From contig NZ_JAVRIC010000024.1 in assembly GCF_031846245.1 (NCBI RefSeq), forward strand, positions 1 to 64,000: a DNA stretch of 64,000 nt. The letters are read 5' to 3'. Positions 1-64,000 of the stretch are shown piece after piece; the first letter of the stretch is position 1; every line of letters begins with the position of its first letter. The translations under genes were made by a program, and so were the position numbers. The notes below the pieces were generated by a model. It made no database searches. It saw only the letters and a list, made by a program, of their open reading frames with translations, and was not told where the DNA came from. The DNA is from Banduia mediterranea. GTDB taxonomy: Bacteria; Pseudomonadota; Gammaproteobacteria; Nevskiales; Nevskiaceae.

Positions 1-186
1 CGTGAACGAACTCACGCCGAGGGAGTGGAAAGTCCGCTTCGCCGACAATCCGCTCCGATCAGACATTGAGCGTGGGGGCAACTGCGCTGCGGTTTGAACG
101 CTTACCGAACAGTCGCGGCAACGCGCGCTAACATGGCTGCCGAATTGCATTGTATTCCGCAGGAGACGGGCCGCTTGCGGCGAAAG

Positions 187-221
187 CAGGCTTGCCGAGC
201 GCCGGGGCTCCGGCGAGCCTG
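187..221 (+). promoter_or_regulatory. Leader hairpin before edd
   Basis: The segment folds into a long hairpin. Arms 187-197 and 211-221 pair over 11 bp with one T.G wobble, and AGC 198-200 pairs with GCT 207-209 above one bulged C at 210, leaving a 6-nt loop. It ends 25 nt before the edd start, directly upstream of the AGGAGAG ribosome binding site. There is no T-run, so it is not a simple terminator; it may be an mRNA leader structure. Bases 1-186 hold no gene I can support. Confidence 0.45.
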
Positions 222-246
222 GGCCCGTGAACAGGAGAGATTCAAT

Positions 247-2115
247 ATGGCCACGCATGATGCCTTGATCCGCGTCACCGAGCGCATCCGGGAACGGAGC
301 GCCACGAGCCGTGCCGATTACCTGCGCCATCGGCGTGCGGCGGCCGAGGCGGGCGCCACCCGGCATCAGATTTCCTGTACCAATCTGGCGCATGCATTCG
401 CGGCCTCGGAGCCGGATGACAAGGATTCGCTGCGCGGCGCGCAATGGCCGAATCTGGCGATCGTCTCGGCGTACAACGACATGCTGTCGGCCCATCAGCC
501 GCTGGAGCGGTTTCCGGAGCTGATCAAGCAGGCCGCCCGCAAGGCCGGGGCAGTGGCGCAGTTCGCCGGCGGTGTCCCGGCGATGTGCGACGGCGTGACT
601 CAGGGCCAGTCCGGCATGGAACTGTCGCTGTTCTCGCGCGACGTGATTGCGATGGCCACGGCTGTGTCCTTGTCGCACAACGTGTTCGATGGCGTGCTGT
701 GCCTGGGCGTCTGCGACAAGATCGTGCCGGGTCTGCTGATCGGCGCTTTGCAGTTTGGACATCTTCCGACGATTTTCGTACCAGGCGGGCCGATGACTTC
801 GGGGCTGTCCAATCCCGAGAAGTCGCGTATCCGCCAGCTCTATACCGAAGGCAAGGTGAGCCGGGCTGAGTTGCTGGACGCGGAGATGAAGTCCTATCAC
901 GGTCCGGGTACCTGCACGTTCTACGGCACGGCCAACAGCAACCAGATGCTGATGGAGATGATGGGGCTGCATCTGCCGGGCGCGGCCTTCGTCAATCCGA
1001 ATACGCCGCTGCGGGATGCGCTGACCGCCGCCGCAGCGCAGCGCTGCGCTGCGATTACCGCTTTGGGCGATCAGTACATTCCAATGCACGAAGTGATTGA
1101 CGAGCGGGCGATCGTCAACGGCATCGTCGGGCTGCTGGCGACGGGCGGCTCCACCAATCACACGATCCATCTGGTGGCGGTGGCCGGCGCCGCCGGCATC
1201 GTCATCGACTGGAGCGACTTCGACGAGCTGTCGGCGGTGGTGCCGCTGCTGGCGCGGGTTTATCCGAACGGCAGCGCTGACGTGAATCATTTTCACGCGG
1301 CCGGCGGCATGGGCTTTCTGGTTCGCGAATTGTTGCAGGCCGGACTCGTGCACCCGGACGTGAACACGGTGATGGGACCAGGGCTGGAGCACTACACGCG
1401 CGAGCCGTTCCTCAAGGACGGCGAGCTGATCTGGCGGGCAGCGCCCGATCTCAGTCGCGACACCGAGGTGCTGCGCGGTACGGCTGAACCGTTTTCTAGG
1501 GACGGTGGCCTGCGTCTGCTCAGCGGCAACCTCGGACGTGGCGTGATCAAGGTTTCCGCGGTCAAGCCGGAACATCGCAAGGTGTCGGCGCCGGCGGTGG
1601 TGTTCGACGATCAGAACGATTTGCTCACGGCGTTCAAGAACGGCGAACTGAATCGGGACTTCGTGGCGGTGGTGCGCTTCCAGGGGCCGCGCGCCAACGG
1701 CATGCCGGAACTGCACAAGCTGACGCCGGCATTGGGCGTGCTGCAGGACCAGGGCCATCATGTGGCCCTGGTCACGGATGGCCGTATGTCCGGTGCCTCC
1801 GGCAAGGTGCCGGCGGCGATTCACCTCACGCCGGAATGTCTGGGCGGCGGCCCCTTGGCGCGTGTCCGCAACGGCGACATGATCCACCTGGATGCGGAGC
1901 GCGGCCGCCTCGATGTCGACGTGGCAGCCAGTGATTTTCTGCAGCGCGAGGTCGCCATTCCCGAACTGACACAGAACGCCTGGGGCATGGGGCGCGAGCT
2001 GTTTGCCAGTTTCCGGGCCGTGGCCACCGGGGCGGAGCAGGGTGCGGTCAGTTTCGGCCCGGCGCCCGAACCGACCGGCGCCCCGGTCGGCGTCGAGTCC
2101 ACTGTCACGTCCTGA
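247..2115 (+). CDS. edd: Phosphogluconate dehydratase (6-phosphogluconate dehydratase)
   Basis: Edd dehydrates 6-phosphogluconate to 2-keto-3-deoxy-6-phosphogluconate, the first committed step of the Entner-Doudoroff pathway, in the cytoplasm. The 622-residue product has the usual family length. It carries the IlvD/Edd signatures [14 protein letters not shown] (about 126-139), [10 protein letters not shown] and [12 protein letters not shown], which include the cysteines expected to bind the labile iron-sulfur cluster. I chose the ATG at 247 because it follows AGGAGAG at good spacing; the frame is open upstream, but those residues do not look like Edd. eda follows after 22 nt, so the two probably share one transcript. 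Confidence 0.96.
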
Positions 2116-2137
2116 TTCAGGATCGGAGAATGTCGAA

Positions 2138-2764
2138 ATGAATGCCCGAGAACTCCTTGCGGTTCAGCCGGTGATCCCGGTGATGGTGATCGACGATCTG
2201 GATACGGCGGTGCCGCTGGCGCGTGCGCTGGTCGACGGCGGCGTGCGCCTGTTGGAGATCACGATGCGCACGCCGGCGGCCCTTGAGGCGACGCGGCGTA
2301 TTGTTGAAGAAGTACCGAACGCGATCGTCGGCGTCGGAACCCTGACGACGATCGCCGACATTGCCCTGGCGATCGAAGCCGGGGCCAGTTTCGGCGTCAG
2401 CCCGGGCGCGACCCCAGCCTTGCTGGCGGCGGCGCGCGATGCTGGATTGCCCTTGCTGCCCGGTGTGATGACGCCTTCTGACATCCTCAGCGGCCTGGCC
2501 GAGGGCTACGACACCTTCAAGTTCTTCCCGGCGCAGCAGGCGGGTGGCATGGCCATGCTCAAGGCTTTTCACGGCCCATTCCCGGATCTGGTGTTTTGCC
2601 CAACCGGTGGCATCGATGTGTCTACCGCGCCGCAGTTCCTGGCCCTGCCGAACGTGGCCTGTGTGGGCGGCTCCTGGCTGGCGCCGAAGTCAGCGGTGCA
2701 GGCTCGCGACTGGCCAGCGATCACGCGTCTGGCAGCGGAAACGCAGGCTTTGCGAAGAAGCTGA
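2138..2764 (+). CDS. eda: KDPG/KHG aldolase (2-dehydro-3-deoxy-phosphogluconate aldolase)
   Basis: Eda cleaves 2-keto-3-deoxy-6-phosphogluconate to pyruvate and glyceraldehyde 3-phosphate and completes the Entner-Doudoroff pathway begun by the adjacent edd. The 208-residue TIM-barrel protein has [11 protein letters not shown], with the catalytic Glu, then VGVGTLTT, and [11 protein letters not shown], with the Schiff-base Lys. The ATG at 2138 sits 10 nt after GGAG (2124-2127). An upstream in-frame extension overlaps the end of edd and does not resemble aldolase sequence. Its end faces glk, and the two genes converge. Confidence 0.96.
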
Positions 2765-2787
2765 GCGGCTGAGCGCGCGCGGCGCCC

Positions 2788-3777
2788 TCAGGTTTCGCGC
2801 GCGGCATCCAATTCGAGCTGGTGCGCGACGCCGATCAGCCCCGGATACCGGGAATGAATCACGTAGACCGGGATCGGCGCCAGGTATTCGCGGAACCGCC
2901 CTTTGTTCTCGAAGCGGTTGCGAAAGCCCGATTGCGCGAAGTACTCGCCCAGTTTCGGGACGATGCCACCGCCCACGTAAACACCGCCGCGGGCGCCCAG
3001 CGTCAGCGCCAGGTCGGATGCGACCGTGCCCAACATTTCGCAGAAGGTGCGCAAGCTTGAGGCGCACATCGGACAGTCGTCCGCGAGACCGCGGCGACTG
3101 ATATCGGCCGCGGACAGCGGTTCGGGTTCCTGCCCGTTGAGTGCGCAAATGGTTTGGTAGAGCGCCTGCATGCCCGGGCCGGACAGAACCCGCTCTGCCG
3201 AGATATGGGTTCCGCCGTCTCTCATCATGCCCAGCAGTGTGGCTTCGCGTTCGTCAAAAGCTGGCAGCGTGACATGACCCCCTTCGCCGTTGATCGGAAC
3301 CGGTTTGCCGTCGACCATGAACAGGCCGGAGACGCCCAGCCCGGTGCCGGCGCCGAGCAGCGCAAGTGGGGCGTCCTGCGCCGGCTTGTCGCCGCCCAGT
3401 TGCCGCAGTTCCTCGCGTGGAAGCACCGGCAGCGACAAGGCCAGTGCCGTGAAATCGTTGTGCAGCCACAGACGGTCCAGACCGACCGCCTTGCGCAGGG
3501 CTTCAATGGAAAAGGCCCAGTGGTGATTGGTCATCTTCACGTGGTCGCCCGTCACCGGGGTGGCGATACCGAACGCCCCCCAGCGCGGCCGCACGCCGTC
3601 CACGCCGTCCAGAAAATGAAGGATCGCGGCTTCCAGCGTTTCGAAGTTGGCGGTGGGCAGCACTTGTGGCGTACCGAAGCTTTCGCCGGGCGCTTGAATC
3701 AGCGCGAAGCGCGCATTGGTGCCACCGATGTCTCCGATCAGGCGCGGGTAGGTCTCGGTTATCGCAGTGGAGGTCAT
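2788..3777 (-). CDS. glk: Glucokinase
   Basis: Glucokinase phosphorylates free glucose with ATP to glucose 6-phosphate, which supplies the Entner-Doudoroff enzymes encoded next door. The 329-residue protein is of the proteobacterial Glk type. It has the N-terminal phosphate-binding motif GDIGGTNARFALI, the sugar-binding segment LHNDFTALALSLP, LGAGTGLGVSGLF, and the GEGGH motif typical of the family. The gene converges on eda with only 23 nt between the stop codons. The ribosome binding site before the ATG is weak. Confidence 0.95.
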   Translation of the reverse strand: MTSTAITETYPRLIGDIGGTNARFALIQAPGESFGTPQVLPTANFETLEAAILHFLDGVDGVRPRWGAFGIATPVTGDHVKMTNHHWAFSIEALRKAVGLDRLWLHNDFTALALSLPVLPREELRQLGGDKPAQDAPLALLGAGTGLGVSGLFMVDGKPVPINGEGGHVTLPAFDEREATLLGMMRDGGTHISAERVLSGPGMQALYQTICALNGQEPEPLSAADISRRGLADDCPMCASSLRTFCEMLGTVASDLALTLGARGGVYVGGGIVPKLGEYFAQSGFRNRFENKGRFREYLAPIPVYVIHSRYPGLIGVAHQLELDAARET

Positions 3778-3903
3778 GCTCAGGCCTGTTGGAGTCGGTG
3801 CGAAACGGGTTCGGACTATACGGGATGGGCGATTCCGTCAATGTTACCAGCGACTCAATGAGCCCAAGCTTGATCATGAGGTCTTGATCACCACGGCTTT
3901 TGA

Positions 3904-3933
3904 TTGACCCGCGCATACCCGCGCCCGGATAAT
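3904..3933 (+). promoter_or_regulatory. Sigma-70-type promoter for tRNA-Pro
   Basis: TTGACC (3904-3909) and GATAAT (3928-3933) are separated by 18 nt. The -10 box ends 15 nt before the first base of tRNA-Pro, as expected for a short tRNA leader. The match to consensus is 5 of 6 at each box. Confidence 0.55.
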
Positions 3934-3948
3934 CCGCCCGCACTTCGT

Positions 3949-4025
3949 CGGGGTGTGGCGCAGCCTGGTAGCGCATCTGCTTTGGGAGCAGAGGGTCGCA
4001 GGTTCGAATCCTGTCGCCCCGACCA
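3949..4025 (+). tRNA. tRNA-Pro (anticodon TGG)
   Basis: This is a 77-nt cloverleaf with acceptor arm CGGGGTG/CGCCCCG, the T-loop GGTTCGAATCC, anticodon TGG in a 7-base loop (CTTTGGGAG context), and an encoded 3' CCA. It closely resembles other proteobacterial tRNA-Pro(UGG). It reads proline codons of the CCN box. Confidence 0.97.
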
Positions 4026-4359
4026 TTTATTTGAGTGACTTGCGCCTTGGTGCGAGTCGCGGCCACGTTCGCGGTATCGACATCCCGCAGTTTCGGGCGC
4101 CGATGTATTGGTGTCCATCGGTGTGGGAGCGGCGATCGCGGGATCTCGGGGCAGACCTGAGGCCGGGTGATATGTTTCGGTGGCGAACGTCTCCCGAATC
4201 AGTAGCGATGGGGCCATCAGCTGCGCGGTCCGGGGGGGCTTGGCCGGTTCCGGTTCTGGAAGCAGCGCGCTGTGCCTATAATCACGCGCCCGCCGGCGCC
4301 CGACCGGGTGCACCGCCGCCCAACTTCCTTCTGTCTTCCGACGAATCGTTTTCGAACCC
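4026..4359 (+). other. Intergenic region with candidate folD promoter
   Basis: There is no gene here. A TATAAT box lies at 4277-4282, about 78 nt before the folD start; its -35 region is poor (TTCTGG at 18-nt spacing). A fragment at 4119-4139 resembles half of a REP-type palindrome (GTGGGAGCGGCGATCGCG), but no second copy was found. Confidence 0.35.
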
Positions 4360-5214
4360 GTGCCAGCCCAGCTTATCGACGGTCGCGCCGTCGCCGCCAC
4401 TATCCATGAACGCGTTCGGCTTGCCATCGCCGCTCGTGTCGAATCCGGTTTGCGAGCACCGGCGCTGGCCACGGTGCTGGTCGGCGCGGATCCGGCATCT
4501 CAGGTGTACGTGCGCAACAAGCGCCAGGCCTGCGCGAAGCTTGGCATTCGCTCGGTGCCCTGCGAACTGCCGGTCAGCGTGTCCCAGGTCGAACTGCTGG
4601 CCGAACTCGACCGGCTCAATGCGGACGATTCGATCGACGGCATTCTGGTACAGCTGCCATTGCCGAAGCACCTTGAAGCCAACGCGTTGATCGAGCGCAT
4701 CCGTCCGGACAAGGATGTGGATGGATTCCATCCGTACAACATCGGTCGCCTCGTGCAGCGCAATCCTGCGCTGCGGCCGTGCACCCCTTTGGGCATCATA
4801 GAGCTGCTCAAATCGGTCGGAGAGACCTTCTATGGCCGCCGCGCCGTGGTCGTCGGTGCCTCGAACATCGTCGGACGGCCGATGGCGTTGGAGCTGCTGT
4901 TGGCCGGCGTGACGGTGACTGTGGCGCACCGATTCACGCACGATCTCGAGCATTTCGTACGCGACGCCGACATCGTGGTGGTCGCGGTCGGCAAGCCGGG
5001 GCTGGTCCGCGGGGAATGGGTACGCGAAGGCGCGACCGTGATCGATGTGGGCATGAACCGTCTGGAGGACGGCAGTCTGGTCGGGGATTGCGAATTCGAG
5101 GCGGCACGCCGCCGCGCCGCCTTCATTACGCCCGTGCCCGGCGGGGTGGGGCCGATGACGGTGGCGATGCTGATGCAGAACACGCTGGTCGCCGCAGAAC
5201 GGCGGCAGGCCTAG
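4360..5214 (+). CDS. folD: Bifunctional methylenetetrahydrofolate dehydrogenase / methenyltetrahydrofolate cyclohydrolase
   Basis: FolD interconverts 5,10-methylene-, 5,10-methenyl- and 10-formyl-tetrahydrofolate using NADP and so supplies one-carbon units for purine and formyl-Met-tRNA synthesis. The 284-residue protein shows [14 protein letters not shown] with the catalytic Lys, [10 protein letters not shown], the Rossmann segment [15 protein letters not shown], and the C-terminal signature [15 protein letters not shown]. The start is GTG at 4360. No strong ribosome binding site is visible, so the exact start is less certain than the identity. Confidence 0.95.
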
Positions 5215-5628
5215 ATCAGGCATTGTCGCTTGAATATTAGTATTTGAATTACTGTCGTCCATTGGTGGAATTTGCAGGCGGGGAAGCTTTGAAGCTTTCC
5301 TGAAATCGCAGCCCGTCAGTTCGAGGAAGGCTAGCGGACACTTGCCAAGGAATTGACGATCCGCTCATCGCGATGGTACCGCGCTTGTTGCGGTGCAGAG
5401 CGGCGTTCATAATTCGCCGGCATCAAGATCGTCGGCACCCATCCGCATCGGAGCGGGTGCCACCGGTCAAAAAGCGGATTGGCCGCAGCGGCTTGGTGTT
5501 TTTGGACTATTCGGTGCGGGGGCGAATCTCGGGTCCACGGCGGCAAAGCAGGCGTCCTGCTGACATGTTCGGGCGTCAGGCTCCTATAAAAATGACCAAT
5601 GCCAAGATTTCCTAGGGGGACAAAATCG
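5215..5628 (+). other. Long intergenic region before the efflux operon
   Basis: There is no supportable gene in these 414 bases. They contain an AT-rich patch (5230-5256) and a perfect AAGCTT-TG-AAGCTT mini-palindrome (5284-5297). A 7-bp hairpin, GGCACCC (5434-5440) with GGGTGCC (5455-5461), has a 14-nt loop. A promoter candidate, CTGACA (5560-5565) plus 19 nt plus TATAAA (5585-5590), would start transcription about 30 nt before the tolC-like gene. Confidence 0.35.
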
Positions 5629-6951
5629 ATGAGGCAAGCGCTGCTGGGGATCGCCTCCATCGCGTTGTCCGGCTCTGCGTGGGCGACCACCAGTTTGAGC
5701 GAGGCGCTGGATCAGGCCTTGCAGTACGCGCCGGCGGTCGTCTCATCCGAGGCGCAGTTTCTGGCCGACCGCGAGCTGGCCGAGCAGGAGCGTTCCAACC
5801 GGCGGCCCAGCATTTCGGCGATCGGCGGTGCGGCCTACGCACACACCGAATCGGATGGCGTGTTCGGCGGCTCCGAAGATGACTATCCAAGTTGGTCGGC
5901 GAGCCTGCAGTTGCGCCAACCATTGTTCCGTCTGGACTGGTCGGCTCAGGGCGACCGGGCCACGGCCTACGAGGCTCAGGCGCAGGCCAGCTACGACGAG
6001 CGCACGCTGGCGATCATGTCTGAGGTGGCGACGGCCTATTTCGATGTTCTGCTGGCGGAAGACGGACTGAATCTGGCGCAAAGTGAAGCCGCTGCGATTC
6101 GTGAGGCCTTCGAAGACACGCAAAAGCGTCATGACGTGGAACTCGTGCCCGGAACCGACCTGCGCGAGGCCCAGGCCCGCGATGATTTGGCGCAGGCGCG
6201 TTTGATCACGGCGAAGCGCGCACTGGAGACGGCGCGTGATGCGCTCGAAACCTTGACCGGTGAGCGCGTCGAAGCCTTGCCCCGGCTGTCGGCCGAGACT
6301 GAATTTCCGGCGTTGCAGCCGATGGAGCTGGAGCCCTGGAGGGAACGCGCCCTGGCGACGAGTCCGGCGCTGCGCGGTCAGCGCGAATCGGTCACGATTG
6401 CGCGGACCAACCTTAAATCCTCGAAGGCCGCCCGTGCCCCGACGGTGGATATGGTCGCTTCGGCGGGCCGCGACGACAGCAGTGAATACGACTTCGGCCA
6501 GACCCAGGACGATGCGCGAATCGGTGTCGAACTCAATGTTCCGATCTATGCGGGCGGCATCAACGCCAGCCAGATCCGGCAGGCGGACGCGCGTTATCGC
6601 GCCGCGCAGGCAGAATTGCGACGCTTGGAGTTGAGCATCCGGCAGGAGGTACGCCGCCTGTTCGGCGATGTCGAAACCGGCTACGTGGAAGCGAAGGCCT
6701 ATGTTCGTGCACTGGATTCGGCGCGGGTGGCGGAGACCGCCACTCAGAACGGCTACGATGCCGGCACCCGTACGATCACCGACGTGCTGGAAGCGCGATC
6801 CTCCGTGGTCGAGGCTCAGCGCAACCTCAACCAGACGCGCTATCAGCTGCTGCTGAACATACTGCAACTCAAGCAGGTGGTCGGTGTACTCAGGCGCCAG
6901 GATTTCGTCGAGGTCGACCGTCTGCTGGTCAACAACACGCCATCGCCGTAA
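5629..6951 (+). CDS. TolC-family outer membrane efflux channel
   Basis: This is the outer membrane channel of the tripartite pump encoded by the next two genes. The 440-residue precursor starts with a signal peptide (cleavage near SGSAWA-TT, about residue 19). It then has two repeats of the outer membrane efflux protein domain, rich in long alpha-helices. SLSEALDQAL at the mature N terminus and TRTITDVLEARSSVVEAQ near the C terminus are typical of the family. I chose the ATG at 5629 because it follows TAGGGGGA at good spacing and immediately precedes the signal peptide. The adaptor gene begins 39 nt downstream. Confidence 0.92.
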   Translation: MRQALLGIASIALSGSAWATTSLSEALDQALQYAPAVVSSEAQFLADRELAEQERSNRRPSISAIGGAAYAHTESDGVFGGSEDDYPSWSASLQLRQPLFRLDWSAQGDRATAYEAQAQASYDERTLAIMSEVATAYFDVLLAEDGLNLAQSEAAAIREAFEDTQKRHDVELVPGTDLREAQARDDLAQARLITAKRALETARDALETLTGERVEALPRLSAETEFPALQPMELEPWRERALATSPALRGQRESVTIARTNLKSSKAARAPTVDMVASAGRDDSSEYDFGQTQDDARIGVELNVPIYAGGINASQIRQADARYRAAQAELRRLELSIRQEVRRLFGDVETGYVEAKAYVRALDSARVAETATQNGYDAGTRTITDVLEARSSVVEAQRNLNQTRYQLLLNILQLKQVVGVLRRQDFVEVDRLLVNNTPSP

Positions 6952-6990
6952 GGCATCGCGGCAGAACATGAATCGAAAGGTGTATCAGAC

Positions 6991-8142
6991 ATGACCAAGC
7001 GGATGATCATCATGCTGACGATCGTCGTCGTGCTGTTCGGCGGGTTGTTCGCATTGAAGTTCGTGATTGGCAAGGGGGTGCAGGAATTCTTCGACAACAT
7101 GCAGCAGCCGCCGGTGACGATCACCACGGCGCGTGCTGAGAGAGCAATCTGGCCCAACGAGCTGACCGCGGTGGGAACGATCGTGGCGGTCAATGGCATC
7201 AACGTGACCACCGAGGTCGCAGGCCAGGTCAAGTCGATCGCCTTCGAGTCCGGCGCGCAGGTCAAGGCCGGGCAGGTGCTGGTGCAGCTCGACGTCAGTT
7301 CAGAGTCCGCGTCGCTGGAAAACCTGCGCGCGCAGTCCAAACTCAGCGAAACCAGCCTCAAGCGTATAGAGCGGCTCTACAAACTGGATACGCTCTCCAA
7401 ATCCGATCTGGAGCAGGCTCAGGCGACGCATGACTCGGCGCAGGCCCAGGTGCGTGCCCAGCAGGCGATGATCGACAAGAAGACCATCCGGGCGCCGTTC
7501 GACGGTGAACTCGGCATCCGCCGCATCAATCTCGGTGAGTATCTCGATCCGGGCGCGGCGATCGTGCCGCTGCAGTCGCTGGACCCGGTGTATGTGGACT
7601 TCACGATGCCGGAACGTTACCTGTCCCAGCTTCAGGCCGGATACGAGGTGACCGTCCGCATCGACGCCTTCGAAGACATGAGCTTCACCGGCAAGGTCGT
7701 CGCCATCGAGCCGCAGGTGGACGTGTCGACGCGCAATTTCAAGCTGCGCGCGCGGCTGCCGAATCCGGACGGCCGGCTGCGTCCAGGCGCCTTCGCCGAT
7801 GTCGCGGTCACATTGCCGGGGCAGAACCAGGTGATCGAGCTGCCCAAGAACGCGATCGCCTACAGCCCCTACGGAAACACGGTTTACATCGTGCAGGCGA
7901 AGTCGGGCCAGTCAGCCGGGGAGGGCGATGAACCCGTGCCCGAAGACGTTTTCACGGTGCGTGAACGTTTCGTCAAGACCGGTGAGGCACGTGGCGACTT
8001 CATCGCCGTGACGGATGGACTTGAGGGTGGGGAAGAGGTGGCCGCCACCGGGCTGTTCCGCCTGCACAGTGGCTCTGCGGTCAAGATCGACAACAGCGAC
8101 AAGCCGGAGCCCACGCTCACGCCTGATCCCGCAGATTCCTGA
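6991..8142 (+). CDS. RND efflux periplasmic adaptor (membrane fusion protein)
   Basis: The adaptor bridges the inner membrane pump and the outer membrane channel. The 383-residue protein has one N-terminal transmembrane segment (about 4-24), which serves as uncleaved signal or anchor. A lipoyl half-motif follows (EVAGQVKSIAFESGAQVKAG), then a coiled-coil hairpin (about 105-160), the second lipoyl half (TIRAPFDGELGIRRINLGEY) and beta-barrel domains. A 13-nt gap to the pump gene indicates one transcript. The order channel-adaptor-pump is less common than adaptor-pump-channel. The substrate cannot be told from sequence. Confidence 0.92.
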   Translation: MTKRMIIMLTIVVVLFGGLFALKFVIGKGVQEFFDNMQQPPVTITTARAERAIWPNELTAVGTIVAVNGINVTTEVAGQVKSIAFESGAQVKAGQVLVQLDVSSESASLENLRAQSKLSETSLKRIERLYKLDTLSKSDLEQAQATHDSAQAQVRAQQAMIDKKTIRAPFDGELGIRRINLGEYLDPGAAIVPLQSLDPVYVDFTMPERYLSQLQAGYEVTVRIDAFEDMSFTGKVVAIEPQVDVSTRNFKLRARLPNPDGRLRPGAFADVAVTLPGQNQVIELPKNAIAYSPYGNTVYIVQAKSGQSAGEGDEPVPEDVFTVRERFVKTGEARGDFIAVTDGLEGGEEVAATGLFRLHSGSAVKIDNSDKPEPTLTPDPADS

Positions 8143-8155
8143 GGCCGCATCCGTC

Positions 8156-11100
8156 ATGGCCTTTACCGATACCTTCATCAAGCGGCCGGTCCTGGCGACA
8201 GTCGTCAGTCTGGTGATTCTGCTGCTGGGCCTGCGCTCGGCAACCGATCTGAGCGTGCGGCAGTTCCCGGAAATCCAGAACGCGCAGATTTCGATCACCA
8301 CGACCTATGTCGGCGCCGACGCCGATCTGGTCGAAGGCTTCATCACGACACCGCTGGAACGTGAAATCGCCTCGGCGGAAGGCATCGACTATCTGGTGTC
8401 TTCGAGTCGTCAGAGCGTCAGCACGATCAACGCCTACCTTCGTCTGGACACCGATCCGGGCGAAGCGTTGACGCAGATTTCCACCAAGGTCAACAAGCTG
8501 CGCAACGAGCTGCCTGAAGGCTCGGAGGACCCGGTCGTGCAGTTGGCGGAAAGCGCTGACACGGCGTCCATGTACCTGTCGTTCTACAGCGACGTGCTGG
8601 CCGAAAACGAGGTGACCGACTACGTGTTGCGTGTGGTCGAACCGCAGTTGACCACCCTGGAAGGAATTCAACGCGCCAATGTGCTCAGTTCCCGCCAGTT
8701 CGCGATGCGAATCTGGCTGCAGCCGCAACGTCTTGCCGCCTTCAACCTGACGGCGGGTGATGTGCGCCAGGCGCTGCAGACCAACAACTTTCTGGCGGCT
8801 GTTGGCCAGACCAAGGGCAGCTACGTCCAGGTCAATCTGACGGCCAATACCGATCTGCGCACTGCGGAGGAATTCCGCCAGCTCGCGATTCGCTCGGACG
8901 GCAGTTCCATCGTGCGACTGGGCGATGTCGCACGCGTCGAACTCGGCGCCGAGGACCACAACACGCTCTCGTTCTGGAACGGAGATCGCGCCACCTTCAT
9001 CGGTATTGAGGTGGCGCCCGACGCCAACGTGCTCGATGTGATGAAGCGCGTACGCGATGTGTGGCCAAGCATCGTCGATCAGCTTCCGGAAGGGATGAGC
9101 GGCACGGTCGCCTACGACGCAACCGAGTACATCGAAGACGCGATTGACGAGGTGATCAGCACACTGATCGAAGCGGTGCTGATCGTGGTGATCGTGATCT
9201 ACCTTTTCCTGGGCTCGATTCGCAGCGTCCTGATCCCGGCCGTAACGGTGCCGCTGTCGCTGGTCGGGACTCTGTTCATGATGTTGCTGTTCGGCTTCTC
9301 GATCAATTTGCTGACGCTGCTGGCGATGGTCCTGGCGATCGGCATGGTGGTGGACGACGCGATCATCGTTCTGGAGAACGTGTATCGGCATGTCGAAGAC
9401 GGCATGAAGCCGTTCGATGCGGCGATCAAGGGCGCGCGCGAATTGGTGGGGCCGATCGTGGCAATGACGATCACCCTGGTCGCGGTGTACCTGCCGATCG
9501 GCTTTCTGGGAGGGCTCACGGGCAAGCTGTTCACCGAATTCGCGTTCACGCTCGCCGGCAGCGTGTTGCTGTCCGGCGTGGTGGCGCTGACCTTGTCACC
9601 GATGATGTGCGCCAAGCTGCTCAAGGCGCGGCGGCCGGAAGAGGAGCAAAAGGGCTTTGCCGCCTTCCTCGACCGCAATTTCGAGCGCCTGCGGTTGCGC
9701 TATCGCAGTTCAGTGTCGAGCATGCTCGATACCAAGATCGTCGTCGCGATATTCGGTGCCGTCGTCTTGGTGTCTTGCTACTTCCTGTTCGTGTCGGCGC
9801 CGTCGGAGTTGGCACCGGCCGAGGACAGCGGGTTCGCGGTGTCGGTGATGGAAACCGACCCGTTTGCCACGATCGACTACTTCGGAAAGTACGCGCAGGA
9901 CTGGAGCGAGCGGCTGAAGCAGCAACCGGCCATTGACCGCTTCTTCATGGTCACCGGCTTCGGGGGGATGAACAACAACTCCGGATTCACCGGCATCATG
10001 CTCAAGTCGTACGATCAGCGTGATGTGTCAACGACCGACCTGGTCAACAACGCGCTGCAGGTGGCGGGCAGCCAGGTTCCCGGCATGCAGGTGCAGACCT
10101 TTCAGCCGCCGTCGCTGCCGACCGCAGGGCAGGGCATTCCGATCGAGTTCGTGATCGGCACCACGCAGTCGCAGCGAGTTCTCTACGATGTGGTGCAGGA
10201 CGTATTGAGCAAGGCGCGCGAGAGCCGCAAGTTCATATTCATCGATTCGAACCTCAAGTACGACCGTCCACAGACGCGCGTGGAAATCGACCGCGACAAG
10301 GCGGCGGCCCTGGGTCTGGACATGACACAGATCGGTGGCGATCTGGCGAGCCTGCTGTCCGGCGGTTACGTCAATCGCTTTTCGATGGAGAATCGCAGCT
10401 ACAAGGTGATTCCGCAGGTCGAGCGTGCCAAGCGTCTGAATTCCGATCAGCTCGAGGACTACTACACGCGGGCGCGTGACGGCTCCCTGGTGCCGCTATC
10501 CACCTTCGCCACCTTGAGCCATTCCGTACAGCCGCAGGTGCTGAATCGGTTTCAACAGCTCAATGCGGCAACGGTGTCCGGCATGCAACGCCCCGGCATC
10601 GCGATCGGTGATGCGATTGCGACGCTGGAGCAGATCGCGCGCGAGACGATCCCGTCCGGTTTTTCGATCGACTATGCTGGTCAGTCGCGTCAGTTCAAGA
10701 ACGAGGGTTCGGCCTTGCTGCTGACCTTCGCCTTCGCGATCATCATCATCTACCTGGTGCTCGCGGCGCAGTTCGAATCATTCCGCGATCCGGTCATCAT
10801 GTTGGTGACGGTGCCGATGTCGATTTGCGGCGCGCTGATCTTCATCAATTTGTTGGGCCTTTTCTGGGTGCCGGGCGCGTCGATCAATATCTACACGCAG
10901 GTGGGCCTGGTGACGCTGATCGGCGTGATCGCCAAGCATGGCATCCTGATCGTGGAGTTCGCCAACCAGCTTCAGGTGCAAGGCTACGACAAGCGCAAGG
11001 CGATCGAGGAAGCCGCTTCGATTCGTCTGCGACCGATTCTGATGACCACGGCCGCGCTGGTGATCGCGATGGTGCCGCTGCTGATCGCCAGCGGTGCCGG

Positions 11101-11230
11101 AGGCGTGTCGCGCTTCGCGATGGGACTGACGATTGCCAGTGGCATGACCGTAGGCACCCTGTTCACGCTGTACGTGGTGCCGACGATGTACATGTATCTG
11201 GGCAGCGATCACAGTGCAGCTGAAGCTTGA
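8156..11230 (+). CDS. RND multidrug efflux pump, inner membrane permease (HAE1 type)
   Basis: This proton-driven transporter of the resistance-nodulation-division superfamily would extrude hydrophobic or amphipathic compounds through the adjacent TolC-like channel. At 1024 residues it has the full family length, with 12 predicted transmembrane helices and two large periplasmic loops. TM4 carries GMVVDDAIIVLENVYRH with the paired Asp residues for proton relay. The conserved start FIKRPVLATVV sets the ATG at 8156; an open extension upstream overlaps the adaptor gene in another frame. No local repressor gene (TetR or MarR) is present, so regulation is not evident. Confidence 0.94.
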   Translation: MAFTDTFIKRPVLATVVSLVILLLGLRSATDLSVRQFPEIQNAQISITTTYVGADADLVEGFITTPLEREIASAEGIDYLVSSSRQSVSTINAYLRLDTDPGEALTQISTKVNKLRNELPEGSEDPVVQLAESADTASMYLSFYSDVLAENEVTDYVLRVVEPQLTTLEGIQRANVLSSRQFAMRIWLQPQRLAAFNLTAGDVRQALQTNNFLAAVGQTKGSYVQVNLTANTDLRTAEEFRQLAIRSDGSSIVRLGDVARVELGAEDHNTLSFWNGDRATFIGIEVAPDANVLDVMKRVRDVWPSIVDQLPEGMSGTVAYDATEYIEDAIDEVISTLIEAVLIVVIVIYLFLGSIRSVLIPAVTVPLSLVGTLFMMLLFGFSINLLTLLAMVLAIGMVVDDAIIVLENVYRHVEDGMKPFDAAIKGARELVGPIVAMTITLVAVYLPIGFLGGLTGKLFTEFAFTLAGSVLLSGVVALTLSPMMCAKLLKARRPEEEQKGFAAFLDRNFERLRLRYRSSVSSMLDTKIVVAIFGAVVLVSCYFLFVSAPSELAPAEDSGFAVSVMETDPFATIDYFGKYAQDWSERLKQQPAIDRFFMVTGFGGMNNNSGFTGIMLKSYDQRDVSTTDLVNNALQVAGSQVPGMQVQTFQPPSLPTAGQGIPIEFVIGTTQSQRVLYDVVQDVLSKARESRKFIFIDSNLKYDRPQTRVEIDRDKAAALGLDMTQIGGDLASLLSGGYVNRFSMENRSYKVIPQVERAKRLNSDQLEDYYTRARDGSLVPLSTFATLSHSVQPQVLNRFQQLNAATVSGMQRPGIAIGDAIATLEQIARETIPSGFSIDYAGQSRQFKNEGSALLLTFAFAIIIIYLVLAAQFESFRDPVIMLVTVPMSICGALIFINLLGLFWVPGASINIYTQVGLVTLIGVIAKHGILIVEFANQLQVQGYDKRKAIEEAASIRLRPILMTTAALVIAMVPLLIASGAGGVSRFAMGLTIASGMTVGTLFTLYVVPTMYMYLGSDHSAAEA

Positions 11231-11473
11231 GTGGCTTGCCGGCATCCATTGTTAAGGTGCGGGTGATGGTATCGGCTCTGCGATAAGCGCAAACGTTCCG
11301 CCATTACCGGCGCGCGCTGTCACGCGGTGGGTGCCCATCATTCCGGGACCCCGCCTTTCTGGAACCCGGAATTCACGCGAGGTCTCGGGCCGCTAAGTGG
11401 ATTCCGAATCAGGTCCGCAGCCGTCCGGAACGACGGCAATGGAGTGCACTGCAACCGACCCGGGCGAGAACCC

Positions 11474-11502
11474 AAAAAGAAGCCCCGCCGGGACGGGGCT
11501 TC
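11474..11502 (-). terminator. Rho-independent terminator of the OmpA-like gene
   Basis: On the minus strand, GAAGCCCCG (11494-11502) pairs with CGGGGCTTC (11479-11487) around a 6-nt loop and is followed by TTTTT (complement of 11474-11478). It starts 18 nt after the stop codon of the minus-strand gene. The upstream gap (11231-11470) contains another 8-bp inverted repeat, ATTCCGGG/CCCGGAAT at 11340-11372, but no gene. Confidence 0.88.
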
Positions 11503-11520
11503 CCACATCATCAGGACGAA

Positions 11521-12783
11521 CTATTCGCCGAGAATTTTCAGCTCGACACGCCGATTGAGCTCGCGTCCCTCGTCGCTGTCGTTGTCGGCAATCGGTGAGG
11601 ACTCGCCATGACCTGCCGTGCTCATGCGGGCCTCGTCGACACCGCGTCCGGTCAGGTACTCCTTGACGGCGATCGCCCGCTGTTCGGAGAGCTTCTGGTT
11701 GTAGCTGTCGCTGCCACGGCTGTCGGTGTGTCCGCCGATCTCGACCTCCATGTCCGATTGCGACAGCAGGGTGTCGGCCACGCCATCGAGAATCACCTTC
11801 GCGTTGGCGGTGAGGCGCGCTTCGTCGAATTCGAAGGTGACACCGCGCAGCACCACGACATCGCCGCTGGCACAGCCGCTTTCGTCCACCGGTTCGCCGG
11901 GGAACGGTGCGCGGCAGCTGCTCAGGGCGCAGCCGGTCTCGTTGACGACGGTGCCCGGCGGGGTGTCCGGACACTGGTCGATGCGGTCGACCACGCCATC
12001 GCCATCCGAATCGAGTTCGCAACCATAGTCGTCCACGAGGGCGCCCTTGGGCGTGTTCGGGCACTTGTCGGTGTCGTTGGGAACGCCGTCGCCATCGCTG
12101 TCGACGTCGACCACCTGAACCGGTTCGGGTGCGGGCTCTTCCACATCCGGATAGTGGCCGAGCGGAAACTGCAGGCCGATATTGAAGACGCCGTCATAGA
12201 AGGCATTGTCGCCGCCACGGCCGGCAAACTCGTTTTCGTGCGAATCCATGCGGTAGCGCGCCTCGACGCGCAAAGACGCGCCATTGAGGTCGTTTCCCAG
12301 CGAAAACAGGTAGCCAAGACCGGCGTCGCCCACAGTGCTGTCGTAGTTGTGATTGCAGCTGGCCAGGCCGGTTTGAATTTCGCACGGTGCGTCGTCGGTC
12401 TGGCCGTAGTAGGCCGCGATGATGCCGTACAGCCCGGGCAGGCTCCGCATCGGGAACACCATGGCGCCGAGGCCGATGCCCTTGAAGTCGGCCTTGTCGG
12501 TATTGCCGGACACGTCGTAGTCCGACTCGAAGGAGTTGAAGAAGCCGGTGAGTTCGACGTTGAGACCGTAGGTCAGCGGTATGCCGAAGCTGAGCTGTGC
12601 GCCGAGTCCATCTTCGGTGAGACGATCACCATCGGCGACCGCGTACGAGAACATCGGTGCCACGTAGGCGCGCTGGTCGCGATCGGCCTGTGCCGGCGAG
12701 GCGACCAGGGCCGCGAGCATGCTCGCGGCCAGAATGAATTTTGTGTATGAGCCTGCCCAGGACTGCATTTGTCCTTTTTTCAT
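11521..12783 (-). CDS. OmpA-family outer membrane protein with thrombospondin type 3 repeats
   Basis: This is a two-domain outer membrane protein. The 420-residue precursor has a signal peptide (cleavage near SPAQA-D, about residue 34). A beta-barrel region follows (about 35-215), then two calcium-binding-type repeats with DSDGDG cores (about 235-300). The C-terminal OmpA domain contains [15 protein letters not shown] and LSEQRA, which bind peptidoglycan. It resembles OprF-like proteins and probably links the envelope to the cell wall. ATG at 12783 was chosen because GGGAGAGG precedes it and the signal peptide starts there. It is transcribed divergently from prfB. Confidence 0.9.
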
Positions 12784-12917
12784 AGCCTCTCCCGTGAGCG
12801 TTTGCGCCTGGCGTTTGCCAGCCGGAACTATAGCAGCGCCGCCGGCTTGCATTACACTGCGCGCCCCGTAAATCCTAGACCGTCGGACTGGGTCCGTCGT
12901 GACATTACGAGCGTTCC

Positions 12918-14013
12918 ATGGAAATCAACCCGATCAAGAGTGAGATTACGGCCCTGCAGGAGCGCTTTGCGCAACTGCGGGGCTATCTTTGAGTACGACC
13001 TGAAGCGTGACCGGCTCGTCGAAGTCGATGCGGAACTTGAGCAACCCGATGTGTGGAGCGACCCCGAACGCGCGCAGGCGCTCGGCAAGGAACGCGCACG
13101 CCTGGTGGGCATCGTCGAGCCGATCAACCAGGCCGCCGGCGGCCTGAGCGATGCGGCCGAGCTGTTGGCGATGGCCGCGGCGGAAAACGACGAGGCGACC
13201 GTCGAGGAGGTGGCGCGAGATGTCGCCCACTATCGCAAGCAGGCCGACGATCTCGAATTCCGGCGCATGTTTTCCGGCGAGATGGACGAGGCCAATGCGT
13301 ATGTCGACATCCAGTCCGGTTCCGGCGGCACCGAGGCGCAGGACTGGGCTGACATGCTGCTGCGCATGTATCTGCGCTGGGCCGACGATCATGAATTCAA
13401 GGTCGAAGTGCTGGAACGCTCGGACGGTGAAGTCGCGGGGCTCAAGAGCGCGGCGCTGTTTATCGAGGGGCCGTATGCCTATGGCTGGTTGCGCACCGAA
13501 TCCGGCGTGCATCGCCTGGTCCGCAAGTCGCCGTTCGATTCGGGTGCACGTCGGCACACCTCGTTTGCCGGGGTCTACGTGTCTCCGGAAGTCGACGACA
13601 GCATCGATATCGAAATCAACCCGGCGGATCTAAGAGTCGATACCTATCGTTCATCCGGCGCTGGCGGCCAGCACGTCAACAAGACCGAATCGGCGATCCG
13701 CATCACCCACGGCCCCACCGGCATTGTCGTGGCCTGTCAGACCGAACGCTCCCAGCACCAGAACCGCGATCGCGCGATGAAGATGCTGAAGGCAAAAATG
13801 TTCGAGCAGGAGATGCAGAAGCGCAACGCCGAAAAGCAGCGCATCGAAGACGCCAAGACCGACATCGAGTGGGGTTATCAGATCCGTTCCTACGTGCTCG
13901 ACCAGTCGCGCATCAAGGATCTGCGAACCGGACTGGAAATTTCAGATACGCAGCGCGTGCTCGACGGCGACCTCGACCGTTTCATTGAGGAAAGTCTCAA
14001 GCAGGGCCTGTAA
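12918..14013 (+). CDS. prfB: Peptide chain release factor 2 (programmed +1 frameshift)
   Basis: RF2 recognises UGA and UAA and triggers peptide release. Translation starts at ATG 12918 and meets an in-frame TGA at codon 25 (12990-12992). A +1 shift at CTT-T continues the frame at 12991 and yields 364 residues, the normal length. The downstream part has the stop-codon-reading SPF tripeptide ([15 protein letters not shown]) and the peptidyl-transferase GGQ motif ([15 protein letters not shown]). The site resembles the E. coli one: a GGGG stretch, a 3-nt spacer, then CTT TGA. The arrangement senses RF2 shortage. lysS follows after 34 nt, the same prfB-lysS order as in E. coli. Confidence 0.96.
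12978..12993 (+). promoter_or_regulatory. RF2 autoregulatory frameshift site
   Basis: The stretch CGGGGCTATCTTTGAG contains an internal Shine-Dalgarno-like GGGG, the slippery CTT, and the in-frame TGA at 12990-12992. The residue following the shift is Glu, giving RGYLEYDL. The base after TGA is G, whereas E. coli has C. Confidence 0.93.
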
Positions 14014-14047
14014 GACTCGTGGAAAATTTCCGCAAAACGACGCAGAC

Positions 14048-15547
<1,500 letters not shown>

Positions 15548-15623
15548 GAACAGAGATAACGAAAGCCTCGACGGTAACCCAAGGCCTCCCCGCTGTTTTC
15601 GCCTCACGCCGCCAAGCCGCCAA

Positions 15624-16580
15624 TCAGCCATTGCCCTCGGTGACATTGCGCGGCGAGTATTCATAGGCAAGCGCATGGCGTAGCGGCCCCTGCGCGGTGC
15701 ATAGTTGGGCGGATTCCGCGTGCGAGATCTGCAGCACGGCGGAGGCGCAGACTTCGCCATCCGGCAGGACCACCGAATCGACGACTTCACCGACCGCAGG
15801 ACCGTCCGGGCTGCCGTCGTGGATGCTGGTGCCGGGCGACAGCAATTGTTCTGCCCGGATCAGGTACATCCGGCGCTTTACCGCGCCGAGATAGTGCACG
15901 CGTGCCACCACTTCCTGGCCGGTGTAGCAGCCCTTGTTGTAGTCGATGCCACCGATCTGGTCGAGGTTGGCCATCTGCGGCACGAAATGGTCCTGGGTCT
16001 CCGGATAGACCACCGGTGTGCCGGAAAAGATATCCGAGATTCGCCATTCGGTATCGCCGCCGGGAACGGGCGCTTCGTCACCGGCGTCTTCGTTGGGCGT
16101 GCGCAGGCGGTAGACCGAGAATCTCGGCAGATCGTCCCAGCGCCGCATGAAACTCACGTTCTCGAAGGTCAGCGTACCGAAGGCTTCACGCGGCAGATGA
16201 AGCTCGCGGGCGATGCGCGGCAGGCGCTTCTGATCGGCGCCGCCGAGTGCGTAGATCGTGAAGCGGTTCGACACGTCCTCCAGAGTCACCTTGGAGCGCA
16301 GCACGAACATCTTGAGGCGGGTGAGCGTCGGCGTCACCAGCGATCCCGGCATTTCAAGATAGATGCCGTGAGGACGAACGAACGCATGAATCACCGCGAG
16401 CATGCGGCCCTTGGGACTGTTGAGGCTGGTGATCTGGCCCCGGGTCTCGCTGAGGCGTCGGACATCGTTGCTGAGTTGGCCCTGCAGGAAGGAGACGGCA
16501 TCATCTCCCGCCACACGAATCAGTCCGAGATCGTGCAGGGGACGGCAGTGAACACGGATATAGTCGAGCATGCCGTTCAA
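15624..16580 (-). CDS. ygfZ: Folate-dependent iron-sulfur cluster protein YgfZ (GcvT-like)
   Basis: YgfZ binds tetrahydrofolate and helps maintain certain iron-sulfur enzymes. The 318-residue protein shows the family signature KGCYTGQEVVARVHYLG (about 212-228), whose Cys is essential in E. coli. The N-terminal LSNDV segment is GcvT-like. The best start is TTG at 16580, 9 nt after GGAGG on the minus strand; the ATG six bases further in (16571) would be too far from that site. Its position beside sdhAF4 and the sdh operon fits a role around Fe-S enzymes, though it is on the opposite strand. Confidence 0.9.
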   Translation of the reverse strand: MNGMLDYIRVHCRPLHDLGLIRVAGDDAVSFLQGQLSNDVRRLSETRGQITSLNSPKGRMLAVIHAFVRPHGIYLEMPGSLVTPTLTRLKMFVLRSKVTLEDVSNRFTIYALGGADQKRLPRIARELHLPREAFGTLTFENVSFMRRWDDLPRFSVYRLRTPNEDAGDEAPVPGGDTEWRISDIFSGTPVVYPETQDHFVPQMANLDQIGGIDYNKGCYTGQEVVARVHYLGAVKRRMYLIRAEQLLSPGTSIHDGSPDGPAVGEVVDSVVLPDGEVCASAVLQISHAESAQLCTAQGPLRHALAYEYSPRNVTEGNG

Positions 16581-16685
16581 ATTTTAACGCCTCCAGGACA
16601 TCCAAAGACAGGGTTCGAACACGATCTTCGTTGCGGTGTGGTGACGGAATTTGTCAAACTACCGCGCCTTCTCCAGATCGTATCG

Positions 16686-16880
16686 ATGAATTCCGAAAGC
16701 AAAAAGGATGCAGGGGACGAGAGCCGCAAGCTCTCGATCATCGTGCAGACGCCTGTCCAGGGACCAGAAGCCGGGATCGAGAAGCCGTCACGTCCCCGTG
16801 AAATCGGCGGACGCAAGGACGGGACCGAACCAACACGGTTTGGTGATTGGGAGAAAAAAGGCCGCTGTATCGATTTCTGA
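16686..16880 (+). CDS. Small DUF1674 protein, succinate dehydrogenase assembly factor 4-like
   Basis: This 64-residue protein ends in EIGGRKDGTEPTRFGDWEKKG and a CIDF tail, the hallmark of DUF1674 (SdhAF4 in mitochondria). Members of that family bind flavinylated SdhA and promote assembly of succinate dehydrogenase. It lies 83 nt upstream of sdhC in the same direction, which supports that role. The N-terminal half is charged and low in complexity, as is usual for the family. ATG at 16686 is the only good start; the ribosome binding site is poor. A longer open frame runs through it from the antisense of ygfZ and should not be mistaken for the gene. Confidence 0.85.
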   Translation: MNSESKKDAGDESRKLSIIVQTPVQGPEAGIEKPSRPREIGGRKDGTEPTRFGDWEKKGRCIDF

Positions 16881-16963
16881 TCGATACTGTTCAGCGGTTC
16901 GCGGGGCATGCGAACCGAATCCAAAAACCTGACGATTCACGTCCCTTACTTCTGGGAGTCGGA

Positions 16964-17365
16964 ATGAGCGCGAAGTCTGCACAGACGAGCCGGCCGCTGT
17001 CACCGTTCATGCTCGGGCCTTATTACAAGCCCCAATTGACGTCCATGCTGTCGATCACGCATCGCCTGACGGGCGTTGCCCTGTCGGTCGGTACGATCTT
17101 TCTGGTGGCCTGGCTGATGGCTGCTGCCGCCGGCGAACAAAGCTATGCCGCATTCAGCGAATGCGCGTCCGCCTGGTACGGGCAGATCATTCTGATCGGT
17201 TTCACCTGGGCGCTGAGCTTCCATCTGTGCAACGGTCTGCGCCACCTGTGGTGGGATCTCGGCCGCGGTTTCGATCTCAAGACCGTCTACGCGACCGGCT
17301 ATGCCGTCGTCATTGTCTCCATCGTGCTGACAGCCAGCGTCTGGCTCGTCGCCTGTTGTCTCTGA
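16964..17365 (+). CDS. sdhC: Succinate dehydrogenase cytochrome b556 subunit
   Basis: SdhC is one of two membrane anchors that hold heme b and the quinone site of complex II. The 133-residue protein has three predicted transmembrane helices. It carries the signature SITHRLTGVAL (about 30-40) and FHLCNGLRHLWWD, which includes the heme-ligand His. ATG at 16964 follows GGGAG at good spacing. It begins the run sdhC-sdhD-sdhA-(DUF2939)-sdhB. Confidence 0.95.
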   Translation: MSAKSAQTSRPLSPFMLGPYYKPQLTSMLSITHRLTGVALSVGTIFLVAWLMAAAAGEQSYAAFSECASAWYGQIILIGFTWALSFHLCNGLRHLWWDLGRGFDLKTVYATGYAVVIVSIVLTASVWLVACCL

Positions 17366-17375
17366 GGGGCCGTCC

Positions 17376-17759
17376 ATGAGCATTCGTTCTCCGCTTTCGC
17401 GTGCGCGCGGCCTCGGCAGCGCCAAGGATGGTGTGCAGCACTGGTGGGTGCAGCGTGTCTCCGCCGTGGCCCTGGTACCGCTGGTGATCTGGTTCATGTA
17501 CAGCGTGGCCGGCATGTCCGATGCGCCCTATCTGGAGTTCGTGTCCTGGGTGCGTCAACCCTGGGTCACGGTGCTGCTGGTGCTGTTCATCGGCACGACG
17601 CTGTATCACTCCGCCCTGGGGCTGCAGGTGGTGCTTGAGGACTACGTGTCCGGCGAATTCAAGAAAATCGCCAGCATCATCGCCGTCAAGCTGGCCTGCG
17701 CGGTGCTTGCCGTCGCCGCCATCTTCGCCGTTCTGAAAATTGCGTTCGGGAGCATTTGA
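17376..17759 (+). CDS. sdhD: Succinate dehydrogenase membrane anchor subunit
   Basis: SdhD is the second membrane anchor of complex II, with three predicted transmembrane helices in 127 residues. Its [19 protein letters not shown] start and the [15 protein letters not shown] segment, with the second heme-ligand His, are typical. It begins 10 nt after sdhC, and its TGA stop overlaps the sdhA ATG by one base (ATTTGATG), indicating coupled translation. Confidence 0.94.
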
Positions 17760-19546
17760 TGTCCGCTTACGAGATCGTTGATCACAAATACGATGTCATC
17801 GTTGTCGGCGCCGGCGGCGCCGGGCTTCGCGCCACCGTCGGCCTGTCACAGGCTGGTCTGAAAACCGCCAATATCACCAAGGTGTTCCCGACACGCAGCC
17901 ACACCGTGGCGGCGCAGGGCGGCATTTCCGCTGCGCTCGCCAACATGGGCGAGGACGACTGGCGCTGGCACATGTACGACACCGTCAAGGGCTCGGACTG
18001 GCTCGGCGACCAGGACGCGATCCAGTACATGTGTCGTGAGGCGATTCCGGCGATCATCGAACTCGAACACTGGGGCGTACCGTTTTCGCGTACCGAAGAA
18101 GGCAAGGTCTACCAGCGTCCGTTCGGCGGCATGACCACGCACTACGGCGAAGGCACCGCGCAGCGCACCTGTGCCGCGGCCGACCGTACCGGTCACGCCA
18201 TGCTGCACGCGATGTACCAGCAGTCGCTGAAAGCGCGTGCCGAGTTCTTCGTCGAGTATTTCGCGATCGACCTGCTGACCGACACCGACGGTAGCGTGCA
18301 TGGCGTGCTCGCCTGGGATCTGTCGACCGGCCAGCTGCACCGTTTCCGTGCGCAGACGGTGATTCTGGCCACCGGCGGCTATGGTCGCGCCTTCTTCTCG
18401 GCGACCTCGGCGCATACCTGCACCGGCGACGGTGGCGGCATGGCGCTGCGCGCCGGCATTCCGCTGCAGGACATGGAATTCGTGCAGTTCCACCCGACCG
18501 GCATCTACGGTTCCGGCTGTCTGATCACCGAAGGTGCGCGCGGCGAGGGCGGCTATCTCACCAATTCCGAGGGTGAGCGTTTCATGGAGCGCTACGCGCC
18601 GAACCGCAAGGATCTGGCCTCACGCGATGTGGTGTCGCGCGCCATGACCATCGAGATCGGCGAAGGGCGCGGCGTCGGTCCGGACAAGGACCACATCCAT
18701 CTGCACCTCGAACACCTCGGCCCCGAAGTGCTGCACGAGCGCCTGCCGGGCATCTCCGAGACCGCCCGCGTGTTTGCCGGCGTCGATGTGACCAAGGAGC
18801 CGATTCCGGTGTTGCCGACGGTGCACTACAACATGGGCGGCGTCCCGGCCAACTTCAACGGTGAAGTGGTGACCTGCACGGACGGTCAGAACGACACCGT
18901 GATTCCGGGCCTGATGGCGGTCGGCGAAGCGGCCTGCGTTTCGGTGCACGGCGCCAATCGACTGGGCTCGAACTCGCTGCTGGACCTGGTGGTGTTCGGT
19001 CGCGCCGCGGCACTGCATGCGGCCAGGATCGTCAAGCCGGGCGGTGCGCACAAGAACATCTCCAAGGACTCCGAGGAGCGGGCGCTGGCCCGGTTCGACG
19101 CGCTGCGTCACTCCAAGGGTTCCACGTCCACCTCGACGATCCGCAGCAACATGCAGCGCACCATGCAGAATCATGCGGCCGTGTTCCGCACCGGTGAGTC
19201 GCTGTCCGAAGGCATCGAGAAGCTCAAGGACGTGATCGGCTCGTTCTCGGACGTGAAGCTGGCCGATTCCTCGATGGTCTGGAACTCGGACCTCGTCGAG
19301 ACGCTGGAGCTGGACAACCTGCTCGGCCAGGCCCTGGTCACGATCAGCTCGGCGGGCAACCGGCTGGAATCGCGCGGCGCACACGCGCGCGAAGACTATC
19401 CGGACCGCAACGATGAATCCTGGATGAAGCATTCGCTGGCCTGGCGTACCAGTGCCACGGACGTGAAGATCGATTTCCGGCCGGTGCACATGTACACGCT
19501 GGACGATGAAACCGAAGTGGTACCGCCCAAGGCCCGCGTCTACTGA
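17759..19546 (+). CDS. sdhA: Succinate dehydrogenase flavoprotein subunit
   Basis: SdhA oxidises succinate to fumarate at a covalently bound FAD. The 595-residue protein has the dinucleotide fold [10 protein letters not shown], the HTVAAQGG motif whose His carries FAD, and the active-site regions [21 protein letters not shown] and [16 protein letters not shown] at 17759 overlaps the sdhD stop; a TTG one codon earlier is also in frame. FAD attachment should need SdhE, encoded about 2.3 kb downstream at 21875. Confidence 0.97.
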
Positions 19547-19564
19547 TCGAAGGGACCGCGCGCG

Positions 19565-20104
19565 ATGGGGCGAATCCTGCTGCTGCTGGTCGTGCTCGCC
19601 GCCGTGCTGGTCGGCGGTTTCGTCGCGCTGCCGTTTCTGAGTCTGTCCAGGCTCAGTGCGGCGATCGAGTCCGGTGACACCGCCAAGCTGGACGCGGTGG
19701 TGGACTTTGAAACGCTGCGCCAGAACCTGCGGGCTCAGGCCCGGCGCAGGATCGACGAGCGCAGCGAGGACAAGCCCCTCGGCGCCCTGCGCTCCGTTGT
19801 CGCGGGCCGGATCGCCGAGTACAAGCTGGAACAGGCGAGCACGCCCGAGGGCATGATCGAGATGGCCTGTCGCGACAGCGCGTCCGGTGACGCCACACGG
19901 GGCTGCCCGCTCGATGGAGAGTTTCTCGGCGCCGCTTTCGAGTCGAGTTCAGAGTTTTCGGCACGCGTCTTGCCCGCCAGTGGCAAACCGTACCGCTTGG
20001 TAATGCGACGTCAGGGCCTGCATTGGTCGCTGGTGGACATAGAATCGATGGCCGATGCCGACGAGCACGCGATGTGGCGTGGCGCGGCCGGCCGATACAG
20101 CTAG
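19565..20104 (+). CDS. DUF2939-family protein inside the sdh operon
   Basis: The 179-residue protein begins with a hydrophobic segment (about 3-27) that could be a signal anchor. It continues with [19 protein letters not shown] and a FETLRQNL-type helix characteristic of DUF2939. The remainder is predicted to be periplasmic and has two Cys residues (about 102 and 116) that could form a disulfide. No enzymatic motif is seen, and the family has no established function. It sits 18 nt after sdhA and 8 nt before sdhB, so it is almost certainly co-transcribed with complex II subunits. Confidence 0.82.
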
Positions 20105-20112
20105 GAGTGGTC

Positions 20113-20892
20113 ATGGCTCAGTTTTCCCTGCCGAAAAATTCCAAGGTTCAGAAGGGCAAGCATTTTCCGGCACCCGAGGGCGCCACGAATGTGCGCAGCT
20201 TCAAGATCTACCGCTATGACCCGGACAGCGGCAGCAATCCCACGGTCGATGTCTACGATATCGATATGGATGCCTGCGGCCCGATGGTTCTCGATGCCCT
20301 GATCAAGATCAAGAACGAGATCGACGCCACACTGACCTTCCGCCGCTCCTGCCGCGAGGGCATCTGTGGTTCCTGTGCGATGAACATCGACGGCACCAAC
20401 ACCCTGGCCTGTCTGAAGGGCTGCGACGAGGTCAAGGGCGAAGTCGCGATCTATCCGCTGCCGCACATGCCGGTGATCAAGGACCTGGTGCCGGACATGA
20501 CGCACTTCTATGCGCAGTACGAATCGATCGAGCCCTGGCTCAAGACCGACACCCCGGCGCCGACGCGCGAGCGCCTGCAGACCAAGGAAGATCGCGAACT
20601 GCTGGATGGTCTCTACGAGTGCATACTCTGTGCCTGTTGCTCGACCAGCTGCCCGAGCTACTGGTGGAACGGTGATCGCTATCTCGGCCCGGCGATACTG
20701 CTGCAGGCCTACCGCTGGCTGGTGGACTCGCGTGACGAGGCCACCGGCGAACGGCTCGATCAGCTCGAGGATCCGTTCAAGCTGTATCGCTGCCACACGA
20801 TCATGAACTGCGCCAAGACCTGCCCCAAGGGTCTGAACCCGGCGCGCGCGATCGCCGAAACCAAGAAGATGCTGGTCGAGCGTCGCGGCTGA
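20113..20892 (+). CDS. sdhB: Succinate dehydrogenase iron-sulfur subunit
   Basis: SdhB passes electrons from the SdhA flavin to the quinone through three iron-sulfur clusters. The 259-residue protein has the plant-type [2Fe-2S] motif [10 protein letters not shown]-terminal cysteine motifs follow in [12 protein letters not shown] and [17 protein letters not shown], for the [4Fe-4S] and [3Fe-4S] clusters. ATG at 20113 follows AGGAG at good spacing. It ends the sdh structural genes. Confidence 0.97.
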
Positions 20893-20923
20893 GATTGCTG
20901 GGACGCCTTTGAAGAGCGCTGTA

Positions 20924-21010
20924 CTCGCGCAGAGACGCGAAGGCGCAAGGATAGGCTTGCAGACCCAATAAGCTCTTGATGTTCCTTGCGCCTTCGCGTC
21001 TCTGCGCGAG
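20924..21010 (+). repeat. Perfect 28-bp inverted repeat after sdhB
   Basis: Arms 20924-20951 and 20983-21010 are exact reverse complements over 28 bp around a 31-nt centre. The arm contains the core CGCAGAGACGCGAAGGCGCA. There is no T-run. Similar GCAGAGACGC...AAGG sequences are familiar as dispersed intergenic repeats in gammaproteobacteria. It lies between the convergent sdhB and NYN-protein genes and could end transcription from both sides by structure alone. Confidence 0.9.
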
Positions 21011-21026
21011 CCCATAAGTTGTGTGG

Positions 21027-21791
21027 CTACCGACTCTTGCGCTGCTTGATGCGTATGCGGATCGCTTTCTGCCCGGTGGCACCCACCGTCTGCACGTCCA
21101 CCTCCAAAACCCCCAGCGCCTTGGCGAGTTCGCCGAGCTTCTTGTAGCCATAGTTGCGCGGGTCGAAGTCCGGCGCCTGGTTGGCGATATGGCTGCCCAC
21201 GGCACCCAGCGTCGCCCAGCCTTCGTCATCACCGTTGGCATCCAGCGCGTCGCGGAACAGGCGGACCAGGCGCGCGTCGCGCTTGAGCGAGGCGCTGTCC
21301 TTGCGCTTGGGTTGCGCGTCCTGATCGTCGTCGTCCAGTTCTGGCGCGGACAGCACGTCCACGTAGATGAACTTGTCGCAGGCCGAGACGAAGGCCGTCG
21401 GCGTCTTGCGCTCGCCGAAGCCGTAGACCGTGAGTCCTGCTTCCCGGATCCGCGAGGCGAGGCGCGTGAAGTCGCTGTCGCTGGAGATCAGGCAGAAACC
21501 GTCGAAGCGGTCGGTGTAGAGCAGGTCCATGGCGTCGATGATCATCGCGCTGTCCGTGGCGTTCTTGCCGACGGTATAGCGGAACTGCTGGATCGGCTGG
21601 ATCGCATGCACCGCGAGCCCGTCCTTCCATCCACGCAGATTCGGCAGCGTCCAGTCGCCGTAGATGCGCTTGACGCTGGCCAGGCCGTACTTGGCGATTT
21701 CGGCCAGCAGACGCTCGATCAATGAAGGCTGGGCATTGTCGGCATCGATCAGGACGGCGAGGCGGGCTTGCTGTGTTTGCGTGTTGTTCAT
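21027..21791 (-). CDS. NYN-domain putative RNase with C-terminal LOTUS/OST-HTH domain
   Basis: The 254-residue protein has an N-terminal NYN (PIN-like) nuclease domain. The acidic residues expected at the metal site appear in VLIDADNAQPS, TDSAMIIDAMDLLYT and ISSDSDFTRLASRIRE. After an acidic linker (about 150-165) comes an OST-HTH/LOTUS-type domain (about 175-250) with NYGYKKLGELAKAL, which is thought to bind RNA. This is the same layout as other bacterial NYN-LOTUS proteins, whose targets are unknown. It lies between sdhB and sdhE on the opposite strand. Confidence 0.87.
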   Translation of the reverse strand: MNNTQTQQARLAVLIDADNAQPSLIERLLAEIAKYGLASVKRIYGDWTLPNLRGWKDGLAVHAIQPIQQFRYTVGKNATDSAMIIDAMDLLYTDRFDGFCLISSDSDFTRLASRIREAGLTVYGFGERKTPTAFVSACDKFIYVDVLSAPELDDDDQDAQPKRKDSASLKRDARLVRLFRDALDANGDDEGWATLGAVGSHIANQAPDFDPRNYGYKKLGELAKALGVLEVDVQTVGATGQKAIRIRIKQRKSR

Positions 21792-21874
21792 CGCAGCTTC
21801 CGGCTGGGCGCGTACAGCCGGGCCGGGACGACGGGCTGCTATGATTCGCGCTCTTGTTTGACGACCCGGACACT

Positions 21875-22102
21875 ATGCACGAATCGCAGATTCGCTGGCG
21901 CCTGCGGCGCGGCATGAAGGAGCTGGACGTGCTGCTGACACGCTGGTTCGACAACCAATGGTCGCAGGCCCGGGCCAGCGAGCGTGCGGCGTTCGTCGAT
22001 CTTCTGGCCTGTGAGGATCCCGACATCTGGTCCTGGCTGATGGGGTATTCGCAACCGCCGCAGGGGCCTCTGGCCGATGCCATCGCCGGGCTTCGCCGAT
22101 AG
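21875..22102 (+). CDS. sdhE: FAD assembly factor SdhE
   Basis: SdhE promotes covalent attachment of FAD to SdhA. The 75-residue protein has the signature RRGMKELD (about 11-18; RGxxE core) and the CEDPDIWSWLMG segment typical of the family. ATG at 21875 gives the normal length; a TTG 21 nt earlier is in frame but adds unrelated residues. A TATGAT box lies at 21840-21845. The gene overlaps ygfX by 26 nt, as the equivalent pair does in E. coli. Confidence 0.92.
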   Translation: MHESQIRWRLRRGMKELDVLLTRWFDNQWSQARASERAAFVDLLACEDPDIWSWLMGYSQPPQGPLADAIAGLRR

Positions 22103-22517
22103 CCTGGAACTGCGTCCAGGGCGCTCGGCCGGACTTCATCGCTTTTTGTGGGTGCTGCACGCACTGGCGCTGATGATTCTGCCGCTGGCGATGCAGCGCG
22201 GTCCGGCGATGCTGGTTGTGGCCGGCGCGATTGGCGCCTCGTGGTGGTTGAGTCGCCGTCACCCGGCCTTCGGTGCCGGACCTCGGGCCCTGGTCCGCAT
22301 GATCTGGCACCCCGATGGCCGCTGGACCGTGTACGCCGCAGCTGACCGGCATGACGGGGTGCGCTTGCGCGGTGACAGCCTGATTCGCGGACCGTTGCTG
22401 ATCCTGCGTTTCGAGGACGCCGAATCGCACTGCTGTCTGGGAACACGCATTCTGCTCGGCGACGAGTTGCCGCCGGAACAACTGCGGCGCCTGCACGCGC
22501 GCCTGTCCGTGGTCTAG
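22077..22517 (+). CDS. YgfX-family small membrane protein
   Basis: This 146-residue protein is encoded directly after and overlapping sdhE, the position of ygfX (cptA) in enterobacteria. It has a hydrophobic double segment (about 22-60), then a soluble part starting MIWHPDGRW and ending RLHARLSVV, as in YgfX proteins. In E. coli the product has been described as a membrane-associated toxin acting on cytoskeletal proteins and as a partner of SdhE; whether that holds here is unknown. Sequence identity within the family is low, so the call rests on length, layout and context. Confidence 0.72.
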   Translation: MPSPGFADSLELRPGRSAGLHRFLWVLHALALMILPLAMQRGPAMLVVAGAIGASWWLSRRHPAFGAGPRALVRMIWHPDGRWTVYAAADRHDGVRLRGDSLIRGPLLILRFEDAESHCCLGTRILLGDELPPEQLRRLHARLSVV

Positions 22518-22532
22518 TGCGAAACGATCGGC

Positions 22533-23006
22533 TCAGCCGTGCTTGAGGATGCGACCTTTCTCGCGGGCCCAGTCGCGCTCCTTCACGTCCGCGCGCTTGT
22601 CGTGCTGTTTCTTGCCCTTGGCCAGACCGATCTGCAATTTGGCGCGGCCGCGCGTCCAGTGCATGTCCAGCGGCACCAGCGTATAGCCGGCACGCTCGAC
22701 CTTGCCCATCAGCTTGGACAGCTCATGATCGTGCAGCAGCAGCTTGCGGCTGCGTGTGGCATCCGTCACCACATGGGTCGAGGCTGACAGCAGGGGCGTG
22801 ATGTGCGCGCCCACCAGCAGCGCCTCGCCGTTGCGGATGATCACGTAGGCTTCGGCGATCTGTCCGCGACCGTCGCGCAGGCTCTTGACCTCCCAGCCCT
22901 GCAGCGAGAGTCCGGCCTCGTATTGCTCTTCGATGAAATACTCGTGGCGCGCACGGCGATTGACGACGATCTGCCGTTCGCCCGCGTCCTTGGTCTTTTG
23001 GCTCAT
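22533..23006 (-). CDS. smpB: SsrA-binding protein SmpB
   Basis: SmpB binds tmRNA and delivers it to stalled ribosomes for trans-translation. The 157-residue protein has the expected N-terminal [18 protein letters not shown], the [11 protein letters not shown] segment, and the basic tail [17 protein letters not shown] that enters the mRNA channel. It is transcribed away from the NSS transporter gene. No tmRNA gene was recognised in the window. Confidence 0.96.
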
Positions 23007-23125
23007 CGAAAAATTATATGCTTACCGGCGGGTGGCGTGAGGCATCGTCGGTAGGGATGCCCCCGATCGGCCGTGGATCGGCCCGCCCAAAACTCAAGAC
23101 GCCGCCAACAATCAAAGATTCCAGA

Positions 23126-24508
23126 GTGCCCATCCGCGAAAGCATCTACGGTTACTGGTCGTCACCGCGTGCCTTTGTATGGGTCTGCGCCGGCGCGACG
23201 ATCGGGATCGGAAACATGGCGAGGCTGCCCTGGCTGGCGGGTCAGTACGGCGGCGGCGCGTTCCTGATCGCCTACCTGCTGGCGCTGTGCCTGATCGCGC
23301 TGCCGATGCTGATCGCCGAATGGCTGGTGGGGCGCTGGACGCGCCCCGATCTGCTCAGCGGTTTCGAACGCCTGGCGCAGGATGCCGGCGGTATGCGCCG
23401 GGGCTGGAAGCCGCTCGCGGTGCTGGCCCTGCTCAGCGCGCTGCTCACACTGGCGTACTACAGCGTGGTGGCGGGTTGGAGCGTCGGCTACATCTTTCGC
23501 GCCGCCAGCGGTGAACTGCTGGCCGTCGATGCAGGGCATAGCCGCGACGTGTTTCTTGGACTGGTGCGAGATCCAGAGCGCAGTCTGGCCTGGCATACGA
23601 TCTTTCAGCTGGCGGCCTGCATCATCGTGTCGCAAGGCTTGCGAGAAGGTCTGGAGCGGGGTGGCCGCTACCTGTTGGGCGCCGCGTTTCTGTTGCTTTT
23701 GTGCCTGATGGCCTATGCGGCTCGTCACGGCGATGTCGGAGCGGCACTGCATTACCTGTTCGCCGTGGATTTTTCCCGGCTTGGTTGGCGCGGCGCGATG
23801 GAAGCCATGCAGCAGGCCGTATTCAGCGTGAGCCTCGGGCTCGGCGTGATGCTCGCCTATGGCGGCTACCTGCACAAGGAAACCCGGCTGATGCGCGCCG
23901 CGGTGTCGGTGATCGCACTCGATACCTTCTTTGCCCTGGGCGCCGGCGTTGCGATCAACGCTCTGCTGTTCGGCGCCGGCTTGTCGCCGGTATCCGGACT
24001 GGCCCTGTTGTTCCAGGCAGTACCCATGGCTTTGCCGGGCATTCCGATGTCGATCATCGTTGCCACCGGCTTCTACATGCTGGTGGTCGCGATCACGCTG
24101 GCTTCGGCGATCGCCTTGATGGAGCCGCTGGTGGCCTGGCTGATGATCCGTTATCGCGTACCGCGCACCAGCGCCGCCACTGCCGTGGCCATGGTCGCGT
24201 GGTTTCTCGGGATCGGCGCGATGCTGTCGTTCGGCGTGCTCGACGATGCACGCCTAGCGGGGCGCAACCCCTTCGAATGGATGCAATGGCTGACGGCGCG
24301 GCTGCTGATACCGGTGGGTGTCCTGCTGAGCTGCATCGCCGTTGGCCGTGTGCTGCCGCTGCATGTGATCGAAGCGGGCTGGGGCAGCGAGCGACTGACG
24401 ATGTTCCGGGTCTGGCGGCAGCTGCTGCGCTTCCCGGCACGGATCGGTCTGGCGGCCTTGCTGCTCTACACCCTGGGGCTGCTGGACCGGTTGGAGCAAC
24501 TCTGGTGA
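23126..24508 (+). CDS. Sodium-dependent transporter (neurotransmitter:sodium symporter family)
   Basis: This is an integral membrane symporter of about 460 residues with 11-12 predicted helices. The conserved start SIYGYWSSPRAFVWVCAGA and the unwound TM1 region GIGNMARLPWLAGQYGGGAF, which binds sodium and substrate, identify the NSS family. Bacterial members mostly import amino acids; the substrate here is unknown. The GTG at 23126 fits the family N terminus, while an ATG at 23057 would add 23 residues. Its TGA overlaps the rnfH GTG start by 4 nt. It occupies the place between smpB and rnfH where ratA usually lies. Confidence 0.87.
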   Translation: MPIRESIYGYWSSPRAFVWVCAGATIGIGNMARLPWLAGQYGGGAFLIAYLLALCLIALPMLIAEWLVGRWTRPDLLSGFERLAQDAGGMRRGWKPLAVLALLSALLTLAYYSVVAGWSVGYIFRAASGELLAVDAGHSRDVFLGLVRDPERSLAWHTIFQLAACIIVSQGLREGLERGGRYLLGAAFLLLLCLMAYAARHGDVGAALHYLFAVDFSRLGWRGAMEAMQQAVFSVSLGLGVMLAYGGYLHKETRLMRAAVSVIALDTFFALGAGVAINALLFGAGLSPVSGLALLFQAVPMALPGIPMSIIVATGFYMLVVAITLASAIALMEPLVAWLMIRYRVPRTSAATAVAMVAWFLGIGAMLSFGVLDDARLAGRNPFEWMQWLTARLLIPVGVLLSCIAVGRVLPLHVIEAGWGSERLTMFRVWRQLLRFPARIGLAALLLYTLGLLDRLEQLW

Positions 24509-24822
24509 GCACGGCGTCTTCGACGCGCGCGGGTGCGCCGCTCTCCATCGAAGTGGTCTACGCCTTGCCCCAGGCCTGCTTCGTGCGCCAGCTGAGCCTG
24601 CCGCGTGGATCGCGCATCGAAGATGCGATCACGGCTTCGGGCGTCTGCGTGGAATATCCGGAAATCAATGCCGGGCATCCCGATGTCGGCATCTGGGGAC
24701 GACGAACGGGGCCCGACGAATTGCTGAGCGATGGTGACCGCGTGGAGATCTACCGGCCGCTGCTGATCGACCCGAAGCAGGCGCGCCGCGAACGGGCGCG
24801 CAAGGCGAAGTCCGGCCGCTGA
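24505..24822 (+). CDS. rnfH: RnfH-family ubiquitin-like protein (RatB)
   Basis: The 105-residue protein contains the beta-grasp RnfH domain: IEVVYALPQACFVRQLSLPRG, then GIWGRRTGPDELLSDGDRVE and YRPLLIDPKQARRERA. The function is not settled. The GTG at 24505 overlaps the stop of the transporter gene (GTGA), which implies translational coupling. It converges on bamE, as is common in gammaproteobacteria. Confidence 0.9.
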   Translation: MSTASSTRAGAPLSIEVVYALPQACFVRQLSLPRGSRIEDAITASGVCVEYPEINAGHPDVGIWGRRTGPDELLSDGDRVEIYRPLLIDPKQARRERARKAKSGR

Positions 24823-24828
24823 GGCGTC

Positions 24829-25257
24829 TTACTGTCCTTCAGGCGTCAGGATCACGCCAGTCTCGCGCGACTCGGTCTGCTGCTTGTCCTTCTTTTCCTG
24901 TTGCAGGATGGTTTCGACGTCCGGGTTTTCCAGCGCCTTGTCCTTGCCGTTGGGATCGGCGGTGCCTTCCATCTGCGCCAGCAGCTCGCCCTCGAAATGC
25001 AGCGTTACGATTCGCTTGGAGACATCGCCACGCGGGCTCTTGTAGTAACCGAGGTAATTCCAGCGATCATCACGGAACGGATCGGTCGCGATCGGCGAGC
25101 CGAGCAGATACTCGACCTGCTCGCGATTCATGCCGAGGCGCAGCTGGTCGAGCTGCTTTTGTTCGATGACATTGCCCTGGCGGGTCGGCAGTTTGTAGAC
25201 GATCTGGCACCCGGAAATCAGGGCGGCCGCCGACAGGACAATCAGAAGAAGGCGCAT
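24829..25257 (-). CDS. bamE: Outer membrane protein assembly factor BamE (lipoprotein)
   Basis: BamE is a lipoprotein of the BAM complex, which inserts beta-barrel proteins into the outer membrane. The 142-residue precursor has a lipoprotein signal peptide with lipobox LISGC (Cys about 17). The SmpA/OmlA domain follows with QLRLGMNREQVEYLLGSP and DRWNYLGYY. A charged tail (about 105-135) extends beyond the core. ATG at 25257 places the signal peptide at the N terminus. It diverges from fur with 64 nt between them. Confidence 0.94.
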   Translation of the reverse strand: MRLLLIVLSAAALISGCQIVYKLPTRQGNVIEQKQLDQLRLGMNREQVEYLLGSPIATDPFRDDRWNYLGYYKSPRGDVSKRIVTLHFEGELLAQMEGTADPNGKDKALENPDVETILQQEKKDKQQTESRETGVILTPEGQ

Positions 25258-25262
25258 GGACG

Positions 25263-25290
25263 TTGCTGATGGGAAAGACCATGCAATAAT
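25263..25290 (+). promoter_or_regulatory. Candidate fur promoter
   Basis: TTGCTG (25263-25268), a 16-nt spacer and AATAAT (25285-25290) lie in the 64-bp gap between bamE and fur. Transcription would begin about 25 nt before the fur ATG. No clear Fur box was recognised. Confidence 0.4.
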
Positions 25291-25321
25291 AACCCATCGA
25301 CGCATCACAAAGACCCAGGCC

Positions 25322-25732
25322 ATGGAATCCCAAGACATACGCAACGCCGGCCTCAAGGTCACGCTGCCGCGACTCAAGATCATTGAAATGCTTGAGCGAA
25401 GCCCCACGCGGCACCTTTCGGCGGAAGACATTTACAGGATGCTGATCGACTCCGGTGAGGAGATCGGTCTGGCGACGGTGTATCGCGTGCTGACGCAGTT
25501 CGAGACGGCCGGTCTGGTCGTGCGCCATCATTTCGAGGGCGGCCATGCGGTATTCGAGCTGGCCAGCGGCAACCATCACGATCACATGGTCTGCATGGAT
25601 ACCGGCAAGGTCATCGAGTTCTACAGCGAAGAGATCGAGAAGCTCCAGCATCTCATCGCGGAGAAGCACGGCTATCTGATCGAGGATCACAACCTGGTGC
25701 TGTACGTGCGGCCCAGGCCGAAGATCGTCTGA
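25322..25732 (+). CDS. fur: Ferric uptake regulator Fur
   Basis: Fur represses iron acquisition genes when bound to ferrous iron. The 136-residue protein has the winged-helix domain (KVTLPRLKIIEMLE, GLATVYRVLTQFETAGLV) and the metal-binding core HHFEGGHAVFEL and HHDHMVCMDTGKVIEF. The second Cys of the E. coli CxxC pair is Thr here, as in Pseudomonas Fur. ATG at 25322 gives the conserved N terminus. It is flanked by bamE and recN, the usual gammaproteobacterial neighbours. Confidence 0.95.
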   Translation: MESQDIRNAGLKVTLPRLKIIEMLERSPTRHLSAEDIYRMLIDSGEEIGLATVYRVLTQFETAGLVVRHHFEGGHAVFELASGNHHDHMVCMDTGKVIEFYSEEIEKLQHLIAEKHGYLIEDHNLVLYVRPRPKIV

Positions 25733-25780
25733 GACTCCGAAACGACCGGCAGCGGCCGCTCGTTTTCGTTTTCCATTGAC

Positions 25781-27460
25781 TCAGCCGGCGGCGCGCGCCA
25801 GCAGTTCGCGCGCGTTGGCCAGTACCGGGTCGGTAATCTCGCGACCACCCAGCATGCGTGCCAGTTCCTGAACCCGCGCCGCCTGGTCCAGCGCCGAGAC
25901 CCGTGTATAGGTCTGACGCCCGTCGACTTCCTTGCGAATCGCGAAGTGGCCGCGTCCCTGTGCCGCGACCTGCGGCAGGTGGGTAACGCACAGGACCTGG
26001 TGTCGCGCGCCCAGCGCCTTCAACCGGGCACCCACGATTTCCGCAGTGGCGCCGCCGACGCCGCTGTCGACTTCGTCAAAGATCATGGTCGGTGCGCTCT
26101 CGATTTCGCTCGCGGCCACCTGTACCGCGAGGCTGATACGTGAGAGCTCGCCACCGGACGCGATCTTGGCCAAGGGGCGCGGTGGCTGCCCCGGATTGGC
26201 CGAGAAGTCGAAGCGGATTTCGTCATCACCATGCACCGCCGGGCGGCTGTTGCCGCGTCCGCTGATGTCGATGACGAAGCGAGCCTGCGACATGCCGAGG
26301 TCGCGGGCGATTTCGGTGATCGCGGCGGAAAGCGATTTTGCGGCCTTGAGACGGGCCAGGGTCAGAATGTCGGCGAGCTTGCGATAGCGCTTTTCGGTCG
26401 CGGCGCGTTCGGCGTCGATGCGGCCGACCTCGCCCGCGGCGTTTTCGACCGCCGCCAGCTCCAGGGCGAGTCGCTCGCGCAAGGTCGGCAGTTCCGCCGG
26501 TCGCACATGATGCTTGCGCGCAAGGTCCTGAATGATTTCAAGGCGACTCTCGACTGCGCTCAGGCGCGCCGGGTCAAGCTCCAGACGGTCGAGCGCGCGG
26601 CGCAGATTGGACGCGGCCTCGTCGATCTGGATGCCGGCCGCCGCGAGCATTTCGGCGGCTTCGGCGAATGCCGGCAGCTGCTCGGCGTGGGCTTCCAGCA
26701 AGCCGGTGATCGTCGCCAGACGGTCGCCGAGGGTGTCTTCGCCGCCATTGAGCGCATCGCAGGCCTGCGCTCCGTCCTGCAACAGTTCGCCAGCGTGCGA
26801 CAGCGTGCGATGCTCGGCGTCGAGCTGCGCGATTTCGTCCTCCTTCAGATCGAGCGCTTCGAGTTCATCGAGTTGATGACGCAGGTAGCCGGCTCGCGTC
26901 GGGTCCTGACGACCCTGATCGAGCGCCGCGGCGAGTTCGCGTTCCAGGCGCGCATGCGTCGTGGCGGCTTCGGACACCGCCCGGGTCTGCTCGTGAAGGC
27001 GGCCATAGTCGTCGAGCAATGCCCGTTGTGCGTCGCTGCGTACCAGCTTCTGGTGTTCGTGCTGGCCGTGAATTTCGATCAGGAACTCACCCAGCTCGCG
27101 CAGGCTGCCGACCGGAACCGGCGAGCCGTTGACGAAGGCGCGGGTGCGTCCTTCGGCCGAAACCAGGCGGCGCAGCAGTACGGTGTCCGGCGAATCGGAA
27201 TCGCTCAGCGAATGCTGTTCGAGCCAGGCACCGGCACCGCCGGCGGCATCCACGGAAAACTCGGCACTGAGTTCAGCCTGCGCGGCGCCGGCGCGCACCA
27301 TCGCACTGTCGGCGCGGTCTCCCAGCAACAGGCCGAGTGCATCGATCAGGATCGACTTGCCGGCGCCGGTTTCGCCCGTCAGCACGGTGAAGCCGGAGCC
27401 GAATTCGAGTTCCAGCGTATCGATGATGGCAAAATCGCGGATGGACAGGTGCCGCAGCAT
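25781..27460 (-). CDS. recN: DNA repair protein RecN
   Basis: RecN is an SMC-like ATPase that acts in double-strand break repair. The 559-residue protein has the Walker A motif GETGAGKSILIDAL at the N terminus, long coiled coils (about 160-360), the signature ASGGELSRISLA, and Walker B TMIFDEVDSGVGG. It is transcribed convergently to fur and follows nadK by 30 nt on the same strand, so the two may share a transcript. No LexA box was recognised upstream. Confidence 0.96.
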   Translation of the reverse strand: MLRHLSIRDFAIIDTLELEFGSGFTVLTGETGAGKSILIDALGLLLGDRADSAMVRAGAAQAELSAEFSVDAAGGAGAWLEQHSLSDSDSPDTVLLRRLVSAEGRTRAFVNGSPVPVGSLRELGEFLIEIHGQHEHQKLVRSDAQRALLDDYGRLHEQTRAVSEAATTHARLERELAAALDQGRQDPTRAGYLRHQLDELEALDLKEDEIAQLDAEHRTLSHAGELLQDGAQACDALNGGEDTLGDRLATITGLLEAHAEQLPAFAEAAEMLAAAGIQIDEAASNLRRALDRLELDPARLSAVESRLEIIQDLARKHHVRPAELPTLRERLALELAAVENAAGEVGRIDAERAATEKRYRKLADILTLARLKAAKSLSAAITEIARDLGMSQARFVIDISGRGNSRPAVHGDDEIRFDFSANPGQPPRPLAKIASGGELSRISLAVQVAASEIESAPTMIFDEVDSGVGGATAEIVGARLKALGARHQVLCVTHLPQVAAQGRGHFAIRKEVDGRQTYTRVSALDQAARVQELARMLGGREITDPVLANARELLARAAG

Positions 27461-27490
27461 ACGGACGGTCAGGTTCGGGGGCAGTCGGGT

Positions 27491-28360
27491 TCAGGAGCGC
27501 TCGCGGCCCCAATGCAACTTGGAGCGCAGGATATTGAAGTAACTGTAGCCGCGTGGGTGGATCAGCTGCAGGCTGCAGTCGGCGCGGCTGATCTCGATGA
27601 TCTCGCCGGGCCGCACCGTGGCATTGACCTGACCGTCCATGGTGCAGGTCGCGTCGTGGGTGCCGCCACCGGACAGTGCCAGCCGCACCGGTCGGTCGGT
27701 ACTGACCACGATCGGGCGGTCGGACAGGGTATGCGGGCAGATCGGCACCAGTGCCCAGGCTTCGATGCCGGGATGCAGCACCGGACCGCCGCCGGACAGC
27801 GCGTAGGCGGTGGAACCGGTGGGCGTCGAGACAATGAAACCGTCGGCGCGATGCAGCGAGATGAACTCCTCGCCGTGCCAGGTCTCGAACTCGATCATGC
27901 GGATCGCCGCCTGATTGCGCAGCACTACATCATTGAGCGCCAGGAACGGTCCGGCGCCGCCTTCGTCCCGCAGAATGCGCGCCGACAGCAGACTGCGGGT
28001 CTCGCGCACGTAGTCGCCGTCGAGGATCGAATCCACGGTTTCGGTCATTTGCAGCGGGTTCACGTCGACCATGAAGCCGAGCCGCCCCTGGTTGACGCCC
28101 AGCAGCGGAACACCGGCCGGTGCCAGATCACGCCCGGCGTTGAGCAGAGTGCCGTCGCCGCCGACCACGATCACCAGATTGCAGCGTTCGGCCAGCTCCC
28201 TGCGCGGCGCGGTGGCATCGGCGGCCATGCCATGCAGTTCGTCATCGAGCAGCACGCTGTGGCCGCGTTGACGCAGGTGCGCGACCAGCAGCGCCGCGGT
28301 CTGCGCCGCGGCAGGGTCGTCCTGCTTGCCGATGATTCCCAATGTCCCGAACTGCGACAT
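27491..28360 (-). CDS. nadK: NAD kinase
   Basis: NadK phosphorylates NAD to NADP. The 289-residue protein contains the diagnostic GGDGT motif (VVGGDGTLLNAGR, about 63-75), GVNQGRLGFMVD, and STPTGSTAYALSGGGPVL. ATG at 28360 gives the standard N terminus FGTLGIIGK; the longer frame upstream is not conserved. It diverges from hrcA across about 210 nt. Confidence 0.96.
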   Translation of the reverse strand: MSQFGTLGIIGKQDDPAAAQTAALLVAHLRQRGHSVLLDDELHGMAADATAPRRELAERCNLVIVVGGDGTLLNAGRDLAPAGVPLLGVNQGRLGFMVDVNPLQMTETVDSILDGDYVRETRSLLSARILRDEGGAGPFLALNDVVLRNQAAIRMIEFETWHGEEFISLHRADGFIVSTPTGSTAYALSGGGPVLHPGIEAWALVPICPHTLSDRPIVVSTDRPVRLALSGGGTHDATCTMDGQVNATVRPGEIIEISRADCSLQLIHPRGYSYFNILRSKLHWGRERS

Positions 28361-28571
28361 GATCCCTTCGTGCTTTTCTGGATTGATGTGCTGCGCGCCG
28401 ACGTCGATGCGCGTCCGCCGCAGACGCGCGGACATTAACATGGGCCCATCACGATGCGGCAGACCGGTCCGCGCCGGCCGGCGCGCGCAGCGGTGCTGCG
28501 ACGATGCTTGACCCCCGGCCGGGCTAGGGATAGTTTCGATTCAGGGGCCTATGCTGACAACATGACGATCG

Positions 28572-29600
28572 ATGCTTGAATCCCGAGCCGCAGAGCTCCT
28601 GAAATTGCTCGTCGAGCGCTACATTCAGGACGGACAGCCCGTTGCCTCGCGTACCTTGTCGCGCGCGGGTGGCCTGAACCTGTCGCCGGCCACGATCCGC
28701 AACGTGATGGCGGACCTTGACGACCTTGGATTCGTCTCTTCGCCGCACACCTCGGCAGGCCGTGTGCCGACACAGCGGGGCTACCGCTATTTCGTGGACA
28801 GCCTGCTGGAGCCGGAAGGGCTGGCGGACGAGCAGCAGCAGCAGATCGTGCGTGAACTGCTCGACCGAGCGGAGAACACCGAGGAATTGCTGCAGACAAC
28901 CTCGTCGGTGTTGTCGTCGCTGTCCCGCATGGCGGGCGTTGTCACCACGCCGCGTCGGAACATCGCGGTGCTGCGACGTATCGATTTCCTGCCGCTGTCG
29001 GAGCGCCGGGTGCTGGCGATTCTGGTCGTCAACCAGCGCGATGTGCAGAACCGGGTCGTGTCGGTGGACCGCGATTATTCCGCGCGCGAACTCGAAGTGC
29101 TCGCCAACGCCATCAACCAGCACTACGCCGGATGCGATCTGCTGGTGCTGCGCCAGCAATTGGTCGATGAGGTTTCGGCGACCCAGCGCGAGGTCAACGA
29201 CACCTTGCGCAGCGCGCTGGAAATGACGGAACGGGCGCTCGGCCACCCCGACCCCCAGCAGGATTACGTGGTCGCCGGCGGTTCCAATCTGTTCTCGTTC
29301 CAGGAACTGGGCGATGTCAGCCGCCTGCGCAAGCTGTTCGATGCGCTTGATCACAAGCGCGATCTGCTGAGTCTGTTCGACCAATGCCTGCAGGCCGAGG
29401 GCATGCAGATCTTCATCGGCGAGGAATCCGGCTATCGCGTGCTCGACGAGTGCAGCGTGGTCACGGCGCCATACCACCTTCAGGGCGAGGTTGCCGGCGT
29501 GCTTGCCGTGGTCGGCCCCACGCGTATGGCCTACTCGCGCATCATTCCACTGGTGCGCGCCACCGCACGCGCCCTGGGGCATTCGCTCGCCGACGAATGA
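28572..29600 (+). CDS. hrcA: Heat-inducible transcription repressor HrcA
   Basis: HrcA binds CIRCE operators and represses chaperone genes until heat or misfolded protein inactivates it. The 342-residue protein has the N-terminal winged helix with SPATIRNVMADLDDLGF (about 37-53) and TSAGRVPTQRGYRYFV, then the GAF-like HrcA domain ending AYSRIIPLVRATARALG. In related bacteria hrcA directly precedes grpE; here a glgX-treZ-treY cassette lies between them. No CIRCE element was seen before hrcA, grpE or dnaK. Confidence 0.95.
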   Translation: MLESRAAELLKLLVERYIQDGQPVASRTLSRAGGLNLSPATIRNVMADLDDLGFVSSPHTSAGRVPTQRGYRYFVDSLLEPEGLADEQQQQIVRELLDRAENTEELLQTTSSVLSSLSRMAGVVTTPRRNIAVLRRIDFLPLSERRVLAILVVNQRDVQNRVVSVDRDYSARELEVLANAINQHYAGCDLLVLRQQLVDEVSATQREVNDTLRSALEMTERALGHPDPQQDYVVAGGSNLFSFQELGDVSRLRKLFDALDHKRDLLSLFDQCLQAEGMQIFIGEESGYRVLDECSVVTAPYHLQGEVAGVLAVVGPTRMAYSRIIPLVRATARALGHSLADE

Positions 29601-29669
29601 GCCGTGTTGCTGGCCTCCCCCTTTTTCCGCATTCACAACGCGTTCAACCGCCGCCCCGCATGATGGCGA

Positions 29670-29687
29670 GGTTCCGGTCCCGGAACC
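29670..29687 (+). promoter_or_regulatory. Hairpin between hrcA and glgX
   Basis: GGTTCCG (29670-29676) and CGGAACC (29681-29687) form a perfect 7-bp stem with a 4-nt loop. No T-run follows, so the hairpin may be a weak terminator or an mRNA stabiliser. It ends 29 nt before the glgX start. Confidence 0.4.
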
Positions 29688-29716
29688 GGGTGATCGTATT
29701 GGGAAAGGGGTGAGGC

Positions 29717-31936
29717 GTGGACTCTAGCGCGTGGCTGAAAGACCGCGTCATTCTGTGGCCCGGACGGTCCTATCCGCTTGGTGCAAGCTGGGACGGCGAG
29801 GGCATCAATTTCGCACTGTTCTCGGCACACGCCGAAGCCGTGGACCTGTGCCTGTTCAGCCCTGACGGTCGCCGTGAGATCGCCCGCATCCGTCTTCAGG
29901 AATACACCGACCAGATCTGGCACGGCTATCTTCCGGATGCGCGACCCGGGCTGCTTTACGGCTATCGGGTGCACGGTCCCTACGATCCCGCCAACGGGCA
30001 TCGCTTCAACGCCAACAAGCTGCTGATCGATCCCTACGCCAAATCGCTGTTCCGCGATCTGCACTGGAATGACGCACACTTCGGCTATCGAGTCGGAAGC
30101 CGGCGCCAGGATATGTCCTTCGATCGCCGCGACAATGCGCGCCACATGCCCAAGTGCCGCGTCGTCGAGTCAGCCTTTACCTGGGGGGATGAGCGCGCGC
30201 CGCGCACATCCTGGGAGGAAACCGTGATCGCTGAAGTCCACGTCAAGGGATTCACGGCTTTGCACCCCGGCGTGGAGACCGCGCGCCGCGGAAAATTTGC
30301 CGGCCTGGTGTCGCCGCCCGTTCTCGACTACCTGGTCAAGCTGGGCGTCACGGCCGTGGAGTTGCTGCCGGTCCATGTGTTTCTCAATGACCGTCATCTG
30401 CGCGAACGCGGTCTCACCAACTACTGGGGCTACAACACGCTCGGCTTCTTCGCGCCGGACCCTCGCTATCTCGCCACCGGCGATCTCGCCGAGTTCAAGA
30501 CCATGGTCAAGCGTTTGCATGGTGCCGGTATCGAGGTGATTCTGGACGTGGTCTACAACCACACCGGAGAGGGCAATCACCTTGGACCGACCTTGTCGCT
30601 GCGCGGAATCGACAATGCCAGTTACTATCGGCTGGCCGAGGACCGTCGTTACTACATGGACTACACCGGCACCGGCAACACACTGAACCTGGATCACCCG
30701 CGAGTCCTGCAGATGGTCATGGACTCGCTGCGCTACTGGGTTATCGACATGCACGTCGACGGATTCCGCTTCGACCTGTGCTCCACGCTGGCGCGCGAAC
30801 ACGGCCATTTCGATCCCGGCGCCGCTTTTCTGGACGCGGTGCGCCAGGACCCGGTGCTCAATCGCGTCAAACTCATCGCCGAGCCTTGGGACGTCGGCGA
30901 CTACGGCTTTCAGCTCGGCCATTTTCCGCCGGGCTGGGCCGAATGGAATTCCGCGTTCCGCGACACTTCGCGTCGCTTCTGGAAAGGCGACGAGGGCGTG
31001 ATGGCGGAAATGGGCAGCCGCGTCACCGGCTCCGCCGACATCTTCGAACGTGCCGGACGCCGGCCCTGGGCCTCGATCAATTTCGTCACCGCGCACGACG
31101 GCTTCACCCTGCAGGACATGCTGTCCTACAACGACAAGCACAACGAGGACAACGGCGAAGGTGGCGCCGATGGGCACGACGACAATCATTCCTGGAATTG
31201 CGGGGCAGAGGGCGAGACCGAGGACCGCGCGATTCTGGAATTGCGCGATCGCCTCAAGCGCAGCCACATGGCGACCTTGCTGCTGTCGCTGGGTGTGCCG
31301 ATGCTGCTCGCCGGTGACGAAATGGGGCGCAGCCAGCGCGGCAACAACAATGCCTACTGTCAAGACAATGAGCTGTCCTGGACACACTGGACCGGACTGC
31401 GCCCGGAAGACGAGCACCTGCGCGAACTCGTCTGCGAGCTGATCCGACTGCGCCGCAAGCATCGCGTGTTTTCGCGCCCGCGATATTTCCTCGGCCAGGT
31501 GATGGCCGACGACGGACTCAAGGACATCACTTGGCTCGCGCCCGATGGACGCGAGCAGACCGATGCCGACTGGGACAATGCCTACGCCCGCGCTTTCGGC
31601 TATGTACTCGGTGGCGCGGCCGGTGATTACTACACGCCCGGCGGCCAGCGCGACATCGACGACAGCTTCCTGGTGATCATGAGCGCTCATCACGAAGCAC
31701 TGGATTTCCGGATTCCGGAGCTGCCGTCCGCGATGAACTGGGAATTGCTGATCGACACCGCCTTGCCGAATGGCATCGCCGAGCCCGGCCAATTTTACGA
31801 AAGCGGGCAGGCGTTCGCTCTGCAGGCACGGTCACTGGCCCTGTTCGTCCATCGCGCGCAACCGCGTCCGATGGCGAGCATCGAACTCGACGTGGCCGAC
31901 CGTGCGCCGCAGCCTGACTCGGGAGTCGATGCATGA
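29717..31936 (+). CDS. glgX: Glycogen debranching enzyme GlgX
   Basis: GlgX hydrolyses alpha-1,6 branch points of phosphorylase-limited glycogen and releases maltodextrins. The 739-residue protein has an N-terminal CBM48 domain (about 15-110) and a GH13 barrel. The barrel shows DVVYNHTGEGN, VDGFRFDLCSTLA (nucleophile Asp), IAEPWDVG (acid/base Glu) and FVTAHDGFTLQDMLSYN. The start is GTG at 29717, preceded by AAAGGGGTGAGG. Its stop overlaps treZ by 4 nt (ATGA). The products are substrates for TreY, encoded downstream. Confidence 0.95.
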   Translation: MDSSAWLKDRVILWPGRSYPLGASWDGEGINFALFSAHAEAVDLCLFSPDGRREIARIRLQEYTDQIWHGYLPDARPGLLYGYRVHGPYDPANGHRFNANKLLIDPYAKSLFRDLHWNDAHFGYRVGSRRQDMSFDRRDNARHMPKCRVVESAFTWGDERAPRTSWEETVIAEVHVKGFTALHPGVETARRGKFAGLVSPPVLDYLVKLGVTAVELLPVHVFLNDRHLRERGLTNYWGYNTLGFFAPDPRYLATGDLAEFKTMVKRLHGAGIEVILDVVYNHTGEGNHLGPTLSLRGIDNASYYRLAEDRRYYMDYTGTGNTLNLDHPRVLQMVMDSLRYWVIDMHVDGFRFDLCSTLAREHGHFDPGAAFLDAVRQDPVLNRVKLIAEPWDVGDYGFQLGHFPPGWAEWNSAFRDTSRRFWKGDEGVMAEMGSRVTGSADIFERAGRRPWASINFVTAHDGFTLQDMLSYNDKHNEDNGEGGADGHDDNHSWNCGAEGETEDRAILELRDRLKRSHMATLLLSLGVPMLLAGDEMGRSQRGNNNAYCQDNELSWTHWTGLRPEDEHLRELVCELIRLRRKHRVFSRPRYFLGQVMADDGLKDITWLAPDGREQTDADWDNAYARAFGYVLGGAAGDYYTPGGQRDIDDSFLVIMSAHHEALDFRIPELPSAMNWELLIDTALPNGIAEPGQFYESGQAFALQARSLALFVHRAQPRPMASIELDVADRAPQPDSGVDA

Positions 31937-33747
31937 AACGTCACCTAAGCCTGCATCGAGGCGCCGAAATCACCGATCGGGGCGTGCACTTTCGTCTGTG
32001 GGCGCCCGGTGCGCAGCAGGTTGAGCTGGTGCTCAAGGACGGCGCCGTGATCGCGATGAAGCCAGCCGCCGACGGTTACTACGAGTGCCTGAGCACCGCG
32101 GCCGCAGCCGGCAGTCGCTACCGCTACCGTATCGCTGGGCAGGAGTACCCGGATCCGGCCTCCCGCTATCAGCCGGACGAGGCGCAGGGGTTCAGCGAGG
32201 TCGTCGATCCGCAGCAGCACGACTGGCAGGATTCGGACTGGCGTACACCCGATTGGCACAGTGCGGTGCTCTACGAGCTGCACATCGGCAGCTTTTCGGA
32301 ATCCGGCGACTGCGACGGCGTGATCGCGCATCTGGATCACCTGATCGACCTTGGCGTCAACGCGATCGAACTGATGCCGGTGGCCGAATGCCCCGGTCGC
32401 TGGAACTGGGGCTATGACGGCGTGCAGCCTTTCGCCGTCACCAAGCGCTACGGCGGACCCGCCGCGCTCAAACGCCTGGTCGACGCCTGTCATGCGCGCG
32501 GGGTCGCGGTGGTGCTGGACGTGGTCTACAACCACTTCGGGCCGGAAGGCAATTTCCTGCATGCCTACGCGCCGCAGTTCTTCACCGAACGCCACCAGAC
32601 GCCCTGGGGCGCCGCGATCAATTTCGACGATGAGGGCAGCCGTGAAGTGCGCGACTTCTTTATCGAAAACGCGCTGTACTGGCTGCAGGAATATCACTTC
32701 GACGGTCTGCGCTTCGACGCCGTGCACGCGATCCGCGACGATTCGAATCCGGACTTCGTGCTGGAATTGGGCCGCCAGGTTCGACAAGGTCTGCAAGGGC
32801 GGCCAGCCTGGCTGATTCTCGAGAACGATGAAAACCGCGCCTCGGTGCTCGGCGAAGGCTACGGTGGGCCGGGGCCATTCACGGCGCAATGGAACGATGA
32901 CTATCACCACGTACTGCGCGTGCTGACTACCAACGCCGAGGGCGGCTATTATCGGGACTATCTCCAGCTTCGCGCGCAGCGGCTGGGGCGCGTGCTCGCC
33001 GAAGGCTTCGACTACCAGGGCGAAACCTCCGGGCATCGCAAGGGCGCGTTGCGCGGTGAAGCGTCCGCCTCGCTGCCGCCGACCGCCTTTGTCTCCTTCA
33101 TTCAGAATCATGACCAGGTCGGCAATCACGCCTATGGCTGGCGCCTGCCGAAGTTCGCGCCGCCGCCCGCCATTCGGGCCGCGGCCGCCACCTTGTTGTT
33201 GTCGCCCCAGGTGCCGATGCTGTGGATGGGTGAAGAGTGGGCCAGCGAACAACCATTCCCGTTTTTCTGCGACTTTGATGGCGATCTCGGCGAGGCCGTG
33301 CGTCAGGGGCGCCTGACGGAGTTCAGTTCATTTCCTGAATTCCAGGACGAAGCTGCGCGTCGCGGAATTCCGGACCCGCTGGCGGCCGAAACCTTCGCCA
33401 GTGCCGTGCTTGACTGGTCAGCACCGAGCCGGGCCGCCGGTGCCGGCTGGCTGGACTATTACCGTACGCTGATCGCTCTGCGCCGTGAGCATCTGGTGCC
33501 GCTGCTGGCCGGCGCGCATCACGGCGGCGAGGCGAGCAGTCGCGTGCCTGGATTCGCAGACGTGTGCTGGATGCTGGCGGAAGGCTACCGCTGGCGGCTG
33601 CAAGTCAACCTGGCGCCGCAGCCCGCGACGCTGGATCCAGGCGAAAGCAGCACGACCGGCGACCGCGTGATCTTCGAAACCGAAACGCCGGCGGACGACG
33701 CGGCCTGGCCGGCCTGGTTCGTCCGCGCGAGTCTGCTGCAGCCGTGA
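31933..33747 (+). CDS. treZ: Malto-oligosyltrehalose trehalohydrolase
   Basis: TreZ releases trehalose from maltooligosyl trehalose made by TreY. The 604-residue GH13 protein has an N-terminal immunoglobulin-like domain (HFRLWAPGAQQVELVL) and catalytic motifs DVVYNHFGPEGN, DGLRFDAVHAI (Asp), LILENDEN (Glu) and FIQNHDQVGNHAYG, the last being characteristic of TreZ. It overlaps glgX by 4 nt upstream and treY by 4 nt downstream, so all three are translationally coupled. Confidence 0.95.
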   Translation: MKRHLSLHRGAEITDRGVHFRLWAPGAQQVELVLKDGAVIAMKPAADGYYECLSTAAAAGSRYRYRIAGQEYPDPASRYQPDEAQGFSEVVDPQQHDWQDSDWRTPDWHSAVLYELHIGSFSESGDCDGVIAHLDHLIDLGVNAIELMPVAECPGRWNWGYDGVQPFAVTKRYGGPAALKRLVDACHARGVAVVLDVVYNHFGPEGNFLHAYAPQFFTERHQTPWGAAINFDDEGSREVRDFFIENALYWLQEYHFDGLRFDAVHAIRDDSNPDFVLELGRQVRQGLQGRPAWLILENDENRASVLGEGYGGPGPFTAQWNDDYHHVLRVLTTNAEGGYYRDYLQLRAQRLGRVLAEGFDYQGETSGHRKGALRGEASASLPPTAFVSFIQNHDQVGNHAYGWRLPKFAPPPAIRAAAATLLLSPQVPMLWMGEEWASEQPFPFFCDFDGDLGEAVRQGRLTEFSSFPEFQDEAARRGIPDPLAAETFASAVLDWSAPSRAAGAGWLDYYRTLIALRREHLVPLLAGAHHGGEASSRVPGFADVCWMLAEGYRWRLQVNLAPQPATLDPGESSTTGDRVIFETETPADDAAWPAWFVRASLLQP

Positions 33748-36554
33748 GCGCGAACCCGAGGACGCCTCCGCGCGCGAGCTATCGCGTGCAATTGCACAAG
33801 GACTTCGATTTCGCGCAGGCCGCGGCGCTTGCGGACTATCTGCAGGCACTGGGCGTCTCGCACATCTATACCTCACCGATCATGACCGCGCGCGCCGGCT
33901 CCACGCACGGTTACGACATCATCGACCACACCCGGATCAATCCCGAACTCGGCGGCGAGGAGGGTTTCGAGGCGCTGCACCAGGCCTTGAAGGCGCGCGA
34001 CCTGGGCCTGATCGTCGACATCGTGCCCAACCACATGGGCATCGGCTCCGACAACGCCTGGTGGATGGACGTGCTCGAATGGGGTCAGCACTCGCCGTAC
34101 GCCGGATTCTTCGATATCGACTGGCATTCCAGCCGCCGCAACCTCGAAGGCAAGGTATTGCTGCCGGTGCTTGGCGACCAGTTCGGCGCGGTACTGGAAC
34201 GCGGGGAGATCGAACTGCGTCTGGATGCGGAGCAGGGCAGTTTCAGCGCCTGGTACTACGAGCATCGGTTCCCGATCTCACCGCTGGACTACCCGGTTAT
34301 TTTGCTGCGCGACGACGCGCCCGGGCCGCGCGCGATCAGCCCCGGACTGGAAGCGTTGATACGTGCGTTCTGTCTGCTACGCGACGATGCCGCAGCGGCG
34401 CGTTCAAGCGCCGACGAACTGACGCAGCAGTTCGCAACCACGATGCGCGAGCTGCCCGCGATCGCCGAGGAAGTGCAGGCCGCGTTGGGCGCATTTCGAG
34501 GCCAGATCGGAATGCCGGATAGCTGGCGGCCGCTGGGGCGGCTGCTCGACGCCCAAGCCTACCGACTGGCGTATTGGCGGGTTTCTTCGGACGAGATCAA
34601 CTACCGCCGCTTCTTCGACATCAACACCCTGGGTGGTCTGCGCGTGGAACGCATCGACCTGTTCAACGAAACGCATCGCCGCTTGCTGCGCCTGGTCGAG
34701 GACGGACGCATCGATGGCCTGCGCGTGGACCACATCGATGGCCTGCACGATCCGCTGCAATACTCCCGGCGCCTGCAGGGCGCGGCCGGCCGGCCGGGGG
34801 AACCGTGCTACATCGTCGTCGAGAAGATTCTCGCGCCACATGAGCAACTGCCCTCCGAATGGCCGGTGGCTGGCACCACCGGCTATGACAGTCTCAACCT
34901 GATCGGTGCCGCACTGACCGATCCCGAGGGTGAACGTCCGCTGGGCACGTTCTATCGACGCTTCAGCGGCGTTCAAGAATCCTTTGAGGACATACTCTGG
35001 CACAGCAAGCGCGAAATTCTCCGAAACAGCCTGGCCAGCGAGGTCTCCGTACTGGCGAGCGCGGTCTACCGGCTCAGTTCCAGCCGTTGGCGTTCGCGTG
35101 ACTTCACGCTCAATGCGATACGCGAGGCGCTGGAGAATTTGATCGCGGCATTTCCGGTGTACCGCAGCTACGTCGACCGCGAGCAGCCGGCCGGCGCAAG
35201 CGACCGGCGCCATATCGATTGGGCGCTGGGCGTCGCCAAACGTCGTGCCGGTCCGGTCGAAACCTCGGTCTACGATTTCATCGCCGGTGTACTGACAGGC
35301 GATCTTGCCGGCCAGGGCTCGCCGTATCCGCGTGACGAAGTATTGTCCCTGGCGATGCGTTTCCAGCAACTGTCCGGTCCGGCGATGGCCAAGGGGCTGG
35401 AGGACACCGCGTTCTATCGCTACCTGCGTTTACTCAGTCACAACGAGGTCGGCGGTGATCCGCAGCGATTCTCGCTCGGGGTACAGGGTTTCCACCACGC
35501 CAATCAGCAGCGCCTGGAGCACTTCCCCCAGGCCATGCTGTCCGCGAGTACGCATGACACCAAGCGCGGCGAAGATGCACGAGCACGCATTGCCTGCCTG
35601 GCCGAAATACCGGCGCAGTGGGCGAAGCAGGTACTGCATTGGGCGCGCATGAATCGACGTCTGCGCGTCCGGATCGGCGACGCCGACGCACCCGAACGAA
35701 ATCACGAGTACTGCTTCTACCAAAGCCTGCTCGGCTGTTGGCCGCCCGACCTGGATCTCGACCACGAATCGGCACTGGCAGACCTCGCCGGACGCGTCGA
35801 GGCGGCGATGGTCAAGGCGGTGCGCGAAGGCAAGCAACGTTCAAGCTGGGTACATCAGGACGCCGAATACGAAAGCGCACTAGCGCAATTCGTGCGGGCG
35901 GCGCTCGACCCTCAGCGCAGCCGCATGTTCCTCGACGACTTTGCGGGATTCGCGCTGCGCCTCGCCGAGTCCGGCATGCGTGTATCGCTGTCACAGACGC
36001 TGTTACGGCTGACGATGCCGGGCGTGCCGGATATTTACCGCGGCGCGGAGCTTTGGGATCTGTCGATGGTCGACCCCGACAATCGTCGTCCTGTGGACTA
36101 TGTGCAGTACCGCAAGCGACTGGCCGAGATACAGGAACTGGTTCCCGGCGACAGCGGCAGCGTCGAGGCCGCAAGCCAGCTGATGCGAGCCTGGTCCGAT
36201 GGCGGCGTCAAGCTTCATCTGATCCGCACCGCCTTGGGGTTGCGTCGGCGGCAGCCGGCACTGTTCGCGCAAGGTGACTATCTTCCGATCGAAGCGCAAG
36301 GCCATTTTGCCGATCAGGTACTGGCGTTTGGCCGCCGCCGCCCGGATCAGGCGGCGATCACGGTGGCACCGCGTTTCTGGAATCGCCTGATCGACGCGAA
36401 CGGACACGTCGACTGGCAGGACACCGTGCTACCGCTGCCCCCGGGACGGTGGCGCAATCTGCTCGATGGCGCAAGCCTCGACAGCGCTGATGGCCCGGCG
36501 CCGCTGCAAGCCCTGACGCGGCATTTCCCGGTGGCCCTGTTGGTGACGGACTGA
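33744..36554 (+). CDS. treY: Malto-oligosyltrehalose synthase
   Basis: TreY isomerises the terminal alpha-1,4 bond of maltodextrins to alpha-1,1. The 936-residue protein has the family start [13 protein letters not shown], then [30 protein letters not shown] and [14 protein letters not shown] with the catalytic Asp. [28 protein letters not shown] lies near the C terminus. The GTG at 33744 overlaps the treZ stop. No otsA/otsB or treS is present, so the TreYZ route appears to be the trehalose pathway encoded here. Confidence 0.95.
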
Positions 36555-36591
36555 GGCCCGAGGAGCTTTCGGCCCGCGCCTTGCCCGTCGG

Positions 36592-36979
36592 ATGCAGGGG
36601 CTTTTGGCGCGTGCCGGGCTCGCGCTGAATGGCATTCTGGCGCTGAACCGCCACGAAGCGCTGTATTACTTCGCCGAATCCGGTAGCGGGGGCGGCGACT
36701 GGAACAGCATCTACCACGCGCCGCGCACCAACGCCTCGGACCGGCGCATGGTCATGCCGAGTCCGGACATGCTGTATTCCGCCTGTCCTTATGATCTCAA
36801 GGCGGGGCCCTTGCAGGTACTTGCAGGTACTGGCGCAGGTGCCGCTGGGTGTGTACCGGCCGCTGTCCGCTTATGACGACGAGAACGGCAACTATCATGC
36901 GGTGAACGATCTTTCGGCTGGTTCCAACGACGCCGGTCGGTACAATGCGGCCCCCTCAGGCGTGCTCCGCAGGGCTTGA
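36592..36979 (+). pseudogene. Broken DUF1254-type gene (10-bp tandem duplication)
   Basis: The frame from ATG 36592 encodes NRHEALYYFAESG, then RTNASDRRMVMPSPDMLYSA and CPYDLKAGPLQVLA, matching the N-terminal DUF1254 pattern. The reading frame then breaks at TTGCAGGTAC, which is repeated exactly at 36811-36820 and 36821-36830. Deleting one copy restores LQVLAQVPLGVYRPLSAYDD and then ENGNYHAVND. After about 36915 the sequence no longer resembles the family, and it stops at 36979 (shifted frame). The C-terminal part is therefore missing as well. The function of DUF1254 proteins is not established. Confidence 0.75.
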
Positions 36980-36999
36980 ATCCTGCACGAGCGCCCCTA
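36975..36999 (+). promoter_or_regulatory. Sigma-32-like heat-shock promoter for grpE
   Basis: CTTGAA (36975-36980), 13 nt, CCCCTA (36994-36999) fits the sigma-32 pattern CTTGAAA-N13-CCCCATNT. It lies 35 nt before the grpE ATG and overlaps the remnant of the DUF1254 pseudogene. Confidence 0.6.
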
Positions 37000-37034
37000 G
37001 GTAGTCCATTCACCCGTAGCCCAGAACCCAAAAC

Positions 37035-37670
37035 ATGAGCGATCCGTTCGACAAGAACGCCGGCGAAAAGGCCGATGGCCGCATTGAACCGAGTCTTGAG
37101 CCTCGTGCCGAGGCGCAGACGCCGCAGATGCCGGACAGTGCCCCCCCTGCAGCGGAGGATCCGGCCGCGCCGAGCGTGAGCGAGCTGGACGAGCTTCGTG
37201 CGCAGCTGGAAGCCGCGACGGCCCGGGCATCCGCAGCCGAAGATGCGCGTCTGCGCTCGGTCGCCGAACTCGACAATGTGCGCAAGCGGGCAGAACGCGA
37301 AATCGGCAATTCTCTCAAGTTCGCCACGGAGCGCCTGCTGGGCGAACTGCTGACGGTCTGCGACAGTCTGGAACTGGGGCTCAAGGCCGCGGGCAGTGCC
37401 GGTGAGGCCGCGCGCAGCCTGATCGAAGGCATGGAACTGACGCACAAGCAGCTGGTATCCGTTCTCGAGAAGCACGGCGTCAGCGCGGTGGACCCGCAGG
37501 GCCAGCCTTTCAGCCCCGAAAGCCAGGAGGCGGTTTCGATGGTTGAATCCAGCGATGTCGCGCCCAACCATGTGCTCAGCGTGATGCAGAAGGGCTACAA
37601 GTTGCACGACCGCGTGTTGCGACCGGCAATGGTCGTGGTCGCGCGGGCACCGTCTCAGCCGCAGGCCTGA
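37035..37670 (+). CDS. grpE: Nucleotide exchange factor GrpE
   Basis: GrpE releases ADP from DnaK in the chaperone cycle. The 211-residue protein has an acidic, low-complexity N terminus (1-48), a long helix (about 50-105, with RSVAELDNVRKRAEREI), and the C-terminal beta domain. That domain shows GMELTHKQLVSVLEKHGV, PNHVLSVMQKGYKLHDRVLRPAMVVVA. It starts the run grpE-dnaK-dnaJ. Confidence 0.95.
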   Translation: MSDPFDKNAGEKADGRIEPSLEPRAEAQTPQMPDSAPPAAEDPAAPSVSELDELRAQLEAATARASAAEDARLRSVAELDNVRKRAEREIGNSLKFATERLLGELLTVCDSLELGLKAAGSAGEAARSLIEGMELTHKQLVSVLEKHGVSAVDPQGQPFSPESQEAVSMVESSDVAPNHVLSVMQKGYKLHDRVLRPAMVVVARAPSQPQA

Positions 37671-37712
37671 GGAAGATCCGGGCAAAACGTGCGCCCACAT
37701 CCCCGATCCGGC

Positions 37713-37737
37713 CTTGAATCGCGACAATTTGCCCTTA
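37713..37737 (+). promoter_or_regulatory. Sigma-32-like promoter for dnaK
   Basis: CTTGAA (37713-37718), 13 nt, CCCTTA (37732-37737). Spacing and the CTTGAATC start are the same as in the element before grpE. It gives a 5' leader of about 50 nt before the dnaK ATG. The -10 half is a weaker match. Confidence 0.48.
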
Positions 37738-37796
37738 ACTAGCAAGCATCGCTGGATCAATTAACCCATTTCGGCAGAATTTCTGGAGTTTCACCC

Positions 37797-39719
<1,923 letters not shown>

Positions 39720-39742
39720 GTAATGCCGCGAGGCGCGAGGTG

Positions 39743-39812
39743 AAAGGCGTGAGGCGAGATGGCCGCACGCCTTTTGCTTTGACGTCTTATGCCTCATGCC
39801 TGACGCCTCACG
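39743..39812 (+). promoter_or_regulatory. Two mutually exclusive hairpins between dnaK and dnaJ
   Basis: Stem A pairs AAAGGCGTG (39743-39751) with CACGCCTTT (39766-39774) and runs into TTTTGCTTT, an attenuator-like terminator. Stem B pairs CGTGAGGCG (39748-39756) with CGCCTCACG (39804-39812). The two share bases 39748-39751 and cannot form together. The right arm of B ends 4 nt before the dnaJ ATG (39817), over its ribosome binding region. The sequence is also rich in GAGGCG/TGAGGC units and could be a simple repeat. Confidence 0.5.
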
Positions 39813-39816
39813 ATCA

Positions 39817-40932
39817 ATGACCAAACGCGACTACTACGAAGTCCTCATCATCTCCAAGTCGGCCGACGAGGGCGAGATCAAGAAGGCCTATCGCAAACTG
39901 GCGATGAAATACCACCCGGATCGCAATCCGGGTGATACCGAGGCCGAGGAGAAGTTCAAGGAGATCAGCGAAGCCTACGAAGTGCTGACCGATCCGGCCA
40001 GGCGTCAGGTTTACGACCGATACGGGCACGAAGGCCTGCAGCGCGGAGGCGGCGCCAGCGATTTCGGCGGCGGCTTCTCGGACATCTTCGGTGATGTGTT
40101 CTCGGACATCTTTGGCGGCGGCGGTCGCGGTGGCCAGCGTCGCGGCTCCGACCTGCGCTACATCATGGAGCTGACGCTCGAAGAGGCCGTGTTCGGGCTG
40201 GAACGTTCGATCAAGATTCCCAAGCTGGAGACCTGCGAGGTCTGCGAAGGCAGCGGCGCGGCCGCCGGCAGCAAGCCCAAGGATTGCCCGACCTGCCGCG
40301 GCATGGGTCAGGTACGGATTCAGCAAGGCTTCTTCACCCTGCAGCAGACCTGCCCGCAGTGTCGCGGCAGCGGCAGGATCGTGGCCGATCCGTGCGCGCC
40401 CTGCCGTGGTGCCGGACGTGTGCGTTCCGAGAAGACTCTCTCGGTCACCATACCGCCGGGCGTGGACACCGGTGACCGCATCCGCCTGAGCGGGGAAGGT
40501 GAGGCCGGCGCCAGCGGCGCGCCGGCCGGTGATCTCTATGTGCAGATCAACGTCAAGCCGCACGAAATCTTCGAGCGCGACGGTACCGACCTGTATTGCA
40601 GCGTACCGATCTCGGTGGTCACTGCCGCGCTGGGCGGCGAGCTGGAAGTGCCGACCCTGAGCGGCAATGCCAGCGTCAAGGTTCCCGAAGCCACGCAATC
40701 CGGCAAGACCTTCCGTCTGCGCGGCAAGGGCGTGCCCAATGTGCGCGGCGGCGGCATCGGCGATCTGATGATTTCGGTGGTGGTCGAAACGCCGGTCAAG
40801 CTGGACAAGCGGCAGCGCGAGCTACTGCGTGAATTCGGTGAATCCCTGGCCAAGTCGAACGAGCGCCACAGTCCCGAGGCCAGCTCCTGGCTGGAGAAGG
40901 CCAAGCGTTTCGTGGACGGGCTCAAGTCCTGA
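39817..40932 (+). CDS. dnaJ: Chaperone DnaJ (Hsp40)
   Basis: DnaJ delivers substrates to DnaK and stimulates its ATPase. The 371-residue protein has the J domain with HPD (YHPDRNPGD, about 34-42) and a Gly/Phe-rich region (about 75-115). Four CxxCxGxG-type zinc motifs follow (about 145-205, e.g. [32 protein letters not shown]), then the C-terminal substrate domains. ATG 39817 starts the conserved [10 protein letters not shown]. An earlier in-frame ATG at 39796 adds seven unconserved residues. Confidence 0.97.
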
Positions 40933-40988
40933 ACGATCGGTGGGGCTCGCGTTTGGGCGACGAACCGGCGACCATGCGCAGCTCGTAA

Positions 40989-41819
<831 letters not shown>

Positions 41820-41911
41820 GCCGGGTCCGGCATTCAGGCGCTGCTCATTCCGTTTTGTTTTTCTGAGCGTCTCATTCAGCGACGAACAACCGCCGGGAAC
41901 CGCCGCCACCG

Positions 41912-43774
41912 ATGATCGAAAAGCCCAAGCTGGCGACCCTGTGCCTGGCTACCCTCGGCATCGTCTACGGCGATATTGGCACCAGTCCTCTGTATGCCCT
42001 GCGCGAATGCTTCCTGCACGAAGGCATCGAGGCGACGCACGACAACGTGCTCGGAATACTGTCGCTGATCCTGTGGGCGCTGATCCTTGTGATCTCGTGC
42101 AAGTATCTGCTGTTCGTGATGCGTGCGGACAACCGCGGCGAGGGCGGTGTCGCCGCCCTGGTGGCGCTGCTCAATCCCTGGCAGGTCAAGCCCGGATCGC
42201 AACGTTATCTGCTGATGCTGTTGGGGCTTTTCGGCGCCGCGCTCATTTTTGGCGACGGCACGATCACGCCGGCCATTTCGGTGTTGAGCGCGGTCGAAGG
42301 CCTGGAAACGGCCACGCCGGCCTTCAAGCCCTTTGTGATTCCGGTGGCGCTGATCATCCTGGTGGGTCTGTTTTCGCTGCAGCATCGCGGCACCGCGAAA
42401 GTCGGGCGCATATTCGGACCGATCATCGTGGTCTGGTTTTTGGTACTGGCGACCTTGGGACTGAACGGCATCCTTCAGTATCCGGCGGTCCTGGCGGCGG
42501 CCAATCCCGCGCATGCCTATGCCTTTTTCGCGAGCAACGGCTTCGCCGGTTTCGCCGTGCTTGGATCGGTGTTCCTGGTGGTCACCGGCGGCGAGGCCTT
42601 GTATGCGGACATGGGGCATCTGGGCCGTGCGCCGATTCGCATCACCTGGTTCGTCATGGTGTTGCCGGCCCTGCTGCTCAACTATTTCGGTCAGGGTGCC
42701 CTGATCCTGGATCGTCCCGAAGCCACCAAGGCGCCGTTCTATGAGCTGGCGCCGGACTGGGCGACCTATCCGCTGGTGGCCCTGGCCACGCTGGCGACCA
42801 TCATTGCCTCGCAGGCGGTCATCACCGGCGTGTTTTCGCTGACCCGCCAGCTCGTGCAACTGGGACAGTTGCCGCGGGTCAACATCGTGCAGACCTCTCC
42901 GGACGAGCAGGGTCAGATCTACATCCCCTTGGTCAATTGGCTGATGATGCTGGCGACGATCGGTCTGGTCATCGGATTCGGTTCGTCGAGCGCGCTGGCC
43001 TCGGCCTATGGAATCGCCGTGGCGACCACGATGGTGATCTCCACGATTCTCGCGTTCTTCGTGGCGCGCCGTTTCGGCTGGAACCTCTGGCTGTCCGCGG
43101 CGCTGCTGACGGTGTTCCTGATCGTGGACTTTTCCTTCTTCGGTGCGAACCTGCTCAAGCTTGCCGACGGCGGCTTTTATCCGCTGGGTGTGGCGATCCT
43201 GGTGTTCGTGCTGATGCGCACCTGGGCGCGCGGCCGGCAATTGCTCAGCGAGCGCTGGGGGCGCAATGCGATCACCCCCAGCGAGTTCGCCAAGCTGTTG
43301 ATCATCGAGCCACCGCATCGAATCGATGGCACCGCGGTGTTCTTCACCTCCGGCTATCACGTACCGCCGTATCTGCTGCGGCATCTGGCGCGTCACCGCG
43401 TGATGCAGGAGCGGATCATTCTGTTGGAGGTCGAAACCCGCGACGAGCCGCGCGTGATGGCGGCCGAGCGTCTGCTGCCGATTTGCGTCGCGCCCGGCGT
43501 GATGTACGTCAAGATCAGCTACGGCTTCATGCAGGACCCGAACGTCCCGCTGGCGCTGCGCCTGGCCGAGAAGCTCGGCATGGACCTCGAGTTGGACGCC
43601 GTGACCTACTATCTCGGGCGACAGATACTGATTCCGACGCGGAACATTCCCGGAATGTGGCTCTGGCAGGAACGATTGTTCGCGGTCCTGTCGCGCAACG
43701 CGACGCGAGTGACGGCCTTCTTCCGCCTGCCGCCCAAGGACGTCGTCGAGCTCGGATTTCAGGTCGAAATCTGA
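41912..43774 (+). CDS. kup: Potassium uptake protein Kup
   Basis: Kup is a low-rate potassium importer, probably a K+/H+ symporter. The 620-residue protein has 12 predicted transmembrane helices and the family start GIVYGDIGTSPLYALRECF. FGDGTITPAISVLSAVEG and GGEALYADMGHLGRAPIR follow, then a soluble C-terminal domain (about 450-620). It stands 92 nt after dapB and 14 nt before an acetyltransferase gene. Confidence 0.95.
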   Translation: MIEKPKLATLCLATLGIVYGDIGTSPLYALRECFLHEGIEATHDNVLGILSLILWALILVISCKYLLFVMRADNRGEGGVAALVALLNPWQVKPGSQRYLLMLLGLFGAALIFGDGTITPAISVLSAVEGLETATPAFKPFVIPVALIILVGLFSLQHRGTAKVGRIFGPIIVVWFLVLATLGLNGILQYPAVLAAANPAHAYAFFASNGFAGFAVLGSVFLVVTGGEALYADMGHLGRAPIRITWFVMVLPALLLNYFGQGALILDRPEATKAPFYELAPDWATYPLVALATLATIIASQAVITGVFSLTRQLVQLGQLPRVNIVQTSPDEQGQIYIPLVNWLMMLATIGLVIGFGSSSALASAYGIAVATTMVISTILAFFVARRFGWNLWLSAALLTVFLIVDFSFFGANLLKLADGGFYPLGVAILVFVLMRTWARGRQLLSERWGRNAITPSEFAKLLIIEPPHRIDGTAVFFTSGYHVPPYLLRHLARHRVMQERIILLEVETRDEPRVMAAERLLPICVAPGVMYVKISYGFMQDPNVPLALRLAEKLGMDLELDAVTYYLGRQILIPTRNIPGMWLWQERLFAVLSRNATRVTAFFRLPPKDVVELGFQVEI

Positions 43775-43788
43775 CAGGCTGGGGAACC

Positions 43789-44292
43789 ATGCCTGAACCT
43801 GTTGCCATGACTGCCACCCGCATTGATGCCGCCACACCCGCGGACGTTTCCGACATTCTTCGCCTGATCAAGGCCTTGGCGGATTATGAAAGGCTTACCC
43901 ACGAAGTGGTGGCGAACGAGTCGATGATCCACGAGGCCCTGTTCGGCGCAGCCCCCAAGGCCGAAGCCCTGATCGCACGACGTGACGCCCAGGCCGTGGG
44001 TTTCGCGCTGTACTTCCACAACTTCTCGACTTTTCTGGGCCGGGCCGGAATCTATCTCGAAGACCTGTTCGTGGAGTCGCACTGTCGCGGGCATGGCATT
44101 GGCAAGGCGCTGCTGGCGCGGCTCGCGGCCCTGGCGGTCGAGCGCGGCTGCGGTCGCTTCGAATGGTCGGTGCTGGACTGGAATGCGCCGTCCATTGCGT
44201 TCTACGAAAGCCTGGGGGCAAAAAAGCTCAGCGAATGGCATGTCTACAGGCTCAGCGGCGATGCCCTGCAGGCCTTGGCGCGCGACGGATGA
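43789..44292 (+). CDS. GNAT-family N-acetyltransferase
   Basis: The 167-residue protein has a single GNAT domain. LIARRDAQAVGFALYFHNFS leads into IYLEDLFVESHCRGHGIGKAL, which contains the R/Q-x-x-G-x-G/A acetyl-CoA loop (CRGHGIG). FEWSVLDWNAPSIAFYESLGA follows near the C terminus. It resembles diamine and thialysine acetyltransferases of the SSAT2 type, but the acceptor substrate cannot be fixed by sequence reading. ATG 43789 follows GGGGAA; a second ATG lies at 43807. It overlaps the next gene by 4 nt. Confidence 0.87.
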   Translation: MPEPVAMTATRIDAATPADVSDILRLIKALADYERLTHEVVANESMIHEALFGAAPKAEALIARRDAQAVGFALYFHNFSTFLGRAGIYLEDLFVESHCRGHGIGKALLARLAALAVERGCGRFEWSVLDWNAPSIAFYESLGAKKLSEWHVYRLSGDALQALARDG

Positions 44293-45386
44293 GCAGCCGC
44301 TGCGAATTCCGTCCCGGACCGATCAAGGGGCGCGGCACCGGACTGAGGCTGGAAGGGCGGTTCGATCAAGAATCGCGAGAGCCTATCGATGACGGCTGGC
44401 GCGACGCCGACGAGATTCCGCAGGCTCTGCCGGAAACCGTGCTGCTGCCGGAGCGTGCGCGCAGCATCCTGAGCCGCAATCAATCGCCCGACATTCCGTT
44501 CGAGACCTCGATCAATCCGTATCGAGGCTGTGAGCACGGCTGCATCTATTGTTATGCCCGGCCGAGCCACGCGTATGTGGACCTTTCCCCCGGCATCGAC
44601 TTCGAAACCCGGCTGTTCTACAAACAGGATGCGGCGACGATACTGGAACGCGAACTGGCGAAGCCGGGCTATCGTCCCAGCGTGATCTCTCTGGGCTCGA
44701 ACACCGATCCGTATCAGCCGGTCGAACGCAGTCAGCGCGTCACGCGCGACATCCTGGAAGTGCTGTGGCAAAGCCGCCATCCGGTGTCCATCGTCACCAA
44801 GGGCGCTGCGCTGATCGAACGCGATCTGGACTTGCTGTCCGAGATGGCCGCGCAGCATCTGGTGTCGGTGGCGATCTCGCTGACCACGCTGGACCCGGCG
44901 CTCAAGCGCATCCTCGAACCCCGCGCCGCTTCGCCGCAGGCGCGGTTGCGTGCGATGCGGCGGCTCACGGACGCGGGCGTGCCGGTGATGGTTTTCGCCT
45001 CGCCGATGATCCCGGCGATCAACGATGCGGAACTCGAAGCCATGCTCGACGCCGGTGCCCAGGCGGGCGCCATCGCGGCCAGCTTCATCCCGCTGCGCCT
45101 GCCGTTCGAGGTCAAGGACCTGTTCCGCGACTGGTTGCAGCAACACTTCCCTGACCGAGCGGCGCATGTCATGAGCATCGTCAATCAAATGCGTGGTGGC
45201 CGCGACAATGATCCGAACTTCGGCACACGCATGCGCGGGCAGGGGCCTTTCGCCGATCTGCTCGCACAACGTTTCAAGCTCGCCTGTCGGCGCTCCGGCC
45301 TCAACGGCAGCGAACGCGTCCGTCTGCAACTGGACCTGAGCCAGTACCGCGCGCCGTCACCCGGTGGGCAGCTCGGTCTGTTCTGA
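44289..45386 (+). CDS. PA0069-type radical SAM protein
   Basis: The 365-residue protein has the radical SAM cluster motif CEHGCIYC (CX3CX2C, about 83-90) in the context INPYRGCEHGCIYCYARPSH. SLGSNTDPYQPVE and a TIM-barrel region typical of the SplB-like, PA0069 group follow. Members are related to spore photoproduct lyase, but their reaction is not known. ATG 44289 overlaps the acetyltransferase stop (ATGA), so the genes are coupled. Confidence 0.88.
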   Translation: MSSRCEFRPGPIKGRGTGLRLEGRFDQESREPIDDGWRDADEIPQALPETVLLPERARSILSRNQSPDIPFETSINPYRGCEHGCIYCYARPSHAYVDLSPGIDFETRLFYKQDAATILERELAKPGYRPSVISLGSNTDPYQPVERSQRVTRDILEVLWQSRHPVSIVTKGAALIERDLDLLSEMAAQHLVSVAISLTTLDPALKRILEPRAASPQARLRAMRRLTDAGVPVMVFASPMIPAINDAELEAMLDAGAQAGAIAASFIPLRLPFEVKDLFRDWLQQHFPDRAAHVMSIVNQMRGGRDNDPNFGTRMRGQGPFADLLAQRFKLACRRSGLNGSERVRLQLDLSQYRAPSPGGQLGLF

Positions 45387-45402
45387 ATGGGCGCGCCTGA
45401 CA

Positions 45403-45451
45403 GCCATGCCGCAGCAGATTCATTCTGCGGGGTGCCGCTTGGCGGCATGGC
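45403..45451 (+). repeat. Intergenic 10-bp inverted repeat
   Basis: GCCATGCCGC (45403-45412) and GCGGCATGGC (45442-45451) are perfect reverse complements. An inner CGCAG/CTGCG pair and a following AGCGC-AAG-GCGCT hairpin (about 45456-45468) make the 213-base gap after the radical SAM gene highly structured. It may act as a terminator by structure; no T-run follows. Confidence 0.5.
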
Positions 45452-45599
45452 CGTTAGCGCAAGGCGCTGCGTCCGGTGAAGCCTGTGCCCGCCAATGAGA
45501 TCTTCAGGCACCAGCATGAGAATGCCTCGCCGACCCAAAGGACAAACGCAGCGGACTTCCCCTATGCTTCAGGCTGAAGTCCTGATGGAGACGTTCGCC

Positions 45600-46385
45600 A
45601 TGCCCTTGTCCGGTTTCGCGCAAAGCCAGTTTCGTGACGGCTCCACCACATTTCCGGTGTATCGCATCGGCGCAGGTCCCGGGGTTGTGATCATCCACGA
45701 AATCCCCGGCATCACCCCGCAGGTGGCGCGTTTCGCGCGCTGCGTGGCCGACGCGGGCTTCACCGTGGTGTTGCCCGAGCTGTTTGGCACCGCTGGTCGC
45801 CGTCTGTCCGTCGGCTATCTCGCCGATTCGGTGGCGCGGGTATGCGTGCGACGGGAATTTCATGTGCTGGCCCGCAACGGCACCAGTCCCATCGTCGAGC
45901 CGCTCAAGGTCCTGTGCCGGCAACTGCATGCCGAGTTGGGCGGCCCCGGCGTGGGCGCGCTGGGCATGTGCCTGACCGGCAATTTTGCCCTTGCCATGAT
46001 GGTCGATCCGGTGGTGGCGGCGCCGGTATTGAGCCAGCCATCCCTGCCCTTCGGGATCACGGCGTCGCACCGCGCGGCGCCGCACCTCAGCGAGGCCGAT
46101 CTGCGCTGCGTCAAGGATCGGGTGTCCCAGGGCGCGCGGCTGTTGGGGCTACGCTTCACCCATGATCTGGCCTGCCCCAAGGCGCGTTTCGATCGCCTGC
46201 GTCGCGAGCTGGGCGAGGGTTTCGAAGCCATCGAGATCGACTCCCGTCCCGGCAATGCCCACGGCATCCCGCGCTATGCCCACTCCGTGCTCACCAACGA
46301 TCTGGTGGACCGCGCAGGGCACCCCACCCGGGCCGCGCTGGATCGGGTGCTGGATTTTTTTGCCGAGCGCCTGAAGGCCGCGTGA
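45600..46385 (+). CDS. Dienelactone hydrolase-family protein
   Basis: This is an alpha/beta-hydrolase fold protein of about 261 residues. VVIIHEIPGITPQVARFAR, the nucleophile-elbow GALGMCLTGNFAL with Cys in place of Ser, and the late His in RPGNAHGIPRYAHS match the dienelactone hydrolase Cys-Asp-His triad. The substrate is unknown, and no catechol pathway genes are nearby. I chose ATG 45600 because GGAG lies 10 nt upstream; ATG 45585 and 45564 are in-frame alternatives. Confidence 0.85.
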   Translation: MPLSGFAQSQFRDGSTTFPVYRIGAGPGVVIIHEIPGITPQVARFARCVADAGFTVVLPELFGTAGRRLSVGYLADSVARVCVRREFHVLARNGTSPIVEPLKVLCRQLHAELGGPGVGALGMCLTGNFALAMMVDPVVAAPVLSQPSLPFGITASHRAAPHLSEADLRCVKDRVSQGARLLGLRFTHDLACPKARFDRLRRELGEGFEAIEIDSRPGNAHGIPRYAHSVLTNDLVDRAGHPTRAALDRVLDFFAERLKAA

Positions 46386-46694
46386 GGCGGACCATCGGCA
46401 ACGACGGCGCCGCGCCACCTGTCGATACCCCGCCGCCCACGCCATCCGTTCCGTCGCGGGACAGTCGGCCCCTTGCCGGCGATGAGGAACAGGTCCAGGC
46501 TGCTGTTCCAGCCGGGGTCCGCATCGAACGGATCGTCAGCCACGGCCAACAAACCAGTCCGCCGGGCTTCTGGTACGACCAGGAGGAGGGGGCATTCGTC
46601 CTGCTCCTTGCTGGCAAGGCTACGCTGAGCCTGCAGGTTGCAGAACGGCGTTCATGAGACGGTCGCGTTGTGCGACAGCGCGCTCGAGGCGTGA
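46382..46694 (+). pseudogene. Broken cupin-domain gene
   Basis: From about 46499 the frame encodes VPAGVRIERIVSHGQ, SPPGFWYDQEEGAFVLLLAG and KATLSLQ, the start of a small cupin. It then stops at 46657. The expected continuation, NGVHETVALCDSALEA, lies in the +1 frame from 46644 to 46694. A CAG repeated around GTTG (46634-46643) marks the shift. The conserved C-terminal half of the cupin barrel, with its metal-binding His, is absent. The rest of the gap to 46901 holds no gene I recognise. Confidence 0.62.
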
Positions 46695-46901
46695 AGCGCT
46701 CCACCTTCAAGTTTCCGGCCTATCGCAAGACTTGAGCGGCGGCGTCCGTCATCCGGCGGCGACCGAGACCGGCTAAACTGGCGGCCTGGACCCCATTGGC
46801 TTTGCCCAGGGGAGGTCGAGGCGAACCGCGCCTTCAGCGCGCTGCCAGCTCCGCCCTGGGACTATTCGATCACGTATTCACTACACCGGAGTTATCTGAA
46901 G

Positions 46902-47219
46902 ATGAGCGTAGCCGCCTTTCTCAAGCAATTGCCCGAAGCCTTCAACCCCGAAGCCGCCGTTGGAACGGACTGCGTGCTTCAGTTCAACACCTCCGAGCCG
47001 GTCTACGCCACGATCAAGGACGGCAGCTGCACGATCACCGAAGGCACCGCAAGGGATCCTGACGTGACCCTGATCATGGAAGACGACGATCTCGTCGCGC
47101 TGATGAAGGGTGAACTCAACGGCATGACCGCGTTCATGACCGGCAAGCTCCAGGTGGAGGGCGACCTCATGCTCGGTCAGCGCCTGCAGGGCTTTTTCGA
47201 TCAGTCCAAGCTAGGCTGA
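46902..47219 (+). CDS. SCP2 sterol-binding domain protein
   Basis: The 105-residue protein is a stand-alone SCP2 domain: VLQFNTSEPVYATIKDGSCT, then DPDVTLIMEDDDLVALMKGELNG and AFMTGKLQVEGDLMLGQRL. Such proteins bind lipids or acyl-CoA in a hydrophobic tunnel. The ATG at 46902 is preceded by CGGAG. A strong bidirectional terminator follows 10 nt after the stop. Confidence 0.92.
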   Translation: MSVAAFLKQLPEAFNPEAAVGTDCVLQFNTSEPVYATIKDGSCTITEGTARDPDVTLIMEDDDLVALMKGELNGMTAFMTGKLQVEGDLMLGQRLQGFFDQSKLG

Positions 47220-47229
47220 AATCGAGGCT

Positions 47230-47275
47230 CGAACAAACAAGAAGGCCCGCGTCAGCGGGCTTTCTTGTTTGTTCG
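47230..47275 (+). terminator. Bidirectional Rho-independent terminator
   Basis: Arms 47230-47250 and 47255-47275 pair over 21 bp with a single G.T, around the 4-nt loop GTCA. The GC-rich core next to the loop is GGCCCGC/GCGGGC, followed by TTTCTTGTTTG on the plus strand and the same kind of T-rich tract on the minus strand. It would stop the SCP2 gene from the left and tRNA-Glu transcription from the right. Confidence 0.92.
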
Positions 47276-47391
47276 AATATCAGCCACCGTGAGTGGCGCG
47301 ATTGAGGCCTTCCTCTGGCCGAATATTGCTGTTCATGGCTCTTTTCGGCACTCGACGCTGCGAGTGAATGCCGCGCAACGCCTGATTTAAT

Positions 47392-47467
47392 TGGTGCTCC
47401 CACGGGGACTCGAACCCCGGTTTTCGCCGTGAGAGGGCAACGTCCTGGGCCACTAGACGATGGGAGC
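47392..47467 (-). tRNA. tRNA-Glu (anticodon CTC)
   Basis: This is a 76-nt cloverleaf on the minus strand with acceptor stem GCTCCCA/TGGGAGC, anticodon loop CTCTCAC (anticodon CTC), T-loop GGTTCGAGTCC and an encoded CCA. It matches the tRNA-Glu pattern (CGTCTAGTGGCCCAGGAC in the D arm). It faces the bidirectional terminator. Confidence 0.96.
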
Positions 47468-47565
47468 ATGACGCACGGGCTGCGAATTATGGACGAGGAA
47501 TCGCGCGGGCGCAAAGCATTTCGGCCGGACCAATTCAAGCGTCGCGAAAAGTTACCATAGGGCGT

Positions 47566-48399
47566 ATGTCATCCGATTCCATTTCTCAGCCTGGGGCCGG
47601 TACAGCACCGGACAGCTGGGTTCCCGCTCGAGTTGTATCGCACCGGCGACTCACGCCGGACCATGCGATGCGTGATCTCAGGCACCTGGTGCTTCAAGTG
47701 GCCGACGGACCTGTTCGCTGCCGTGAAGGCCAGTTCGTGGGCCTGCAATTTCCGACTGCGCCCGAAGCGGGCGGGGCGATGTTCTCCATCGCCAGCGCGC
47801 GCGACGGAGAAACGCCCGGGCAGGATGATCTGGCGCTGCTGGTGAAGCACGCGGACGATGACACCGACGAATCCACCCATTTGCGCGCGCAGTTGCTGTC
47901 GGCACTCAAGGCGGGCGACGAGCTTGCCTTGAGTGGACCGTACGGCGACGCTTTTCTGCCGGCCGTAGGGCCGGCGCCGATGCTGATGATCGCCACCGGC
48001 ACCGGTATCGCTCCGATGCGGGCCGTGGTGCAGCAACTGGTTCGCGAACCTCGGGCAGGGGAACGTCTGCTGGTGTTCGGGGCGCGTAGCCCCAACGAGG
48101 CCGCGTACGTGGATGAATTGACGCAGTTGCCCCCCGAGACCACGCAACTGCGTTTTGCATGGTCGCGCCAGCCCGACCAGCGGCGCCGCTATGTCCACGA
48201 TGAAATCCGCGCGGCGGCGGCGCCGATATTGCGTCTGCTGGCCGATCCGAGCTTGAGTGTCTGCCTGTGCGGCGTGCCGGCAATGGAAGTCGAGGCCGAG
48301 CGGGCGCTTTCCGAGGTTTGTGAGGCGGCGCAACTGGACTGGGCTGGCATTCGAGCACAACTGCAACAGCGCGGTGCGCTGCACGTCCAGACCTACTGA
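47566..48399 (+). CDS. FNR-type flavin/NAD(P)H oxidoreductase
   Basis: The 277-residue protein has a ferredoxin reductase-like FAD domain (about 15-125), with GQFVGLQFPT and AMFSIASARDGE at the flavin site. The NAD(P) domain follows, with MLMIATGTGIAPMRAVVQQL and VCLCGVPAMEVE. It lacks a ferredoxin domain, so an external electron acceptor is expected. The closest picture is the C-terminal part of ferredoxin-NADP reductases; the partner is unknown. Confidence 0.78.
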   Translation: MSSDSISQPGAGTAPDSWVPARVVSHRRLTPDHAMRDLRHLVLQVADGPVRCREGQFVGLQFPTAPEAGGAMFSIASARDGETPGQDDLALLVKHADDDTDESTHLRAQLLSALKAGDELALSGPYGDAFLPAVGPAPMLMIATGTGIAPMRAVVQQLVREPRAGERLLVFGARSPNEAAYVDELTQLPPETTQLRFAWSRQPDQRRRYVHDEIRAAAAPILRLLADPSLSVCLCGVPAMEVEAERALSEVCEAAQLDWAGIRAQLQQRGALHVQTY

Positions 48400-48414
48400 C
48401 CTCAGCATGAGCGG

Positions 48415-49341
48415 ATGCGGCAAGTGAAATCACAAACCATGAAGACCCCGGAACTGAATAGCGATACGCCGCCAGTGTTCGTCGAGCGCCGGTTTCCGAC
48501 GCATGACGGAATCGAACTGGTCGCCGATATCGGCGGTGATCCGGAGGCGGTGCCGGTCGTGTTGCTGCATGGTGGCGGACAGACCCGACATTCCTGGAAG
48601 AATGCTGCTGGTGCTCTCGTTGATGCGGGTTATCACGTGATCAATCTCGATTTGCGCGGTCACGGCGACAGCGGCTGGTCGCCGCAAGGCGTCTATACCG
48701 GTGCGGTTTTCGTTGCCGATGTGCGCACGGTCCTGGCTACCCTGCCAAGACCCGCCATCCTCGTCGGCGCTTCACTCGGCGGCATGGTGTCGCTGGCCGC
48801 GCAGGGCGGCGCCAATGACGATTTCGCGGCGGCGCTGGTGCTGGTGGACATCGCGCCCAAGGTGGAGCCTGAGGGCGTACAGCAGATCGTGCAGTTCATG
48901 GCGATGACGCGCGACGGCTTCGACAGCCTTGAGGCGGCGGCGGACGCGATCGCGCACTACCTGCCGCATCGGCCGAAGCCTCAGCAGCTCGACGGTTTGC
49001 GCAAGAACCTGAACCTGGGGCCGGATGGTCGCTTTCGCTGGCATTGGGATCCGGAGTTCGTGGCCGGCGCGCAGCGCCCCGGTGCCGAAGACGTGCAGCA
49101 ACAGCTCCAGGCGGCGGCGCGCACACTGCGCATTCCGACGCTGCTGGTGCGTGGCGCCAAGAGCCATCTGGTCAGCGACGACAGCGTGGCCGATATGCGC
49201 GCCCTGGTGCCGCACGCCGAGTTCGTCGATGTGCTCGGCGCGCATCACATGGTGGCGGGCGACGAAAACGATGCCTTCAATCAGGCGGTGATCGAATTCC
49301 TGCTTCGTTGTGCGCCGCCGCACGCCGGGGCCGGGCAATGA
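48415..49341 (+). CDS. Alpha/beta hydrolase
   Basis: The roughly 300-residue protein has the alpha/beta-hydrolase fold. It shows oxyanion loop LLHGGGQTRHSW, NLDLRGHGDSGW, the nucleophile elbow VGASLGGMVSL (Ser), and the late catalytic His in GAHHMVAGDEN. It resembles epoxide hydrolase, esterase and peroxidase-like members, so the substrate is open. ATG 48415 or ATG 48439 could be the start. Its stop overlaps the next ATG by 4 nt. Confidence 0.87.
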   Translation: MRQVKSQTMKTPELNSDTPPVFVERRFPTHDGIELVADIGGDPEAVPVVLLHGGGQTRHSWKNAAGALVDAGYHVINLDLRGHGDSGWSPQGVYTGAVFVADVRTVLATLPRPAILVGASLGGMVSLAAQGGANDDFAAALVLVDIAPKVEPEGVQQIVQFMAMTRDGFDSLEAAADAIAHYLPHRPKPQQLDGLRKNLNLGPDGRFRWHWDPEFVAGAQRPGAEDVQQQLQAAARTLRIPTLLVRGAKSHLVSDDSVADMRALVPHAEFVDVLGAHHMVAGDENDAFNQAVIEFLLRCAPPHAGAGQ

Positions 49342-49997
49342 GCCGCCTGATCCTGATGCGTCACGGGCAGGCGTCGTTCACCGGCGAGGTCTATGACGCA
49401 CTGTCGCCGCTCGGATTCGAGCAGGCCACGCAGGTGGGACGCTGGTGGAAGACCCATAAACCGGTACCGGACGAAGTATGGACCGGTCCATTGCGGCGCC
49501 AGCGTGAAACCGCCGAATCCCTTGCGCAGGCCAGTTGGCCCGCGGTCCGGAACGAAGTCCGTCTCGACGAGTTCGCGGACCGAGACGCGATTCTCGATTC
49601 GCCCGAGGCCCGCCGACTGCTGGCGCAGCAGCGTCTCGGCGAAGTCGCGGATCGCATCCAGGCCTACCAGAGCGCGATCGAAGCCTGGACCGCCGGACGC
49701 GTGCAACTGCCGGGCACGCTGCCGATCGAGACGTTCCGCGCGCGTATCGCTGCTTGGCTGGAGGAGTGTCTGTCGCGCACGGGCTCGGGGCGTACCGTGC
49801 TGGCGGTGACGTCCGCGGGCGTCATCGCGACCGCCGTCGCGGCACTGCTGGAGGCGCCGAACCCGGCCATTCCGCGCGTTTTGCGGGTATTGCGCAACGC
49901 GTCGATGACCGAAATCCTGTTTTCAGGCAGCATGCGCAGCCTGAATTCGATCAACGATGTGCAAGCCTTGTCAGAGCAACAGCTCACCTTGATGTGA
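49338..49997 (+). CDS. Histidine phosphatase family protein
   Basis: The 219-residue protein begins MSRLILMRHGQASF with the RHG phosphohistidine motif. It has a second catalytic region, WTGPLRRQRETAESLA, and the late VTSAGVIATAV, where the usual GH is replaced by SAG. The family includes phosphoglycerate mutases, SixA and broad phosphatases. The altered second His motif makes its activity uncertain. It is translationally coupled to the upstream hydrolase. Confidence 0.82.
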   Translation: MSRLILMRHGQASFTGEVYDALSPLGFEQATQVGRWWKTHKPVPDEVWTGPLRRQRETAESLAQASWPAVRNEVRLDEFADRDAILDSPEARRLLAQQRLGEVADRIQAYQSAIEAWTAGRVQLPGTLPIETFRARIAAWLEECLSRTGSGRTVLAVTSAGVIATAVAALLEAPNPAIPRVLRVLRNASMTEILFSGSMRSLNSINDVQALSEQQLTLM

Positions 49998-50143
49998 GTG
50001 TCAATTCGGACAGGAATCAAAAACGGCCGAGAACCGGTCCGACCGAAGCTCGCGGACCAGGGCCCTTTAGCCGGATAATCCGGGGCGCCGGAACGGTGTG
50101 CAGGCACACCACTACTTATATGGACCGAGGGAGATACAGATCA

Positions 50144-51397
50144 ATGTCGGATAGCAGTCCCGCAACCAACAAACCCACCACCGTTATCGTTGGAGGGGGG
50201 CAGGCCGGTTCGGAAGCCGCCTCCGCGCTGCGACAGGCAGGCTTCGAGGGTCGAGTCATCCTGATTGGCGAGGAGCCGTACCCGCCGTATCGTCGTCCGC
50301 CGCTGTCCAAGGCGTTCCTGTCGGGTGACGCAGCTGCGGAGACGCTGCTGATCAAGCCGCTGAGTGCTTATGAAAAGGCCGGAATCGAATACATCGGCGG
50401 CATGCGCGTGGTCAATGTGGAACGTGAACTCAAGCGCGTTGAGCTTCAGGATGGCCGTGAACTCGATTACGACTTTCTGATACTCGCCACCGGCGGCTCG
50501 GCGCGAAAGCTGTCGTTCCCGGGCGCTGACAAGAGCAACGTCCACAGCCTGCGTACTGCCGACGATTCGATCGCCATTCGCGGAGAGTTTGTCGAGGGGC
50601 GCAAGCTGGTGGTGATCGGGGGCGGCTATATCGGCCTCGAAGTGGCGGCGCACGCGATCAAGAACAAGGTCGCGGTCACGGTGCTTGAAGCCGCGCCGCG
50701 GGTACTCGCCCGCGTCACGGCGCCGGACATGTCGAGCTTCTACGAAAAGGTGCATCGTGAAGCCGGAGCCGATGTGCGCACCGGCGTGGTGGTGCAGGCT
50801 TTCGACACCGAGGGCGACAAGGTCACGGCCGTGGTACTCGACGACGGTTCGCGAGTGGAGGCCGATCTGGTGGTCGTGGGTGTCGGCATCTCGCCAGCGG
50901 TTTCGTTGGCACTGGATGCCGGCCTGGAGGTCAGCAATGGCATCGTCACCGATGGCAACTGCCGCACAGACGACCCGAGCATCTTCGCGATCGGCGACTG
51001 CGCCAACTCGCTGAACGGCTTTCTTGAAACCCGGGTACGTATCGAATCGGTGCCCAACGCGATGGAGCAGGGGCGCATCGCCGCCGCGGCGATCGTCGGC
51101 AAGACGCCAGCTCCGCAACTGCCCCCCTGGTTCTGGTCGGACCAGTACGATCTCAAGTTGCAGATGGTCGGTTTGTCGCAGGGCTATGATCATGTGGTCT
51201 TGCGCGGCAATCCGGACACGCGCTCGTTCATGGCGTTCTACCTGCGGGAGGGCCAGCTCATTGCAATCGATTCGGTCAATCGTGCCCCTGAATTCATGGC
51301 CGGCAAGAAGCTCGTGGCCGAGCGCTGCAAGCCTGATCCGGCGGTGCTGGCCGACGAGTCCGTGCCACTGAAATCGCTGCTCGAAGCCGCCGGGTGA
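50144..51397 (+). CDS. FAD-dependent ferredoxin/rubredoxin reductase-like oxidoreductase
   Basis: The 417-residue protein is a pyridine nucleotide-disulfide oxidoreductase of the ferredoxin reductase class. It has the FAD fold TVIVGGGQAGSEAASALR, the RPPLSKAFLSG segment, the NAD fold KLVVIGGGYIGLEVAAHA, and IFAIGDCAN near the C terminus. Such enzymes pass electrons from NAD(P)H to the ferredoxin of Rieske oxygenases or P450s, but no such partner gene is in the window. ATG 50144 follows GAGGGAGA; an ATG at 50120 is possible. Confidence 0.88.
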   Translation: MSDSSPATNKPTTVIVGGGQAGSEAASALRQAGFEGRVILIGEEPYPPYRRPPLSKAFLSGDAAAETLLIKPLSAYEKAGIEYIGGMRVVNVERELKRVELQDGRELDYDFLILATGGSARKLSFPGADKSNVHSLRTADDSIAIRGEFVEGRKLVVIGGGYIGLEVAAHAIKNKVAVTVLEAAPRVLARVTAPDMSSFYEKVHREAGADVRTGVVVQAFDTEGDKVTAVVLDDGSRVEADLVVVGVGISPAVSLALDAGLEVSNGIVTDGNCRTDDPSIFAIGDCANSLNGFLETRVRIESVPNAMEQGRIAAAAIVGKTPAPQLPPWFWSDQYDLKLQMVGLSQGYDHVVLRGNPDTRSFMAFYLREGQLIAIDSVNRAPEFMAGKKLVAERCKPDPAVLADESVPLKSLLEAAG

Positions 51398-51451
51398 GGC
51401 AGCCGTTCACGCGCGAAAAGCGCGCAAGCCCGCTAGAATGGGGCGCTTCGG

Positions 51452-51480
51452 CGCTACGCCGTCTGGCTGATGGCGTAGCG
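51452..51480 (+). terminator. Hairpin upstream of pcnB
   Basis: CGCTACGCC (51452-51460) and GGCGTAGCG (51472-51480) form a perfect 9-bp stem with an 11-nt loop, followed by TCTTTCGGCTTATTT. It may terminate the oxidoreductase gene. Its presence argues that pcnB coding begins further downstream. Confidence 0.55.
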
Positions 51481-51513
51481 TCTTTCGGCTTATTTGGATC
51501 AAGGGTTGCCACC

Positions 51514-52806
51514 ATCGTAGACCCCGTACGTATTCCGCGCGCGGAACATTCGATTTCGCGTTCGCAGATTTCCAGCGCCACGCTGAAGGTTCTCTATACG
51601 CTCAAGGACGCCGGCTATGAGGCCTACATGGTCGGTGGCGGCGTGCGCGATCTGCTGGCTGGCGTGCCGCCAAAGGATTTCGACATCGCGACCGATGCCA
51701 AGCCCGAGCAAATTCGCGCTCTGTTCCGCAATTGTCGCCTGGTGGGGCGTCGTTTTCTGATCGCCCACGTTCGCTTCGGTAGCGAAGTTCTCGAAGTGAC
51801 CACGTTTCGTGGCCCGATCAGTGATTCCCACGAACGCGACGACAGTGGGCGGATTCTTTCGGACAACGTCTATGGAACGCTGGAGGAAGATGCTTTTCGC
51901 CGCGACTTCACCGTCAACGGGCTCTACTACGATATTCGCGATTTTGCGATCGTCGATTATGTTGGCGGGCTCGAGGACCTGAAGCGGCGTCAGCTGCGCC
52001 TGATCGGCGACCCCGAGCTGCGCTATCGCGAGGATCCGGTGCGCATGCTGCGCGCCGTGCGTATCGCCTCGAAGCTGGGTTTCGAGATCGAAGCCTCTGC
52101 GCGCAAGGCAATTCCGCAGCTGGCGCCGTTGCTGGGCGAGGTTCCGGCAGCGAGGTTGTTCGAAGAAGTGCTGAAGATACTGCTGGCGATCGATGCCGCG
52201 GCGAGCTTTCGCACCCTGTGTGAACTCGGACTGTTTCGCGAAATGTTCCCGCAGAGCGAAGCCGTGATCTCGGAATCGCCGCAGTTGCTGCAGTTCGTCG
52301 AGTCGGCTCTGAGCAATACCGCCGACCGACTTGCGCGTGGCGCCACGGTGAGTCCGTCGTTTCTCTATGCCGCGTTGCTGTGGCCGGCGGTGGAACGCCG
52401 AGCGTCGACCTTGCAGGACAAGCAGGGCCATCCGCCGGCCGTAGCCTGGACTCAGGCGGCGGAAGAAGTGGTGGCGCGGCAGATTTCCCGGGTGGCGATA
52501 CCGAAGCGTTTCAGTGTGCCGGCTCGTGAAATCTGGATGTTGCAGCCCCGCTTCGAGCAGCGTCGCGGCGCGAGAGCCAAGCGGCTGCTGGGACATCCAC
52601 GCTTTCGTGCCGCCTACGATTTCCTGCTGCTGCGCGCAGAAGCAGGCCTGGCGCCGCAGGAACTGGCGCAGTGGTGGACCGATGCGCAGGAATCGGTCGA
52701 ACTCAGCGACTTGCCGCCGGTTCCGGATGAAGACGGGGATGCCGCCCCGGCGACGCGCAAGCGCCGCCGTCGTCGGCGCAGTCGCAGTGGCAAACCCGCC
52801 GGCTGA
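51514..52806 (+). CDS. pcnB: Poly(A) polymerase I
   Basis: PcnB adds 3' poly(A) tails that promote RNA decay. The protein (about 430 residues) has the nucleotidyltransferase motif MVGGGVRDLLAG-PPKDFDIATDA, RRDFTVNGLYYD and RYREDPVRMLRAVRIASKLG, and ends in a strongly basic tail (RKRRRRRRSRSGKP). No ATG, GTG or TTG is in frame near the conserved start. The only GTG (51394) overlaps the upstream stop and would translate the hairpin. An ATC at 51514, 8 nt after AAGGG (51501-51505), fits best; E. coli pcnB starts with AUU. folK follows after 3 nt. Confidence 0.93.
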   Translation: MVDPVRIPRAEHSISRSQISSATLKVLYTLKDAGYEAYMVGGGVRDLLAGVPPKDFDIATDAKPEQIRALFRNCRLVGRRFLIAHVRFGSEVLEVTTFRGPISDSHERDDSGRILSDNVYGTLEEDAFRRDFTVNGLYYDIRDFAIVDYVGGLEDLKRRQLRLIGDPELRYREDPVRMLRAVRIASKLGFEIEASARKAIPQLAPLLGEVPAARLFEEVLKILLAIDAAASFRTLCELGLFREMFPQSEAVISESPQLLQFVESALSNTADRLARGATVSPSFLYAALLWPAVERRASTLQDKQGHPPAVAWTQAAEEVVARQISRVAIPKRFSVPAREIWMLQPRFEQRRGARAKRLLGHPRFRAAYDFLLLRAEAGLAPQELAQWWTDAQESVELSDLPPVPDEDGDAAPATRKRRRRRRSRSGKPAG

Positions 52807-52809
52807 GCG

Positions 52810-53295
52810 ATGGCGCTCGCTTATATCGGCTTGGGCGCCAACCTCGGCGAGCCTGCGCTGCAACTTCAGCGAGCCATCGAGGCGCTGCGCGCGAGTCCTG
52901 GATTGACGGTGCGCGCCGAGTCAAGTTTCTACCGCACCGATCCGCTGGGCCCTCCGGGGCAGGCGGATTACTGCAATGCCGTGGTGCTGATCGAAACCGC
53001 GTGCAGTCCGGATGAAGTGTTGCAGCGACTGGTTGCGATCGAGGATGCGCTCGGCAAACGGCGCGACGGACCCAAATGGGGTTCGCGGCGTATCGATCTG
53101 GATTTGCTGCTCTACGACCAGATGCGGATCGATCGCAGCGATCTGCAGGTGCCGCACCCGGGTATCACCTCCCGGAATTTCGTGCTGGTGCCACTACTGG
53201 AGTTGGCCCCGGACTTGATGCTTCCGGGCCTGGGCAGGGCTCGCGACTTCCTGGATCGGGTCGGCATGGACGGAATCGATCGCTGGTCTCGATAA
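52810..53295 (+). CDS. folK: 6-hydroxymethyl-7,8-dihydropterin pyrophosphokinase
   Basis: FolK transfers pyrophosphate from ATP to 6-hydroxymethyl-dihydropterin in folate synthesis. The 161-residue protein starts ALAYIGLGANLGEP and has SSFYRTDPLGPPGQADYCNA, the ATP/Mg signature KWGSRRIDLDLLLYD, and PHPGITSRNFVLVPL. It follows pcnB by 3 nt, the usual arrangement. Confidence 0.96.
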   Translation: MALAYIGLGANLGEPALQLQRAIEALRASPGLTVRAESSFYRTDPLGPPGQADYCNAVVLIETACSPDEVLQRLVAIEDALGKRRDGPKWGSRRIDLDLLLYDQMRIDRSDLQVPHPGITSRNFVLVPLLELAPDLMLPGLGRARDFLDRVGMDGIDRWSR

Positions 53296-53380
53296 TGCGG
53301 CCCAAGCGCGGGCTTCGGAACGCTCCGCTTCCGGACAGGCTGATATAGTCGCGCTCTCGAAACCTGAGCCGAGGAGAGGC

Positions 53381-54196
53381 ATGGACATGGTCAAATCCGT
53401 CAATGTCGCGGAACTGCACCGGATGCGCGCAGCCGGTGAAAAAATTGCCTGCCTGACCTGCTACGACGCCAGTTTTGCGCTGATCGAAGATCGTGCTGGT
53501 GTGGACTTCGTGCTGGTCGGCGATTCGCTGGGAATGGTGATCCACGGCCGATCGACCACCACCGCAGTCACCGTCGATGACATCGTCTATCACTGCCGAG
53601 CCATCAAGGACAGCCTCAAGCGCGCCTATCTGGTGGCCGACCTGCCGTTTCTGTCCTACGCCACTCGCGAGCGCGCACTCGACGCCTCGCAGAGGCTGAT
53701 GCAGGAAGGCGGTGCGAAAATGGTCAAGCTCGAAGGTGGCCGCGAGCAGGCTGACATCGTCGAGTATCTGTCGGTCAGAGGCGTACCGGTCTGCGCACAT
53801 CTGGGTTTGCAGCCGCAGTTGATTCACAAGCTGGGCGCGTTCAAGGTGCAGGGCAGGGACGAAGCCGCCGCCTCCGCTATGGCACGTGACGCGCGTCTGC
53901 TCGAGGAAGCCGGTGCGGACTGTCTGTTGCTCGAGTGCGTCCCGGCTGATCTGGGGCGGCGCATCACCGAGGCAGCCACGGTGCCGGTCATCGGTATTGG
54001 CGCCGGCGCCGGCGTGGACGGCCAGATGCTGGTGCTGCAGGACATTCTCAACATCTCGCCGATGGTCACCGTCGGCCGTTCGCCCCGTTTCGTGCAGAAT
54101 TTCATGGCGCAGGCGAGCGATATCGAGACGGCCGTTGCGGCCTATGTACAGGCCGTCAAGTCCGGCGCGTACCCCGCGGTGGAGCATTGCTTCTGA
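53381..54196 (+). CDS. panB: 3-methyl-2-oxobutanoate hydroxymethyltransferase
   Basis: PanB makes ketopantoate from ketoisovalerate and methylene-tetrahydrofolate, the first step to pantothenate. The 271-residue protein has LTCYDASFALIEDRAGVDF, LVGDSLGMV with metal-binding Asp, VKLEGG, and CAHLGLQPQ. ATG 53381 follows GAGGAGAGG. A weak TATAGT lies upstream (53344-53349). panC starts 9 nt after its stop. Confidence 0.96.
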   Translation: MDMVKSVNVAELHRMRAAGEKIACLTCYDASFALIEDRAGVDFVLVGDSLGMVIHGRSTTTAVTVDDIVYHCRAIKDSLKRAYLVADLPFLSYATRERALDASQRLMQEGGAKMVKLEGGREQADIVEYLSVRGVPVCAHLGLQPQLIHKLGAFKVQGRDEAAASAMARDARLLEEAGADCLLLECVPADLGRRITEAATVPVIGIGAGAGVDGQMLVLQDILNISPMVTVGRSPRFVQNFMAQASDIETAVAAYVQAVKSGAYPAVEHCF

Positions 54197-54205
54197 GCCG
54201 CGACG

Positions 54206-55066
54206 ATGCAATTGATCCATGAAGTGACCGCCTTGCGCGCCGCGATCGCGCAGCGTCGCGCCCAGGGCCAGCGCATCGCGCTGGTGCCGACCATGGGCAA
54301 TCTTCACGCCGGGCATGCCAGTCTGGTCGCCCAGGCGCGGGATTCGGCGGACTGCGTGGTGGTCAGCATTTTCGTCAATCCCCTGCAGTTCGGGCCGAAC
54401 GAGGATTTCGATCGCTATCCAAGAACGTTCGACGCGGATTGCGAGGTGCTGCGTGAGCAGGGCGCCACCCTGGTTTTCGCGCCATCGCTCGAACAGATGT
54501 ACCCCAACGGCTACCCGCCGAGTACCACCGTGCAGGTCGACGGGACCCTGGTCGAGCAACTGGATGGCTTGTCGAGGCCGGGACACTTCCGTGGCGTGGC
54601 GACCGTCGTCAACATCCTGTTCAACCTGGTGCAGCCGGATCTGGCGATATTCGGTGAAAAGGACTACCAGCAGCTCGCCGTTATCCGCCGTATGGCCGCG
54701 GATCTCGGACTGCCGATCGAGGTCAGTGGGGCGCCGACCGTTCGCGAAGCGGACGGGCTCGCGCGCAGTTCGCGCAATCAGTATCTCAGTGCGGAACAAC
54801 GTGCCCGATCCATCGGGATTTTCGCCAGTCTGCAGCATGTCGCCTCGGGTCTGCGTTCTGGCCGGCGCGACTTTTCGGCGCTGGAGCGCGAGGCTGCCGA
54901 AATGCTGGTCGAGCGCGGATTTCAGCCGGACTATGTGGCGATACGCGCACCGGATTTGGCTCCGCCGACGGTGGATGCCGATGGCTATGTGGTGCTCATC
55001 GCGGCGCTGCTTGGATCGACGCGGCTCATCGACAACCTGACTGTGAACCTGCACCTCGCCACGTGA
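54206..55066 (+). CDS. panC: Pantothenate synthetase
   Basis: PanC joins pantoate and beta-alanine using ATP. The 286-residue protein has the HIGH-type motif PTMGNLHAGHASLV, FVNPLQFGPNEDF, FGEKDYQQLAVIRRM, and the KMSKS-like region ARSSRNQYLS. It is coupled to panB by 9 nt. The gap to panD is unusually long (254 nt) and structured. Confidence 0.97.
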   Translation: MQLIHEVTALRAAIAQRRAQGQRIALVPTMGNLHAGHASLVAQARDSADCVVVSIFVNPLQFGPNEDFDRYPRTFDADCEVLREQGATLVFAPSLEQMYPNGYPPSTTVQVDGTLVEQLDGLSRPGHFRGVATVVNILFNLVQPDLAIFGEKDYQQLAVIRRMAADLGLPIEVSGAPTVREADGLARSSRNQYLSAEQRARSIGIFASLQHVASGLRSGRRDFSALEREAAEMLVERGFQPDYVAIRAPDLAPPTVDADGYVVLIAALLGSTRLIDNLTVNLHLAT

Positions 55067-55143
55067 GCTGCGCGCATCGGCGCACGCCGAAAGCCCGTCC
55101 CGTCGATGAGCCGGGCCTCGGGAACCGTTGGTCCGCGCCGTGG

Positions 55144-55172
55144 TTGCCGCTGCCCCGATAGCTCGCTACACT
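55144..55172 (+). promoter_or_regulatory. Candidate panD promoter
   Basis: TTGCCG (55144-55149), a 17-nt spacer and TACACT (55167-55172) match the sigma-70 pattern at 4 of 6 positions each with ideal spacing. Transcription would start near 55179 and give panD a leader of about 140 nt, independent of panBC. Confidence 0.5.
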
Positions 55173-55211
55173 CCGAAATTCGCAGGGACGGACCGGCGGT
55201 TCGACCTGTTT

Positions 55212-55290
55212 ATGGGCGCATGTCTTAGTGGGCCGCCCGTCTTGAAAAGAAACCCTCGATGCCGGGTGCATGTCTTGGTGGGCCACCCGG
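55212..55290 (+). promoter_or_regulatory. Tandem twin hairpins in the panD leader (putative RNA regulator)
   Basis: Hairpin 1: GGGCG (55214-55218) pairs with CGCCC (55234-55238), extended by A-T and T.G pairs to 55212-55240. Hairpin 2: CCGGGTG (55262-55268) pairs with CACCCGG (55284-55290). Both enclose 15-nt loops, CATGTCTTRGTGGGC, which differ at one base only. The stems differ by a compensated C-G to T-A change. Within the loop, CAT can pair with GTG, leaving GGC bulged. The unit repeats every 50 nt. The 21-nt linker contains CCCTCGA, complementary to the panD Shine-Dalgarno region. I know of a tandem 'pan' RNA motif upstream of pantothenate genes in other phyla but cannot compare them here. 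Confidence 0.75.
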
Positions 55291-55320
55291 GGTCGCCAAA
55301 AAACCCGTTGAGGGAAAGCC

Positions 55321-55701
55321 ATGCATATCACGCTGCTTAAAGCCAAGCTGCACCGTGCCTGCGTGACGCACGCCGAATTGGACTATGAAGGTTCGTGTGC
55401 GATTGATTCGAATCTGCTCGACTCGTCAGGAATACTCGAATACGAGCAAATCCAGATCTACAACGTGACCAATGGCGAACGTTTCACGACGTACGCGATC
55501 CGCGCGGAGGCCGGTTCGCATGTCATTTCGGTCAATGGCGCCGCTGCCCACAAGGCGGGTGTGGGCGACCGCCTGATCATCTGCAGCTACGCCGGTCTCG
55601 ATGCAGCCGCGGCGCGCAACCACAAGCCGAAGCTCATCTATCTGGATGAGAACAACCACGTGACTCGGACCGCCAACACGATTCCCGTTCAGGCCGCCTG
55701 A
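55321..55701 (+). CDS. panD: Aspartate 1-decarboxylase
   Basis: PanD makes beta-alanine from aspartate for pantothenate. The 126-residue proenzyme cleaves itself between Gly and Ser in DYEGSCAID (Ser 25) to form the pyruvoyl cofactor. [14 protein letters not shown] and [20 protein letters not shown] are typical. ATG 55321 lies 6 nt after GAGGG (55310-55314). The leader carries the twin hairpins described separately. Confidence 0.97.
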
Positions 55702-55708
55702 CGGCGCC

Positions 55709-56362
55709 GTGCCCGCACGAAAGCCGGCGGCACCCGCCGCCGCGGCGCGGGTTGCCGCGCTGTTTCCGACGCTGATCTATCACGCCCCGCTCAAGACGCG
55801 GGGCGTGACGTCTCTGAACCGCGAACTGGAGCGTGAGGCGCATCAATTGCGCGATCACGATGTCGCCGGCCGCCGCTGGTCGGGCAAGGCTTATCCCGGC
55901 GGCTACACCAGCTATGCCTCGCTCGACCAGCTGCACCAGATGTCGAGCACATTCTTCGATGTGCGTGCCGCGATTGACCGCCATGTGCGCGCCTATGCGC
56001 GGGCGCTGCATTGGGATCTCGGCGAAGCCCGTCTGCAGATGACGGACTGCTGGATCAACATCATGGGGCCGCTGTGCGCGCATGGCGCCCATGTGCATCC
56101 GCACGCCGTGGTCAGCGGCACCTACTACGTCAAGACGCCCGCCAGGAGCAGCGGCCTGCGTTTCGAGGATCCGCGACTGGCGAGCTTCATGGCGGCGCCC
56201 GCAAGAACCGACGACGCGCCCGAGCCGATGCGTCATCACGTGATCTATCCGGCGCGTGCAGGCTGGCTCACCTTGTTCGAAAGCTGGCAGCGCCACGAAG
56301 TCCCGCCCAGCCTCGCCAGTGGCGAGCGCATCAGCATCAGCTTCAACTACGCCTGGGTCTGA
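55709..56362 (+). CDS. Putative 2OG-Fe(II) oxygenase (TIGR02466-like)
   Basis: The 217-residue protein matches a family of predicted 2-oxoglutarate/iron dioxygenases. It has TDCWINIMGPLCAHGAHVHP, HAVVSGTYYV, LRFEDPRL, and the C-terminal GWLTLFESWQRHEVPPS with ERISISFNYAW. The His residues in HVHPH and RHEVP are the likely iron ligands, and the Arg in GERISISFN could bind 2-oxoglutarate. The substrate is unknown. The start is GTG at 55709, 7 nt after panD, so it probably shares the panD transcript. Confidence 0.82.
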   Translation: MPARKPAAPAAAARVAALFPTLIYHAPLKTRGVTSLNRELEREAHQLRDHDVAGRRWSGKAYPGGYTSYASLDQLHQMSSTFFDVRAAIDRHVRAYARALHWDLGEARLQMTDCWINIMGPLCAHGAHVHPHAVVSGTYYVKTPARSSGLRFEDPRLASFMAAPARTDDAPEPMRHHVIYPARAGWLTLFESWQRHEVPPSLASGERISISFNYAWV

Positions 56363-56455
56363 AGCTCTGGCACCAGCGTTCAGGATACGGACACTTTGCT
56401 GCGGGCACACTTCCGAGGATAGGCTTGGGAGTCCAGCATCCAAAAGAACAATCAG

Positions 56456-58096
56456 ATGTCCGAACTGACGAACAGCGCCGTCTGGCACGAACTCGTCGGG
56501 CATGCCGAGAGGTTGTGCGCGACGAATCTCAATGAACTGTTTCAGCAGCAGCCCGAACGGGCTGAGGAACTGAGCGTCGAGGCGCTCGACCTGTTCCTGG
56601 ATTTCTCCAAGCAGCGCGTGGATTCGCCCGTGCTGGCCAGCCTGCACCGGCTGGCCCGCCAATGTGGTTTCGAGCAATGGCGTGAACGCCTGTTCGCTGG
56701 CGAAGCGGTCAATCACACCGAAGGCCGGGCCGCCTACCACATGGCCCTGCGCTGTCTCGACGACACCCCGATGCGCGTCGACGGCGACAACGTCGTGCCG
56801 CTGGTCGCAGCGGTGCGTGACCGTTTTTGTGCGTTCGCGGAAGCGGTACGCGGTGGGCAATGGACCGGCGCCAGTGGTGACGTCATTCGCGATGTCGTCA
56901 ACATCGGCATCGGCGGTTCGGACCTGGGCCCGCGCATGGTCTGCCAGGCGCTCGCACCTTATTGCGACGGCCCGCGTTCGCACTTCGTCGCCAACGTGGA
57001 CGGTGCCGAGCTGTCGGATACCCTGGTGGGCCTTGATCCGGCGCAGACGCTGTTCATCATCACTTCCAAGACGTTCACCACCCAGGAGACCATGGCCAAT
57101 GCGCATGCCGCGAGGCGATGGCTGGTTGGCCGTCTGGGCGAAGCGGCCGTGGCCAGGCACTTTGTCGCGGTGTCGACCAATGCCGATGCCGTTCAGAGCT
57201 TCGGCATCGCGGCCGACAACATGTTCGAGTTCTGGGACTGGGTCGGCGGTCGCTATTCGCTGTGGTCTGCGGTCGGTGTGTCGATCGCCGTCGCGATGGG
57301 TGCGGAGCGCTTCGTGGAACTGCTGTCCGGCGCCCAGGCGATGGACCGCCATTTCGCGACGACCGAGGGCGCCGACAATCTGCCGCTGACGCTCGGCCTG
57401 CTGGCCGTATGGAACACCAATTTCCTGAACTGTCCGACCCAGGTCTTGGCGCCGTATTCGCAGCGCTTGCAGCGGTTCCCGGCCTGGGCGCAGCAGCTGG
57501 AGATGGAATCCAACGGCAAGAGTGTGGATCGCGACGGCGTCGCGCTGGACTACCGCACCACGCCGGTCCTCTGGGGCGATGTCGGTACCAATGCCCAGCA
57601 CGCCTATTTCCAGATGCTGCATCAGGGCACGGACGTCAATCCGGTGGACTTCGTATTGCCGCTCGCCGCCGATCACGAACTGCACGAGCAGCAGAAACTG
57701 CTGATCGCCAACTGCCTGGCGCAGGGTGCCGCGCTGATGCGCGGCAAGGATGCCGATACGGTTCGCGCCGAGCTGTCCGCGCAGGGCCTGCGCGGCACCG
57801 AGCTGGATGCGGCCGTGCCGCATCGGGTGTTCAGCGGCAACCGGCCCAGCAACACACTGCTGATGCCGCGCGTCGACCCTTTCCATCTGGGCGCGCTGCT
57901 GGCGCTCTACGAGCATCGCACCTTCGTGCAGAGCGTAATCTGGAACATCAACGCCTTCGACCAATGGGGCGTCGAACTGGGCAAGCAACTGGCCAAAAGC
58001 GTCGTCAGCGCGCTCGATGGCGAGGTGGCCGAACTCGACCCCTCGACCCGCGCACTGGTCGCACGCGTCAGCGAAGGGGTCGGGTTTCAGCGGTAG
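56456..58096 (+). CDS. pgi: Glucose-6-phosphate isomerase
   Basis: Pgi interconverts glucose 6-phosphate and fructose 6-phosphate. The 546-residue protein has NIGIGGSDLGPRMVCQAL, ITSKTFTTQETMANA, FWDWVGGRYSLWSAVG, and QGTDVNPVDFVLP near the active site. QWGVELGKQLAKSV, a PROSITE-type signature, lies near the C terminus. Together with glk, edd and eda it places a full upper Entner-Doudoroff set in the window apart from Zwf and Pgl. Confidence 0.97.
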   Translation: MSELTNSAVWHELVGHAERLCATNLNELFQQQPERAEELSVEALDLFLDFSKQRVDSPVLASLHRLARQCGFEQWRERLFAGEAVNHTEGRAAYHMALRCLDDTPMRVDGDNVVPLVAAVRDRFCAFAEAVRGGQWTGASGDVIRDVVNIGIGGSDLGPRMVCQALAPYCDGPRSHFVANVDGAELSDTLVGLDPAQTLFIITSKTFTTQETMANAHAARRWLVGRLGEAAVARHFVAVSTNADAVQSFGIAADNMFEFWDWVGGRYSLWSAVGVSIAVAMGAERFVELLSGAQAMDRHFATTEGADNLPLTLGLLAVWNTNFLNCPTQVLAPYSQRLQRFPAWAQQLEMESNGKSVDRDGVALDYRTTPVLWGDVGTNAQHAYFQMLHQGTDVNPVDFVLPLAADHELHEQQKLLIANCLAQGAALMRGKDADTVRAELSAQGLRGTELDAAVPHRVFSGNRPSNTLLMPRVDPFHLGALLALYEHRTFVQSVIWNINAFDQWGVELGKQLAKSVVSALDGEVAELDPSTRALVARVSEGVGFQR

Positions 58097-58140
58097 CGGC
58101 AATGCCAATGCAATTCTTCAATAAAACAGGAGTGAACAGC

Positions 58141-58518
58141 ATGAACAAGATCAAAGCGATCCTTGCCAGCTTCGCCGTTTCGGCGATGCTTACCGCCGTA
58201 TTGCCGACGCCGGCCTTGGCGGCCGTGGTCAGCACGGAGCAGATGATGTCCCAGGGCGCCAGCACGCGGGATCGTGCGGCGGTCGATACCTTCCTGGCGC
58301 GGGCCGACGTCCGCGATCAGTTGCAGGCCTGGGGTGTCGCACCCAGCGTGGTCGAGCAGCGCGTCGCGTCGCTGTCGGATCAGGAACTGCAGGAGCTGTC
58401 GCTGAAGATACAGGAGCAGCCGGCCGGCGGTGACGCGATCGCCGTCATCGGCATCGTGTTCCTGGTGCTGCTGATTCTCGAACTGGTCGGCGTGACCAAC
58501 GTCTTCACCTCGATCTGA
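58141..58518 (+). CDS. PA2779-type small membrane protein
   Basis: The 125-residue protein has a signal peptide (cleavage near PALA-A, about residue 24) and an alpha-helical middle part with MMSQGASTRDRAAVDTFLAR and DQELQELSLKI. A C-terminal hydrophobic helix (about 98-120) follows. This layout and sequence match the PA2779 family, which is of unknown function. The next gene starts directly after its stop, as the PA2778 partner does in Pseudomonas. Confidence 0.82.
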   Translation: MNKIKAILASFAVSAMLTAVLPTPALAAVVSTEQMMSQGASTRDRAAVDTFLARADVRDQLQAWGVAPSVVEQRVASLSDQELQELSLKIQEQPAGGDAIAVIGIVFLVLLILELVGVTNVFTSI

Positions 58519-59508
58519 GTGTTCGGGCGACGATCTGCGGACCGCCTGGTGCGGTCCGTTTTCGTTGGTCTTCCCGGAGCCTGCCTGGCTCTGGCGCTGC
58601 TGGCCGGCTGTGCCGCAGGGCCTGAAACCCTGCGTCTGCGACAGGAGACCGTCAGCGTCGAGCTGAGCGACACGCCGTTCTTCGCGCAGGAGCGCTACCA
58701 GTGCGGGCCTGCGGCGCTGGCGACCGTGCTCGTGAACTCGGGCGTGCCGGTGACGCCTGAAGCCCTGGTGTCCGAGGTCTACATTCCGGAACGCGAAGGC
58801 AGCCTGCAGTCCGAGATGATCGCGTCCGCACGGCGGCATGGGCGTGTGCCGTTCCGGCTGGACGGCCATGTCGAATCGGTGCTCGCCGAACTCTATGCGG
58901 GCCGCCCGGTGCTCGTTTTCCAGAATCTGGGCCTGAACCGGCTTCCGGTCTGGCACTACGCGGTCACGGTCGGACACGATGCTGATCGCGGCGAATTCGT
59001 GATGCGCTCTGGCACCGAACCACGTCACATCGAGTCCGACAAGGACTGGCTCGCGCGCTGGGACCGCGGCGGGCGCTGGACCGTAGTTGTGGTCCGACCC
59101 GACGAGCTGCCAGCCAGCGCCACCGCCGAAACCTGGCTCGCTGCCGTCGCCCCGTTCGAGTCTCTGGGGAGGCCGGAAACGGCCCGAATCGCGTATGAGG
59201 CGGCGAGCCGGCGCTGGCCCGGCAAGGCGCTGGTCTGGGCGGCCCTGGGCAATGTGCATTATGCGCTCGGCGAGCAGTCCGAAGCGGCCAAAGCGTATGC
59301 CCGGGCGATCGACATCGACCCCTCGGCGAGTCTGGTGCGCAACAACTATGCGCAGACGCTCGCCGAACTCGGCTGCACCGAACGTGCGCAGCAGGAGCTG
59401 GCGACGGCGGAGGTCGGCGCGAACCCCTCGCAGCTCACCTTGCTGCGTTCGACCCGGGCCGATATTGCTGCATTGAACACGAGCGCCCGCTGCCCCCTCA
59501 AGCCTTGA
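58519..59508 (+). CDS. PA2778-type cysteine peptidase-like lipoprotein with TPR repeats
   Basis: The 329-residue precursor has a lipoprotein signal with lipobox LLAGC (Cys about 31). A C39-like papain-fold domain follows, with ERYQCGPAALATVL (nucleophile Cys about 61) and RLPVWHYAVTVGHD (His). At the C terminus are tetratricopeptide-type helices (about 210-310, including WAALGNVHYALGEQSEAAKA). The start GTG at 58519 abuts the stop of the PA2779-type gene. The pair is conserved in proteobacteria, but its target is not known to me. Confidence 0.85.
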   Translation: MFGRRSADRLVRSVFVGLPGACLALALLAGCAAGPETLRLRQETVSVELSDTPFFAQERYQCGPAALATVLVNSGVPVTPEALVSEVYIPEREGSLQSEMIASARRHGRVPFRLDGHVESVLAELYAGRPVLVFQNLGLNRLPVWHYAVTVGHDADRGEFVMRSGTEPRHIESDKDWLARWDRGGRWTVVVVRPDELPASATAETWLAAVAPFESLGRPETARIAYEAASRRWPGKALVWAALGNVHYALGEQSEAAKAYARAIDIDPSASLVRNNYAQTLAELGCTERAQQELATAEVGANPSQLTLLRSTRADIAALNTSARCPLKP

Positions 59509-59530
59509 GCGCCACCGCAGGCTCGCGGAT

Positions 59531-60610
59531 TCAGACTGCGAGGCCGTGGCGCTGCAAGGCCCAGTGCACGTGCTCGCGCACGATTGCGTTGGCATCGTCG
59601 GCCCGCGCCTTCAGCGCCTCGATGATTCCCGGTTCCCGCGGGGCATTGCCCAGCGCCACCGCGAGATTGCGCAGCCAGTTGCCGTAGCCGCCGCGTCGCA
59701 AGGCCATACCCTCGGTGCGTCGCAGGTATTCGTCCTCTTCCCAGGAAAACAGTTCGACCAGGGACGGTGCATCGAAGCCGTGGCGCACATTGAAGTCGGG
59801 CACTTCGGCGGGACGGGCGTAGCGGTTCCAGGGGCAAACGATCTGACAGTCGTCGCAGCCGAAGATTCGGTTGCCGATGGCCTCTCGAAATTCCAGCGGA
59901 ATGCTGCCGCGGTGCTCGATCGTGAGATAGGAGATGCAGCGCCGCGCATCGAGTTGATACGGCGCCACGATCGCACGCGTCGGGCATATGTCGATGCAGG
60001 CCTGACAGCTGCCGCAGTGGCTGCGTGGGGCGGCATCGGATGCCGCCAGCGGCAGGTCCGTATAGATTTCGCCCAGCAGGAAGTACGAGCCGGCCTTGCG
60101 GTTGAGCAGCAGGGTGTTCTTGCCGATCCAACCCAATCCGGCGTCGCGCGCCAAGGCTTTTTCGAGAGATGGCGCGCTGTCCGAAAACACCCGGTAACCG
60201 TGCGGTTCGATCTCTTCGCCGATACGCGCCGCCAGCTTCAGCAGGCGTCCGCGTACGGTTCGGTGATAGTCCCGTCCGAGCGTGTAGCGTGCGATATAGC
60301 CCTTGCGCGGATCATCCAGCACCGATTGCGCGTCCGCGCCGACCGGCCAGTAGTCCATCCGGGCCGAGATCACCGAGACCGTGCCTTCGCGCAACTCGGC
60401 CGGCCGGCTGCGCTGCGCAGGGTTTCGGTTCATGTAGCCCATTGAACCGTGGTAGCCCTGCTCCAGCCAGTGGCGCAGGTGATGCTCGTCCTTCTGCAGC
60501 TGGACTCGCGAGACCGCGGCATCGGAAAAACCCAGATCCTGAGCCCAGGCCAGAATGCGTTCCGGCAAGGCGTTCAGGGCCGGGCGATCGGCTTCTATAC
60601 TGGTGGGCAT
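59531..60610 (-). CDS. queG: Epoxyqueuosine reductase
   Basis: QueG reduces epoxyqueuosine to queuosine in tRNA, the last step of the pathway, using cobalamin and two [4Fe-4S] clusters. The 359-residue protein has DSAPSLEKALARDAGLGWIG with the catalytic Asp, the ferredoxin motifs CGSCQACIDICPTRAI and CDDCQIVCPWN, and a C-terminal HEAT-like part. The ATG at 60610 overlaps the ATG of the divergent nnrD/E gene (CATG). A TTG 14 codons in is a possible later start. Confidence 0.93.
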   Translation of the reverse strand: MPTSIEADRPALNALPERILAWAQDLGFSDAAVSRVQLQKDEHHLRHWLEQGYHGSMGYMNRNPAQRSRPAELREGTVSVISARMDYWPVGADAQSVLDDPRKGYIARYTLGRDYHRTVRGRLLKLAARIGEEIEPHGYRVFSDSAPSLEKALARDAGLGWIGKNTLLLNRKAGSYFLLGEIYTDLPLAASDAAPRSHCGSCQACIDICPTRAIVAPYQLDARRCISYLTIEHRGSIPLEFREAIGNRIFGCDDCQIVCPWNRYARPAEVPDFNVRHGFDAPSLVELFSWEEDEYLRRTEGMALRRGGYGNWLRNLAVALGNAPREPGIIEALKARADDANAIVREHVHWALQRHGLAV

Positions 60611-62108
60611 GTCACATCCATCATCACGCGCATTCTACGGCGCCGAGCAGGTTCGCGAGCTGGATCGCCGCGCCATCGAGGACTGCGGCATTCCCGGCCA
60701 TGTACTGATGAAGCGTGCCGCAGCGGCGGCCTGGTCCGCTGCCGTGGCGCGATTGCGCAAACCGAAGCGGGTCGTGGTGGTGGCGGGCTCCGGCAACAAC
60801 GGCGGCGACGGATACGAACTCGCACGACTCGCTCAAAGCGATGGTCTCGACGTGCGCGTGCTCGAACTGGCCGGCGAACGGCGCGGCGATGCGGCCACGG
60901 CGCGTTCGGCCTGGCTGGAGGGCGGGGATGCGGTGTTTCCGGCCAGCGCCGACGCGCTGAGCGAATGCAGCAAGGGCGTATTGCTCGTCGACGCCGTGTT
61001 CGGCACCGGTCTGTCGCGCGCCCCGCGGGGCGAAGCTGCCGCCTGCCTCACCGCGATCAATGCGGCGCGTGATCGCGGTGCGCAGGTCCTGGCGCTGGAT
61101 ATTCCGAGCGGTCTGTTCGCAGACAGCGGACAGGCACCGGGTGTCGCGGTCAGCGCCGATCTCACCGTCAGCTTTATCGGCCGCAAGCCGGGGCTACACC
61201 TGGGGGAGGGACCGGACCGGACCGGCGATCTGGTCTTCGACGCGCTTGAAATTCCGGCGACGATCTATGAGGCGCTTCCACAGGCGGCCAGCCTGCTGGG
61301 TGAGGATCTGTTGCGCAGCACTCTGAGCCGGCGTCCACGCTCGGCGCACAAGGGCAGTCACGGCCATGTGCTGTTGATCGGCGGCGACGGTGGCACCAAC
61401 GGCGCCTTGCTGATGGCGGCGCGCGCAGCCTTGCGCGGCGGCGCCGGCCTGGTCAGCGTCGCGACGCGCTCGGCGCATGCGGCCGGCCTGGCCATGGCGC
61501 AGTCCGAGCTGATGCCGCACGGCGTTGAGGATGTCGAGGCGCTTGCATCATTGATCGACAAGGCCGATGTCGTCGCGATCGGGCCTGGTCTTGGCCAGCA
61601 GGCCTGGGGTCGGACGATGTTCAAGGCGGCCCTGGCCTGCGAGCGCTTGCTGGTGCTGGATGCCGATGCGCTGAACCTGCTGGCGGATTCACCGAGATCG
61701 CGCGAAGACTGGGTATTGACGCCGCACCCAGGTGAGGCGGCACGCCTGCTGCAACTCGATACGGCCACGATTCAAGGCGACCGCCTGTCGGCCGTCGCGC
61801 AGCTGCAACAGCGGTACGGCGGCGTTGCCGTGCTCAAAGGGGCCGGCAGCCTGGTGCAAGGACGCGAACTGGGGCTGTGCCCGCACGGTAACCCGGGCAT
61901 GGGCGTCGGTGGTATGGGAGATGTGCTGACTGGCGTGGTCGCCGCCGTATTGGCGCAGCATCGCAGCATGCCGATGTCTACCGAAACCGCAGTGGGAGTG
62001 GCTGTGGCAGCGCACGCCCTGGCTGGCGATCTGGCGGCGAAGCGCGGCGAACGTGGGCTGCTGCCCAGCGACCTGATCGACAGCCTGCGCGAGATCATGA
62101 ATCCATGA
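60609..62108 (+). CDS. nnrD: Bifunctional NAD(P)H-hydrate epimerase / ADP-dependent NAD(P)H-hydrate dehydratase
   Basis: This enzyme repairs hydrated NAD(P)H. The 499-residue protein has an N-terminal YjeF_N epimerase domain (about 1-215) with VAGSGNNGGDGYELARL and VDAVFGTGL. The C-terminal dehydratase/kinase-fold domain (about 230-495) has KGSHGHVLLIGGDGGTNGA, LTPHPGEAARLL and GNPGMGVGGMGDVLTG. E. coli has the same fusion (NnrD, formerly YjeF). Its stop overlaps the tsaE start by 4 nt, the usual arrangement. Confidence 0.95.
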   Translation: MSHPSSRAFYGAEQVRELDRRAIEDCGIPGHVLMKRAAAAAWSAAVARLRKPKRVVVVAGSGNNGGDGYELARLAQSDGLDVRVLELAGERRGDAATARSAWLEGGDAVFPASADALSECSKGVLLVDAVFGTGLSRAPRGEAAACLTAINAARDRGAQVLALDIPSGLFADSGQAPGVAVSADLTVSFIGRKPGLHLGEGPDRTGDLVFDALEIPATIYEALPQAASLLGEDLLRSTLSRRPRSAHKGSHGHVLLIGGDGGTNGALLMAARAALRGGAGLVSVATRSAHAAGLAMAQSELMPHGVEDVEALASLIDKADVVAIGPGLGQQAWGRTMFKAALACERLLVLDADALNLLADSPRSREDWVLTPHPGEAARLLQLDTATIQGDRLSAVAQLQQRYGGVAVLKGAGSLVQGRELGLCPHGNPGMGVGGMGDVLTGVVAAVLAQHRSMPMSTETAVGVAVAAHALAGDLAAKRGERGLLPSDLIDSLREIMNP

Positions 62109-62614
62109 AACGGTTCCTGGCGGACGAGGCGGCGACAATCGAGATAGGCCGGGCGCTGGCCGCCGCTCTGGTGGATGTGCCGGGCGCAGTCATTTTCCTT
62201 GAAGGCGATCTCGGTGCCGGCAAGACCACGCTGGCCCGGTCGATTCTGCGTGGGCTGGGGGTGCGGGGAACGGTGCGCAGTCCGACCTATACCTTGCTTG
62301 AACCCTACGAGCTTGAACTCAGGCGAATCCTGCACGTGGACCTGTACCGGATCGCCGACCCCGATGAGCTCGATCAACTCGGTTTGAACGACTATCCATC
62401 CGGCGAAACGCTGTGGCTGGTGGAGTGGCCACAACGTGGAATCAGCCATCTGCCCGCAGCGGATCTGGAGATTCGCCTGCAGGCCGATGCGGCCGGACGA
62501 AACCTGGAGATTGCTGCGCGGACGGCGCTCGGACGGGCGATCGAAGCCGCTTTCTCGGCGCAAATCGGCCGGATTCAGGGCCGTTTGCAAGGCTTCACTT
62601 TAACTAACCGCTGA
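62105..62614 (+). CDS. tsaE: tRNA threonylcarbamoyladenosine biosynthesis ATPase TsaE
   Basis: TsaE is the ATPase that works with TsaB, TsaC and TsaD to make the t6A modification of tRNAs. The 169-residue protein has the Walker A motif EGDLGAGKTTLARSIL and the SPTYTLLEPYE and HVDLYRI segments typical of the family. Residues after about 140 form a divergent tail. It overlaps nnrD by 4 nt. Confidence 0.95.
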   Translation: MKRFLADEAATIEIGRALAAALVDVPGAVIFLEGDLGAGKTTLARSILRGLGVRGTVRSPTYTLLEPYELELRRILHVDLYRIADPDELDQLGLNDYPSGETLWLVEWPQRGISHLPAADLEIRLQADAAGRNLEIAARTALGRAIEAAFSAQIGRIQGRLQGFTLTNR

Positions 62615-62642
62615 TAAATGCTGTTTTAATTAAAGAAAATGC

Positions 62643-62671
62643 TTGATAGATCGCTTCTCCACGCTTAGACT
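62643..62671 (+). promoter_or_regulatory. Promoter of the amidase gene
   Basis: TTGATA (62643-62648), 17 nt, TAGACT (62666-62671), with an AT-rich stretch just upstream (62620-62640) that could serve as an UP element. Transcription would begin about 27 nt before the GTG at 62705. Confidence 0.5.
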
Positions 62672-62704
62672 TCGCCTGGGGTCACTCTCCAGGGAGAACC
62701 GGCG

Positions 62705-64000
62705 GTGCGCTGCCTGTCGTTGCTGTTCCTATTGCTGCCATTGGCTGTGGGCGCGAAAGAACTACGCGACGTACGCGTGTGGGCCGGACCCGAGACCACG
62801 CGGGTGGTTTTCGATCTGTCCGCGCCGACCGACCACAAGGTTTTTTCGCTGGTTGCACCGGAACGCGTGGTCATCGACCTCGACGGGGTCGAGCGCTCCT
62901 CACGTCTGGCGGCCTCACTCGAAGGCAGTGGCCTGGTCCAGCGCATTCGCACGGGCCGGCGTCCCGATGGGGCACTGCGCGTCGTGCTCGATCTCAGTGA
63001 AGCGGTTCGCCCCAAGAGCTTCGACCTGACCCCGAACGGTGACTATGGCTACCGACTGGTGGTCGATCTCGGTGAGCAAGGCACGCTGAATCTGCCGGAA
63101 GGTCGCGACAGCACGACGATCGCCGCCGCAGCGCCCGAACAACAGCCGGCGCCCGAATCGGCGCCGCCGGTGCCGCAGATCAAAGTGCCCGCCGCGCAGG
63201 CGCCCCTGCCGGCTGCGAAGCCGAGGAGCACGCTTTACGAAAAGCCGATCGTGATCGCGATCGACGCCGGTCACGGCGGCAAGGATTCCGGTGCGCGCGG
63301 TTCGCATGGCGTACTCGAAAAGGACGTCGCCCTGTCGATGGCGCGCCGGCTGGCCAAGCTGGTCAATGCGCAGCCCGGCTATCAGGCCGTCCTCACCCGT
63401 GACAGCGATACGCTGATCGCCTTGCGCGAACGCATGAACATCGCGCGTGATGCGCAGGCCGACCTGTTCGTGTCGATTCACGCCAATGCCTACAAGGACA
63501 GCCGTGTGAACGGCAGTGCGGTCTACGCCCTGTCACACCGCGGTGCCACGTCCGAGCAGGCGCGCTGGCTCGCCAACAAGGAAAACGCCGCCGATTTGAT
63601 CGGCGGCGTCGAGCTGTCCGGCAAGGACGACACCCTGGCCGCGGTGCTGTTCGACATCTCGCAGACCTCGGCGATCGAGGCCAGCATCGATGTCGGTGGC
63701 CGCATCCTCGAATCGCTGGGCAGCATCAACAAGCTGCAACGTACCTCGGTGCAACAGGCCGGCTTCGTCGTGTTGAAGTCACCGGACATTCCTTCGGTCC
63801 TGGTGGAGACGGCTTTCATCACCAATCCCAAGGAAGAAAAGCTGCTCAACGATTCCGGCTATCAGGCGACGCTGGCCAAGGCGATCTTCAAGGGCGTGCA
63901 GAGCTATTTCCAGAACTACCGTCCGCTGCGCTATGTCTCTGCGCCGGCCAATTCGGCCAGCAGCAATAATCACACGGTGCGTTCTGGTGACACGCTGTCC
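62705..64000 (+). CDS. N-acetylmuramoyl-L-alanine amidase, AmiB/AmiC type (cut by window end)
   Basis: The amidase cleaves septal peptidoglycan during cell separation. The start GTG at 62705 lies 8 nt after AGGGAG, and 432 codons run to the end without a stop. A signal peptide (about 1-17) precedes an AMIN domain (about 18-120) and a Pro/Ala-rich linker (about 140-175). The Amidase_3 domain has IVIAIDAGHGGKDSGARG, the zinc ligands in VSIHANAYKD, and VLVETAFITNPKEE. The final residues, NNHTVRSGDTLS, begin a LysM repeat as in AmiB. The tsaE-amidase order (before mutL in many gammaproteobacteria) fits. Confidence 0.95.
   Translation, partial: MRCLSLLFLLLPLAVGAKELRDVRVWAGPETTRVVFDLSAPTDHKVFSLVAPERVVIDLDGVERSSRLAASLEGSGLVQRIRTGRRPDGALRVVLDLSEAVRPKSFDLTPNGDYGYRLVVDLGEQGTLNLPEGRDSTTIAAAAPEQQPAPESAPPVPQIKVPAAQAPLPAAKPRSTLYEKPIVIAIDAGHGGKDSGARGSHGVLEKDVALSMARRLAKLVNAQPGYQAVLTRDSDTLIALRERMNIARDAQADLFVSIHANAYKDSRVNGSAVYALSHRGATSEQARWLANKENAADLIGGVELSGKDDTLAAVLFDISQTSAIEASIDVGGRILESLGSINKLQRTSVQQAGFVVLKSPDIPSVLVETAFITNPKEEKLLNDSGYQATLAKAIFKGVQSYFQNYRPLRYVSAPANSASSNNHTVRSGDTLS

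Follow-up and report, generated by a model that had tools for sequence, protein, structure and literature searches.

The DNA analysed here (the window) is a 64,000-nucleotide stretch of contig C24, one of the 97 contigs of a 3.83 Mb genome from an order that we take to be Nevskiales. A gene for an FAD/NAD(P) oxidoreductase is followed in this stretch by pcnB, folK, and panB. The pcnB product, poly(A) polymerase I, scores 531.7 bits against TIGR01942, above the curated cut-off of 305.65, and contains the PolyA_pol head (PF01743), PolyA_pol_RNAbd (PF12627), and the arginine-rich C-terminal domain PolyA_pol_arg_C (PF12626). Against the narrower equivalog NF008634 (PRK11623) it reaches 452.2 bits, below the curated cut-off of 702, and is thus homologous but outside that model. 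The closest named relatives found by PcnB were Solimonas fluminis (68%), an uncultured Sinobacteraceae (66%), and an uncultured Nevskia (66%). The folK gene (52810–53295, forward strand; TIGR01498, 130.1 bits, cut-off 54.1) was used as a control.

The pcnB frame ends at 52806 and is open for 65 codons upstream of the conserved core, which begins with IPRAEH at 51532–51549; in an alignment of 15 PcnB proteins, R3 and H6 of this core are invariant. The initial annotation had placed an ATC start 8 nt after AAGGG and had named a GTG overlapping the upstream stop as the single standard in-frame start. Both statements are borne out: AAGGG, a Shine-Dalgarno (SD)-like motif with a 4-nt match (AAGG), occupies 51501–51505, the in-frame ATC lies at 51514–51516, and the sole ATG, GTG, or TTG in frame upstream of the core is the GTG at 51394–51396, which overlaps the TGA of the preceding gene (51395–51397). 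The proposed CDS from ATC (51514–52806, forward strand) would encode 430 amino acids plus stop, and the first canonical in-frame codon downstream is ATG 51628. An out-of-frame mini-frame, TTG-CCA-CCA-TCG-TAG, at 51506–51520 overlaps the proposed start.

A leader hairpin is predicted by RNA folding at 51450–51482, ending 18 nt 5' of AAGGG. The GTG frame does cross it, as had been claimed, but the predicted stem measures 14 bp (51450–51463 with 51469–51482) rather than 9 bp. The hairpin is retained in the one genome of the same genus, which differs from the window by three leader substitutions, too few for a reading-frame test. The genome contains a single copy of the hairpin core, so the idea of a repeated element was rejected. 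A promoter scan of the pcnB leader found none, so a promoter belonging to pcnB itself stays tentative; TAGAAT at 51434–51439, read from the sequence, is a possible -10 element guessed from its position. As a raw count, 33 of the 56 family loci, but not that of the window, carry TATNAT 40 to 150 nt 5' of the core.

The region before the core was compared across the order and the family. The order search covered 41 genomes, including that of the window; pcnB exceeded the cut-off in every one and all 41 loci were read. Codon -6 or -5, counted back from the IPR core, is ATT in 18, ATC in 14, ATA in two, and TTG in five of them (39/41), and ATG was found at these positions in none of the 41. The remaining two loci carry TTG at -7 (L010) and ATC at -9 (L027). 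When 31 relatives from the order are aligned at codon -6, amino acid identity between pairs is 4–25% at codons -20 to -7 and 13–82% from -6 to -1, the value at -6 being inflated by the choice of the set.

Of 58 genomes in the family search, 56 had pcnB above the cut-off and all 56 loci were read. In one genus of 11 genomes, an ATG that lacks an SD match lies at codon -19 to -24, and this genus was excluded post hoc, after its pattern had been seen; two of the 39 order loci above (L025 and L034) belong to it. In the other 45 genomes, a weak codon aligns with the proposed start of the window in every case: ATT or ATC in 36 and TTG in nine, with no ATG although ATG was permitted in the scoring. 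By position these are ATC at -6 (15), -5 (6), and -9 (2), ATT at -6 (12) and -5 (1), and TTG at -6 (4) and -5 (5). ATT, ATC, ATA, or TTG is thus present at -5/-6 in 43 of the 45, compared with 0 to 7 of 45 at each neighbouring pair from -7/-8 to -30/-31. An ATG does occur somewhere in the open frame of nine of these genomes, at 10 to 114 codons upstream of the core, and two loci are ambiguous, with ATG at -10 (L013) and GTG at -4 (L011). No ATG, GTG, or TTG separates the in-frame stop from the core in 15 of the 56 family genes, all within the set of 45. A conserved ATG or GTG further upstream in relatives would have spoken against the ATC; in 45 of 56 genomes the column is a weak codon and not once ATG, the exception being the one genus (11/56). 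Together with the genes that lack a canonical start, the weak column supports the ATC initially proposed for pcnB.

In the exceptional genus, TATTAT or TATCAT ends 9 nt before the ATG in 8 of the 11 genomes (counted from the output), which suggests a near-leaderless mRNA. Owing to this upstream ATG, the assumption that every ATT, ATC, or ATA at -6 or -5 is a start was rejected for these 11 of 56 genomes.

Shine-Dalgarno matches are associated with the column. Among 248 loci, a match precedes 52 of 79 ATT, ATC, or ATA codons at -6/-5, compared with 649 of 4,329 internal isoleucine codons. After thinning to 166 representatives (<75% identity) the counts were 34/51 and 449/2,821; kinship among the loci remains even then, so the p-values serve as a guide only. 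In the family, 4-nt matches were found at 25 of the 36 ATT/ATC starts and at two of the nine TTG starts.

Translation of pcnB very probably begins at AUC 51514, placed by AAGGG, and the comparison of sequences suggests that selection keeps this start weak. Several observations count against the AUC: a possible GTG start is kept in the window and in the single same-genus genome, and 11 of 36 family ATT/ATC starts and seven of nine TTG starts have no 4-nt SD match. With initiation at GTG 51394, the GTGA overlap would couple translation to that of the oxidoreductase gene, and PcnB would gain an N-terminal extension of 40 residues. The GTG is the only canonical in-frame codon before the core, its frame is open, and two of the three leader substitutions are silent in that frame, although they are too few to count. 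This start is nevertheless unlikely, as it has no SD match, its frame would cross the 14-bp stem, and other family genomes without a canonical start have in-frame stops 7 to 28 codons upstream of the core, so the extension is not conserved. If the guess about TAGAAT holds, the GTG would even lie upstream of the transcript.

A reading of the ATT/ATC column as a conserved isoleucine inside the protein, with initiation at another, unrecognised upstream codon, is highly improbable. In its favour, ATT, ATC, or ATA at -6 or -5 looks internal in 8 of the 11 genomes of the exceptional genus, where it follows an ATG. Elsewhere, in-frame stops come as near as 7 to 13 codons before the core, and where the column is not ATT or ATC, in 9 of 45 genomes, it is TTG, which can itself start translation. 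The SD enrichment also belongs to the column and is not seen at the conserved isoleucine of codon -1 (9/134). A start further in is just as improbable. ATT 51532 is near-cognate, but it has no SD match and corresponds to a residue found 31 codons into the E. coli protein; ATG 51628 is the next canonical codon, but a start there would lose the invariant core residues R3, H6, R10, and S14.

The wider class set comprised 171 pcnB loci, 41 from the order and 130 from a class search of 276 genomes, the latter mostly higher-scoring matches and hence a non-random sample. Three aligned too far in and two ran off the contig, which left 166 scored loci. No ATG, GTG, or TTG was available in 27 of them, 65 had only GTG or TTG, and 74 had an ATG somewhere. 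By hand count, the 27 loci without a canonical codon span 19 GTDB families, and 23 of them have ATT, ATC, or ATA at -6 or -5. The same test on control genes found no gene without a canonical start among 165 folK (one more lay at a contig edge) or 61 panB. A second set comprised 80 named loci, some of them possibly from species already present in the first. Eight had no canonical codon, 46 had ATG, and 26 had only GTG or TTG; six of the eight carry ATT, ATC, or ATA at -6 or -5, L212 and L236 being the other two. Solimonas fluminis, for example, has ATC, and Sedimenticola selenatireducens has ATA after TAAGGA. Rhodanobacter has TTG after AAGGA in both rows, and Pseudomonas has an ATG without SD match in at least 9 of 10. 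Weak pcnB starts are widespread in the class yet not universal, and an in-frame ATG is common outside the order.

An ATG without SD match combined with a TATTAT-like element ending 6 to 9 nt upstream was noted for pcnB at L025, L034, L294, L300, L301, L307, and L309, all of one genus, and in other families at L060, L104, L119, L136, and L224. Such adjacency suggests a leaderless or near-leaderless mRNA. In 14 of the 248 loci, a TATTAT-like element lies 3 to 10 nt before an upstream in-frame ATG, GTG, or TTG, compared with 73 of 6,185 internal ATG, GTG, or TTG codons.

A probable precedent for ATC exists in the order itself. A search of the 41 relatives recovered infC in 39. Alignment of the 30 loci that were read places the start at ATC in 28 and at ATT in two, and 10 of the 30 have no ATG, GTG, or TTG. 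In the genome of the window (L178, G000:C11), infC appears to start with an ATC that follows GAGGA; a TTG lies five codons earlier, so this start was placed by alignment. The AUU start of infC in Xanthomonas is reported to be backed by peptides (PMC5559785). Like pcnB of the window, infC, which encodes IF3, would combine a near-cognate AUU or AUC start with an SD motif, but IF3 regulates the gene that encodes it, whereas pcnB would be regulated in trans.

The E. coli pcnB gene is the closest known counterpart, and Binns and Masters reportedly assigned it an AUU start in 2002. One RefSeq record annotates the gene from ATT, 31 codons before the IPR core, in agreement with the AUU start cited in the initial annotation. 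The same gene would have a near-cognate start in both organisms, but at different sites, AUU 31 codons before the core in E. coli and AUC six codons before it in the window. The weak start would therefore persist while its site moves, and either an old start moved or weak starts arose more than once. Only two E. coli genes, infC and pcnB, are described as having an AUU start (PMC9410913), and the level of poly(A) polymerase I is given as low (PMC9764084). A further source describes near-cognate codons as inefficiently decoded in the P site, with modulation by IF3, and reports conserved near-cognate starts in cvfC1 and ccpN of Staphylococcus aureus that are thought to hold expression low (PMC13009471). 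These are other genes from another phylum and have an extended SD, whereas that of the window pcnB is short.

A mechanism can be proposed on this basis. The AAGGG would position initiation at AUC 51514, where imperfect pairing of the codon with initiator tRNA would cause most initiation attempts to fail, partly through rejection by IF3. Output of poly(A) polymerase I would then be low. Selection would hold the start weak, which may be why the codon shifts among AUU, AUC, and UUG in the family and never to AUG; the one exceptional genus would instead use an SD-less, probably near-leaderless AUG. We infer cellular use of the AUC from the sequence, and the low output of PcnB and its dependence on IF3 are carried over, by analogy, from E. 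coli. The suggestion that weak initiation would be a conserved limiter of this enzyme agrees with the comparison and with the case of E. coli, but outside the order a large share of pcnB genes carry ATG in frame (74/166 scored loci).

A broader and more doubtful, though possible, reading is that weak initiation of pcnB has been selected throughout the Gammaproteobacteria via interchangeable routes at non-homologous sites, namely AUU, AUC, or AUA with SD, UUG, or an SD-less near-leaderless AUG, and that PcnB and IF3 would form a small IF3-controlled regulon. The hypothesis of several routes draws on the SD-less ATG seen in several lineages. If true, RNA polyadenylation would be tied to how much of an initiation factor the cell contains.

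An AUU-started pcnB is already known; what is new is the AUC, together with the breadth of the pattern. In the literature searched, a conserved near-cognate start of pcnB was not reported for any organism other than E. coli, and prior work may name pcnB. If near-cognate starts are kept across many families at a site other than that of E. coli, low output would be a selected property and no quirk of one species. Gene callers limited to ATG, GTG, and TTG would put the start of pcnB at a wrong position in these genomes. A wide group of bacteria would also offer a second natural gene for testing how IF3 sets expression. On the E. coli pcnB mRNA, a 5'-terminal AUG is reported to open an upstream frame of 14 amino acids that overlaps the CDS by 17 nt (PMC4965119), so non-canonical initiation there would have more than one layer.
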